From the NCBI GenBank assembly GCA_002897115.2, contig BCIH01000002.1, positions 1,628,771 through 1,692,770 of the forward strand: a stretch of 64,000 nucleotides of DNA. The letters are read 5' to 3'. The position numbers and the translations under genes are program-made. The DNA is from Prototheca cutis. Its lineage: Eukaryota > Chlorophyta > Trebouxiophyceae > Chlorellales > Chlorellaceae. Positions 1 to 64,000 of this stretch are shown piece by piece; positions within the stretch are counted from its first letter, which is position 1; each line of letters begins with the position of its first letter. The notes under the pieces are model-generated. The model did not search any database and was not told the origin of the DNA. It was given only the letters and a program-made list of their open reading frames with translations.

Positions 1-3000
1 AAAAAAAAACGTGATTCCCAACCAGGTGCCATGTCTGGGTGGTGAGCCCGGCGGCAAGGACGCAGGCAGAGGTGACAGAGGCTGCCGCCGCCCGGGTCTG
101 GTCCGAGGCGACCTCGGCAGCCGAAGAAAGCGCGGCGCAGGAGGAGCGTGATCTCCATGTGCGCCAGAGGCTTGAAAGTGTGCATGCATACACCGTTCTT
201 GCTGTGTGTATATGGTCGGTGCTTTGCCCCGGAGATTTGACCCTGGTGACGACGGCTCGGACTCACAACCGACTCGCTTCCAATCCCCACATCCCACATG
301 CAGCTGCCGGTGGACATGCCGCAATGGGACATTGTCTACGCACGGTCGGAGCACAAGGCCTTTACGGAGCTCAACAAACTGCTTGCCGGACTGAGGTAAC
401 AGAGGGGTGTGCCGTGGTTCCTACTCTGAGTNGTGGGGTTCAGCCCAGGAAAAGGGCCGGGTTCTCGTGGGTGCATGCATTGCAACACGTGCGGCATCCC
501 CCCCCCCTCCATGGTGCCTTTCCCTCTGCAAACTCGCTCACCGCTTTGTCCTCCACCACGACCACACCCAATGACACTCACAGGGACCGGGCGCTGGGGC
601 CCACGCTCCTTCTGCTGTGCACGCCCGAGCAGGGCGCGCTGCGTTTGTCCCTGAGCNCACTCTGGGACTGGCCCACCGCCGCGGTGCAGCCGTCCGACGG
701 GGCCACCCCGTCTTTCCCAACCCTGGGCTGGCAGTTGCCGGCCGTGCGCGCAGCGGCTGCCCACTGCATTGCCTGCCCTGGCTGGCTGGAGGTGGGGTGG
801 CTTGTTGGGCTTCCCTTGACTGGGCTCCAAGGGAAAGGAGAGGAGGGAATGATGCAAAGGTGGATGGGTGGATGCTACAGCACAGCTTAACATACTGGTC
901 GACACAGGGAGGAAAGAATGTATATCAATAAAAGAACGCCGATCAACTCTAGACGAACTCCCCAATGTTTCTGCCTCAGGCCCGGCTGGCGGCAGCCCGG
1001 TATGCCCACCTGCCCGTGGCAGACATGGGCCCCGACTGGGTGATCGACGCCGCAGATGTGCTGTATGCCCGGCAGCTCCACGCTGCGGGGCACCTGCTGT
1101 GGGCACGGGAGGGCACAGTGGAAAAAGGGGGGGCACTGGGCGGTCTGGCGCTGCCGCCGCCCGACCGGGCCGATGCTCTGGTTCGGGAGGAGCAGCGCCC
1201 AACCTGCGCCGTGACACACCCGGGCGTCTACCGGACCGTGTGCTGTGAGATCCGCATCTCCCACATGGCCGTCAATGCCGTGCTTGAGGTGACAGTGCTT
1301 TTGCTGTTGGGGTGTGGGGTCGCAGACACTGGGGTTTGGCCATATGTGAACATGAATCAAAAAGCCCTCAGCCGAGCCACATGCACCTGAAATCAGGCTG
1401 CGGCGTTGTCGGAGCTGGAGGGGACGGCGCTGGTGGACGGTGTGCGGCTGGCTGGCGCCGCCTTTGGAGTGCTCCGGAACCTGGCACAGGCCTGGATGGA
1501 TGATGCCTCACGCCACTCCAACGTGTACGCATGTGTTTGCTGGTTGTTTGTGGGGATTTGATTCGGAAGTGAGCGAGTTGTGTGCCTGTCATGCTCAGTG
1601 GTTGGAGTTGGTCGGAGACGCCCAGATGCACCTGCAACCTGGAATTTGTTTCTTCTCGGCAAGCAAGCAAGAACCCCCCTTTCCAAAGATGGCAACTTTC
1701 GATCTTTTTTTCCTGACAAGTACTCATTCTTTTACGCACAAAATATAATACAATCAATGACAGGTGTGCTGACACGCTGCTGCTCAATCTCTACCGCTGG
1801 GTCTGTTCGCCAGCGTCCAAGTTTTACGATCCGGCGCTCAAGCAGGTGAGACCAGTCGCTGCTGGTGGGCTCCACACAGTACATTGGGCGGGGGGGGGGG
1901 GGGGGGGGGGAGAGGTGGGGTTCTACGGTAGCCAGTGATCCCTGGCTTCAACCCTGGGGTGCCCTGTGCCTGTCCAGCGGCTGACATCTTCCTCTGCAAG
2001 GAAATCCCAGCACATTGCAGCATCCGAAAAGAATCCCCCCCCCTAATCCCCCACCATACCACCATACCACCACAGACGGTCCAGCTGCTACAGCATAAAC
2101 TGCTGCTGTATTTAGTTGGCGAGCTGAAGCGGCTTGGAGTCCAGGTCATTCATGCCGACTCCCAGTCCCTGGTCCTCTGCACCGGCCGCCGCAACCTCTC
2201 AGCTGCACTCGGGTGCGAATGCCGGCGTCGGTTTCTCAGCGGGGACATGGGTTGGACGCATTGACTTCGGGGGCCCGGACATGAGCTGAAACTGACGAGG
2301 GGAAATTACGGAGACGGCGTGGAATTCTCTGGGGTCAGACGGCTGCAACACAGGCCCCCGTCCACCACCATCACCCCATACCCGCACACCTGTCTCCTTG
2401 ACAACAGGTACGTCGACTACATCTTGGAGACTGTGTGTCGGCGCGAGGTACTGCAATACCTTTCCTTCCAGCCCACAGTGTTTTGGCACACCCTGCTGTA
2501 CAAGGACAGGTGTGTGTGTTTTTGTGTGCTTGTGATTATGTCATTAGGAGGGACTGGGGTTGCTTTAATGTTGCGCCAGCCGTTCGCGGATGCTTTCGGC
2601 AGACAGCCATGCATCCCTGCTCCTGCATCATACTCCTGAGAACTAGCACTTCCAAAACCCACCCCTCCGCAGGTACAACTTTATTGGGATTCAGGCCAGT
2701 GTGCCTAGCGAGGTGGTCAGCGCGATGTCCCAACCGGGCATCATTTCCCAGGTTGGCAGTCATGACCAGATCTGATTTCGGGTTTGCAGATGGAAAACTT
2801 TCTGTGTTTGATTGCGACTCTCATTTCTGCAAGGGAGGGGGGTTTCATGCCCTAATCCAAAACCAGCTGGCGGTGAAGTTTCCTCCCCTTGGCAATCTGC
2901 AGGGCACCTTGCTCGAGGAGTTTTCCGAAGGGCTGCACGTCACAGAGGAGCAGCTTGCGAGCCCAGCCTTTGATTATGTCGTCACACTCAAGGCACGGTA

Positions 3001-4905
3001 TTGGGGGGGCGATGGTTTGAAGAATGGATTGCTATCAAGCTTGTCATTGTCCAGATTTCGAACAGTGATGGAGTGATCCGGCGTGCTAACCACCGCTCAT
3101 TACTATACTACCCCCCCCCCCCCCCCCCAACCACACACACACACACACACAAAACAAACACGAAAAAACAAACACTTGGAACCAATAAACTGTAGGATTT
3201 TTTGCCGCCTGTCCTGCAAGACAGCTTTATGGCAATGCTGACCGAATTCATCTGGCTTCCCTGGAAGAACACTGCTCAGGACACGACGCTCGGGGCAACG
3301 CAGGGTGGTTCCCAGGCAAGCTGTTTGTTTGCACCCGGCATTCCTGAGTTTAGACTGCTGCTTGGGATTGCTGCAGGCTGTGGCAATTGCCGTCTGCGAA
3401 GAACATATACTCAGTACCCGGGACAGACTTTTCTCTCGATACATGCACAACTCCCTGAATTGTGCAGGCCCAAAAGGACACTGCGTTGGGCCTGGAGGCA
3501 CAGATCGCCTGGGTCAAGGAATCCCTCAAGGGCCATTTCACGGAGCAACTGCTCAAATGCGTCCGGCACATTGCCGCGCATGTCTCGGCCACGGACGGCC
3601 ATCCCGAGCACGCCTTTCCGCACCTCGCCGGATCCCACCTCTCTCCTGTGCGTGGTTTTTTGGCAGAGGAAGGGGGGTGAGAGGTTGTGTGGGACTGGGT
3701 ATTTTGTTGCACTTGTGCCGCATGTGGCAAACTACATATGCAAGGACCGCTGATCTGCAGCAGGTCCCATGGTATCCACTTTTCTGCCAACAAAACCTTG
3801 TGTCCCCATGCGACTAATCCCCCATTACTCCCTCCCACCACTGCACTTTGTAGGAGGAATTGGGAACTCCGGCGATGGCCTTCATTCGATCCATCATTGC
3901 AATGTTTGAAATGGACGTCGCCGTCACAGAAGAGGTGCCGACGATGGATGTTTGGAAGGGGGGGGGGTGTATGGGTGCTGGGCCCGGGATCCACACAACA
4001 CCTGTGGTGGCTAAACTGTGTTGCCACGGCGTGTTGAGTTCCCCTGGTCAAACGGCGGGAGCCCCTCCTGGCCTTGCTCACACACAAACATCCAAGGCCC
4101 TTGCTGCACACCCACACATCCACAGGTAATGCTGCTGAGGCGGCAGCTGCTGAGGTTGGTGCACGCTCGTGAATTTTCACCTGAGGCAGAGTTCAAGGTA
4201 TGTGGGTTGACGTGGTTTGGGGCGTGCCTCGCGGCGCCTGAGGCACAGTTCCCTCCCTGGTGGATGGGCAGCGATGCGTCGTACCGATCCCACCCCTTTC
4301 ACATCAATCGCAGGATCCCTGCGCCACGCTCGTCCTGCACGACATCATCTGCCCCTGCTGCCAGAACTGCCAAGACCTGGACGTCTGCCGTGACCCGAGG
4401 GTGCGCTGGGGCCCGGTTTAGGTGGTGGTGTGTCTGGGCCGGGTGAAGGGAGTCCACCAGAGAGGGTATTTTGGGGGCACAGAAATGCTGGCATTCCATG
4501 TGACATTCTTCGCAATCACATCTCCCCCCACCCCACTTTCTCCCGAGCCCCCAACAGCTGCAAGCCCGGGACTGGCGGTGTGGTGTCTGCGGTGCGGCTC
4601 GGGACAAGGAGGCTGTGGAGTCGGCGCTGTGCGTCGCACTGGGCACGCTGTGCGATGCTGCGGCGCTCCAGGACCTGCGCTGTGTGCGCTGTGGCACGGT
4701 GGCCACGGAGCATTTGCAGGGAGCCTGCGATGCCTGCGGCGGCCGACTGGCATGCACGCGGCCGCCGGCGGCCACGCAGCTGCAGCTCCGTGTCTTTCTC
4801 TCTGTCGTGCAGTACCACGGGATGCCGGTGCTGCAGGAGCTGGTGGAGGCCGCCTTGGCACAGCAGCCTGCGGTCAAATCCGGCATAGAGCAGCTGTTTG
4901 CGTGA
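1..4905 (+). CDS. POLE1: DNA polymerase epsilon catalytic subunit, C-terminal part (5' truncated by window edge)
   Basis: The leading-strand replicative polymerase subunit. Only the non-catalytic C-terminal half is present; the exonuclease/polymerase half lies off the left edge. Exon blocks with matching phase are 304-395, 584-791, 980-1288 and 1397-~1535, then about 1780-1845, 2079-2210, 2409-2510, 2673-2750, 2870-2999, 3195-3275, 3462-3645, 3853-3935, 4126-4197, 4314-4400 and 4557-4905. Segments such as ARYAHLPV...DWVIDAADVLYAR and NVYA...LLLNLYRWVCSP...LYDPAL-like text follow the family's inactive-polymerase region. The diagnostic end is the cysteine-rich double module: CPCCQNCQDLDVCRDP (about 4340-4395), then WRCGVCG...LQDLRCVRCG...CDACGG (about 4570-4750), which binds the B subunit and holds the metal centres. 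The TGA is at 4903-4905. One N (432) and one N (657) fall in or near the first visible exons. Identity is very sure; the exact middle exon ends are approximate. Confidence 0.93.
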
Positions 4906-5250
4906 ACAATGTGCCCTCCTGTCTGTCCATGTTTCAAGAGCAGGCACAGGGCCTGCCTTTTAGAAGAAGGGAGCTGCGCGCCTGATTGTTCACGCAGATC
5001 ATCAACCCCCCTTTGGCTTGTATCATGCCTACAACACCAAAAATCCCTGTGAATAAAAGACGGAAGGCAAATCACTCTGGCCCTTCCCACCACCGCACTC
5101 ATGGCAGCCTCTGAAGGAAGCGGTGCCCACGACTGCTGACCATTCACAGTTGTCTGTCTGGATGGTCAACAAGCAAACGAATATGATACACCAGTCGGTC
5201 AGTCGTTCGCGGGAAATCCAATCAAATCCAGCATGTCAGGTCAGGTCACG
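4906..5250. other. Tail-to-tail intergenic space POLE1/KU70
   Basis: The stop codons of two convergent genes are 345 bases apart. An AATAAA-like string lies near 5052 on the plus strand. I see no gene, repeat or structured RNA here. Confidence 0.6.
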
Positions 5251-8200
5251 TCAGCCCTTGTCTTTTCCTGCATGGTGGCCCAGTATTCGTTCCAGGAGTT
5301 CGGCCTTGCTCCCCGAGACGTGCAGGCCACGAGCCCGCAGCCAGGGCTTCAAGATCGCCACAGGCAGCTTGCTCACCGTTCCCGCCCGCAGCGCCTCCTG
5401 CGTGATTCATTCAGAGCATGCCGCGGCATGGGAGGTCGTATGCATGATCAGCAAAAGGAATGCATTTTCTTTCCTTCATCTTGTTGGGGGCAGTATTAAG
5501 CACCACGCACTCTTTCACAACGCAATGGCGTACCTCTACTTCACGGATGCATGCGTCGTCGTCCCCAGCGGCTGGCCCCCCAGAGGCCTGGGAGCCCTTT
5601 CCTGAGTTCGCTCCTGGTGCCTTGCGTTTCATCCCCGACGCCGGGCTCTCATCGTCCACCATTACCGCCTCCTGAAGAGAAGAGGGGATTTGAAAAAAAA
5701 TCCATTGCCATGCGGTGCTCCTGACAGGGACACACCCCACACCCCAACTGCGAGGCACTCATCAAATCCTCGAAATCCACCTTGAATGCGCGTATGACGT
5801 CGGCCACCCTTTCAAAAGCCTCCTCATCGCATAGTGTATCATCAACAATCGCTTGATCAGGATCTTCCCCGAGCGCAAGTGCCTCCAGCACCTGCCAGCC
5901 AGATTGAAGTGAAGGCCACGTTCCCGGTGTGTGTATGAATGTGTGTGTGTGTTTTGGAAAGGGGGGGCCGCTGGGAAAGACCCCATGGAGTAGGTAGGAC
6001 AGACTGACTTCACAACTGGCGTGTATCCAGTGATAAAAAGCCACAGCAATCACCCAATCATCTCAGCACCTGGTAGTGCCGCTGCAGGTGTGGGTTTGCT
6101 ATCGTGTCACTGTAAAAGGATTCAAGAGGCAGGCTGGCTATCAGCGCATCTGCCGCCTCCAGCTGCTTGGCCGTCGGGTCCACATGCTGCAGGACATTTG
6201 TGTCGAAGGACGAGCATAGGGGCGCCAACACCGCCACAACGTACTCAGGCGCACCAACCCCCGTAAGAACATCCACCAGACCAAATTACCTCGGTCCCCA
6301 CAAACCCTGCGTCCTCCTCGGGCCGCCGAATGTCGTCAGCAAAGGGAAGGTAAATCACATGCATGCCAGGCGGCGATACCTACAGGATGTGCATGTGGGC
6401 GATGGTCGCACGGATCGCCGGGGTGGGGTGGAGCTGTGTCTTGCATCTGAACTGCGCCAGCAAATAATTCCATGTTCGGCCGTGCCCATGCAACAAGACA
6501 GACACACATGCAAGCTTGAAGGGCAAAAAGTGCCGACCCGGGGCCCCCCTCCATGTCTCCAACTCCACCTGTAAGCCCGATTCATCAACTTCTTCCTGCT
6601 GGGCCAGAAGAGCCACCAGCCTCGGGCCGGCGGCCGCCGAGCGGCCAAGCGCCGCGATCGCAATCTGATCACGCTCCAGCATTGCCCCATGCAGTGCCAC
6701 AAAGGCCGCGGTACTGCCGGCCACGATGCCCTCGTCTGGACCAACAGAAGAAGGGGTAGGTTGATGGGGCGAATGGGCAGGGGGGGGACGTGCGGATGTA
6801 CTTCCTGCATCAACCACACGGCCCTCCTCCCTCCACCCAAGCCCTTCCNCCCCCGCCATTTTCTCCATTCAACGACAAACACTCACCTGGATACAAGAAC
6901 GACGAGCTGCGCAGCTGGTGCCAGTCCTTGAGACAGTCTCGCGGCTTGAACCCAAGCAGGTTTAGGGTACGGGGCGTCACGTGCTTGACTCTGGCGATCT
7001 CCTGCCTGTCCACGTACACCTGTTGTTGGAATGGATGAACAGTGTGATACTGCCATGTGGGTGACGGACAATTCTTGCCCGGCTGGCAGTAAAAATCGAC
7101 CAGCAATTCCGCTGCCCGATCGGCCAGTTGGGTGTCGCGCATGGAGCACTGCCAGCACCCGTTGCACCAGCACAGGGCCGAGCCAGCCACCCCAAGCCAC
7201 CCCTACACAGACATCCGTGTGTCACCTTGGGAAATGTGGCGTATTTGAAGTGGGCATCCTTGGTATTCGGGAAAAAGTACTTGGGCTGCTGCAGTTCAGG
7301 CTTTTCCTCTTCACCCAAGATGGCCCCTGCAATGAACAAACGTGGTGGGTGGGCTGTTGCAGGGCATCTCCTTCCGCACCGGTCAGCATCATTGTATGGA
7401 GCAACCCGGCTTTTCAAACAGCAAATACTCCACACTCGTCTGTGTGCATGAGTGTGTGTGTCTCTCCCCAGAAACTAGGAAAACGAAATGCGGCAATCGG
7501 CATCATCATCGAGACCTGTGTCGGCATCGATCAGGGCAGAGTGGACGCTGATCACTTCGTTGGTGACTCCATGGACCCATTGTGCCTGCACAAGGTTTTG
7601 GGTAAGCCTGCCCCCTCATACCACGCAGAAGGCGCAATGCATTGAGACCCCGTGCCATATGTACCGATCGGCAGCTGCCCTCCAACTCCCAACAATGACA
7701 CACACACACACATACACTCTCGCTGCAATGACAAGATCATGTTTGCCCCCCAAAACACACACGCACCGAGCCCTTGGTCGCGGGCTGGATCGTTGCATAC
7801 ATGGCCACCGCAATGCTGAACCCAGGGCTCAGGTCCAGGGAATACGTCCCCAGCGTCCGTTGCTGATGCGCCTTGGCTCTGACTGTCGACTTGAGGTCCT
7901 GCATGTTTTGGGGGCTTCCACATCACCATGTTGTTGTAGTTGAGATCAGGACCTTTGAGTTGTCTACAATTAACAGTGGCAGCATGGGCCAGCAGCTGCA
8001 ACGAAACCGTCAAAGCCCATAGTCAGGTCCAGCTGCACTCGTGCTCACCTGGATACGTCCGTATCGCTCGACACCATGTGGCAGCTTGGGACCCGAGAGA
8101 TTTCCGTCCGCCATCACCACGCTCGCCATCTGTGGCAGTGCAGGGGTAAGGGGTTTCCAAAAATGCTTCTCTGACAAAAAGCTGCCGCCTCTTTAATCAG

Positions 8201-9790
8201 CCAACCAATCGTTCAGGCCGGCGACATCGCCCAGACCCAGCATGCCCCACCGACCTACCTTGTCAAAGACGGGCTGCCAGATGGAACTGGCCACAAACTC
8301 CTTGGTGCTGGACAGTGGGATGACCTGGAGTTGGACACCCTTGTTGGCCAGCTCCTCCACACTCCTCACGATCGCACGCCTGTTGAGAACTCACGGAAAG
8401 ACGTTGGATCTCGTCCACGGTGGTATGGGAGAGATTTCCCCGGGGGTTCTGGTGGTGGCTCGTACTGCATGCCCAGGAACAGAGAGAGGGAGATAGATCG
8501 ACCTCGACGGAAGACCTGCAAACCCACAGCCATTCTCCCCTACCAAATCTGGTTTCCCGGCTCAGCGGGAGCGGTGTCGGGGGCAAACACGATGATTCGA
8601 CGGGCCACGCGCTGCTTGCTGTTTTGCCCAAACATGAAGCGCGCCTGCCACAGCGCATTCTTAAGGCCCTGCCCCGGCTCCAGCGTGTCGGTATTCGGCA
8701 GCCCCACCTCTCTCATAAAAGTTGGCACTGCACATGTTGCATTCCGTGAAAGACCAGTTGGCAGAAGAGTTCCCAGTTAAAACATGGTACAGGTGCGGAG
8801 ACTGGAGCAGTACCGTCCACGCGGCAGCCCACACATGCGCTGCTCCTTCCGCGACTAGGAAACCCTTTCCATCTCACACGTCATCGTCAAAACCCCCCCC
8901 CACACACACACACACGCACGCGCACACACACACGCACACACATGTGCACGCACCATCCATCTCCTCCAGATTCTGTATCCCATTGACATCTGGGCCCTGC
9001 AGACTACGTAAGACGTGAATGCCCTCGCTTGCTCCACCAGCACTCTCTTCCTTGACCTGGGTGCACGAACAGCCATGACGGGAGATCGATGTAAATCCAG
9101 CAGCTGTTGCATTGCATGACACGAGCATCCGTCAGTCCATCTCCCAATGCAGCAGTCGCTGTACTTCAGATGCCTCAAACACAAACACCCACCACGTTGA
9201 ACAGGATGACTGCTACTTCATCGGCCGGAGAGGAGATGACCTTTTGTCTCATGATGGCCGCGGTGACGTGGGTGGCCACCTCGAGCCACGTGAACCCAGA
9301 ATAGTCCTGGAGGGAGCACAAATAGTTTGCCCATGGTTGTGACAGAACTGCAGCAGCATCTGAGCAAGGTCTCAGGAGGTTCTCTCCCAGCCTGATGCAC
9401 CCAGCACTCAACTCATGCATTGCACCCTGCCTGTTGCAAACTTCTGACCCATTGAAGAACATCAACTGGGTGGGTATTGTATTCCAAACTCACATCCCCC
9501 CCCCCAACTTCAGACCACTTGCTACCCCACACACCTTGTCATCGATGTCTGCAGGGCGCAGCACTTCCTCCTGGACCTGGATCAGCACCACCAGCTGCTC
9601 CTTGGAGGCCAAGGCCAGGGCCTGCGGAGCGGAGCAGGTGGAGGGGGGGGAGCATGGCGCGTGGGAAATCGCCATGAAATGCACAGATCACAATACAGGG
9701 ACCAGACCCTCCATTTCCAGGCCAGGCTCGCACGTCCTTGTCGTCCTCCCCATCGGTGTCGGTGAGGAAGCTCTCATCGAATGCGTCCAT
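5251..9790 (-). CDS. KU70: Ku70 subunit of the Ku DNA end-binding heterodimer (XRCC6)
   Basis: Binds broken DNA ends with Ku80, starts non-homologous end joining and protects telomeres in the nucleus. Chosen ATG at 9788-9790 (MDAFDESFLTDTDGEDD, an acidic N-terminus), stop at 5251-5253. About a dozen short exons read leftwards. The von Willebrand-like domain includes VVLIQVQEEVL (about 9560-9600) and the block LEPGQGLKNALWQARFMFGQ with RRIIVFAPD (about 8570-8690). The beta-barrel includes DRQEIARVKHVTPRTLNLLGFKP (about 6940-7015) and the SSSFLYPGE block. The helical arm has SFYSDTIANPHLQRHYQVLR (about 6060-6125), then LEALALGEDP, exactly as in Ku70. The last exon is a SAP domain (about 5255-5400: TVSKLPVAILKPWLRARGLHVSG..AELLERI), which distinguishes Ku70 from Ku80. 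Not every exon edge was resolved. It runs in the same direction as the monooxygenase upstream. Confidence 0.92.
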
Positions 9791-10351
9791 CCTCGCAAAC
9801 AGCCCGTGCCAGACTCCTTGTCATGGGGCGAATACAAGGTAAATCGATGTCACAGGAGATTCTCCTAGGTATATCGATCCTGCATTGCTCTGGGACGTGT
9901 TTCGGCGATCCACACGACAGGCAGTGCTCCGGGGGAGGGGTGCTTCCGCCGTCGTCGCCAAAGTAGGGGTTCCTCATGACATTTCCCTCTTTATTAGCAC
10001 CAAACCTCCCCAGGAAACTGCCCCCCAACCTAAACGGTTTTGCAAAACTCAGCATCACAAGATTGTTTTACATAAAAATCTACAAGGACGACGACCGCAT
10101 CGCTCTTTGCAAGTGCGCAATTCCTTGGCCAAAGGCGAGGTTGGTTCCTTGGGGAAGAGGGTTGGATCCATTCAAAACTGGCAAGCACAGTGCATGGGAA
10201 AATCTGGCATGAGAAAAAGGGTGCCCATGTTCGCGGTGGCATGCTATTGAGCAGAGGGAAGCTGGGGGTTTAGGGAGGTTCTTTCATGGGTTGGGAACGC
10301 GGCGGCGTTCAGGTGCGGACGCCATCAAAGGGACCTTCCAGGTGCTCCCCC
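9791..10351. other. Spacer between KU70 start and FMO stop, with a small zinc-knuckle-like reading frame
   Basis: About 560 bases between two minus-strand genes. On the minus strand an ATG at 10055 opens a ~93-codon frame (to 9774) that overlaps the KU70 start in another frame. It contains C-x2-C-x4-H-x4-C (CLSCGSPKHVPEQC, about 9895-9935), the spacing of a CCHC zinc knuckle. No further domain is visible, and it may be chance in KU70 leader sequence. Confidence 0.3.
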
Positions 10352-12470
10352 TCAAGCGAGGTGGTAGACCTTGCCCTGGCCGTAGACGGGCGTGGGCAGG
10401 CCCATGTAGCGTGCCTTGAGTTGGAGGCTGAGGTACTTGGAGTAGTGGCGTGACTGGTGGAGGTTGCCTCCATGGAACCAGAGGTTTTCTTGCGCGGTGG
10501 GCTTCCACATGTTGCGCAGCTCGCCCTCCCACGGGCCGGGGTCCTTGGTGGTGTCGGAGCCCAGACCCCAGCAAATACCCACGCGGTCTGCCGTCTCCTG
10601 GTCAATCAGCTCGGCTGCCCAGCCGTTCATGGAGCCAAAGCCCGTGGCGCAGACCACCAGGTCCGCGGGCAGCTCAGAGCCGTCAGACAGCGTCACCGAT
10701 GACGGGTTGACGCGGGAAATGGTGACGCCCGACCGCACGCCAACCTTGCCGTCAATCACCAGCCCCGACGCGCCGACATCGATGTAGTAGCCTGAGCCGC
10801 GGCGCACGTACTTGAGGAATAGGCCGCTGTCGTCATCGCCGAAATCCAGCATGAAGCCCGTGGCCCGCAGCTTCTCGTAAAACTCAGCATCATGCTCCAT
10901 CACCTGCTTGGTCACCTCCTGCATCACCACCGGCAGAACCTGCAGTGGGAGGAGTTGTGGGTTGTTGCACTTGTGGCGGTGGCGATGGTGGTGATGACGG
11001 ACCGTCAAAGCGATGACATAACGATGACAGAGCAAACAAAAACCCCCAATAAAGAAGAACGGAAGCCCAAATCCACCTTGTAGGGGAAAGAGGCGAACAG
11101 CATGTCAGCCTTGTCGGTGGTGATGCCCTTGGCCAGGGCGTCCTCGGAGAAGAAGGGCCCTGTGACGTACTGGGTGAACGTGTCAGAGCGGATGATGTGG
11201 GTGGAGGAGCGCTGGACGATAGTGATCGACTTGGCGCCGTTCTCCCACAGGTCGTGGGCAATGTCGTGGGCAGAGTTGTTGGCGCCCAGGATCACGCAGT
11301 CTTTGCCCTTGTAAGGCTCGGCACCCGGGTGGTAGGCAGAGTGGTGCAGGTCGCCCTTGAAGGTCTCCGCGCCGGCCAGTTTCGGCATGCTGGGACGGCC
11401 GCTCATGCCCGTCGCGAGGACCAGCTGCTTGGGACGCAGCGTAATCTCCTCTGCAGTGATTTGATTTTTTGGAAGAGGGGCTGTTAATTGTTCATTAATT
11501 GATTGCTTGGTGACCTCACAAGCATACAACACAAAATAACAAATAAACCGGCCACACAGAGGAGAAAGAAGGCAACACTCAACTCACCGACGCTGCCGTC
11601 GTCGCGCTTGCGAGTGACGTTGACGGACCACTCTCCCGAGACGGGGTCAAATGTGGCATTGTTGCAGGTAGTGCTGGACCAGTAGTTGATCTCCATGACG
11701 CGGGCATACATCTCCAGCCAGTCGCCGATCTTGTCCTTTGGCGAGAACGTGGGCCAGGTGTCTGGGAAGGGCAGGTACGGCAGGTGGTCGTACCACACGG
11801 GGTCGTGCAGGCACAGCGGCTTGTAGCGGCAGCGCCAGCTGTCTCCAGCGCGCGCGTGCTTCTCAACGACGATGGTGGGGACGCCGCCGACGCGCAGGCG
11901 TGCGGCGAGGGCCAGCGCGCCCTGCCCACCGCCGACGATCACGACGTAGGGCTGGTGGCTGTAGCCCAGCTCGCGGGCCTCGGCCTCGCGCTCGTCCAGC
12001 CAGGTGCGACGGTTGGGGTGCGCGCCGTGCTGCGCGCCAATGGGGCGGCTGCGCCCGCGGGGTTCGGGGGAGGCCAGCAGGTCCTGGGCCGCGGTGAGGA
12101 GCGTGAAGGCGCGGCCGTCGCGCAGGCGCAGGTAGCCCGCGCAGGACAGGGCCGAGGTGCGGAAGCCGATCCAGCCCTCGGTGGTGGTGCCGAAGAAGGG
12201 GGTGGTGCTGGTCACAGCTTCCTCCTTCAGGGTGAAGTCATGGGGGGCAGCAGACTCAAGGCATGACTCGAGCATCGCCCGAATCTCGTCCCGCCCCTCC
12301 AGGGTCTTGATGTTCCAGGTCAGGCACACAAGGTCCCGCCAGTAACCCTCGGGCTCGAACAGGTCCACGGCGGCATCGATGTCGCGGCGGGTGAGGGCGT
12401 CCTCGAATTTGGACAGCCAGCCCCGCACGGTGTCGCAGGGGCTGGCGTTGTCGATCACGGCCTGGGGCAT
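10352..12470 (-). CDS. Flavin-containing monooxygenase with N-terminal NTF2-like (SnoaL) domain
   Basis: Predicted FAD- and NADPH-dependent oxygenase of the FMO/YUCCA-like superfamily; the substrate is unknown. Exons 11588-12470, 11077-11450 and 10352-10939 join in phase to give 614 residues. Residues ~1-150 form an NTF2/SnoaL-like fold (WLSKFEDALTRRDIDAAVDLFEPEGYWRDLV). The FAD Rossmann motif is VVIVGGGQGALALAARLR (about residue 190). The FMO fingerprint is FKGDLHHSAYHPG, followed by the NADPH-site CVILGANNSAHDIAHDL. A late LVVCATGFGSMNGW matches the ATG-containing motif. Start: ATG 12468-12470 (MPQAVIDNAS); an in-frame ATG at 12621-12623 would add about 50 residues. Exons are much longer than in neighbouring genes. 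NTF2-FMO fusions are typical of bacteria and fungi, so acquisition by transfer is possible. Plant auxin-making YUCCA enzymes lack the NTF2 part, so I do not call it YUCCA. Confidence 0.9.
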
Positions 12471-13798
12471 CCTGGAAGATCTATGGGGAGATGGATCAAG
12501 CACAAGCCAGGAAACCAATCGGGCTGTGATCGTAGCAAGGATGAAATTGTTCGATGGAATAAGACAATACGATTGGAATTCACCCCAATTTATGGTGCTT
12601 GGCGAGCTCGGGTATCCAGGCATTACGAAGCCCTCCGACACTCCCCGTCAGCGCGGGCGGGGCCCACTCAGCAAAACAGTTGCGATCACGTGGGCGGGAC
12701 ACAGATGAGCCAGTTCGGGTGTATTTCGATAAATCGATGCTGGGCATGCAGATTTGCTCGTCAGGAAGCTTATAGAGCGTCTGTCGACCACAGCGACGTC
12801 CATCGGATCTTGCCTTGTCGTGACGAGCTCCGGTCTCCGACATACCTCCGAAACATCGGTACTGCTCCCTCCTTGTCGCAGGCCGCGGGGAGGATGCTCG
12901 CGGCGTCAAGCATTTCAAGACTGTTCCCCGTGTTCATGCTTCCTACTGCATATTTATGGCGACACAATTCTTTTGTTTTGTGGATAGCCCGGTACAGCAA
13001 TGCCATTCGAGCACGAGATGAGGACTGCGGCGTCGTTCTTAGCGGACGGGCAGGATGACTGACAGTTTGCTGTCTGCCAAAAGCGAGCGCAAATCTACAC
13101 AATGTATTTCCCACTGTACTATTTCTTTCCTCGATCAAGGCGCAGTTGTGTGATGGTCACGGGACTTGCGTGTTGCGGTGAAAAACTAGGATAAACTACC
13201 CGGCTTCCCCGCTCCGGGTGCATTCTCTGGACGGCTATCAGATCTTAATCCAAGCAGCCTGCATTGAATATCGTTTTTCAAAGCATTTTTTTAACCTTTG
13301 TACCCTCGTGAGCCGCTCCAGTTGCCGAAGGAGAGCTCCGTTAGAGTTCATCTCATGGCAGCCTGGAATTGTGACGGATTGGTGATCCTCGCTATCGGTG
13401 GGGATCTCTTGGGCGACAGGGAATTTTACATTAACAGAGCAAACAGCATGGATTCAGCTGGTATCCTCGGAGTACCGCAATAGGCTGTTTAGTCATCCCC
13501 ATTGAGAAGGTGGGGTTTGGTGTGAGCACCCCTGGAGTCCCTGACAAAAGATGAACTGATGAGCGCATTATTCCCCCACGTCAGCTTTGTACGGAAGCCC
13601 CACCCTGTGCCTGGGTTCAGAAAATGTCCAGACCGAAATTCATTTACTTCGCAATCTTCATAAGGCACGGGAACAAGGAGACTGGAGCATCGCAAGGTTT
13701 TCCCGAGAGTCGGGGTGCGGGCTCGATCAAGGGCCCGATCAAGCCGGAAATTTCTCCCGAGGGTCCCCCGGGCCGCGAAAGGCGAGGTCCGAGATTGC
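12471..13798. other. Intergenic region upstream of FMO
   Basis: About 1.3 kb between the FMO start and the transporter stop. Short reading frames occur on both strands, but none has recognisable motifs or splice-consistent exons. It presumably holds the FMO promoter and the transporter 3' UTR. Confidence 0.5.
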
Positions 13799-16318
13799 TC
13801 ATGGGTCGGTCACGCCCCCGGCATCCTCCGTTGGCGTATACATGTTGTAGAGGACCTCGCGGAACTGCGTCGGCGAGGTTCCCCGGAAGGCGATCCAGCC
13901 CCTGCTTCGGGCGGTTTGGAAGAGGGGGTGCAAGACCCCACCCAGAAGGCAGGCCGCCAGGGTGAAGACGATGACAGGCATTTTGCCCTGCACGAATGGC
14001 CCCACCAGCAGGCACATCAGGAGCACCACGGCCGGCAGCAACATCAGCGCACAGCCCCACACAGGGAGCGGCACGCGGTACGGCCGGTGCAGCGTAGGGT
14101 ACCTGCCATGAGGGGCAAAGGCGTGCGGGTTTGGGATTGGCAGACGCCTTGGTCGGCACTTTTATACACTGACATTCCAATCAGTGAGTCTGCTGATGCA
14201 AGGCAGGGCGCCGATGACGCGACTCGGGACCAGGCCCAGCGCAGGCACTTGTTAGTCACATGGCAATCCGCACTTCTCGGGAAAAAAACCCCTCGAACTC
14301 ATACTTTACACGAAGCCACAAAAAGGCGGCAAACTCGAGCAGCATGCCCATGCAGTACACCACATTGAGCAGCTCCACTATCTCTAAAAAGTTGAAGCTG
14401 CACACTCGGGGCGGGGNGGGGNGGGGGGAGGGTCTCTTCGCCCATCGCTGGGCAGACGTGCAGGAGCAATGGATCTCAGTGAATGAATGACTGACGCACG
14501 CCACGCCACGCCACGCCGCACCACGGAACCCAAGTACGGCAACAGGCCCAATATATTCGTGCTGTCCAATTAAAAATAACGCACCTGGCCATGGCAAGGA
14601 TGCCGATGGCACTGGCGGCGATGCCCGCACTGGGGGTGCCGTGGCGCGACTTGCGTGCAAAGAGTGCCGGGAGGAAACCGCGCTCGGCCATGCCGTGCAG
14701 GAGGTAGCTGTCCGTGCTCATCTCCGCCTCAAACTGGCCAATCTGACTGACCACAGCGGCAAAGACCACGGCCCACGCCAGCACGGGCCCGCCGACCTTA
14801 CCGCCCACAACGGCAAAGTAGCCCAGGTCCCAGTCGGCGGCGCGCGCCGAGAAAGAGAGACCGACGACAAGGGGGATCAGGTACCCCGCCACCACCAGGA
14901 TCACCGCACCAGCCAGCGCCTTGGGGAAAGCCCGCCCCGGATCCTGCACCTCCCCTGCCAGTGTCGACACGCTGTCCCAGTAGTTCAGGTTCCTGTGAAG
15001 CATGTGTGGTTTGGGACAGGGTTGGGTGGGTGGTGGAAAAACAGCAAAGGGCTTTTCCCCTCTTACTACCCCCCCTCACGATAACAACGGCAGCCGTCCA
15101 GCTCACCAGAACATGACATTGAAGAATGGAAACCACTGCACGTTTGCCCAGTCCGACTGGATGAGGTTGGCAATCTTGAGATGTGGCAAGCCTGCGCCGA
15201 TTGAAGGGGATTTGAGGGCAATAAACCGTTAACCCTAAGACCATTTAGGTCAAAAGGAGCATTGCTGCGCCAGGTTGAACCTCATGAGTTAGGACACTCC
15301 AGCTTCACCAGACTGCACTGGCAGCACGGTGTGCAAGGTGGCGCTTCCTCAACCACCCTTCCCCCATGCTCTCCCGCCAACCCACCGAGGATGGCCATGA
15401 TGACAAAAGGTGCCAGGGTCAAAACCGTCATGCCCACGGCGGCATTGCCGACGACGTGCAGCCCCGAATAGTTCATGTACGTCAGCCCCAGGTTGATACT
15501 GACAATGACGCTCCTGTGTGTAGGTACGGTGGTAGGGTGTAAGTGTGGGACAAGCAAGGAGGTAACGCCCAAATGAACTTGGACATTCTCCTGTCGTACG
15601 TTCGGGCCCAGCCGTCCTTGAGGATGGGCACCATTTCCTGGATGTAGCTGAGCAGCATGACGGGGTAGACGGCATTGTCGGTGACGCCGCTGATCCAGTG
15701 CCAGAAGCCCTCTTGGAAGCCCCAAAAGGGCCCAAAGGCTGCGGTGACCCAGGCGACGTAGCCCGAGTTTTCGGGAAAGGTGGTCGCCAGCTCAGCGGTG
15801 ACCAGGGCCTCTGGGACCGACCAGATGATGGGCAGGACGAGGAAGCCCAGCACCGAAAGCAGCGGGCTTCCCTGGCTGACCGCATCCTGCACAGGGTTGG
15901 AAATGGACCTTTTTGTCACTCACCGTGGGAGTAACGCGCCCAGGGTGGCAGGCCATGCCAATGCATGGCGATGAGCCCCAGAGCACGCTCGCCCTTCATG
16001 CTACCCAGCGCTCACCTCAATGCCAAAGGGACCTCCCGAGACGTCGTAGAAGATGAGAGCGACCAGAGGGAGCAAGGACAGAGGCTTCACGCTCTGCAGA
16101 GTGGGTTGGAGACAACAGCACGTGGGCCACATGCTAAAACGCCACACAAAAATTCACAGACCTCGGAGGTCCCCCACTTGAGGCCCCTGTCAGCGAAACC
16201 CACCCCAGGCCGAAGTCCACGCTGAGACCCCAGGCCGCACCTTGCGCTCCGGGGTCCTGCCATTGGCATGCACGCCATCCGCCGGATGCAGGAGGGCTTC
16301 CTGCTCGGAATGCGGCAT
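13799..16318 (-). CDS. Polyamine/amino-acid transporter of the APC superfamily (plant PUT/LAT type)
   Basis: Integral membrane permease, most like plant polyamine uptake transporters (PUT/RMV1/LAT), probably H+-coupled; substrate inferred from family. Eight exons (16241-16318, 16016-16093, 15600-15886, 15386-15513, 15107-15191, 14585-14992, 14305-14397, 13799-14102) join exactly to 486 residues. TM1 region: LLPLVALIFYDVSGGPFGIE, the substrate-binding GG(P)FG signature. Then PIIWSVPEALVTAEL and GYVAWVTAAFGPFWGFQEGF(WH)W. Centre: FWNLNYWDSVSTLAGEV, highly typical of PUTs, and later QIGQFEAEMSTDSYLLHGMAERG. C-terminal exon: HRPYRVPLPVWGCALMLLP and several hydrophobic helices. The first two exons are both 78 bases; the start MPHSEQEALLHP is in exon 1. 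It is head to head with TIM21, 1.2 kb away. Two Ns (14417, 14422) fall in an intron. Confidence 0.93.
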
Positions 16319-17525
16319 CCCCGTGGTGCTCAGCTCTATTGCATGGCGACTGCCCTCCCTCCGCTGACTTGGGCCGCCCTCCAGAGTGCGGCCTCGACGC
16401 AGCTATGGCAAAACACGAAATTAACTATTAAAAAATAATGGAATGCCCAGTCAAGTCGGACTCCAGAGAAACTGATTGGATTGATCCGTGGCCCCGACTG
16501 GGTGCAGCGCGCAGTCGGCTGGAGTGAAGCCGGTCGGCGGGCCCTAGGGTTTGTACAGGAGGTTGTTAGACTTTGCAATACCTGCCTGTTATTGCAGAAT
16601 CAACTGAGCATGCCATGGGACCCTATGGACAATTGCTGCATGCAAGATAGCATGTGTTGCCCGAAACAACAGGGCCGAAAAGCGAGCGATCCGAATCTCC
16701 GGGGTCCCCGATCGTCGGCTGCCACGCAGAAACCCTGACGCCACAAAAGTTCGCTGCCAGAACGACCCTGCGGCACCTATCGACCGCACAAACATGAGCA
16801 AAATGTGTAACCCAACCCATTTAATTCCATCCCGTGCGCAACGTCTTTGTGTATGTGCTGATCTGGCCATCATCCTGACCAGATTGGTTTGGCCAACGCA
16901 TGCACGGAGCCTGCTTCCGTGTGGGGCCTTTGGATCACGACCTGCCTTCAAACTCATTGCCGAGGCCAAACACTGCCGAATCTCTTGATGGGACCTTCCA
17001 GATCTGGGATTGACTTGCGATGAGTGCAGGGAGTGTGGCCTGTGGTTTGCTGCAAGTGCTCTGGATCTTCGTCCCAAGAGCATGCATGAGATTGGCAGTA
17101 GTCTGCATTGAATGCTCGCATTTCCAAAGAGTCTGTGCATGACACATGTGGGCATGCATCACTCCCTTCATGTTCGTTAAAGTGCACAAGCCTACCGTCA
17201 CATGGACAGCGCTGTCAGCTGGTAAAGGGAATTTACTTTGAAGGCACGCACCGAGACACATTTTGGCATAAAAGGCATGTTGTTATTCATACTGGGAGTT
17301 GTCTTGTGGACTGAGTCTGTGTACTGTTTTCCTCTAAAAACAAGGGTTTGGGGGAGACGGCACGTCGAAGGGGAGGCCTGAATTTTGTGGTGTGTGCTTC
17401 GTCATCGGGGAGCCTCATTGGAACTCTCGCGGTGCAAAGGTCGCACCCCTGGACTCGCACCATCATGCATGTCGTGGGGTCTTTCGGATTTCGAAGGAAT
17501 TCGTTTAGGCAGCGTGGCGAACAGG
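16319..17525. other. Divergent promoter region between transporter and TIM21
   Basis: About 1.2 kb separating the two divergent start codons. Only unsupported short reading frames are visible. Expected to hold both promoters. Confidence 0.5.
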
Positions 17526-18665
17526 ATGCAGAGGTTCCGATGGGCGGTGCCGGCATTGCGGCAGCTGTCCATGTTGGGTGGCTGCAGGGCAGCAGCAGGT
17601 GCGGCGTGCGTGCACACCGGGGCAGGACGCGATCTCTACCTGCTTCAGCGCTGAACGAGAGTTGGAGTGACATGAGAGCTTCCTCATATTTGTTGCAGTG
17701 GAGGCGCTGGCGGTGCAGCCAGCGGGACTCCAGGGGTTGACGTGGACGGCCGCCCCGCTGGGCCCTGCCGCCGGGACCCGCCTGGCCCCGGGTTTATCCC
17801 TCTTTGGCCGGTCCTTTGCCACTGCCGAGCCCAGTGGACGGACACAGGCTGCGAGCACTGGCACTAAATCCCAGGTGAGAGCGGAATTTTGGTTGGCACA
17901 TCTGTGTGTGTGTGTGGGTGGGGGGGGGGGATTGGTACCTTGGATTTTCTGGCGCTGGACAGCTGGAGAATTTCCCTTGCAGCCACTGTGCGCTTCATGC
18001 TGTGACGGAACATGCCAGTGGCGAAAGCAAGCTGGCCCTTTCACACTCACAGGATGTGGTGGAGGCCAAGGAGGAATTTGACTACATCACCGACAAAATC
18101 CCCCAAAGGCCTGTTGGGATCGTAGAGGGCACCAGCTACTCTGTCATCATCATCGCCGCTCTCGGGGTGCGTGCACTTTGGAATTAGTGGGGGTTGATTT
18201 TGATTTTGAGAAGGAGTGCCCTGGGTGTGCAGTTGGGTGCCGGGTGTATTGGTTGGCAGGAGCATTGTCAGGCGCCCCCCTCACCCAAACCTTTCCCCTC
18301 CTCTCCCTCCCGGTGGTGCGCAACCAACCACACACGAAAAAACTGTCACTACCACAACAAACACGCAGTTTGCAGCGGCAGTGCTGTACGCGGCGGTGAG
18401 CGAGCTGCTGCTGCAACCTGCAGAGTACGTGGCGTACAACAAGACTCTGGAAAAGGTCAAGGATGATCCCCGCGTGACCGTGCGTCTGGGCGAACCCGTG
18501 CACGCGTACGGCACCGAGTCCCGCAACCGTGCCGCTCGCCAGCGCATTCCCCACCGCCTGTACAGTGACCCCGAGGGCCGGCAGCACGTGCAGGCGAGTC
18601 CTGTGACCGGTGTTGTCATTTGGATTTCTATGGAGTTGTGCGTGTCGGGTTGTCACACATCCCCC

Positions 18666-18699
<34 letters not shown>

Positions 18700-18881
18700 T
18701 CCATATCCAACCGGCAAACCAACTGACAAGCTGTGCAGATCCAGTTCCATTTGACGGGTCCCAGTGGCCGGGCGACTGTGAATGCCGACATGTTCCTGGA
18801 GGGCGGCGAATGGCAGCACAACTTCCTGTACCTGGACGTCCACGAGCCCACCCGGCAACAGGTTCGTTGTTTTTTTTGTTT

Positions 18882-18923
<42 letters not shown>

Positions 18924-19050
18924 GAGTGTGCACGCGCAACAACATCCGTCGACTCACATCCCCTCGCCCACAATGCCGTGGCTGTCATAAACACATTCAT
19001 AGGTTGTATTGGTTCGACCCGAGCCGACCCTTCCTCCGGTCCATATTTAA
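17526..19050 (+). CDS. TIM21: Mitochondrial import inner membrane translocase subunit Tim21
   Basis: Tim21 links the TOM complex to TIM23 and helps sort presequence proteins at the inner mitochondrial membrane. Six exons (17526-17598, 17699-17874, 18053-18166, 18369-18593, 18739-18861, 19003-19050) join to 252 residues. The N-terminus (MQRFRWAVPALRQLSMLGG, Arg-rich, no early acid) is a mitochondrial presequence. A single membrane span follows near residue ~110 (SYSVIIIAALG FAAAVLYAAVSELLL). The intermembrane-space Tim21 domain is clear: YNKTLEKVKDDPRVTVRLGEPV.AYGTESRNRAARQRIPH, then IQFHLTGPSGRATVNADMF. Intron 4 starts with GC (CAG|GCGAGT), the only donor that keeps the frame. Intron 3 holds nothing unusual, intron 4 an AAT/ATA microsatellite, and intron 5 a T-run followed by a ~30-base G-run. 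Confidence 0.94.
18667..18701. repeat. (AAT/TAA)n trinucleotide microsatellite
   Basis: About eleven AAT units in TIM21 intron 4, just upstream of exon 5. Confidence 0.9.
18868..18920. repeat. T-run followed by ~30-base G-run in TIM21 intron 5
   Basis: Directly after the donor of exon 5 the intron reads T-rich, then an uninterrupted G-run. It mirrors the C-run/A-run tracts seen near acceptors in other genes. Confidence 0.9.
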
Positions 19051-19420
19051 GGTACTGTGTCTTTGCAGTGGCTGCTCAAATTCACAAGACGTTTGCTGTA
19101 CACATGTCTGGCAACCGAGTACTGGGTTGTCCAGGGCAACTGCCTCCCTCGGCACCAAACCCAGGCTACTGGAGCAGCTACCACCGCTATGCTGCTTGTG
19201 TGGGCTCTGTTGGGGAACAGGACAGATGGGGGGGCACCGCCGGGCACGAACAAGGCTGCTCTGAGAAGAAAGCATGCCGAGCCAAGAGGGCCGGGCAGAT
19301 GAGCAGTGGAGTATCCCAAGAGAAAGACACGGGTCCCAAGGGAAAATATTTGAGCTACCGACACTATGCAAAACCAAGGAGAAATGAAATGGCTCTAGAA
19401 CGCAATGCGAAACCCAGATG
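19051..19420. other. Convergent intergenic space after TIM21
   Basis: About 370 bases between the TIM21 stop and the stop of the unidentified minus-strand gene. Nothing recognisable is visible. Confidence 0.5.
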
Positions 19421-20960
19421 CTAGTGCAAGAACATCTTCTTGAGTTCCTTGTTCATCTTGTGCAACGGCCCCTTGAGCGGTCCTCTACGTTTCTTCCGTG
19501 GAGAGCTGTTCTGCAGAGGGAATGGAAAACACGCTTGGGCACAGTGTGCAGGCCATGCCCTAAACGTAACAGTTCAATGCCCCTTGTCCAACCTCAAAGA
19601 CCACCACCGCCCGGCTGCAAACCCCGAGAACCCACACCTCAGACACGTCGGTCAACGGGTGGCAGTCGACTGGGGACGGAAGCAGCTCAGACTGAGCTTC
19701 TCGGCGCTGGCGAGGCGTCAGTTGTGGCGTGCTCGCCAGGCTCGTGGAGACGGACGTAGGCTTTTTGAGCTTAGCAGCTGCGGCGCCAGGCATGGGCTCC
19801 CCCTGTGCAAGGGAGAGCGGTGGTGCCGGTGGCCTCATGCGACAAACCTCCATCTCATGTCCTCAACTCCGCAAAGAGGCGCGGTGCACAGGGCCTCGCT
19901 ATCGCCTCGCAAACCGATACCTTGTCAGTAACAACCATGGCAGTGACAGCTGTCGCTGCTGAGATCCTCGGACTGGGACTCTCATCTGCGGATGACGGGG
20001 ACAGGATCCATGTGATGCCACGCTCGTCACAGAAAACACAACACACACTGACAAGAGAAGTCACACTGCTGCTGCTGCTGCACAGCCATGATTTCAATGG
20101 CTTAAGTTCATAAACAAGAAAGACACGTGGCTCCACACACCTACAGCACTATATCTCTTGCTGGGCGAGATCACACTGGCAGCATCAGGAACGCCCTCCG
20201 GCCCTTTGGGAGTGGACATGTCTGCATGGGGTTGGTGAAAGCAGTAGCACTTCCGGATAGCTGCACTGGTTCCACATTAATGGATGATGGGAGCATCGCA
20301 CCCAGCTCTTCAATAGACTTGCCTGGCGGGGCCTCTTGCAGCTTGGAAGGGTCCCTTGCTGACCAGCCTTGTTCGATCGCTTCCACAATCCCCTGTGATG
20401 TTGATACGGCGTGAAAGCATCGGAATTAGCCATTGACTCAAAAAAAAGAACCCCGTGACATTCCCCGCCCCCCGCCCACCATGCACGCCGGCTTGGCCTT
20501 TCCTGGGCCGCAGGGACCCGTCCACTCGGGGATCAAGATCACACCTGCGTGCCGCCCGCGAGGATTCCAGCGACGGTGTACAATAATGTAATGGATGCTA
20601 TCATGTTTTGCTGTAATCCATGTGCCAGCCGACGAAGATCAAACGCTATGGGTATTTCAAAGCCACTCAGGGCCAGCCTCGCCTCCTCCAGCAGATTGAC
20701 CATCGCGTGCTCTTGCCCTGCTTGGGAAAAAAAGTCGATTTCGTGCGTGTACAGGATCATTTCCGGCCTGATGTGGTTTATGAGAGTGCTTTGGGTGGGT
20801 TCTGGTGGGGGCCTGGCGGTCTGTCGCCAAGAGCTTGCGAGAGTTTCGGAGCGACTTCCCAAAAATCGCTCACCCTGGGCGGCTACTGGTGAAATGGCAT
20901 GTTCCCCAATAATCCCTTTCAGGCCCTCCCGTGCGAACATCTCCTTGTACGACTGCACGA
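19421..20960 (-). CDS. Unidentified protein with basic C-terminus (5' end unresolved)
   Basis: I do not recognise this gene, but several exons fit with intact phase. They are ~20875-20960 (GINIIVQSYKEMFAREGLKG), ~20545-20800 (INHIRPEMILYTHEIDFF...LLEEARLALSGFEIPIAFDLRRLAHGLQQN...GGTQ) and ~20170-20400 (GIVEAIEQGWSARDPSKL). After an unclear middle part come ~19640-19805 (AAAAKLKKPTSVSTSL) and 19421-19510 (NSSPRKKRRGPLKGPL...KKMFLH, TAG at 19421-19423). The GGTQ|GIVEA and VSE|NSSPRK joins are in phase. The lysine/arginine-rich tail suggests a nuclear protein. The upstream exon lies inside sequence shared with the inverted repeat at ~57.1 kb, so the 5' end may have been disrupted or copied by that element. 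No start codon can be defended. Confidence 0.45.
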
Positions 20961-22806
20961 TTATGTTTATTCCGCACCAAAAGTCTAGTCTCAGAACAGG
21001 GCGGGGCCAGGAAGGAGCGCGTTCGTGGGCAACCGCCCTTCGACTGTCGGGGGCTGCGCAGCTGCGGGGGACGGGGCCACCAAACCGCGCGTGTAGGCCC
21101 TCGCAACGCCTGTTACCCCAGAAATCAAGATAATGAGAGGATTGAGGGTGCAAATGGGAGTTGTGTCTCTGCGCGCTCTCTCTCGGCGGCCCTTGGCCTT
21201 CTTCAAACGCGCCGGCAGCAATCGCCTTAGGGTTCATGCACTGGTTGGGCCCCAGAGCAGGTGCTGTTTGGGTTGATTTCAGAAGAAAATCTCGTCTTAT
21301 GCCTCCATATCCTCATTCAATTTCCCACTGTTGCCAAATCAAGGGAAGTACTGTGCAGACAAAGACAGGTCAATCTCTCTAGGGATCAGATTCAAGTTCA
21401 GCAACAGGCAAAGTCATGACCACCGTTTTCTGGGCCTCTGCAGCTGCATCTGGCCTCGCTGTGGTCCTCCGCTTGTACTTCTGGCAGCTGCGGTTCTGTC
21501 TGCCACCCGATCTTCCGCTTCTTGGATCCAGATCCTGAGTTGGGAGGTATCTCAGCCCAGAGCCCTTCTTCTTCTAGCCCTGATGCGTGCTTGTCGATGG
21601 GTTCCAGGGAGCGGGTGCTCAGCACTTTGTGAGTGAATCGAATATGGTCATCCTTCGGTGCGTGTGGGTTCTTTAGCATGTGGCACTGCACCATGCTGTT
21701 CATGACAAAGTCTCCCAGGGGTGGCGAGAGGCAGGGGTTGAAGGTCCGGCATTGTCCCCATGCTGGGATTCCCCACTCGGGGTCAGCAAGACCAGCTGGC
21801 TGTCCACAGCAGCCTGCTGGGATCTGGCACCACGGATATCTCATGATGAATCCTGCTCAGCATAGCGGGGATTGGGCCACCGCTGCCGGCGGCTGTCCCG
21901 GCGGCCGTCAGCCTGCTGGCCCGGATCATGGCAGTCATCCATGTGCTGGGCGTCATCGGCGGGCTAAGGAGCTGTGGTGGCTGGTGTTGGTTGATGTCCA
22001 CAGTCAAAACACCTTCTAATCCTCCTGCATAGAAGCGGACCACGGGAATGGATAGTGCAGCCACTGCATCGGACTGGTCGATGTGCCGGCTGTTGCAGGG
22101 CCGGACACAGCTCTCCAGTCGGCAGCGGGCCACCCCGCACGACACACTGCTGCCGCATGAGGAAGCCCTTGAAGGGAGGGCTGCACCAGCGGCTGTCCTG
22201 GGACGTGCACACCACAGGGGTGGCATTGAGGTTGTCAAGCACGCACAAGAGGCACGCCTTCGAGATGCGGCGGGGGTGGGAAGAGAAGACACCCACCCAG
22301 GTGCTACGCCGACATCAAGCGCAACAGGTGCTCCAGGTCGGGGCGAGGCTGGCAGGTGTGGCGCCCCACGGTTGACAGTGGCCTTCCCAGCACCACTCCG
22401 CGCAACTTAAACAGCAGCACCGCCCGGAACAAGTACGCTGTCCTCAAATGCCAGAGGTGTGGCATGGTGTGGAACCGCGACATCAACATGGCATGGAACA
22501 TCCGCCACCTGGGGGAGAGACTGGTCCTGACCAGCAAGAGGCCACCGCCCTTCGATCGCAAACCCAAGCTTGCCTCCGCACCTCCACCTCCCGGGCGCTC
22601 CACCTGACATGATCTGATCACCAGGATTTGCCGCAGGCTCTGCGCCGTGGATCAGTACCATTGAACGCATGCTGTGAGGCAATGCCCAGCAACTTTGTTC
22701 TCGGTAACCTCGTGAGTCGCCTCCTCTCCCCAGTGGAGAGCGGGCGCCGTTGTGGTGTGCCCCCCAGTCTGTCTGGAATCGTACCCCACCCCGGCTACTG
22801 TGATCA
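20897..22806 (+). mobile_element. Fanzor/TnpB-like element, copy 1
   Basis: A ~1.9 kb block whose reverse complement recurs at ~55265-57168. Near the left end both copies share TGCGGAATAAA and a CAGT.TACAAGG string, then long matching stretches. Near the right end both share GATCAGTACCATTGAAC and GTCTGGAATCGTACCCC. The copies differ by many substitutions and small indels. The plus strand ends in a TnpB-type zinc-ribbon/RuvC-III segment (see the pseudogene entry). Edges are judged by eye from where similarity fades. I found no obvious terminal inverted repeats or target-site duplication. It lies between the unidentified gene and the 3' end of NOP9. Confidence 0.7.
22290..22607 (+). pseudogene. 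TnpB/Fanzor-like nuclease C-terminal remnant, copy 1
   Basis: The last ~80 codons read NKYAVLKCQRCGMVWNRDINM followed by AWNIRHLGERL, to TGA 22605-22607. This is the hallmark end of TnpB/Fanzor RNA-guided nucleases: the second C-x2-C of the zinc ribbon, then the RuvC-III W-x-RD-x-N-x-A-x-N motif, whose Asp is catalytic. Here the consensus Ala-Ala-Arg is changed to Met-Ala-Trp. Upstream, the same frame soon meets stops, and similarity to copy 2 continues in other frames. Either introns or frameshifts separate the rest. I could not place RuvC-I, RuvC-II or the first C-x2-C with confidence, so I treat it as decayed. An IS605-type tnpA partner is not visible. Confidence 0.7.
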
Positions 22807-22887
22807 ACAGGGGGCCGTCCGGTCCCACCAACAAAACCTGGAATACCACATCAAATAATTCCCAAGCAGTTCCCCAATGCTCCTGCG

Positions 22888-22892
22888 TTACA
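22888..22892 (-). terminator. TGTAA polyadenylation signal of NOP9
   Basis: The plus strand reads TTACA here, i.e. TGTAA on the minus strand, about 25 bases after the NOP9 stop codon. TGTAA is the usual poly(A) signal in core green algae. Confidence 0.5.
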
Positions 22893-22915
22893 TAATTTAC
22901 CACGTCCACGTCATG

Positions 22916-25726
22916 TTATTTGAGAATGTCAGCAAACTGCTGCCGAACAGAAGTCGATGCAGCAACCTTTTTCTGCCAGGCATCAGCTCCCTTTGCCAGC
23001 GTGTCCGTGTGGCACCTGGGCAGGTTGAGTGATGGAATGGCTGCTTGTTTGCTTTGGGTGGAATTGAGCAGTCGGCATCGGTCCGCTATTTCTAGTGCGT
23101 TGTTATGGATGCAGACAAGCCCCTCCCCTTTCTCCATCCCTCCCCCAAAAACAGGGTTCAAAAGGAAAATCCAAAAACCTAGGCGCACAGTGCAAGGAGA
23201 CGGGGCCCGCCATGCGAGGCCACCAGTGCAGCCTTGCTCTTGAGCAGCTCCTCGGCAATGACTTTCTTTTCTTCCATGGCTGCAAGGCCAAAGCAAGTCT
23301 CCACAAACCGGCCAGTGGCACCGCCCAGCGCCGCCCGGCCGTACGCCCCGCGCAGCGACTGCAGCAGGCCCGCCGCCTTTTTGGCCGAGTTCGATGCCGT
23401 CTGTCGGTCGAGGGTGGTCAAGGTCTCAGGGGAAGAAACACGCGTTTGTGCCAGACGGCGCTGGTGGTGGTAATAGTATGCTGGAGTGCAATTGCATGCA
23501 TAAACAGGATACGACCAACATGTCTCCCCTACATCCACCATCTATCCATATCAGAAACAGAGCAAGCGACCAGCGAACAAGCAAATAGACCTGGAGGTAC
23601 GTCTCCAGCACCCTACAGCCACCCGGATCGGTGGCCAGCAGCCGGAGCTGGTCCGCCGGCATGGCCGCCAGGGCTTCGGCCCAGGCCCGCCCCGCGCTGT
23701 CACCCAGCTGCAGCAGCTGCACCGCCATGGCACAGCCCAGTGGGGACAGCACTGATTTTCCCGGTTTCTTCCCGGCATCGATGGTTTGGCGGTTGTGTGC
23801 CAGCTGTGCCAACGTCGCCGGGCAGTCTAGAGCGAGCAGTGCCGGAAGAGCTGCAGCATAGTCTGCTGCCCCATTGCTGGCGGCGGCCGCAGCCGCGATG
23901 GCAGCGCTGACGTCAGCCTCCAGGGTCGTGAGGCGGCGCGCCCCCGCCACCAATGCGGCCAGCACGCCGCCGCGGCGAGCCCGCAGCAAGGGTCTCAGTT
24001 GCGGCCGCAGGTCGGTGAACATGCGTTTGAGCTGGGCGGGGCGGCGCACGCTGCTCAGCGCAGCCTGCACGCAAAAGTTGGCCGAGGCGTGCAGCGCCAG
24101 GTGCGTCAGCGTGCCCTTGAACCCGGCCGTGCTCAGCTTCTGGAACAGCTCGTCTGGAGCCACCTGGTACACCACCTGTTGGTGTTGGAACGGGTGGATT
24201 GGTCTTTGGGGGAGGGAGAAGAGAGTACATATAGGTGTATACAGTGACTGTGGAGGTGAGTTTGTATCTGAATTTTGTGTGGCAGCGCGGGGACAATGGT
24301 TTGTCGTCCATTGCTCCCTGCCAATAAACACACACACCTCGAGGACATGGCTGGCCACCCGGTCCTGCATAAGTTGCTGCAGCTGGTCAGCCGTAACATT
24401 GAGCAGACTGCCACCCAGAAGACTCGTGATCAGCCGCGTCGTCGCTTCCCTGTGAAGTTGGACTCGGTGAGGCGGGGGGGATTGGGATCATGTCGGCCCG
24501 CGTCGGCCGCTGTGGAAGCCACCTCTGCACCCTCATTCCCGCCCAAAATCCACCCCCAAAATAAACCAACTAGTTAAACCAAAAACACACATGACCCAGC
24601 CCATTTGCAACGTACTCGTTGTCCTTGCAGGCCCAGAGGAGGGACTGGAGGAAGGGCGCGGCAGAGGCATGCCGGCACAGACTGGCCGCCTCGGGCCCAA
24701 AGTCATCGGTCAGTAGAGAGTCAAGCAGTCCCTGGAGAGCTTCGGGGTGGTCAACGCTGCCGTCCCTGGCACCGTCGCCGCCTCGCTCAAGCTTGCTGGC
24801 CAGGTCAGCCACGCGCCGCGCTTTCTTCGCCGCTGGCTCTGCGCCGTCGGCATCGCCAGACTCTGGGCCGGCGGCGGCGGCTGCTGGGGTTTCCGCGACT
24901 GGTTCGGCAGTCTTGCCAGCGGGGGCGGAAGTCACATCACGCCCGCAGAGCACACTCAGCAGCCGGCGGCAGAGGAAGGAGCCGTGCCTGCTCGTGATCA
25001 CCGACATCAAATCCGTGCACAGCGCCTCTGTAACCGACCACACCGCCTACAGTTGTTTGTCGTTTTTCAGGGGGAAGGGGGATGAGCGGCAGCGCCGGGG
25101 GCTTGCCACAGGTCAGGAACGCAGACAGCGCGTTGTGTAGTCCTCCCCCTTCTTCATCCGTCGATTCAACGCACCTGTTCGACGGCCTCCGCGGGGGCCT
25201 TGTCAGACCTGCCGCGAGCTTGGAGCTCAATCAACAGCTTCTCTGCCACGTGGGACGGGAACGGTGCCCTGCAGGAGGAATGATTTGGATTGGCGATCAG
25301 GGGTTGTCTCGACACAGGTGAATGCGATGAAGCCTGCAGCCAGGGCTGTGGAATCCAGGCCAGAGCGCATGCCGCTGACAACAGCCCTCACCCGTCAAGC
25401 AAATTCTATCTGCGTGCTCACCCTGTGCATACCGCCGCGATATTGTCCTCAGAGACCATGGCTAGGAGGGTGCTGACCAGGACCTCGGTCGTGGCGTGGG
25501 GGATGAGGCGCTCCAGCACCCGGCTCACCACGCCGTCACTGGTGGCCTCAACGAGCTGGCTGGCGGCCTGCTCAAAGGCGTTATCGGCCAGCAAGGTGGC
25601 CTCCTCCTCCTCCTCTATGTTTGCCAATTGCGTCCCAATTTCCTCATAATACTGCACCTCCTCCTTGGGAAGCCTCGCGAGGGGGGGAGGCCCGCCGGCA
25701 CCCCTGCCTCCCTGTTCCGACTTCAT
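22916..25726 (-). CDS. NOP9: Nucleolar Pumilio-family protein NOP9 (APUM23-like), ribosome biogenesis
   Basis: NOP9-type PUF proteins bind pre-rRNA/snoRNA regions in the nucleolus and are needed for 18S rRNA maturation. Start ATG 25724-25726 (MKSEQGGRGAGG). Exon 1 ends at 25422 (IAAVCTG) and continues in phase with APFPSHVAEKLLIELQARGR. PUF-like helical repeats recur. They include VVSRVLERLIPHATTEVLVS, ITSRHGSFLCRRLLSVL, LMQDRVASHVLE, VVYQVAPDELFQKLSTAGFKGTL, HASANFCVQAALSSV and TDPGGCRVLETYLQ. The tail HTDTLAKGADAWQKKVAAS then FADILK and TAA (22916-22918) matches the family end. A lysine-rich linker (KKARRVADL) sits around residue 240. Exons run about 25422-25726, 25170-25270, 24610-25030, 24340-24470, 23590-24180, 23170-23430 and 22916-23100. 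It is in tandem 222 bases downstream of PII. Confidence 0.88.
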
Positions 25727-25947
25727 GGCTGGAGCCTCACGGGCGTCCCCTCATTCACAGCTCCCAAACGCTCCCTCAACTCAACTTCACTAGGTGTACA
25801 CAATTCAACAAAAAAAATACCGCTATAGCGGCTAGTGTTTTTTTCTTCGTGGACCATGCATGCAACCATGCATGGCCCTGTGTCGGAGTGGCAACCGGCC
25901 GAGGGGCCTCAACAGGACGATTCTTCCCCACACATGCAGGGACCAGA

Positions 25948-27102
25948 TCAATGGCCCTTGAGCTTGTCTTCCATGCCTCCCGCCATCTTCTCTGCAATCG
26001 CCCCTGTCTCTCCAGTGCGGCTGCAGTGATTGGCATGAACAAGGTCTTTGTTTGTGTGTCTGTTCGCGCGGTGGATTCTGAGGTAACAACATTGTCAGGG
26101 TGGCACTCGGTTCTGCNCCCCCCCCCCCCACCCCCACACCCAAAGAGAAGAAACATGCCCACACGCACATCCGAATGACGTCAGCAACGGGGTGGATGAA
26201 AATCTTGCCGTCGCCAATCTCTCCAGTGTAGTCGTTGACAGCAATGATCCGCACCACATTATCCACTTGAGCCCTGCAGGATGCGTGTTGTTGACATGTG
26301 AGTGGTGGTGAGATCCAGAGCCCCGCGTGATGGGGGCCCGGATCACCCTGGGTTGCGCGGAAATTCGAGTCCAAGAGGAACCTTGGTCCACACCACCACC
26401 GGCAACACTGTACTGTACCCCCCATCTACCTTGAGGTGACGATGTCCAGCCGCGTCTTCTGCACAAGCAGATGGTCTTTGCCTCCAAACTCAGTGCCCGC
26501 ATAGCGCTCCTTGTGCCCTGCAGCGGGATAAAGGGGGGTTCCAAAAGGAAATGGAACGCAACCATGCGGTTTCACCACAGTCCCACTGCTTGTACTGCCA
26601 TACCTGACACGTGACTAACACCCCCTATAGTTTGTTTGCTCCATGGCAACCCATTCCTACCAGCCGATGCGCATCAACCAAGACCGCCCACCCACCCATC
26701 CGCCAACCTCGACGCACTCACCGCCTTGGACGCCAGCACCGCGGACCTCGGACACGGTCATTCCCAGGATGCCGCTGTCCGTCAGTGCTGCAGTGACCTT
26801 TCCCAGTCGCCACGGGCGGATGATGGCCTGGGCATGGGAGACGGCGGTTGAGGGGCCATCAGCTGAGCACAGCCTGGTGATGTCAGGTGTCCGTCCTGGG
26901 GACACCTCTGGCTGAGTTCTCAACCCCAGTCGACCCTAACCCACATGCATGCACCACAAAGACAATGCAGTACCTCAATCCTGAAAAAGTGGACGTCCGG
27001 GAACATGGACAGGTCGCAGGTCAGGCTCTCCAGCTTCTCAAACACAGTTGCCGTGGCATTCAGGTGCTCCGTGCCGTTCTGGCCTGCATTCATTCATTCG
27101 TT

Positions 27103-27182
<80 letters not shown>

Positions 27183-27364
27183 GAGGATTTAGAGACCTAA
27201 ACGATCGCATGTCTACCCACGCCCAGCAGCAGCCTGGAGTCCCGCCAGTGGCAACGCACCTCTGGGCACCAGCCGGCTCCGCCTGGGCGCCCCAACCGCC
27301 TTCGTAACCGAGATCCTGCAATCCGGGCGAAGACACCACCCTGATCATTGAGTATTGGCGACAT
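25948..27364 (-). CDS. GLB1: Nitrogen regulatory protein PII, plastid form
   Basis: A trimeric 2-oxoglutarate/ATP/ADP sensor that in plants and algae regulates N-acetyl-L-glutamate kinase (arginine synthesis) in the chloroplast. Six exons (27217-27364, 26974-27083, 26722-26827, 26430-26517, 26169-26273, 25948-26020) join exactly to 209 residues. The ~50-residue Arg-rich leader ([18 protein letters not shown]) is transit-peptide-like. The core is classic: [35 protein letters not shown], the T-loop [10 protein letters not shown], then [20 protein letters not shown] and VADVIRIRTGETG. The C-terminal [17 protein letters not shown] resembles the glutamine-sensing Q-loop extension of green-algal PII. 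The intron after exon 1 contains the 77-base G-run at 27105-27181. Start choice rests on phase plus the leader. It is head to head with UBA1. Confidence 0.94.
27104..27181. repeat. 77-78 base poly-G tract in PII intron 1
   Basis: An uninterrupted G run on the plus strand (C on the PII sense strand). It sits between the first two PII exons and just upstream of the exon-2 acceptor. Its length may be a sequencing or assembly artefact, but related shorter runs occur in many introns here. Confidence 0.85.
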
Positions 27365-27983
27365 GGATGCTCATACCATATATGGCAACCCATGACACTT
27401 GCCTTGGCTGCGGGGTTGGGCGCGGGGCCAGTGCCGCAAGGCACGGTCGGGTGCTGCTCGTGGCCAACATGCTCATAACGTTTTATGGGGTTCCAGCTAC
27501 AGGGCAATACGGTACAAGCCTCCGGGTGTTCTAATAGTAAATGAAAGCACGGGTTGGAGGCTTGGATGGTCCTGCCATGGGCAAGTCATGCGGCTGGGGT
27601 TCGGATCGGAACTGAGAGACCCGGAAGCCCGGCGCGACCCACGTGCCCTGGATCACCCCCTGGTCATCCTCCGTCGAGTGATCACTTGCCGACCGACCTT
27701 GGCCCGCACATGATGTTGCCTGTGCAAAGCTGATTGCTATATGCAATTATCTGGTGCGTCAGACTGGGTTTCTGACGCAGCGGCGGGGACAGTGAGTTCC
27801 CGATCAACTTATGTCCAAACGCCAAGTTGGACAGGATTCACAGGTACAGTGCCTCCTACGCGCGCTGTCTGCCATGTCATGTATGAACAGAAATCCGGCT
27901 GCCCGAATCTCAGAGGGAGGTGCAGTGCCAGGATCGAGACTGCATCCATATGCCCGCAGGAACTGCCTCCCAAGCGCACGAGG
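27365..27983. other. Divergent promoter region PII/UBA1
   Basis: About 620 bases between two divergent start codons. I see no gene. Likely shared regulatory space. Confidence 0.5.
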
Positions 27984-28621
27984 ATGACAGACGCCGTGAT
28001 GGCCAACGGGGCAGAGACTGTCCACGAGATTGATGAGGACCTGCACTCGCGCCAGGTTCGGTCGTTGTTGGATGTCCTGGGGGACCAAGCATGCCGCCCT
28101 GGGGCATGTGGGAGCGACGTCCATTTTTGTGATTGGCAGGCGCACTCCAAGTGGAGGTGCCGGCCACCGTGCATCGCCGCGCGACGCTGCTGACGTCGTG
28201 CCTTATTCGTGCGATATCCTCCCACTCGCAGCTGGCGGTGTATGGCAAGGAGTCCATGCGCCGCATGGCGACTGCGAACGTCCTCATCTCTGGGCTGAAC
28301 GGGCTGGGCGTCGAAGTCGGTACGTCGGGCGGGGTGTGTGTCTGTTTGGTCTTGTTGGAGGAGGAAAAGGGGGGGCTGGATGGGTGTCGACAGGCATGTC
28401 ACGGCAGCATGGATGGGACGGATGTCCTCACGTATCTGGCTCTCCTGAAACTACCCTTCTCCCCCACAGCCAAGAACGTGATCCTGGCCGGAGTCAAGAG
28501 TGTCAAGCTGCAGGACACAAATGCCGTCGCCCTGCGTGATCTGGGGGCCCAGTTTTACCTGCAAGAATCCAGCGTGGGCAAGAACCGCGCCGAAGCCTGC
28601 AGGTGTGTATGTGTGTGTGCC

Positions 28622-28672
<51 letters not shown>

Positions 28673-31600
28673 GGGGGGGGGGGGGGGGGTGGGCGCGGCC
28701 AAAGCAGCTCCATGGAAGTGTGGCACCTGGGATGACAAAGCTGCCGAGTTGCATAAGAGCATGCTGCCGACACATCCCAGGCTCCTTTCGGTCCGGACTA
28801 CTTCCGCTGATCCGTGCGCTTGGCCCCAAAATAATCTGTATACAGGGATGCGCTGCAGGAGCTCAACACGGCAGTCAACGTGACGGCCACGGCCGAGCCG
28901 CTGATGGAGGAGCTTCTTGCCGGCTTCCAGGCACGTATACGCTGGTTGTGTGCATCGTGGGGTGTGAATAGAGATGGGCATTCACCTGAGCTGCTTGACC
29001 CTGGAGAGGCTCACAACCCGGGCCCNGCCTGTAGCGTGGGAGATGCTTCCCAGTTTTGAGAGTGCCACATGTTTACAAAACTCTTGCAGGTTGTGGTGGT
29101 CGTGGACACTCCGCTGGAGGAGGCCATCCGCATCGACGCCTTTTGCCATGCACAAGGCATCGCCTTTATCAGGGTGCGTGAGTGTTGGTGGTTGCTGGGA
29201 ATGCAGAGACCGGAGCGTGGAAATGTTGTCTTGAATTATTCTCTGGAGAATGGATACAGTTCCCAAATGCACTCCCCCACCCTAACTGCCAATCCCATGA
29301 GCCGGCCACCTCAACACGAACAACAACACGCAGGCGGACGTGCGAGGCTTGTTTGCGTCTGTGTTTTGCGACTTTGGGCCGAGTTTCACGGTGTCGGACG
29401 TGGACGGCGAGGAACCACATACGGGCATCGTGGCCGGCATTGCGCAGGGACCCACCACCCTGGTCACCTGCGTCGAAGACGACCGTCTCGAGTTCCAGGA
29501 TGGTGGGTGTGTGTGGATGGGGGGATGGAGGGGTGGCTGTGGAAAGGCCGGGTGTGAAGTGCGTCTCTGTGGCCAAACCGGCGCGATGCAGCTGCCAGGG
29601 GGTTGCACTCTGAGTGCATGCATGCATGCATGCATGCATGCATGTCGACACATCACGGAAACTCTCCCCCGACCCCCTCCGCCCGATCCCACAGGCGAGC
29701 TGGTGACGTTTTCAGAGGTAGTGGGCATGCCGGAGCTGATGTCCGGCAAGCCCATCCGCGTTAAGAACTGCAAGGTGGGTTGGTAGTTGGGGGATTGGTT
29801 GATCGCCCTTTCTTATTTTCCCCCTCAAAAAGCCACATGTGCATCCGGCCTGCGCTCCCAAACACAAACCCCCATAATTGATTTTTCAAGACCCCCCCCC
29901 CCCCCAAAAAAAAAAAAACCAAAAATCTTGCAGCCGCACTCTTTGGAGTTGGAGCTTGACAGCACGGGGTTTGCGCCGTACGTGCGGGGCGGCATCTTGA
30001 CGCAGCACAAGCCGCCTCGTGAGATGAGCTTCAAGCCGCTGGCGGCCAGCCTGGCTGATCCGGGCGAGTTTTTGATCACGGATTTCGCCAAGATGGAGCG
30101 GCCAGCGCTGCTACACGCCGCGTTCCAGGCGGTGGACGGGTTTCGGGCGTCCGAGGCCCGGCTTCCCGCACCGGGTTCCAAGGCCGACGCCGCGGGAGTG
30201 TTGTCCCGGGTGGACGAGCTCATGCTGTCGGGGCGCAGCGAGTCTGACACCGCACTCCTGACAGCCTTTGCCAGCGGTTCGAGCGCGGTGCTGAGTCCGA
30301 TGGCGGCGCTGGTGGGCGGTTTTGTGGGTCAGGAGGTGGTCAAGGCTGCCAGCGGCAAGTTCACGCCGCTGCACCAGTGGCTGTACTATGACAGCGTCGA
30401 GTCGTTGCCGACCGAGGCGCTGGCACCCGAGGACGTGGCTCCCCGCGGCAGCCGCTACGACGACCAGATCGCTGTGTTTGGCGCGGCCATGCAGGCGCGC
30501 CTGGCGGATGCCCGCGTGTTTTTGGTCGGCGCGGGTGCGCTGGGCTGCGAGTTCCTAAAGGCGTTTGCCCTCATGGGCGTCGCGGCTGGCGGCGGTGCCG
30601 CCGGCGCCGGCAAGCGCGGTCTCCTGACCGTGACAGACGACGACACGATTGAGAAGTCCAACCTGAGTCGCCAGTTCCTGTTCCGGGACTGGGACATCGG
30701 CGGGAGCAAGTCGACCGTGGCGGCGGCGGCGGCGTGCCGCATCAACCCCGCGCTGCGCGTGCGTGCGCTGCAGAATCGGGTCTCTCCGGACACCGAGGAC
30801 GTGTTTGACGACGGGTTTTGGGGCGGGTTGGACGTGGTCGTGAACGCGCTGGACAACGTCGCGGCGCGGCTGTACGTCGACGCGCGCTGCGTGTACTTTG
30901 GACGCCCGCTGCTCGAGAGCGGGACGCTGGGACCCAAGGCCAACACGCAGGCCGTCGTGCCGCACCTGACGGAGAACTACGGCGCGTCACGCGATCCGCC
31001 GGAGAAGCAGGCGCCCATGTGCACGCTGCACTCCTTCCCCCACAACATTCATCACTGCCTGACGTACGCGCGCAGCGAGTTTGAGGGCGCGGTCGAAAAG
31101 ACCCCGGCCGAGGCCAACGCGTATTTGGCCGATCCGGCCCGCTACGCCGCGGGCCTGCGTGCGGCCGGCGATGCCGCGGCCCGCGAACAGGCCGAGCGGG
31201 TGGTTGAGGTGCTGCTGGACGACGGCATCGTCGATTTCGACGCGTGCATCGCGTGGGCGCGCCGCCGCTTCCGCGTCGCGTTTCACGACCGCGTCGCGCA
31301 GCTGGTCCACACGTTCCCGGCCGACGCCCGGACGTCGACGGGCGCGCCGTTCTGGTCGGCGCCCAAGCGCTTCCCCACGGCCATCGACTTTGACCCGACC
31401 GACGCTGAGGCGGGGGGCTTGGTGCAGGCCGCCGCCATCCTCAAAGCCCAGGTCCATGGCATCGAGGTTCCCGACTGGGCAACCGCGAGCGGGAGCGGAA
31501 GCATTGAAATCGCAGCAAAGGCCGCTTCGGTCCCCGTGGGCGAGTTTGTGCCGCGCGAGGGCGTGCGGATCGAGACCGACCCCAAGGCCCAGACCCCCGC

Positions 31601-32470
31601 TCCGACAACCGACGGCAGCATCCCCGGTGGGGACGCGGCGGCGATCGAGGTGGCGTTGGCTCGGCTGGAGGCAGCTCGGGCGGCGGGCGCGCTCCCGGCA
31701 CACCTGCACCCCGTGGCCTTTGAAAAGGACGACGACACAAATTTCCACATGGCGTTTGTCGCGGGCGTGGCCAACATGCGGGCGCGCAACTACGACATCC
31801 CGCCCGTCGACCGGCTCCAGGCCAAGCTGATCGCGGGACGCATCATCCCGGCCATCGCCACCGCCACCGCGCTGGCCACGGGCCTGGTGTGCCTGGAGCT
31901 GTACAAGGTCCTCCGCGCTGCACCCCTGGAGGCGTACCGCAACACATTCGTCAACCTGGCCCTGCCCCTGTTTGCCGCGGCCGAGCCCGTGCCCCCCAAG
32001 CGCTTTGAGTTCCGGGGGATGGCATGGAGCCTGTGGGACCGCTGGGTCCTGGAGGGAGACCTCACGGTCCAGCAGGTCCTCGACTGGTTTGGCGAGCGCG
32101 GGCTCTCGGCCTACTCCATCTCCTGTGGCCAGTCGTTGCTTTACAACAACCTCTTCCCCAAACACGCGGTATGGGAACTTTTGTGTGGGGTGTGGGTTTG
32201 CGGAGGTGGGCGACCTGGTGCCGGTCCGCGCTGGCATGCGTAGCGAGTGTGTGCGTCTGTCGAGTTCTTCAGGGACAAGCCCACTCACCCCAACTTGGCC
32301 AAACACAAAATGAATAGGCGCGGCTGAACACCAAGATGTCGGAGCTGGTTCAGACGGTGGCCAAGCAGACGATCGCGCCTGGGCGCCGGCATTTTGACGT
32401 CGTCGTAGCGTGCGAGGACGAGGAGGGTGAAGACCTCGACGTGCCCCTCGTGTCCATCCGGTTCCGCTGA
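27984..32470 (+). CDS. UBA1: Ubiquitin-activating enzyme E1
   Basis: Adenylates ubiquitin with ATP, holds it as a thioester and passes it to E2 enzymes. Nine exons (27984-28055, 28232-28319, 28470-28602, 28846-28930, 29090-29173, 29334-29502, 29694-29773, 29934-32168, 32318-32470) join in phase to 1032 residues, the usual E1 length. The inactive adenylation half starts SRQLAVYGKESMRRMATANV. The active adenylation domain has GAGALGCEFLKAFALMG and DDDTIEKSNLSRQFLFRDWD. The catalytic Cys lies in PMCTLHSFPHNIHHCLTYAR (about 31015-31075). The C-terminal ubiquitin-fold domain ends DVPLVSIRFR. Exon 8 alone is 2.2 kb, unlike the small exons before it, and is strongly GC-rich. Intron 4 begins with GC (CAG|GCACGT). 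Intron 3 carries a long interrupted G-run and intron 7 a C-run/A-run tract. Confidence 0.97.
28623..28689. repeat. Poly-G tract in UBA1 intron 3
   Basis: About 65 Gs with two T interruptions right after the exon-3 donor. Purely intronic. Confidence 0.85.
29616..29644. repeat. (GCAT)n microsatellite
   Basis: About seven GCAT units in UBA1 intron 6. The sequence is self-complementary. Confidence 0.85.
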
Positions 32471-32626
32471 ATGAGCGCGCATGCGGCGAGCGGGGTGGGC
32501 GGCGGTTTTTTGAGCTGAGGTCAGAGGGCCGATGACCTGATGGGACTGGGTGGCGGAAAGACCTGATCCAAGGATTCGCAGCGTAGCACTCTGCCGCTGG
32601 TGTGGTCCGTGCACCCGTTTGATGGC

Positions 32627-32631
32627 TGTAA
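32627..32631 (+). terminator. TGTAA polyadenylation signal of UBA1
   Basis: A TGTAA lies about 155 bases after the UBA1 stop, within the 475-base gap before TRM11. That gap otherwise shows nothing recognisable apart from the presumed TRM11 promoter. Confidence 0.4.
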
Positions 32632-32945
32632 AGACAAGGGGAATGGTTATGCAGATGGGATTTGGAGAAGTGGGAGCATGCATTGTGGGGCCATGTTGTG
32701 CGGGCGCATGTGCTGACTGGAGAGTCATGCAAACAGCGATCCAGACAAATGTTGGCGTGGCCGGGCAAGCAAAAAAAGGCGTGCTGCGCATGCAACAAAC
32801 GTTCAACTGCTCCATTCCCGCACATATGAGCCACCATTGGTGCATTGCATAGTCATTTACGGATATTTTTCTGCCAAAGCGCGCTGGAAAAGACTTTGCA
32901 GAAGCCTGTGAACAACCCCCGGAGGGCTGTCCCGGGGCAGCCGTC

Positions 32946-35911
32946 ATGGCCATGGCTTCGGAATGCACCACTTCCGGCGAGAACTACGACGCCGGCGCCG
33001 CGCATGCGTGCCCCGTGCTTGACACCGATGCGCAGGTTCAGGGCATGAACAAGTACATGGTGTACTTTGTGCATCGGCACACGGAGTATCGCCTGGCGGA
33101 AGTGGAGGCTCTGGCCGCAGCCGCCGGGGTTCCAGTGAGGACAGGGGCCGATCAGCCTGACCCCACCCTGGCGTGGAGCCGGCCGCACGGCGGCAACCCA
33201 GAGTCCCCCCTGTGGTACGTCCACCTCCCATCCGCCGATTCCGTGAAGAGCATCTGCAAGCAAGTGCTCATGGCCAAGGTACGGCAATGATTGGCGACGG
33301 CAAGGGATTGTCATTGTAGCCTGGGGCGCATACCGGCAGTGCATGCGGGAGACCACTGCATGCATGGTGCACGCTGTGCACCTTCATGCTGAACCCGCGA
33401 AGGGCGCATTGCACACCAGCCCATTCTGTGAAAACCCTGACAGGTGTTCCTGGAGATCTGGGGCGAAGGAGAGACATGGGATGCCATGCGAGAGAGCGTG
33501 GCAGCGTACCCCCAGGCCCTCAGGGCACCCTACGCTGCCGAGGACCAGGTGATGAGGTGGTTGGGATCTGCAAGAAGGTCACCGGTACCTGGTCTGCTGT
33601 GGCATCCTGCATGCGCATGTCACTGTGCTGCATTGGCCACAAGCAGGAGCACAAGTAATTCCCGCGGCTCTCCACCCACCCACGCGTACCCACTGCGCAG
33701 TCATTTCGGTTTGTTGTGGACTTGTGGGGTGGTTCGCTTCAGATTCCGGAGCAGGTGGCACTGATCAATACGCTTGAGCAGCCCACACAATTCAAGGTGC
33801 GCCTGGATTCGGTGCTGGGTGGCGGTTCTCCCCGTTTCTTCCTGTCGGCCCGACAGCTGCTGTCTTGCACAGGGGCCAGGCAGCAACCTTCACCCGCACT
33901 GGAGCCCTCCTACCAACAGGGGAAGATAGACCTGGTGAATCCCATGCACAAGTTTTGGGTCATCATCGTAGAGGAGCCAGAAAACACAAACGGACTGCCA
34001 AAGGTGCCGGGGCATTGCTGGGTGGCATTGTGGGCCAGGCAACACAATTGAATTGTTTCGTGACGTGTACGGACGGAAAAATCCTGCATACACACTCATG
34101 ATGCAGATCCCACAGCGGTACTACTTTGGCCGGGAGGTGGCGGTCTCGGACCGATCCATCATCAAGCAATATGAGTTGCCTGCCAGACGGTATCTCGGCC
34201 CCACAAGCATGGAGGTAGAGATGGCCTTTATCATGTGCAACATGGCAAAGGTTGGTCGGTCGGTGTGCAGAATGGGAGGGAAGAAGAGGGCTGGGTTTCA
34301 GACTGGGGCTCTGCCCTGTTTGTGCCGTCTTCCTCTTCCTCTTCTTCTTCTGCACCTCGGACGTGTAATGGGAACAGCTTTGCTGGTCCCACTGGGGCCA
34401 AGGGTGGACCTCTCACGCCCTGGCCTCAAGTTCCAAGGACTCGAGCTGCAAAGCCCGCAACACGTGCACCGTTCCAAAGCCCCAAGTCTGTTCCACGATG
34501 GATGCTTGCAGGTCACCAAGGGGAGCCTGGTGTTTGACCCCTTTACTGGCACCGGCTCCATCCTCATTGCCGCAGCCCACAGGGGGGCATACACTCTGGG
34601 CACAGACATCGACATGCGGGTCCTCAAGATTGGTATGCTGGCTGTTCTTGTCTTGGTGGGAGCAGGTGTTGGCGGGCAGTAGGGCTGCCGGGATTCTTTT
34701 GCGCATGAGAGCTGTGCCACCCACAAACCCCCTCGTTAATGTCAGCGGCAGGCTGGTAAATTAAAAAAAAAAAAAAGCCTGCTTCATTCCCCATCACACA
34801 AAGCCTTCCCCGCTTTCATCACAGGCAAGAAGGACAGCAAGGGTCGGCATGTGAATGTGCGGACAAATTTTGACGACTACGGCCTGCCGCAACCCGTGGG
34901 GCTCGTTCGGGCTGACCTCCACCACCTGCCCTTCCGCCGGGGCTTGGTCGAGGTGTTGGATGCCATCGTCTGTGACCCGCCCTACGGCGTACGTGTTGGG
35001 GGAGCTTGGGTGGAGGCAGTCGGTCGACTGTCAATGGCCTGCCTGCCAAGACAGGTGGTGTCATCGCCGCAGTGCCGGGCATGTGTCTTGCTCAAGCACA
35101 AGCCCTCTGCTCGTTTCTTGTTGTGCGCTGCATGCCCATCGTTGGGGACCGGCAGTGCATGGTTCCCATGTCCCTGGCACCCTTCCTACTCCACGTCAAC
35201 CGCCCCATCGCTAGGTCCGGGCTGGGGGCCGCAAGGCTGCGCCGCGGGACTACGTGCCTCGCAATCGCGATACCCACATCGCTGCCACTGATCCTTATCC
35301 GCTGGGGGAGTGCCTGAGGGACTTGCTGGATCTCGCAGCACGCATGCTCCGCGTCGGTAGGTGCTGTCTCCTGGGGAAGCCCATTTTCTGAAGTGCGTCT
35401 GGTGGTGGGGTCGTGCGCCAATCGGGGCCACCCTCGACCTTCTTCACCCTCACACCCAAGAAATCAGCATCCATTTGACCCACGTGCCACTGCAGGTGGC
35501 CGCCTGGTCTATTTCCTGCCTGCCATGACAGGGTACTACACGCCCGCCGAGATTCCGCGGCATCCAGCGCTGATGCAAGTGGCCAACTGCGAGCAAGTGC
35601 TGAGTACGAGGTACAGCCGGCGACTGATCACCATGGAGAAGGTGCGGCCCTACTGCGCCGAAGCAGCCGCCGCACACCACGCCGCCACCGGGATGCCAAG
35701 GTTCGCACAATGGAGGGCCGGGGTGGGGGTCCAGCCTGCCTGGGGCCTGGCATGCCGCTGGCGTCCTAGCCAAATGAATAAAATGAATAGGAACGAGGGC
35801 GCATTGCCTAGTCGATTATATGTCATGCACACATGCAGATCCTCCAACCCATCCTGCAGTATGGCTGTGGACAGACTGCACGAGCACGTGTATGCGGCAC
35901 GGGATGTCTGA
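32946..35911 (+). CDS. TRM11: tRNA (guanine-N2)-methyltransferase, TRM11/TRMT11 family
   Basis: Catalytic subunit, working with Trm112, that makes m2G at position 10 of tRNAs from S-adenosylmethionine. Ten exons (32946-33278, 33444-33548, 33701-33796, 33920-34003, 34107-34250, 34512-34632, 34825-34988, 35215-35356, 35496-35700, 35839-35911) join to 488 residues. The N-terminal THUMP-like part contains MNKYMVYFVHRHTEYRLAEV and SFRFVVDLWGG. A region homologous to TRMT11 reads GKIDLVNPMHKFWVIIVEE. YYFGREVA..DRSIIKQYELPARRYLGPTSM leads into the Rossmann methyltransferase domain. The SAM motif is FDPFTGTGSILIAA and the catalytic motif IV is CDPPYG. GGRLVYFLPA forms a later strand. All joins are GT-AG with conserved phase. 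The C-terminal 25 residues are low in similarity. Confidence 0.94.
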
Positions 35912-35972
35912 ACCAGGAGGGCGGCCCTGTTCGAAAGCGGCTCTGTAGTCGCTGCAGCAGGACAGAAATCGT

Positions 35973-35977
35973 TGTAA
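35973..35977 (+). terminator. TGTAA polyadenylation signal of TRM11
   Basis: TGTAA about 62 bases after the TRM11 stop codon. The rest of the 490-base interval up to the carbonic anhydrase start contains no recognisable feature. Confidence 0.55.
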
Positions 35978-36400
35978 ACATGACGCACATCAGTGACATG
36001 CTGCGGCAACTGTACGCGAGCTCAGTGCATGGGCCCCATGGCCAACTTTCCAGTCGCGACGACCGGGGTCGTAGGGCTTGTGACGGGTAAAGGCAGGGCT
36101 CGTCTGCGTCGAGAGTCAAGGGCAAAATCCCGATCAACGGCGCGATGGGGTGTAAATTCACGCATTAAAAGATCTCAAGTGATAAAGCCTTGAATTATAA
36201 GTTGGTCAGGCCAAGACAACTCCGGCCTGGGTACACGGATAGGCCATCCCCACCACCTTCCCTTCCGGTCTCGGGGCCGCGCGGTTGTGCTGACAGCGGC
36301 TGACGCCAATTCTGGTGATTCGGTGAGGCGTTGTATCTTGGAGCCTCTTGCAAAAACCATGGGTTTGTGCGATGCCAAAGCGTCATCTGCGATCGGAACG

Positions 36401-37962
36401 ATGAAGGCGCTGAGGGCTGGGAGGTTCCTAGGGCTCACCGGAGCCCGCCTGTCCCTCGCAGGCTGCCCAATCAACGGACCTCAGTCGACACGACACATCA
36501 TGGCGAGCCCGACGAACCGGGTGGCGAGCAACAGCCTTAAAGAATTGCTCGACCGAAACAGGCGCGTGTCGCCGAGATGTGCGACAGCGGTTTTGCCGGA
36601 ACAGTGGGGTTCCCAGGAGCCCACCCATCCTGGAGTTGGGCGGCTGTGGGGGAAAAGGGCTGCTAAGAAAACATGGCGCTCCATTTTATCAAGAGCGTGA
36701 TGTCGTGTCTGTGCATTCATGTTGAATGGTGCGCCTGGATTTGTCTGGCTGGGAGATCACATGGGATGTGGGTGCCCACCTGCCACGCTCGCCACCCATG
36801 CGCAGGGCATGGTCTGAGCAGCAAAAGGAGCAGGAGCCTCAATTTTTCAAAAAGCTGGCCAACATCCAGGCGCCACAGTGGCTGTGGATTGGCTGCTCCG
36901 ATAGCCGCGTGCCGGTACGCATTCTTTTGCTTTTGTGCAGGGCAGTGCCAGAGGGGTGGGTTGTTGCTCAGGTTGCTGGGCTCGACCAGGCTGCTGCCTT
37001 GGGCGGCCGTGTCTTGGAACATATTGTGCCCCTGGAACAGGTATACGCGACACCCCCGCCCTGCACAACACACTTCCTCCAGCCCCAACCCCCTCCCCTC
37101 CCCCTCCAATAAAAATCACACACACACAGGCCAACCAGCTGATGGGCTTGGGTCCGGGGGAAGTGTTTGTGCAGCGAAACGTCGGCAATCTTGTGGGGCA
37201 CAAGGACATGAACGCCATGTCCTGCCTGGAGTATGCGGTAACGGTCCTCAAGGTCAAGCACATCATCGTCTGCGGGCACCACAACTGCGGCGCCGTCAAG
37301 GGAGCCCTGACCCTGCCAGGCCGGACACCAGGTCTGTGGGTGGAGGTTTGGGGGCATGCGAAAGGAGTTGCTATCGGAGCAGGTCATGATCACGCACACA
37401 GCATCATCCCTTCATCCCGACCCCGCTACATCTGCACCCCCACCCGCCCACCGACACTAGGCCTGGTCAATCTGTGGATTCAGGACATCCGGGACACGCG
37501 GGACCACTATGTCGATGAGCTGGCGGCACTGTCTGGCGATGCACAGGTGAACAGGCTGGCCGAGCTCAACGTTCTGAGACAGGTGTTCAACATCTGCACC
37601 AGCCCCGTCGTGCAAGCCGCCTGGGAAGAAGGGCAGGAACTTGCCGTCCACGGCGTGATTTATGCACTGGAAGACGGCCTCCTTAAGGTTTGTTTGATTG
37701 CTGCATAGTGGAGGGGGGGATTTGTAGTTCATTGGTGGGAAAGCATGGGTTGTTGCGATAAATCAACGTGACCTTTTTTTATGCGATCAAGCACCATGAC
37801 ACCTGCCCGTACCCCTCGACCCAACGCAGGAGCTGGCGGCTCCGATCACGAGCATTGCAGACCTTGAAGTATATGCGAACACCAAGCTGGGCCACTTTCG
37901 ACTGCTGAGCCGCAAGGTCCTGGACCACCTCAAGTTTATTCCGCTCAACAACGCCGCGGCTG

Positions 37963-37963
<1 letters not shown>
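36401..37963 (+). CDS. Beta-carbonic anhydrase, probably organelle-targeted (3' end lost in assembly gap)
   Basis: Zinc enzyme interconverting CO2 and bicarbonate; in algae it supports carbon concentration or mitochondrial CO2 handling. Exons 36401-36561, 36805-36913, 37130-37331, 37461-37687 and 37830 onward keep frame. Signatures: LLDRNRAWSEQQKEQEPQFF, the zinc/dyad motif WIGCSDSRVP, GEVFVQRNVGNLV, and the second zinc motif HIIVCGHHNCGAVKGAL. A late block DLEVYANTKLGHF precedes the break. Start choice: ATG 36401 gives MKALRAGRFLGLTGARLSLAG, a targeting-like leader; ATG 36500 (MASPTNRVASNSL) gives a cytosolic form. Intron 1 has a GC donor (CAG|GCGCGT). The last exon runs through GCCGCGGCTGCG into a G-homopolymer and the N gap, so the stop codon is not visible. 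Confidence 0.92.
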
Positions 37964-38007
<44 letters not shown>

Positions 38008-38022
38008 ACGCATACGCCGGCG

Positions 38023-38065
<43 letters not shown>

Positions 38066-38165
38066 NNNNNNNNNNNNNNNNNNNNNNNNNNNNNNNNNNN
38101 NNNNNNNNNNNNNNNNNNNNNNNNNNNNNNNNNNNNNNNNNNNNNNNNNNNNNNNNNNNNNNNNN

Positions 38166-38260
<95 letters not shown>
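37964..38260. repeat. G-homopolymers flanking a 100-N assembly gap
   Basis: A G-run (37964-38006), a short unique islet (AACGCATACGCCGGCGC), a second G-run to 38065, N at 38066-38165, then ~95 Gs to 38260. The exact 100-N size is a placeholder, so real distance is unknown. Confidence 0.95.
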
Positions 38261-38262
<2 letters not shown>

Positions 38263-40007
38263 GTTATTTTGACGGCTGACCAAACTTGAACTCATTTGAT
38301 TGAAAAGGATCCAGCAGCATGTCTTCATGCGCTCGAAACCTCTTCTGCATGCAGCAAGGAGTCGGAAGAGGAAGCCAGGCGCGCAGAATAATGGAGGAGG
38401 AGCTGCGGCTTGGAATTGGCACTTCTACAAGCCGTGTCGCACGAGGGGGTGCTTGCCCGGTCATGCGTACGTTGCTGCAGTCTAGGTGACGGAACTGCAC
38501 CGAATTTTCGTGAGCTGCAAGGCTCTCCTGCAGCCAATTGCCATGAACACAGCCTCACTGGAGAGGATGCAGCCCTGCTGATGCTGGTGACTGCAGGTTG
38601 ATCTTGCTCGCTTGCTCGTAGAATGAATGTCAATGGCGATGACACAGACTCTATGGACCCACCCCACCATTCTCACAGCCCTCATATGATATTGCTCTTG
38701 TATTATTTGTGTAACGCTTTTCAGGAGAATTTTCAACGTGGTCACGGAGATGCTCAGACATCCTGGATGCCAGAGGCTGGCACTGCGGCCTCCCAGTTCC
38801 GGCCGTCTACTGGCCGTATTCGCAGCGTCTTGACCGTCCCTGGATCGATGCATGCAAGCGTCACTGCGGGAGTGGGTGTGTGCCAGGTCGTTTGGAAGTG
38901 ACCACTGCTTCTGGCAACAGTTTGTTTATGGGAGGAAGAGCTTTCCCTGCAAGGGCTGGCGAGGCACCTGTTCCCCGCTGTTCAATGTGGGAGCAATCGG
39001 AGGTGCAATGATGCATGCACGCCAAAATGGTCCACTCCACTCATCAAACCATGCTTTCCAATGCTGACACCGCCCTACCTGCATAATGTTTTGGGTTGCT
39101 GCGTGGGTGATAGAAAGGGCAGATGCCACACCGTTTGCAGAAAAGGTGTTGTGCCACTCCGGTGTTGAATGTGTACAGGGTCAACATCTCACTGCCCTGC
39201 GTGCATTCAAAGTCCTCCTCCGGGATGACTGCATGCACGTTCCTCTTCATTGCACATATGGAGCCTGCAGTGGCAGTGGGCCTGGGTTGAGCCGTTGAAC
39301 GTCGAGCTGCTGGGATCCCACCCATCCTTCCTTGGTGGTGAACCCCCAATCACGCTGGTCGAAAACCTCGATGCCAATACCCCACTCACAATTGCAGTCC
39401 CAGCCAATAAGGTCGGGTGAGCTCTTGAATTTGAATCTGGGAACATGGCATGGGAGCTTGAGCTCGAGAAAACGAAGGGCCCAGATCTTTTGTCGGGCCC
39501 GAAGCCATGCACCGCGGATTACCACCTCACCTGACTTCCCCACAATGGCAACCGCCCGTGTGCGTCACAAGTTCGCTGCTCGACGACATTGAGACGGCGG
39601 GTAAAAAATCACGTATGCAATAATGGAGGGACAGGGCGTAAATGCGCGGGGGTGCATGGGACCATTGCGGAACGCCGTGTCGCGGCCATTAGAAAAACCA
39701 CGCTCCGGGACAACGCCGATTTTAGTGCCCGGCGTCAACCACCGGTTCCGGCAGCCAAAGGGATCACATGCCATGACAATTCTTTAATAGTGGTTGTACT
39801 TGCAATTCGGTGCACGAGGTGGGAAGGGGGGCCCAGGTTTCCCCTGTAACCGTTCGGGAACGGGGCCCTGTGTTTTAGCCAACCCGGCGGNACTTGGCCA
39901 GCGTGGCAGCGGACCTTGTGCGCAGCTACCCACCGCAGGGCAAGCCGAACGCACTTACCTGCGTTTCATTACATTGTTTTGAGACTCAGAAGGCGCGCTA
40001 GCTGACG
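38261..40007. other. Region after the gap without an assignable gene
   Basis: About 1.75 kb. Short reading frames on both strands (e.g. minus 38325-38645, minus 38482-38853, plus 39332-39592) show no motif and no convincing splice-linked partner. Part may be the 3' UTR of the carbonic anhydrase or an undetected small gene, and the final part the TLC promoter. One N at 39891. Confidence 0.4.
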
Positions 40008-41670
40008 ATGGATGTGATAGACGGCATCTCGGCAGCCCTGGGGTATACGACCTCCTGGGCCGAGGGCCTGGGTCCCCAGTGGCGTGATGTGCCTACCCAT
40101 GTGGTCTTCTTCGGCGCCCTCTTCTGCACGGCGCTCGTCGTGTGGCGTGTATGGGGCGGGCTCCCCTGGAGCAAGGCGGCCCTGCTCGGCTCCTGTACCA
40201 TGAGCAGGTGAGCTGGGCGGTATCGGTGGAGCCTGGGGATCAGGTGGCCTCTGCAGTGGCCTGCCCTGGCTTTTCCAAAAGGGGTGTTTGACCTGATGGC
40301 AGAGAGGCATGGGAAGTGAGAAAGCTCATGCAGCAGGAATGGGTAAGGAGGAAATGGGGCTGTGCAAGTGCAGCGTGCCCACAAGCCCTGGCACCTCGAC
40401 GCACCTGCCATTCTGCAGCTTCCACTCGCTGCTATGCTGCATCATTGGATACAAGGAACTCACGGAGGCACAGAGTTTTAGCCTGGATGCGATGAACACC
40501 AAGGACCAGGTGGGTTTTGATTGGCTGCGATGATTGTGGTAGTGGTGTCGTCCAGGAACTATGGTGTCGGATGGAATGGTTTTTTAGGGCAGTATGTCCG
40601 TTTGGTGTGATTCTCCACCACACGAAAGGAAGGCAGCTCGGCATCTGCTGACGCTCAGGATCAAGAGGGCCCGTGCGCCAACACCATCGATGTACCTGAC
40701 ATCCCCGCCCTCCGCTTCTGCAGATCTCGTTAACGCAGTTTTCCCTGGCATACATGATTTCAGACTGCTTCTTCTATGTACTGCCATTCACGCCCAAGGA
40801 CGTCATGTTCCTGGTGCACCACGCGATCTCTGGCATCTACGTCGTCGGGTGCGGGGGCTGGTAAAGGGACGGAGTGAGGGTGATCCTTTTCTTTTTTAGT
40901 GCGAAGATGGGTGGAACAATGCCGACGCCACAGAGGGATTTAGGAGAATTCATTCTTTGTCGTTGGGACAGCTGTCTCCGCCATGACCGGATTGCGGCCA
41001 CACCGCCACTGTCGACGGTGTGTTCCCAGCACCAATGCAACCAAACCTCCCAAAATCTTGCACAACAGAGCGCTGGCATGCGGGGCAGGGGCCATGTCCT
41101 CCATTATCATGTTTTTCATGGGAGAAGTGACGTCACCGCTGCTGAATGCTTTTACCTTTGCCGATGCCTTTCGGCATAGCTCCAAGGGAGCCTTCAAGGT
41201 CTACCAATACCTGTCTGCTTCCTTTTCAGGCACGCAGAATTGTTGCGGTCATTGTTATTGGTTTTGTTCTCTCGGGCATGGCTGCTGTGACGGTTGGGGG
41301 GAAGGGATGACTGAGTGGGGCTTATGAAGTCCAGCCGAGACTGGCCCCCCCGAATTCCACCCCGCCCACGGCCACGCCACAGTTCACTCTAGCAACTCCT
41401 ATCCCCAAAACACCTATCCACACATATGCAGTGGCGTTTGTGGTTACGAGGACGCTGCTTGGGGTGCCAATAACAGCGTGGTTCCTGTATTCACTGGCGC
41501 GGCGATCTCCCGGCATCCCGCTGGCCTGGCGGCTGCCCATGTGGTCGTGCGTGGCCATCGGCATCACTGGTTCCCAGCTCTTCACTGCCAAGCTTGTGGG
41601 AGAGTGCTTGGCCTGGATCAGGTCGCTCCGACAAGCTGCTACGAAGCGTGTCCCGCTGGCCCTAAGCTAG
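40008..41670 (+). CDS. TLC-domain (TRAM/LAG1/CLN8) multi-pass membrane protein
   Basis: TLC proteins are ER/Golgi membrane proteins linked to lipid synthesis or sensing; this subtype has no firm function. Five exons (40008-40207, 40419-40509, 40724-40848, 41069-41229, 41432-41670) join to 271 residues ending TAG 41668-41670. Several hydrophobic spans are visible (VVFFGALFCTALVVWRVW, FSLAYMISDCFFYVLPF, SSIIMFFMGEVTSPLLNAF, LPMWSCVAIGITGSQLF). The TLC hallmark histidines are in DVMFLVHHAISGIYVVG, with the conserved acid in MGEVTSPLLN. Intron 4 uses a GC donor (TTTTCAG|GCACGC) as the only phase-consistent choice. Confidence 0.85.
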
Positions 41671-41763
41671 AGGGCCCGTGCACGGCTAATTCTTTCGGAA
41701 TGGCCTGCGTGAGTGCTGGACTGGCATTTGTGACCAAGGGGGACATAGACCCCGGGACAGGCA

Positions 41764-41797
<34 letters not shown>

Positions 41798-42173
41798 TCT
41801 CACTGTACACATTGGTCACGTGCGTGGGTAGGCAAACCTTGCTTGTGCCCATTCTGCATTGAGCTCAAACAAACACCTGGAACCCACGCACGGAGCTACA
41901 CAACTTGTTTCAATGCTGACCCAATTTTGGGCTTTCCCAGCGTCGACGTATGATACTTGTCTACTTTGTCCTGCTAGAGTGGCGACTCCTGATGGCATCA
42001 AAGTTGCCAATACCCTTCCGTATTGTACTCTGCGCCATGCCCAGGGGGTCCCCGCACTGGCTCTCAGATTTTCCCCGCTGCTTTGCACCCTTGACACCCT
42101 GATTTTGGGAAGCCTTGCCTGTTTGACGAGAATGTTACTGCATGTAAACGTGCCTCACAAAGGAAAGAAAGAA
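41671..42173. other. Convergent intergenic space TLC/MLH1 with a CA microsatellite
   Basis: 500 bases between two stop codons. A (CA)n run of about 16 units lies at 41764-41796. Nothing else recognisable. Confidence 0.6.
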
Positions 42174-43907
42174 TCAGCAGCGCTCAAAGACCCGGTACAA
42201 GTGTTCGAGGCGGGTGAGTTCATGCAGAGCCCCATCCCGTGCCAAGTGCCTGCCGGGGACAAACCCTGTGCGCAGGAGGGGCAGCAGCCGGTGCCGCACC
42301 GCCCATGCGGCGTCGTCATACTCTGGATTCGGCGTGGGTTGGGTTGCAGTGCCTGGATCCATCACCGGCTTGCTGGGGTCAGCTGACCGAGCAGCATCGC
42401 TTGGTCCTGATGGCACCCCACTGATGGCGACGTCATCCGCCCGTTCCTGAGATTCCATGCTGTTCCGCCCCACCTCTTCCCTGCCCAAAGCGCCTTTGCC
42501 AAAGAAGCATGCCAGGCACTCTGCCACGCCCCGGAAACAGGCCAGTTCCTCTGTCCAGTCCACCCTCGTTGCCAGGTCCAAGCACAGCCTCGGCAGGCCC
42601 TCGGGGGTCGGTACCGTGTCGCCGAGCAGCGCCGGGATGGCCGCAAGCTTGCCCTCTGAAACAGCAAGGAATGGGCGTGCCATTGGGCCTTTGGAATTTC
42701 CAATCACAGGCAGACCATTGTGATCAATGCAGGGGGCCATGGGTTGCCACTGAATTGATGGGCGAATGCTTCCATTGCATATCCCAAAGAGCACATCATC
42801 ATTGAAGAAGACGCCCTTGGCCCCCAATGTGCACGCAAGCCCGCCTGCCTGCTGCTTTCCAAAGCGGCAAGGCTCTGAGCCAGGCAATCACAAAGACCAG
42901 GCACTGCCCAGCTCCCAGCAAGCAGCGCTTGCTTACCGGGCGTAATGTCGAGTGCGAAATGGTCTGCGAGCATGGCGGCATGCTCCTGCAGCAGCTGCCT
43001 GCCCTGTGATTCGTCTGTCGAAGCATCATCCTGCAAAACCACGGGCGTTCTTGAATTTGAATTGAGGTAAAAGGGTAGCTCTGCTGCTCCTTGTCTCTAA
43101 AAAAGGACTAGACACTGCACCAGGCGGCACGCACGCACCGTGCCGTTGTACCAAAGCCAGGCATAGTACCCGCATGCATCACATCCCACAACATCATCAT
43201 ACCTCTGCAAGCCTGGCAATCTGCAGCAGGTGTTGGATGTCAGGCGGCGGCCCGAGCTGGATCCGGTCAAACTCCCCAAACCCACGCAGCACCTGCGGCA
43301 TTGCATTGTTCGGGTGTGTTCGCAGAGAGCCGCTCAACGATGCAGCTCACGAGCCTGACGATCCTGGCCAGCCAGAGAGCTGCGCACATGCTTGAGCGTC
43401 CAAGCACAGCGGAATGGCGCCACATGAGCAGCGCTCGATCCTGGCGGCGAGCGTGTGCGCCCACTTCATGCATCGTTGCCAATGGTCCATTTCCCATCGC
43501 AATCCCATCCTCCGCATCCACCCCACGCCAGCACCGCAATGCATTCAAGCAGCCAAACAATGCACCTTTTGGTATGCGAGATCGATGAGCAGTTTTGGGA
43601 GGTTGACCAGGTAGAGACGGGTGCCGCCCTGGGCCAACATGCTCCGACCACTCGCCATGCCCACAAACGTCAAGTCCTTGAAGATGTCGACCAGTCCTGC
43701 ATGTGCATTGTTTGTTTAGTTGTTGTCGCTGTGGGATGTGAGCAAGGAGGCAAGAAAGGTCTAGGATTTCCAGATCGTTTTTCTCTTTCTGGCCAGGAGA
43801 GAGTGCCATTGCCCAGCCATGGCACGACATACATCAAGCCAATACACAACCCTTTTCATGAAGAACAACTGAGTAATGACTGATTTCCGCCCGTCTACTA
43901 GGCAGCA

Positions 43908-43980
<73 letters not shown>

Positions 43981-46827
43981 GGGTGCGCATCCCGGTCTAC
44001 TTCATCCAGGAGCGTCTGAATGCTGAGAAGCGAAGCCGAGACCTCGCTCCTCCTGCACGTGGCTGCGGCGTTGACGCCTGACAGGCGCTGCAACTGCCGC
44101 TGGCTGGACTGCGTTCCCGGGGTCAAATATGCGTTGCGGCCATGATTGCTGCCGTCTTCACCAGAATCCTTGCCTGGCAACGGTGTGCAGCCGCCCAGCC
44201 GTGAAACCCCCAGGCCCCCGATTTCGAGCGCTGTTGGCATAAAGGCAAAGGCACCCTCGACCTGTGATTCCCGAGAGACCCTTGGCCTTGCAGGCGGCGC
44301 CGCAACCGCACGTATCGTCATGGACATCTGCTGTGCTGCCGTGTCGATCCCAGTCGGCATCGAAGCAGGGGTCCCGGCACCTGGAGTGCCCTGCAAACCT
44401 GCATCCGACTCCCCAGGTTGGTCGCCGGGCCCGGTCTCAATGTCGTCCTGCAAGCTGCCGGGTCGCTTGGTTCCTAAATAAGCATCCAGGGTCAGTGCCC
44501 GGGCATCCGTCCGCACGAGGCGCTCGGGCCGGTACGTCCCAGTCGGCGCCGGTGTGCTGGGCGAGGGATCCAGCAGCGGCGCCCCAGCCAGTTGAGTCTG
44601 CAGTCACCAGGGCGGGGGGTTTGACAAGGGTTGCAAGGGGACGGTTGAGGCAGTCGACGGGGAGGACGGCCCTTATGTGATCTAAAAAATTACACAAACT
44701 TGTCAACGTCACACCCCCAACATTCACACGCATCTGCACCTGCATAAACCTGCGGGTGTTGTCCTTGGCGAGCAGGACAGCCTGCGCCTCCTCGCACACA
44801 GCGGCAATCAAGTCATCCTGATGCAAAAAGGCCACCTCCTTCTTTGTCGGGTGCACATTCACGTCGACATGCCTCGAAGGCAGTGTAATGTCCTGCATGT
44901 GGGTCATGGCGGGGGGATTCTTTTTTCTGGCAGCGGGGTCCATCTCTCATCGGGCAAAGTCCACACACCAAAAAGCCCTCTGCTCAGCGCGTCAAGCACT
45001 ACATCCCACACCCAGAGTCAGGCTGACTGAACGGCACCCACCAGGAACACAAAGGGTTTTGTGGGACGTTGGAATGTGCTGGACAACACCGTCTCTAGCG
45101 CCNGACGCAGCGGCGAGCACTCCACGGCCCGACCGTTGATGAAAATGACGCAGATGCTCTTCTTGCCAGAATATCCGGCACCCGTCACATAAGCCTGTCA
45201 GGATTACGCAAGCAAGAGGCAGGTTGGGCTATCGGGAGAAAGGGGCCAGATTGTGTGGGTCTCGGTCGGTAATTGTTCATTGTCATCGCCTGCTGCCGAG
45301 GGGGGACAATCCCCCCCCCCCCCAAAAAAAAATAAAAATAAATAAATAAATAAAAATCCCAGACAGCAAAGCCGCTCCACCACCAACTGACATCGACGAT
45401 GCAGGCGAGTGAGTCGTCATCAGTCATCAGTTCTCCACGCTGGAAGCTAAACTGCACCGCTTCCTTTGCCACGGCCGCTCCATACACAGCCCTGGATGTG
45501 AGGGTGGTAACAGCACCGCATCCCAGGTTGAGCGCAGTTGGATGTGTGGTGGATGAAATCACAGCCCCAATTTGCTTCCCTTTGAACTTTGCACTCATCT
45601 GACAATGCATGCATACCATCAGACTCCCCCAAACTCCGCACCCACCTCTACACACACAAATAAATAAATAAGTGAATAATATCTACCTGATGTTTTGGAG
45701 CCTCGTAGCACCTTGGGCAGTGGTCAGGTCTGCTCGGGCCTCACCCGAGCGTCGGCAAACAAAGGCCACGCCCGCCTTGTAGACTGCATATCGGCCCACA
45801 ATGTCCAGGATGGCAGCGTGCTCCTCCCCGGCAGAGCGCAGGCCTTTTTTACGGAGCGGCACGTTGTAAAACATGTCCTCTGCCAGGATGATCGTGCCAG
45901 GTGTCGCAGCACATGGCACGGGAGCAGAGTCCATGTGCCCTGCAGAGACAAGTGGTGGCTCCGAGGGCTATGTCACAAATGCATCGTCCCGAAGGCCATG
46001 GGTGTTTGCATTTAGGAACACAGTACACATGATGCTCTACGTACAAGACCAGCAGAGTGTTCCTCGTGTCTTTCAATCNATACAGGCGCAGAGAATTCCA
46101 TGGCCTTCCCCAGGAATCCCGCACACCAGGAACAGCTCTCTGTCATGGCATCCCTGTGACTCATCAACTGCTTGACAACATACCATCATGGTAGGTTGCC
46201 CTGAGGGCATGGGGGGCCGAGGCCGTCTGGGTGGTCACCGTCACGTGCGCCACAAAGCTGATGCTCGCCAGCGCCTCTCCGCGGAACCCGAGGGTCTGCA
46301 CTTGGTGGGAGCCAGGGACGGGGCGTTGCGTGAGCCATGGCATGGCCCCCCCGCCAATCCAAAACTGTAAGATCAATCAAACCCATGAAGCAATCTTAAA
46401 TATAAAAATACAAGCCTGCCTGAATGGCCTGCAAGTCCTCAAAGCGCCGGAGCTTGGACGTGGTATGCCGCTCGCACAGGATGGGGAGGTCCTCCTCCTG
46501 CGGCCAGAGCCCATGCAACGTTCGTTGGCGATGGGTGATCAGCGGCAGATCCACGGCATGATTAAAAGGGCTCCAGGAGACCCCCTAGGGCAGAGAAAGT
46601 CTGTTCCCTGCACTCACCCTGACCCCGTGCCCGTTGTCTTGGACTTGCAGGACCTTGACCCCTCCATCCTTGGCTGTGACGGTAATGGAGGTGGCCCCAG
46701 CATCCAAGGAATTCTCTATCAACTCTTTCAATGCACTGGCAGGCCGTTGAATGACCTCGCCTGCAGCAATCCTGTTCACCACCGCCGGATCGAGGCGCAC
46801 GATGGCGGTGGGGCCATCATGCGACAT
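42174..46827 (-). CDS. MLH1: DNA mismatch repair protein MLH1
   Basis: MutL homologue that acts after MutS recognition, as a heterodimer with PMS1. Start ATG 46825-46827 ([12 protein letters not shown]), first exon 46618-46827. GHKL ATPase motifs: [53 protein letters not shown] and [12 protein letters not shown]. Then [12 protein letters not shown], the transducer-domain text [20 protein letters not shown] and [19 protein letters not shown]. The last exon (~42174-42660) ends HLYRVFERC; the terminal Phe-Glu-Arg-Cys is the conserved MLH1 C-terminus that completes the PMS endonuclease site, so this is MLH1 and not PMS1. A ~60-base CA repeat (43913-43978) and a T-run/G-run tract (plus strand 45309-45345) are intronic. 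It is head to head with the coiled-coil gene. Confidence 0.95.
43911..43978. repeat. (CA)n microsatellite in MLH1 intron
   Basis: About 34 CA units on the plus strand. This is the longest dinucleotide run in the window. Confidence 0.95.
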
Positions 46828-47299
46828 GATCTCGGACCTGGTTCAGGAGCCTTCATGGAGGAGGGGTGCACCCCCTCCAGGCAATTCAATGCACAGATTT
46901 CATGCGTGTATAACAGGCAAGACCCTTTTTTGTGGACCGTAGCAAAGTCAGCGTTTGGATGTGGGTGCGGAGTTTCCGCGTCATGTGCATCCCTCCCCCG
47001 GGACAGGTTCAAATCCCCACCCCACAGTTGGCCCTCGACGCGTCTATCGCCCAGACACGGCTTGAAATTCAAAACAACACGGCGAGCACACGTTCAATAT
47101 CGTATCAGATGTTGGGATGTGAATAGTGCTCAACGACGCCTCTCCTGGGGTCTTGCCTGGAATCAGCTGGAAGTGGTCGTTGGGCGACCAGTACGCGTCG
47201 AGCACTCCGCCCGAGTGAGCATCCCGGGCGACCGTATGGGCTTATGAGTCCATCGCATTGCCATCGAATTGAGAAAAAACATAGATTGAGAAGCTAAGC
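46828..47299. other. Divergent promoter region MLH1/coiled-coil gene
   Basis: About 470 bases between two divergent start codons. No gene is visible. Confidence 0.5.
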
Positions 47300-48901
47300 A
47301 TGCCAGACTCCATGGACTCGGACGCACTTCTGATCGGCGCACACTTTCCGGCTCGAGAGGTGAGAAAGCTGCCGGCCCATGGATAGGCATACCCAACTGA
47401 TGTGCAACCCTGCCTTCCTTACTGCCCTCCACAAACGATACATGGCTCGTTTCAGCAGGACGCCGGTCTCCAGCCCAAGATCCCAGCGGGCAGCAATGCC
47501 CCGTCTGGTGTCGTGGGCAAGTCATCCAGGCCGGTGGTCTGCATCCCCAAGACGGACGCTGAGCCCGACGAACTCCTTCAAGCCCAGGGGCCCCTGTCCC
47601 CGTACCGCTATGAGTGTCACGATGCTGGAATGGAGATGGACACGTGCAGCCGCGTCCAAACGCCGGCCATGCTGACCTTGGTGCGGGGGGAAGGCAGGTC
47701 GCTTGGTTTTGAAGCCGACCGACGGTTGGGGAGGCACTGTGTGGGAATGGGGCCAGCTTGGGTTTCGTGAGCAAAGGGCGGCGCGCAAAGCGACGATGAA
47801 ACTGCTGCCTCATGACTGTCATACTGTTGTTTCTTTGCGTGCATGATCAGCAGCGCCGTACTCATGTTAAGCATAACGGCATGTCAACTTCCTCTTCCTT
47901 GGCACCCGCAGACCACGCCTGTGAGGGCCCGGTGTTGGAACTGGGACACCCCAGGCAGCGCGACCGGTTGCTCGGCGGAGCTTGCCTCGTTTCCGGGAAG
48001 ACAGGACGTCCCCGGGACGCCTGCCCCCGCAACGGATGCAGCGGAACGGGAGGCCATCAATCGAGAGGATTCCCTCGGCGCCCTCCGACGACGGTGAGCG
48101 GGTCGGCAGGCTGGGGCTGCGGTCGTTTCCTTTGGGTCCTGGGGCATGCGGGCGCATGCCAGCGCATCTCAGTGCCCATGTGCATGGTGTTTTCTGGAAA
48201 CTGTGGTCCCACGAACAGGCAAACTGGATGTCTACCCGTCGCAGGTGCCACCGTCTGGTCTCGGAGCGGCAAGACATTCAGGCCATGAGGTTTGTGGAAG
48301 CCAGCGTGAACCTACAGCAGTCGCTGCACATCGACGACCTCGGTACGCTGATGGTGGTGGTGGCGGCGATGAGTGAGATGCAAGCAGACAGCACGGCCCC
48401 ACATCACCCCTTGCCAACAGAGCCCGACAATCCCCGCACCGCCCAATGCTGCAGCGAGGACAAACCGGCGGCTGAGTGGGCGGCTGGAGGCAGCAGAGGC
48501 GCAGCTGCTGGCCTGTGCGCGGGAGGAATCAGAGCAAGAAATGGTGCGGCAGTTGGCTGCTGCCAAGGTCGCCCTAGCTGAAGCTCGGTTCCAGCTGCTC
48601 CAGCGAGAGGTGGGTGCGGTTGGACGGTGCTGCCTGCGATGAGACTATGCCTGGGGACAACGGACAGTCGGCCTCATTGTCCCAAGCATCGTTGCAGCAA
48701 CACTGAAAGCCTCTTAACATTTCGCAGGGGGAGCTGAAACGGTGCCAGGAGGCACTGGGCAAACTGAGAGGCACCCCGGCAACACCAGGGGTACGCCTGG
48801 TTCAAGGCCGCTTGCTCCGGCAGTTGGACTGCCCGCTCGAATTTTCATGTGTTGTTCTGGAAAGCGAGGCCGCTTCACCCGGCAAGCGCACCGGTGACTG
48901 A
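47300..48901 (+). CDS. Uncharacterised protein with C-terminal coiled coil
   Basis: I do not recognise the family. Six exons (47300-47359, 47456-47680, 47912-48093, 48245-48342, 48455-48609, 48728-48901) join in phase to 297 residues from MPDSMDSDALLIGAHF to SPGKRTGD. Residues 1-155 are low-complexity, Pro/Ser/Ala-rich and probably disordered. From about residue 160 an amphipathic helix starts (HRLVSERQDIQAMRFVEASV). It becomes a strong Ala/Glu/Leu coiled coil (SGRLEAAEAQLLACAREESE, QEMVRQLAAAKVALAEARFQ, LLQREGELKRCQEALGKL). There is no signal peptide or membrane span. The acceptor of exon 5 (AATGCTGCAG) was chosen because it alone keeps the coiled-coil frame. A cytoskeletal or centrosomal scaffold role is possible but not shown. 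Confidence 0.72.
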
Positions 48902-49110
48902 GCGTTGCTGACTACAACCCGTGCGTGACTGGCTTGCATTCAGGCCCCTACATCCCCCATGCCCAACCGACTGGCAACTGACCACTGACTGCCCCATGTA
49001 TGCTCCTGCTGCCGGCATGTGCCCACCCTGGCAGCCCACCACCTCGACGACTCACGGCTGCCGCAGAACCCGATCATTTTTCTATGCTGCAGCGCGCGAC
49101 TGTTCCCCCT

Positions 49111-49115
49111 TTACA
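49111..49115 (-). terminator. TGTAA signal of PCID2
   Basis: Plus strand TTACA, TGTAA on the minus strand, about 30 bases after the PCID2 stop. It sits in the second copy of a short duplicated CTTTACACATCCG string. Confidence 0.4.
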
Positions 49116-49141
49116 CATCCGTGAATGCTGTTCTCTGCCCT

Positions 49142-52129
49142 TTACACATCCGCGAACGACACCGATGATAGGGGTGGGAAGGGGTCGCTCTTGGCGACGA
49201 CCATGACCTTGTTCTTGTGACTGATGTACCCCCGCACATACCTGCACATGTTTTTCGGAGGCAAACACCAGGTCGAGCAGGGGGTTGAACACCTGTGTCC
49301 ACCCACGGAATCAGGCCACATGTACAAAGGACAAACAGAACTTCCGTTTCCAATGCAAAAACACGCTCACTTGCGGTAGATGAGGTTCGCACAGGTGCAC
49401 TCGATCTCGTCCATGTCCAAACTCGACTCCTGCGGGAGCAAAGGGTATTGAGTGGGGTGCATTTGGCCGTGGAGCATTCGCAACATGGCTCGCCTTGGTG
49501 CATGCTTGGCGGCAGTGCCCCGGACCCCCATGACTCGACGACCGGGCTGCCGTCCCGGGCCGTATGGATGCTCGAACAGCCTCGGCCAGGACAAACGCCG
49601 GCCGAGGTGCCAGTGAGCAAGCAGGCACGGCAGTGTGCAGGCAGCCCGCTCGCACAAAACCCACGCCAGCCACCTCCTTGCCTGGTCAGGGTTTTGGCTG
49701 CTTGGCTCGGGGAGCTGCATGCGAAGAGCCGCCTGCACCCAGGTCAGTGGGATCTGTGTAGTCTTGCCCGGTTCCACCTGGGCATGCACTGCATGGACCT
49801 GTGGGCGAGCAAGGGAGGAAAAAGAAGGGTTTTTCCGGTGTTCCTCGCTCGGCACTGCCCTGGGCTGGGACTCGGCCCACCCCCACTTGCAGCAGCCAAG
49901 CACGACCAGTGCACAGCGAGACGGTGTGGATTCCCTGCCTTTCCCACCCCAGTTGCCACCATCGTGATTCAGCACCCCCTGCCCAGATGCGGCACCCACC
50001 TGCTTGAGCAGCCGGCGGTAGACAGCCTGCCGCAGTTTCTCCAGCAGGAGGTAAGTTCCCTGCAAGAACTCCAGAGCGTGTCGGTTTGGCGTTGGGGGTC
50101 CCGTGGTTGTCGGGCAGAAATTGCTCTAGTCAGGGCGACTCTCCACAGAACAGTGCGCCCCCTCCCCGCACACAAACAGAACAAATCAGAAACAGAAGGT
50201 CTTGCACCTCCTGGATGAATTGAAACTGTTTGGCTTCCATGGTGGTATCAAACAGGTCGAGGTCCCCCGACCGCATGGCTCGGACCAGAGGCTCATACTG
50301 CTGCAGCCGGTACTGCTGCACCAGTTCGGCCGAAGGGAACCTGCCCAGAAGCAGCTGGACCTGTGGGTTTGTGTGTTGGGCCTGGGTGATGAGTGCGGAT
50401 ATGATCGTGAGTACAGACCCCCAATGGGGCCCCGACATGGACGCAGGGAGTGCATGCGCGTTGCGGAGCGCAAGTGCCTGCACGTGTGAGTATGGGTGCA
50501 CGGCATCATGTCACCTCAAAACACCTTGAGCGCTCCGTCCACAAACTACCTGGCCCTCCAAATAACAGGACTGTACCGGGACGAGGTATTTTAGGATCCG
50601 AGCCTTGTTTCGAACTGCCCCGCGGTGGCAGTGCCGCAGCGCATACTCCAACGACCCCTGAGCTTCTTGCTGCGTGCCGGTCATGTAATGGGCTATGCAA
50701 TGTCAGTGGCACAATATTCTGTGGCTTCAAGAATAAGGCAACATCGACGATGCAGGACCACAAGGTGCATCCAACAGAAAGACGGGGCCCCGGGACAGCT
50801 GTCCCCCCGAACTCCCCACACCACCAAGACCCGCCAACCGCGATGGTGCCCTTACATAATCCTCATCAAACACAGCCAGCCGGCCGACATAAAACTTGTA
50901 GGTGACGCGCTGCGCCACGGGGAACGCCTCAAAAGGCGCAAACTGCCGCGATGCGACCTGGAGGGAGAAGGGGGGTGGGGTTTGGGTTGGTGCCCACTGG
51001 GGCTGCTGTGATGGATGGGGAGGACACCGTGGTCACTCCAGCCAGCCATGCTCCCCCCCCCCCCCCCCCCCACCACCACCACGCTGTTCCCGAAGCACAC
51101 ACCGTTCGGGTCAGGTTCTTGCACAGGCGGAGCGTGTTCAGTTTGAAATACGTTTTGATGGACACATTCACCACATCCAGTGCCGCCAGCTTCTTGGCCT
51201 GGTTCCCTGCATTCGTGGCAGACAAGGGTGAATGAAAGCCAATGTCTACTGGGGGGAAGAAGAGCAGCTGGTGGGTCCAGCAGCTCTTCTGCTTGCGAGC
51301 TTGAGTGCCCTGTGCGAGGCCAGTTGTCATGGCCCCAGCCATCAGCGTTGCCCCTCCCCCCCCCACACCATCCCCACCCAAAAAGCCCCACTCACCGGGC
51401 GCTTGGAGCGCGACCGAGAAGCATTTGCGCAGCTGGTCGCCGCAGTCACCCAGTTTCGTCCCTGGCTTGCCCGTGGACTTGAGCTCCTCATCAGCGGCTT
51501 CAGCCACGCTCCGGAGGTTGTGCACCACGCTGTGCATGACGGGCACAACGTAATCCTCCGTCTCCTCCCGGAACACCTGCAGAGTTTGGTGGTTTGGGCA
51601 TGCGGATTGGAAGTTGTGGAAGTGTGCAGCGGCCTCGAGACACATGCGCAGCAGCAACATTGCGGCCATGAACCCATGTGCCCAAGAAATCACAGTGGCC
51701 TGCCTTGAGAAAGGGTTGGAGGGCTGCCACAATCTTATCGTAGGCCTCCAGCCTCTGACCGGCTTGGAGGCTGGCAATGCAGGCCCAGTGAAGGCCCACA
51801 AACTCAGCCCAGCCCTCCGGGAGCCTGGCTGCACCGGACAGCGGATTCCACCGAGGGTTGGACTGGCGAGCGACAAACACCGCCTCCTGTGTCGTTGCAT
51901 TGTTCAGCTGCAGCACCTGTCGCAGCTTTTCTCCTGTGAGAGGCGGAGTGTGCGGTGGGGAAGTCAGCGACAAAGGATCCCTGGCTCGCCTGCACTCGAC
52001 GATCTCATGTGCGCATCGAGAAGCGCAGAGAAAGGGCCATGCAAGCGTACTGCGAGCCCTACTAATCCTACCCTGTCGATGATTGATACTGGTCACTATG
52101 GACTGCGCCAAGCTGCCTATCGCGTTCAT
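49142..52129 (-). CDS. PCID2: PCI-domain protein PCID2/Thp1 (TREX-2 mRNA export complex)
   Basis: Component of TREX-2, which couples transcription to mRNA export at nuclear pores. Candidate start ATG 52127-52129 (MNAIGSLAQSIVTSI). Conserved blocks in order: FVGLHWACIASLQAGQRLEA, YDKIVAALQPFL, ETEDYVVPVMHSVVHNLRSV, LRKCFSVALQAPG, and VNVSIKTYFKLNTLRLCKNL. After these come the PCI-proximal VAQRVTYKFYVGRLAVFDED, SLEYALRHCHRGAVRNKARI, LGRFPSAELVQQYRLQQYEP, GTYLLLEKLRQAVYRRLLKQ, and the winged-helix end LDMDEIECTCANLIYRKYVR followed by GYISHKNKVMVVAKSDPFPP (last exon 49142-49241). This follows PCID2 closely, including its ending. About ten exons; inner edges not all fixed. An intron holds a C-run at ~51053-51071. 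Confidence 0.9.
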
Positions 52130-52590
52130 CGTTCTGGAGCTCGAGCCAGGTGTTCCGCCTGCCAGACCCGGTAAGCAAGCTCCTCGCTAGCTCGGTCACA
52201 ATAGCCAGGTATACATGGTATTATAATATGTGCATGCACTAAACTGCAATGTCATGTGGTAATGGAAACACAGATATGCGCAACATTATCGTAAAGTTCA
52301 TGTGTGAACATCGTCCAGGCGTCGTGATCACGACAGATCCAGCATTCAGAAGCCCCAAAGCACTCAGCACGCAGGAACCCCATGAAGGAACAGGAACATA
52401 TTCTCAAAACATCACGTCCGAACGCTCCATGAACACAACACTCAAAAGGATTGTACTCGAAACAATTTTTTTCAGGGATTCTGGTCCACAGAACAACCTG
52501 AGTATGGCTACCTTTCAGGCATTGGACTGAGACAGATGCGTTGGTGGCTCCTGAGAATAGAGCAGGACACGGGAAAAGATCATTAAACCC
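52130..52590. other. Divergent intergenic space PCID2/small membrane protein
   Basis: About 460 bases, noticeably more AT-rich than its surroundings. No gene is visible. Confidence 0.45.
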
Positions 52591-52893
52591 ATGGTGACAC
52601 GTACAGCATTACGCGCTATTGTGGAACGCACCACGGGAACTCGGCTCTTCACGCGTGCAACATCTGGCGCAAATCAGCAAGGACTCCTCCGCACAGGGAA
52701 ATCCGCCCCAGTGATCGATGAAGCGTATCGGCGGAAAGTCGACGTGAAGCCTCGATTCACCTCGCGGAAACTCATTCGGACGTTTTACTTTACTGTGGTA
52801 GCAGTGATTGCACTTGTATTGTCGGCTTTAGGATTGTCCAGCATATTGGCTTGGCCAGCCCATGTGGACATGTCGCTCCCTTGGCGGCCGTGA
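52591..52893 (+). CDS. Small single-span membrane protein, probably mitochondrial
   Basis: A single-exon 100-residue frame from ATG 52591. The first ~45 residues are rich in Arg/Thr/Ala and almost free of acids (TRTALRAIVERTTGTRLFTR), like a mitochondrial presequence. A basic stretch (RRKVDVKPRFTSRKLIR) precedes one clear transmembrane helix (TFYFTVVAVIALVLSALGL, about residues 65-85) and a short tail. The architecture is that of small respiratory-chain or assembly subunits. I recognise no family. No introns, unlike most neighbours. Confidence 0.55.
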   Translation: MVTRTALRAIVERTTGTRLFTRATSGANQQGLLRTGKSAPVIDEAYRRKVDVKPRFTSRKLIRTFYFTVVAVIALVLSALGLSSILAWPAHVDMSLPWRP

Positions 52894-53013
52894 TCCCTGA
52901 CGCTCAGCACCCCTGGATCGGTGTATGTTCAAATATACGTTCTCATTGAGCCATTGTATGCTTCAGTAGGTTGAGGCAGGGTTGCTGCGGAGCAGGCAGG
53001 AGGGGCCCTCGGG

Positions 53014-54309
53014 ATGGCGACCTCCAGCAGCCCGTCAGAGGAGGGACTGCATGTCCAGACCAAGTCCTGCCCACCAGCCCTTTGTCGAGCGTCATGGTAA
53101 GCAGCCCGCTTGGAATACAGTTGTATGTTGTTAGGAAGAATGTCCTTTGCCGCTGGGGTTGCTGTGAGTTCAGTGCAATCCTTTCTGGCGGAGCCTGCAC
53201 TGTTGCATCAACGCAACCCCCCCCCCCCCCCCAAAAAAAAAAAACCAAAAAAAACAGGAAGCTGGACGACTTTAAGATTGTCAAGCTGCTGGGAGAAGGC
53301 ACACTGTCCACCGTGACGGCAGCGACCTGCAAGGCCAGTGGCATCAAGGTCGCAATCAAGAGTTACCACAAGGACCGCATGACCGGCATCCACATGCGAC
53401 AGGTGGCTCGGGAGATCAACATCCACAGCGAGCTGTGCCACCCCCGCATCTGCCCGCTCTACGCGGCCTTCGAGGATGCAGACGGCATTCACATGGTGCA
53501 AGAACTTGCAGAACACGGTGAGTGTTTGGGTGCGGTGAGGAGGAAGGGTGCCACCTGAGGGGAGCTGATGCTTGTGTTCATAGCACAGGACCGTCAGGGA
53601 GGAGTGCCCGTTTAGTTCGGGTCTTGCTCGAATCACAGTTCGCAACAGTTTCAGGCTCAATTCATTCCCCAAACCAAACCGTTTAGGTGACGTGTACGCC
53701 AGCTTGGCAAGGCAGGGAGGTTTCATGCTTGAAGATTACGTAATCCAGGAAGTTCTGGTGCCCGTACTGCAGGCGGTGCAGTACCTCCACAACAAGGGTG
53801 TCATGCACCGCGACATCAAGCCCGAGAATGTTCTGCTGACTGCCACGGGTGCCAAGCTTGCGGATTTTGGCCTGGCCATTGATACTTCCAAGGAGCTTCC
53901 CCTGTCCAGGGTCGGCACCCTGGACTACCTTGCCCCAGAGGTCGGTCTCGGGTGTTGATGCCCCAGTCTGTTTACAGACGGCTCTCTTGCTTTGCAACAG
54001 TCCGTGGGCAAAATTGAGTTTGGTGTCTTGCCCCGTATGCCCCCTCATGCCAAAGGCAACACTCGCCCAATCCAATCCAATGCAATCCCACCCACCACAG
54101 ATGGTCAAGCTCTCTGGCAGTTTCAGCGGCGGCGCACTCGACCAAGCCCGGGGCAACTACACAAGCGCTGTGGACATCTGGTGCATCGGTATCCTGGTGT
54201 ATGAGCTCCTGGTGGGCGGTCCACCATTTGAAGCGCCCACAAAGTAAATCCTATAGAAGCAATGTGCCCCAGGGTTGTCATGAGCTCATCGTCACCTCAA
54301 TCGTTGAAC

Positions 54310-54375
<66 letters not shown>

Positions 54376-54382
54376 CACCCCC

Positions 54383-54417
<35 letters not shown>

Positions 54418-55083
54418 CACATGCAGAGAGGCAACGTACACACGAATTCTGAGGCTGGAACCCTTTCTGCCGCGACACTTGTCCTCGGGTGCCACCCAGT
54501 TCATCACGACAACGCTGCAACGGGAGCCGGGTGCACGCCCCAGTGCCAGTGCGCTGCTGCTGCATTCCTGGGTCAAAGAGCTGGGGCGCTCGAGCGCTGC
54601 CGACGGTGCTCCCACGGGACATGCCACGCCACAGCTGGTCAGGGCGGAAAGCTGGTCTAGATCAGAAGCCGACGGCTCCGCACTGATTCCTGCAGCACGG
54701 CCGGGGCAGGACGAGGTCTGGCCAGGGTCGCCGGCTGCCCCGGCCGGTTCAACCCTGTCGTCACCCACCAGGAAGCTGACAGCGACCCCAATCCACATGC
54801 AGCCAGAGCCGCAGGGCCTGGACAAGCCTGCCACGCTGGCACCCAGCAGCCCACGTCCCACTGCCAGGTAGGCACGTGCAAGGGGGGGGCGGTGCAAGCC
54901 ATGCCGGTCGTTCACCCAGAAAAGTGGCACTGAAAAACACTGCAGCGTGCAACCAATGCAACACTCTCATCCATCCTCTTGATCCTTTATTCCAGGGAAG
55001 GGTTCCTGGCTGCGTTTGGACGGAAACTGACCCTTGCAAGAAAGTCGTGCCTGGCGCCGAGGCCCAACCTTGCATCCATCTGA
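53014..55083 (+). CDS. Serine/threonine protein kinase, Aurora-like
   Basis: Six exons (53014-53096, 53258-53517, 53687-53940, 54101-54243, 54427-54867, 54996-55083) join to 422 residues. Kinase domain, about residues 28-285: glycine loop [13 protein letters not shown] lysine in [10 protein letters not shown], alpha-C Glu in [11 protein letters not shown], catalytic loop [16 protein letters not shown], activation segment GTLDYLAPE, and [20 protein letters not shown]. All catalytic residues are present. Order and wording are closest to Aurora-type and algal Aurora-like (CALK) kinases; polo/AGC relatives are alternatives. An insertion of about a dozen residues ([16 protein letters not shown]) separates APE from DIW. 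The C-terminal ~140 residues are Ser/Pro/Ala-rich and end in a basic tail. Intron 1 has a C-run/A-run tract, intron 4 a 63-base C-run plus CA repeat. Confidence 0.9.
54311..54418. repeat. 63-base poly-C tract followed by (CA)n
   Basis: C-run at 54311-54373, then CA repeats to about 54418, all inside intron 4 of the kinase gene and just upstream of its 3' splice site. Confidence 0.95.
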
Positions 55084-55152
55084 TTTTTGCACCACTGAGG
55101 AGAGGACAGATGCGCCCAGAATTCGGAAACCATTGTCTTCGGTTCCATGGAA

Positions 55153-55157
55153 TGTAA
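55153..55157 (+). terminator. TGTAA polyadenylation signal of the kinase gene
   Basis: TGTAA about 70 bases after the kinase stop codon and about 110 bases before the edge of the mobile element. Confidence 0.55.
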
Positions 55158-55264
55158 TTTTATCATCATTCCTACAACTTCAGGATAAAAGGGCGTTGGT
55201 TGGGGGCTGTGCACCCAGGGGACATCTCCGGTTGTAGGACCTACAAAGATTACGTGAAGGGAGC

Positions 55265-57168
55265 ATCCAGGTGGGGTACGATTCCAGACAAACTGGGGCG
55301 CACCCCACAAGAGATCCGTGAGGGTAGCCCAGAAACAAACTGGCCTCACAGCACGTGTTCAATGGTACTGATCCGGGGCGCAGGGCCTGCAGCAAATCTT
55401 GATGATCAAATCATATCAGGTGGAGTGCCCGGGAGGGGGACGTGCAGAGGGGGGGAGCTTGGGTTTGCGATCAAAAGGCGGCGGCCTAGTGCCGGTCAGA
55501 AGCAGCCTCTCCCCCAGGTGGCGGGTGTTCCGCGCGGCGTTGACGTCGCGGTTCCACACCACGCCACACCTCTGGCATTTGAGGACAGCGTACTTGTTCC
55601 GGGCGGTGCTGCTGTTTGGGTTGCGTGCAGTGCTGCCGCTGGATGGGGGCCACTGTCAACCATGGGGCACCACGTCCACCGGTCTCGCCCCGGCCTGGAG
55701 CACCTGTTGTGCTTGATGCCGGCGTAGCACCTGGGTGGGCGTCTTCTCTTTCGACCTGCGCCGCATCACGAACACATGCCTCTTGTGCATGGTCGGCCGC
55801 CTCAATGCCACCCATGCGGTGTGCATGTCCCAGGACAGCCACCGGTGCAGCCCTCCCTTCGAGGTCGTGCTCACGTGGTAGCAGTGCGTCGTGCGGGGAC
55901 GGCACGATGTCGGTCAGGGAGCTGTCCCCAGCCCTGCAACAGCTGGCGCATCGACCAGACTGATACAGTGGCTGCACTATCCATTCCCGTGGTCCGCTTC
56001 AATGCAGGATGAGGAGAAGGCGTTTTTTGACTACGGACGTCAACTGGCACCAGCCACCCACAGGTCCTCAGCCCGACGATGAAGCCCAGCACATGGACGA
56101 CTGCCATGATCCGAGCCAGCCGGCAGATGGCTGTTGGGTCAGCCGCCGGCAGCGGCGGCCCAACCCTTGCTGTGCTGAGCAGGGTACACCATGAGACCTC
56201 CATGGTGCCAGATCCCGGCAGACTGCTGTGGACAGCCAGCTGGTCTTGCTGACCCCGAGTGGGGAATCCCAGCATGGGGACAATGCCGGACCTTCAACCC
56301 CTGCCTCTCGCCACCCCTGCAAGACTTTGTCATCAACTGCATCGTGCAGTGCCACATGCTGAAGAACCCACATGCACCGAAGGATGACCATGTTCGATTC
56401 ACTCGAGGAGTGCTAAGCACCCGCTCCCCAGAACCCGTCGACAAGTGGGCGGCAGAGCTAGAAGAAGAAGGGCTCTGGGCTGAGATACCTCCCAACTCAG
56501 GATCTGGATCCAAGAAGCGGAAGATCGGGTGGCGGGAACTCTCAGTCGCCAGAAGTACAAGCGGAGGACCACAGCGAGGCCAGATGCAGGTGCAGAGGCC
56601 CAGAAAACGGTGGCCACGACATTGCCTGTTGCTGGACGTGAATCTGATCCCTAGAGAGATTGACCTGTCTTTGTCTGCACAGTACTCCCCTTGATTCGAC
56701 AAAATAGTGGACAATTGAATCATGATATGGAGGTGTAAGACGAGATTTTCTTCTGACATCAACCAAACAGCACCTGCTCTGGCGCCCAAACAGGTGTAAG
56801 ACTCTTTGGTTCTTGCCAATCCCGATCGCGCTTGCTGGCGGCGCGTTTGAAGAAGGCCAAGGGCCGCCGAACGAGAAACCGCAGAGACACAACTCCCATC
56901 TGCATCCGCAATCCTTTCACTATCTCGATTTCTGGGGTAACAGGCGTTGCAGGGCCCTACACGCGCGGCTTGGTGGCCCACCCCCCCCCGCAGCTGCGCA
57001 GCCCCCGAACGTCGAAGGGTGATTGCCCACGAGCGCGCTCCTTTCTGGCCCCGCCCTGTTATCAAACCGTGCTTTGGGTGCGGAATAAATATTTTCGCGC
57101 AGTTATACAAGGGAGTGATGCACGGGTGCCGCACGGAAGGGCCTGGGAGGGATTTTCGGGAATCGTGG
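55265..57168 (-). mobile_element. Fanzor/TnpB-like element, copy 2 (inverted relative to copy 1)
   Basis: Matches the reverse complement of 20897-22806 over nearly its full length with scattered substitutions and indels. Shared anchors include GTCTGGAATCGTACCCCACC at one end and TGCGGAATAAA near the other. It sits between the kinase 3' end and the riboflavin kinase gene. No terminal inverted repeats or target-site duplication are obvious by eye. A 379-codon stop-free minus-strand run (56139-57278) covers much of it but is not open in copy 1. Confidence 0.7.
55406..55725 (-). pseudogene. TnpB/Fanzor-like nuclease C-terminal segment, copy 2
   Basis: The minus strand reads NKYAVLKCQRCGVVWNRDVN then AARNTRHLGERLLLTG, ending in TGA at 55406-55408. 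C-x2-C followed by WNRDVNAARN is the full TnpB/Fanzor consensus for the zinc ribbon and RuvC-III Asp, better preserved than in copy 1. Upstream text GIKHNRCSR stays open for about 40 codons, then similarity to copy 1 continues in another frame. Whether introns or frameshifts break it I cannot decide, so it is listed as a remnant. Confidence 0.72.
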
Positions 57169-57313
57169 TATTCCCGGGGCATTTCGAGCACACGACCCAT
57201 CTCATCAATAGCGTCCTGTCTTCTTGAGTGATCACATGCCTTGATCGAAGGTATTGGAACTTGATTCTGAAACCCCATCTGTGGACGGGGCCCGAGTCGG
57301 CGTCGGCGTTGGC

Positions 57314-59510
57314 ATGGGGTTGGTTCCGGAACCCCCCGTTCGCTGTGTGATCTGGGACTTGGACGGCACCGTGCTGGACACCGAGTCCCTCATTGCCAGC
57401 GTCGCGCAGGAGGTTCTGAGCGCACATGGTGCGGAGCTGACGCCCGTCGCGCGCCTGAATAGTGTGGGTCGCCGGCCCCTCGAGGCCTGGGCCGCTGTCA
57501 GGGAGGCCCTCCAGGTGGAGGCACCAGCCGAGCAACTCCTGGAAGAATCAGAGGCCATGCTCCGTCTCAGGTGCGCCTCGTGGGCATGGGATGGGGGTTT
57601 TGACTTTGTATGTATGCGAATGCAGCCCAAGATCCAGATGTCTTTGGGGATACAACCTCGGTAGATGAGAGTTTGAGTCTCTATTTCTGTGGAGGGCTTG
57701 GCCCCTTGTTCTTGTGAGACTGTTTTGTTGCTCGGTTGATCCCCCCGCTCCGCTTCCTGCCATAGGCAAACATTCCAGACAATCCAATGCCCAACGCAGA
57801 TGGAAGGACGCGCGGCTGCTGCCGGGGGCGCACCGGTTGCTGACCCACCTCCGGGACCATGGCGTTCCGATGGCCCTGGTGACTTCCACGCTGCGTTCGA
57901 ATCTCACGGTCAAGCTGGGAGACCACGACCATCTGCACAGCTTTTTCAACATGACGTGCTGTGGAGACGAGGTGCGTGGTGGTCCCGCACAGAATGTATC
58001 TGCATGGGTGCCTGGGGTGCCCTCGAGGCGGTATCATCACGCCAGTTCGCCGGACGATTGCAAGACGATGAATTCCAGTGAGGACACTCCGAGCACTGCC
58101 AGAAGATGAATCACTCGCTCTATTTCATGGCTCCAAACCACCCTGCCACGACGACATCCAGGTGGACAACGGCAAGCCAGCTCCCGACAGCTTCCTTGCA
58201 GCTGCCCAGCACTTGGCCCAGGTCCCCGAGGACTGCCTGGTGATCGAGGACTCGCCAACTGGTATCCAGGCCGCGGCGGCAGCTGGCATGCGTGCCATCC
58301 ACGTCCCTTCCATGGCACGTTCAATGCTGGCCGGGGCCATGCTTGGTCATGACGGCACTGCCTGCACAGTTGGATTGCACCCACGTGCAGGGGTCGGGAA
58401 TTGCTGCTCACCTTGCCCATTGCTGCTGCAGGTGGATGGCCGGGAAAGGCATAAGCAAGAGGTGGAAGAGATGAAGAGCAAGGGTATCACAACGCTGCCT
58501 TCGCTGCTGGACTTTCGGCCGGAGCAGTTTGGTCTGCCTGCATTCAAGGATGCAATCGCCGGCACCATCCCCCTGGACCCGGTCTGGAAGATCAAGGGAA
58601 CAGTCGTCAAAGGCTTTGGCCGAGGTGTGTGTGTGCAGCGCTGGGTTGTATAATGCATGATGGAGAAGGACGTTTGTTTTGCTTTTATGGGTTTGTGGGT
58701 GGAAAGGGCGGGGGGGTTCAGATTTTTCTGGGTGGGTGGGCTTGGGGAATTGAAAAGGATCGAGGGCTTGAATGTGCATCTGTGTGAGAGATTTAATTTT
58801 TGCTTGGTGCGATACGGAGAAAGCAAACTTGTCTCCGCCACCACTCCAACCCCCCCGTTCCCTGCAGGATCCAAGGAGCTGGGTGTTCCCACGGCCAACC
58901 TCGACGAGGCTTCGCTGCGGGATAGNCTGGCCGAGGCGGTCACAGGGATCTACGCCGGCTGGGCNTCTGTCGGCGATTCGTCCGCCGTGTACAAGATGTG
59001 CATGAGCGTTGGTGGGTGCCGGCTGTTGTGCAGGCGCAGGGCGGGGATTGTGACTGGCAAATCCATTCGAAACCCCACTCCATCACCATCCCCTCCACCA
59101 GGGTTCAATCCAGTGTATAAAAACACAGAGAAGACATGCGAGCCCTGGATCTTGCACGACTTTCCCGAGGATTTCTATGGCCAACAGATTCGCTTGCTGG
59201 TGTGCGCATACCTTCGCCCCGAAGCTGACTTTGTCTCCCTCCAGGTACGCCTTTTTGGGGGAAGGGAAGGGGCACCAAATTGCAGCCCAGTTGCTGCTTG
59301 CAAACACAAAATGTTTCTGGACTCGTCCATAACCATCCCCATCCCCCCCCCCCCCCCCAAAAAAAAAACAAAAACAAAACAAAACACATTCTGCAGGCCC
59401 TAATCGACAAAATTCACGAAGACGCAGACATCACGCGAGCGGCGCTGGACCTGGAACCCTATGCCGCCATGAAGAACGACCCGAGCCTCCGTCCCAACCC
59501 AGCAGAGTGA
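57314..59510 (+). CDS. Bifunctional HAD-type FMN hydrolase / riboflavin kinase
   Basis: Plant-type fusion: an N-terminal haloacid-dehalogenase phosphatase (FMN to riboflavin) and a C-terminal riboflavin kinase (riboflavin + ATP to FMN). Seven exons (57314-57570, 57800-57971, 58162-58314, 58432-58624, 58868-59011, 59102-59244, 59397-59510) join to 391 residues. HAD motifs: [12 protein letters not shown] (nucleophile Asp), [16 protein letters not shown] and [12 protein letters not shown]. Linker [16 protein letters not shown]. Kinase: [20 protein letters not shown] (Mg-ATP site) and [20 protein letters not shown] followed by DFYG. Intron 3 starts ATG|GCACGT, a GC donor. Two Ns (58926, 58965) each hide one residue. 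Intron 6 holds a C-run/A-run tract. Start is the first ATG compatible with the domain; a stop lies upstream in frame. Confidence 0.94.
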
Positions 59511-59675
59511 CACCTGTCCTATCTTGGACTGCGCTGCACACACAGTTTATAAATCTGGGACCTTTTCTTTCTAAAAGCGTCACGCGTTTCAAAATTGAAA
59601 ACTTGGCTGTATTCTTCTGGTGTGGGGAGGCCAACCTGCCAAACCAAGCCCTGCTTAAGCAGCTTCCTCCCAGCT

Positions 59676-61865
<2,190 letters not shown>

Positions 61866-62378
61866 CACGGAATTAGACGGGCACGCTTCCCTGAGTACAG
61901 CAACGCTTAATTTTCACCAGAGATAATCACATATGTCTATGCACACTGGGACATAAATGTGCAGCGCAGAGGTTTTGGTGCATTATGATTTGCGTGTCGA
62001 TTTTTTTGTCGACGTGCCTTGCGCGACGTGACCCTGCACCCGTCGAAACCCCTGGGGGAGACCGGGGAACCATCGGCCTGGCCTGCAACAAACCGAGAAT
62101 CCACATCAATACTCTTGAGAATACATTGCACTTACAACATTTCTTAAGCGTTTTGTACAGGGAGCTGGGGAGGAAGAGGGGGAAACGCAGGTGGTGGTGG
62201 TAACCATTATCAGGAGAACAAAACAGCCGCTCGCGCTTTCAATCAGATGCGCCAGCCGCACATGGAAAACCCACGGAATATATACAGTACAAGCTGGGCT
62301 CTCGCTCGCTCGACAGGGGAGCACACGCGCTCGCGCTTTCCATCCACTAAGGGCAATGAGGACCTGCGGAGACGCATC
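61866..62378. other. Intergenic region upstream of CPX1
   Basis: About 510 bases between the CPX1 start and the stop of the next minus-strand frame. No gene is visible; CPX1 promoter expected here. Confidence 0.5.
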
Positions 62379-62882
62379 CTAGAGTACAGTGGTCGCGACA
62401 TGGCTGGGTGTTGTGGCGTGCGCTCTGGCCACGGACAGTGCCGTGGTCGACAAGTAGAACAGGGAATGGCCGGCGGCATAGGCGCAGAGCAAGGCCCAGA
62501 AGGCCATGAGGTGCAGGCTCCAGGGCGAGGGCTTGGTCTGGAAGCCCAGACCCTCGCCCTCATCGTCGCTGTCCCCGCCGTGCCACCAGTCATCGTTGCC
62601 GCCATCTCCCGAGCCACCCCCACCGCCCCAGCCCCGTCGCCGCCGGCGCCTGGGGGCCGTGAGGCAGATGGAGGGCACACTCACATAGCGGATGGAAGTC
62701 TCAGACAGGGGCCGGGTCCGAGGGGGGAGCACCGCCGAGGCGGACACNGGTCCCGCGCTGCATGACGTCTCAAACGTGCTCGCTGCAATAGCAGCGCACG
62801 ACATGGGGCTCCGGTAGTGCGTGGGGCTGCTCACGCACTCGGCCCCGCAAGCCCGGGAAGCCAACGACACGGTCAGAACCAT
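62379..62882 (-). CDS. Uncharacterised small membrane protein, possibly plastid-targeted
   Basis: A single-exon 167-residue frame from ATG 62880-62882. The Ser/Ala/Cys-rich N-terminus with few acids resembles a transit peptide. A basic patch (APRRRRRRGW) is followed by a glycine/aspartate-rich linker (GGGGGSGDGGNDDWWHGGDS) like that of many chloroplast envelope or thylakoid proteins. A hydrophobic segment follows (HLMAFWALLCAYAAGHSLFY, about residues 125-145). I recognise no family. The absence of introns and one N (62748) lower confidence. Confidence 0.5.
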   Translation of the reverse strand: MVLTVSLASRACGAECVSSPTHYRSPMSCAAIAASTFETSCSAGXVSASAVLPPRTRPLSETSIRYVSVPSICLTAPRRRRRRGWGGGGGSGDGGNDDWWHGGDSDDEGEGLGFQTKPSPWSLHLMAFWALLCAYAAGHSLFYLSTTALSVARAHATTPSHVATTVL

Positions 62883-64000
62883 GAGCTCTCAAATATTGCT
62901 GACACCTCGCCAAAATCTGCAGCGGCCGTTCCAAAATGAAGTGTTTAATATCGTGCAACGCAGAATATGGCGTAGCGGTCCAGACTATCGCTCCCTGAGG
63001 GGTGCAAGCAAAACCCCCGGCACCCTCCCGGCAGGTCCGCACCGCTCGGGACTGTCGTCCGAATCGCCAGGATTCGGCGCTCCGTCCAACCTGGCACGGG
63101 AAACAGTTTATGCGAACCTGCAACTGTGGAGTGCGCGCGACGTGCGACTTCGTGTCAAAGGAAGGCGCAGTCCCAATTTAACCGGGCATGTGAAAAAAAG
63201 CGATCCAATTGCTGGGCAATGGGTCGCGGCTTGAGGGCCCACGCCCCAGGCACGGGGTGAGGGATTAAACGATATAATTTGAGCGCAAAAGTCCTTGGCC
63301 ACCATCCTCTTGTCTCAGGTGGCAGGAGGGACCCCAGGAAAGCTCGTGTCGACCATCTTGGCTCCTCCAGGACCCGTACTTTTGAACGCGCACCAATCGC
63401 CAAGCCAATCAGCCACTGGCAAGACCACCAGTGTCACAATGCACATTGTATTCATTTGGTCTATGCCATGAGATACATCAACCAAATCGTCTGCAATGCA
63501 GTGGATGCATGGTTGCGAGGGTCGTCCTCTTCTGAGAGTGCGTCGGATCATTCACACGTGGCGCAAAAGCGGGGCAGGGGTCCTGCTTACGGGGGGGAGC
63601 TGCTTTCGTTTTGGTTACATGACCAGCATCATTTCATGCTGTATGAACATCAGGTGCTGACATGGAGGGTGCTGCCAACTCCGGGGGTTGCACTGGAGAG
63701 ACAACATGCCGGCCAGGATTCACGGCTAGGGTGCACCTCAAGCAAGGCACAGGCAGAGCATCGACCAAACAGAATTGTGAATGTACTTAATCGACGACTT
63801 TGGAAATAAAGATATGTTTTGGTCACGGTATGCATCCTGCGATAAAATGGTGCCAACACAGGCCCACATGCAGCCAGCGAGGACGGAAAACCACGGTTGC
63901 GCGTTCCCGCGCTTTTTTCCGAGCGCCAGCAGGGCGGCTCTCTCCCCAGTTCCCGACTCGAGGCCAGGCAGTGAAGGGGGCCATGGCACCCGTGGTGCAC
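62883..64000. other. Right-edge region without an assignable gene
   Basis: About 1.1 kb. A plus-strand 176-codon frame (63279-63809) and a minus-strand frame running off the edge (63650-64000) show no motif and contradict each other. A neighbour's terminal exon may lie here. Confidence 0.35.

What the first reader, a model, noticed from the sequence alone, without database searches (positions are those of the whole stretch)
20897..22806. Inverted pair of Fanzor/TnpB-like (eukaryotic OMEGA nuclease) elements, 33 kb apart
Seen: the block at 20897-22806 recurs in reverse complement at 55265-57168. Both end in a reading frame with C-x2-C plus WNRD-x-N (copy 2: WNRDVNAARN). Known: this zinc-ribbon/RuvC-III signature is specific to TnpB and its eukaryotic relatives, the Fanzor RNA-guided nucleases, which occur in green algae. 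Inferred: a Fanzor-like mobile element, with copy 2 better preserved. TnpB/Fanzor guide RNAs usually overlap the 3' end of the nuclease gene, so the ~200 conserved bases after each stop (22608-22806 and the matching 55265-55405) deserve a look as a possible omega-RNA region.
Basis: partly seen in the sequence, partly recalled or inferred. Interest (0 to 1): 0.78.

Follow-up and report, generated by a model that had tools for sequence, protein, structure and literature searches.

The report
Gutted Fanzor transposons, repeated genome-wide
The two matching blocks are worn, internally deleted copies of a mobile element whose full-length relatives elsewhere in the same genome carry a gene for a Fanzor, a eukaryotic RNA-guided DNA-cutting enzyme; the kind is known, but how these stripped copies spread, and whether they still make guide RNA, is open.

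Summary
In detail: window 20889-22791 (+) and about 55269-57175 (-) are 85% identical copies of one element. They are not a special pair: 40 places over 1.1 kb match in this genome.

Neither copy can encode a nuclease. Full-length relatives (about 5.6-6 kb) carry a Fanzor gene; the 1.9-kb element is that element minus one deletion of about 3.7-4.1 kb between 14-nt direct repeats, shared by 39 of 40 copies. Only the end of the last exon remains (second CxxC, WNRD).

The full-length protein passes the Fanzor sequence tests: RuvC-I DPG (7 of 7 loci), glutamate six residues before the zinc finger (9 of 9 copies tested), PF07282 57.8 bits, amino-acid change held back (ratio 0.32). Copies lie between 6-11 bp target duplications, 9 bp commonest. 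No transposase was found; movement in trans is inferred.

The 3' end folds into hairpins, but covariation does not exceed shuffles: an omega-RNA is possible, not shown. Two more Fanzor-like families occur; one is clearly Fanzor1. A Fanzor-encoding top repeat is already reported for Auxenochlorella (PMC12636532).

The parts
20880..20888 (.). left target-site duplication CGGCTACTG of copy 1
20889..22791 (+). copy 1: internally deleted, non-autonomous Fanzor-element derivative
20889..22427 (+). 5' part shared with full-length Fanzor elements (no Pfam domain found in the matching part of a full-length copy)
22414..22427 (+). deletion junction: 14-nt GCAGCACCGCCCGG, present on both sides of the missing part in full-length copy E40
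22414..22607 (+). remnant of last Fanzor exon (second CxxC, WNRD = RuvC-III); frame 22416-22607 scores 22.9 bits to PF07282, below its 26.3 cut-off
22643..22791 (+). 3'-terminal region matching the possible omega-RNA scaffold of full-length copies; weak fold here, z -1.16
22752..22789 (+). 3'-terminal hairpin region (GTGGTGTGCC..CGTACCCCAC), which also holds the right inverted repeat
22792..22800 (.). right target-site duplication CGGCTACTG of copy 1
55269..57175 (-). copy 2: same deletion derivative, inverted; 5' border placed by eye
55599..55612 (-). deletion junction in copy 2 (same 14 nt)
55271..55308 (-). 3'-terminal hairpin of copy 2 (GTGGGGTGCG..CGTACCCCAC, ten pairs in the predicted fold)

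Best explanation
Both blocks are copies of a non-autonomous DNA transposon made by an internal deletion of a larger Fanzor-encoding transposon. Shown: full-length elements of about 5.6-6 kb exist in the genome and carry a Fanzor gene whose frame ends 86-92 nt before the element's 3' end; the 1.9-kb elements keep the 5' 1.5 kb and the end of the last exon plus 3' end, joined at a 14-nt direct repeat; many copies sit between short target duplications. Inferred: one deletion founded the 1.9-kb family; a cut-and-paste transposase, supplied in trans and not found here, recognises the short imperfect inverted repeat at the tips (5' GGGAATAGCACGATTCC, 3' reverse complement GGGTGGGGTACGATTCC) and moves full-length and deleted copies alike; the Fanzor helps the full-length element persist by guide-directed cutting of sites that lack it. 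The 3' end is kept in deletion derivatives at least because it is the transposase's end; whether it still gives omega-RNA is open.
For: Copy number and identity. Full-length structure and deletion. Open RuvC-I to RuvC-II frame in 7 of 7 distinct loci with that part, 90-96% protein identity to the first; 223 of 441 single-change codons synonymous against about a quarter expected, ratio 0.32 (pairs not independent). DPG plus E-x6-CxxC in 9 of 9 copies tested, six full-length and three deletion forms, after leaving out a 171-279 nt GC-AG intron (DPG itself seen in the full-length ones). PF07282 57.8 bits versus cut-off 26.3. PDB sequence hits led by OrfB zinc-ribbon/IS605 OrfB chains (E about 1e-4), mimivirus TnpB-like L79 (0.00018) and Parasitella Fanzor1 (0.0023). 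Duplications: 26 of 43 copies at score 6 or more against 9% of shuffled flank pairs; 9 of 43 at score 9 or more against none. A second deletion form, about 1.15 kb (5' 277 bp plus the last ~840 bp), is seen in six fetched copies.
Against: No transposase found: MULE, Transposase_mut and IS1595-type models gave no match; the hAT model gave none either, but its control was silent. Sixteen of 43 copies gave no scored duplication and one scored below 6; lengths range 6-11 bp, 9 bp in 8 of the 26. All homology outside the genome is to the zinc-ribbon/RuvC-III end: the RuvC-I/II profile alone matched no TnpB or Fanzor structure, NCBIfam TnpB and Cas12f models matched well below their cut-offs, and the protein collection gave nothing below E 0.65. 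Full-length copies are not pristine: ambiguous bases and N runs are common, one (E47) has a stop codon in the N-terminal half, and 31 of 55 variable codons change the residue in some copy. Within the 1.9-kb family distances run from 0.044 to 0.210, so there was no single burst. Exon joins rest on sequence alone.
Confidence: 0.82

Rival explanations
1. The deletion derivatives are kept because their 3' end is a working omega-RNA gene: each copy makes a scaffold RNA with its own flanking sequence as guide, charged by Fanzor from full-length copies, which cuts the matching empty site so that the short element is copied back in.
For: Both deletion forms and the full-length element keep the last exon's end and the 3' end; hairpins run up to the element border, z -5.0 for a full-length copy (L054) and -4.1, -3.4, -3.0 for three 1.9-kb copies, -2.0 for a 1.15-kb copy (8 sequences folded); published Fanzor1 guide RNAs include the inverted repeat and duplication and run about 15 nt past it (PMC10711439, passages).
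Against: Both window copies and L034 have z only between -1.2 and -1.8. Covariation is not above shuffles: 1 of 22 pairs changed on both sides, 242 of 500 shuffles as good; 1 of 33 in the other alignment. In the 1.9-kb family the last hundred bases are the most divergent (0.164) and the last-exon stretch (0.063) is no slower than some 5' stretches (0.053-0.134). Recognition of the ends by a transposase alone explains keeping the 3' end.
Confidence: 0.13
2. A Helitron2-type rolling-circle element, like the Fanzor1-bearing CRe-1, -2, -3 of Chlamydomonas.
For: 3' hairpin, internal deletions and duplications of variable length (6-11 bp here) are shared with CRe-1/2/3 (PMC3627910, Results section read whole).
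Against: The two ends share an inverted repeat at the very tips, 12 of 17 bases, counted by eye; no T-rich tetranucleotide stands before the 12 duplications printed. No Helitron model was searched in the genome.
Confidence: 0.08
3. The motif is a chance or unrelated zinc ribbon in a repeat, with no Fanzor ancestry.
For: In the window alone the frame scores below the PF07282 cut-off (22.9 versus 26.3).
Against: Full-length relatives, which share both ends with the window copies, have the complete hallmarks.
Confidence: 0.02

Closest known systems
Fanzor-encoding most abundant repeat of Auxenochlorella UTEX 250-A (PMC12636532; passages and one section)
   Same: Small green-algal genome with an uncharacterised high-copy element that encodes a Fanzor.
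   Different: Not compared by sequence. Our genome shows no light-harvesting match, so it is probably not Auxenochlorella itself. Ends, duplications and deletion forms are not described in the text I saw; its supplements were not open to me.
Fanzor1 elements without transposase: MuDR-type ROr-4, PBl-3, MCi-4 with 9-bp duplications (PMC3627910, Results read whole); SfAV element (PMC10711439, passages)
   Same: Fanzor-only element with inverted repeats and a duplication of similar length (MuDR-type); needs a transposase in trans.
   Different: MuDR type was assigned there by similarity of the ends to known elements; here no MULE transposase was found, so the superfamily is open.
CRe-1/2/3 (Chlamydomonas) and CMe-1A/TE-N2 (Cyanidioschyzon) (PMC3627910, Results read whole)
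   Same: High-copy algal Fanzor elements with internally deleted or short derivatives.
   Different: CRe are Helitron2-like with 7-19 bp duplications; CMe-1A has no inverted repeat or known duplication.
Parasitella parasitica and Spizellomyces Fanzor1 (PDB 9cf0, 8gkh)
   Same: The third family of this genome (L071) matches them at E 2.6e-31 and 1.2e-14 and aligns with the finding's protein at 34% over 98 columns.
   Different: The finding's own Fanzor is far more distant (Parasitella E 0.0023).

Membership tests
Fanzor (full-length relatives of the finding) | RuvC-I with D-P-G | tested here: met
   GIDPG in 7 of 7 distinct loci that reach it; a second, gap-broken partial piece in L040 is not counted
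Fanzor (full-length relatives of the finding) | Shifted RuvC-II glutamate six residues before the first CxxC (definition from PMC10711439, passages) | tested here: met
   E-FRTSQI-CSAC in 9 of 9 copies tested after leaving out the intron; L043 not tested because of ambiguous bases; finger spacing 20 (18 in one), against 12-18 in that paper's TnpB pattern; splice not confirmed by transcripts
Fanzor (full-length relatives of the finding) | D-X(125,275)-[TS][TS]-X-X-C4 finger-X(5,50)-RD (PMC3627910) | tested here: met
   D to TS about 174 residues, T-S-Q-I-C, four cysteines, GVVWN then RD (counted by hand)
Fanzor (full-length relatives of the finding) | TnpB-type zinc ribbon domain PF07282 | tested here: met
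   57.8 bits, cut-off 26.3, one spliced C-terminus; unspliced frames 37-49 bits
Fanzor (full-length relatives of the finding) | RuvC/WED/REC fold | not tested
Fanzor (full-length relatives of the finding) | Guide RNA from the 3' end and RNA-guided cutting | not testable with these tools
   Folds only; covariation not above shuffles
Fanzor nuclease gene in the two window copies themselves | RuvC-I, RuvC-II and first CxxC present | tested here: not met
   Removed by the internal deletion
Cut-and-paste DNA transposon | Target-site duplication of fixed length | tested here: inconclusive
   Duplications are real (26 of 43 at score 6 or more, control 9%), but lengths spread over 6-11 bp; 9 bp in 8 of 26, and in 6 of the 9 best
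Cut-and-paste DNA transposon | Terminal inverted repeats | tested here: inconclusive
   Short, imperfect, 12 of 17 by eye
MuDR/MULE | MULE transposase in element or genome | tested here: not met
   PF10551 and PF00872 no match; one genome, with assembly gaps inside copies
Helitron2 | Insertion after TTTT, RepHel partner | tested here: inconclusive
   No T-rich tetranucleotide before the 12 duplications; partner not searched

The most novel reading that the evidence does not exclude
The stripped copies are a dispersed guide-RNA array: dozens of nuclease-free elements, each with a working omega-RNA whose guide is its own flanking sequence, loaded by the few full-length Fanzors and used to hold or re-home every insertion in the genome; gene drive by parasites of a parasite.
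Probability: 0.1. Interest if true: 0.78.

Novelty: new member of a known kind. Interest (0 to 1): 0.42.

Why it matters
Fanzors are known as genes in many eukaryotic transposons, but what they do for the element is not settled. One small genome with three Fanzor-like families, full-length copies with largely open frames and dozens of deletion derivatives gives a natural test: if short copies without the nuclease express and use guide RNA, Fanzor works in trans; if not, transposase ends alone explain their spread.

Tried and rejected
Transposase hunt: MULE, Transposase_mut, IS1595 and hAT models in the genome, none matched (the hAT control was silent, so that one says nothing). Pfam on ten frames of a full-length copy's first 4.7 kb, both strands: nothing up to E 1. 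Protein-collection searches with the Fanzor frame: none at E 0.001, and one PF07282 protein at E 0.65 with a region query. Viral contigs with the RuvC profile: none of 42 stretches confirmed. Rfam on the window: none at gathering scores. PDB search with the unspliced frame and with the RuvC-I/II profile alone: only unrelated weak hits.

Covariation as proof of an omega-RNA: rejected, counts equal shuffles. The stem positions do pair in 92.4% of cells against 36-71% when slid, but the stems were picked on these sequences.

Unpaired 5' ends as possible transposase-bearing elements: 10 of 40 scored 5' ends had no 3' end, zinc-ribbon match or 1.9-kb copy within 10 kb among scored hits. One that I fetched (L075) is a 1.15-kb-form copy running into an assembly gap. 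Another (L076) follows the family for about 720 bases, then 1.1 kb matching nothing held; three of its frames there, of 113-221 residues, gave no Pfam domain; whether it is truncated or has another interior is open. The other eight were not examined.

One search was aimed at a flank by mistake and says nothing. An earlier reading that copy 2 has a stop codon in its zinc-ribbon stretch was dropped: one search used the wrong frame.

Full report
Observation. The block at 20897-22806 matches 55265-57168 in reverse complement (84.6% over 1825 columns). The genome that holds the window (19.9 Mb, 23 contigs) has 40 places over 1.1 kb that match the block, from 40 scored of 137 candidates. A query with the 3' end finds 40 matches from 40 scored of 95 candidates, and one with the 5' end 40 from 40 scored of 117. 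About a hundred copies of all sizes is a fair guess; it is not a count.

What the copies are. Searching the genome with PF07282 gives 97 matches from 150 scored of 181 candidates. Many of the best-scoring ones share only their two ends with the finding's element. Fetching several whole shows full-length elements: 5608 (E52), 5822 (C6) and 5968 bases (E47) from 5' to 3' end. E40 is 6.5 kb but holds a repeated piece of about 0.6 kb around a 100-N gap, and E51, 8.4 kb, is mostly N. The finding's element aligns to E40 at 92-1615 and 6221-6568; the 14 bases GCAGCACCGCCCGG stand at both edges of the missing part. The missing part is about 3.7 kb in E52, 3.9 in E54 and 4.1 in E47, and 4.6 in E40 with its repeated piece. 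The junction is spanned in 39 of the 40 copies; L039 is a partial copy. A second deletion form joins the first 277 bp to the last ~840 bp (L041, L042, L049, L050, L055, L059). So the two window copies carry no RuvC-I, RuvC-II or first CxxC.

The Fanzor gene. All 7 distinct loci found with the RuvC-I to RuvC-II stretch keep it open for 193 residues (L043 and L060 are the same locus), at 90-96% identity to the first. Of 441 codons with a single change in pairwise comparisons 223 are synonymous, where about a quarter would be expected; the ratio is 0.32 (pairs are not independent). Not all is intact: E47 has a stop codon in its N-terminal half and several copies have N runs. Between TSQ and ICSAC lies a stretch of 171-279 nt, with lengths not always divisible by three and runs of G in some copies, bounded CAG|GC...GCAG|AT: read as a GC-AG intron. 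Joined, 9 of 9 copies tested show E-x6-CxxC-x(18 or 20)-CxxC-x6-D (six full-length and three deletion forms). The joined C-terminus scores 57.8 bits to PF07282. Its best PDB sequence hits are OrfB zinc-ribbon and IS605 OrfB chains (Cas12f by recall), then mimivirus TnpB-like L79, a transposase, Parasitella Fanzor1 and Cas12f. It aligns at 34% with the third family's C-terminus, itself clearly Fanzor1. I place it in Fanzor; Fanzor1 rather than Fanzor2 is my inference.

Ends and movement. Of 43 copies with both ends, 26 have a duplication scoring 6 or more, against 9% of shuffled flank pairs; 9 score 9 or more, against none. Lengths are 6-11 bp; 9 bp is commonest, 8 of 26, and 6 of the 9 best. 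Copy 1 in the window has a perfect 9-bp one; copy 2 has none scored. The tips are 5' G[TG]GAAT..ACGATTCC and 3' ..GGAATCGTACCCCACC(C), a 17-base imperfect inverted repeat counted by eye. No transposase turned up in the full-length element or, by four models, in the genome. Movement in trans by an unseen transposase is therefore inferred. Assembly gaps fall inside several copies, so a transposase-bearing copy could be hidden.

Age. The 38 aligned 1.9-kb copies lie 7-12% from the family majority, pairwise K2P 0.152 on average, 0.044-0.210. Over the shared last-exon region, 8 full-length copies differ by 0.099 and 37 1.9-kb copies by 0.123.

The 3' end. In six full-length copies the Fanzor frame stops 86-92 nt before the element's end. 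The last 150 nt of L054 fold into several hairpins, z -5.0; the other seven folded range from -1.2 (window copy 1) and -1.8 (window copy 2) to -4.1. Stem-loops vary in length on both arms at once among copies, but such symmetric changes can also arise by replication slippage. Formal counts do not exceed shuffles, and only 1 of 33 pairs changes on both sides in the other set. Those alignments use 27 and 23 of the 53 ends extracted, sorted by type; three further ends had been skipped there as unrecognisable, and L014, L021 and L032 are in neither. In the 1.9-kb family the last hundred bases are the most divergent stretch, 0.164, perhaps partly because two kinds of end occur; the last-exon part is 0.063, other stretches 0.053-0.134. 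I leave the omega-RNA open.

Other Fanzor-like families. L066, L068, L069 and L070 are 88-90% alike and about 67% like family 1's last exon; PF07282 25.9 bits for L069, just under the cut-off. L071, L072 and L073 belong to a third family with an inverted repeat (TGCAGGGCAAAAAT..) and TA beside it (by eye); a piece of L071 matches Parasitella Fanzor1 at E 2.6e-31 and Spizellomyces Fanzor1 at 1.2e-14, though PF07282 gives it only 24.8 bits. Short derivatives of it in L037 and L056 keep the same 3' part.

Host and prior art. No light-harvesting match was found (the control rang in one of 14 genomes, and introns lower the sensitivity), while the window holds a ubiquitin-activating-enzyme-like frame and a carbonic-anhydrase-like frame (named from recall). 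A non-photosynthetic trebouxiophyte such as Prototheca is my guess. Auxenochlorella UTEX 250-A is reported to have, as its most abundant repeat, an uncharacterised Fanzor-encoding element (PMC12636532, passages and one section). Searches for Prototheca with Fanzor, Fanzor with Chlorella and Fanzor with non-autonomous or deletion terms listed no other paper whose title or abstract start describes this family; that is all the absence rests on.

Noticed in passing
L071 1-801, L072 936-3308, L073 1027-3852 (C8:56200, C12:27435, C2:1165526): A third Fanzor family, clearly Fanzor1 (Parasitella Fanzor1 E 2.6e-31), with an inverted repeat of some 20-25 bases by eye and TA at the ends; ~0.6-kb derivatives in L037 and L056 keep its 3' part.
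   Followed up: partly
L066, L068, L069, L070, L074 2781-4291, L057, L058: A second Fanzor-like family, copies of about 1.5 kb, 87-90% alike, with C-x2-C..NRDKNAARNM at the end; full-length gene not sought.
   Followed up: partly
L037 748-1352: A family-1 copy ends about 12 bases from a third-family short derivative: one element beside another.
   Followed up: no
L076 1-1138 (C12:81000-82137): A copy that follows family 1 for about 720 bases and then continues with sequence matching nothing held; truncated copy or different interior.
   Followed up: partly
window 27104-27189, 28603-28693, 37964-38262, 54309-54403: Stretches that look like simple sequence match each other, mostly at 87-100%.
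   Followed up: no
3' ends of family-1 copies: Two kinds of 3' end occur among copies that share the same internal deletion, which suggests exchange between copies.
   Followed up: no
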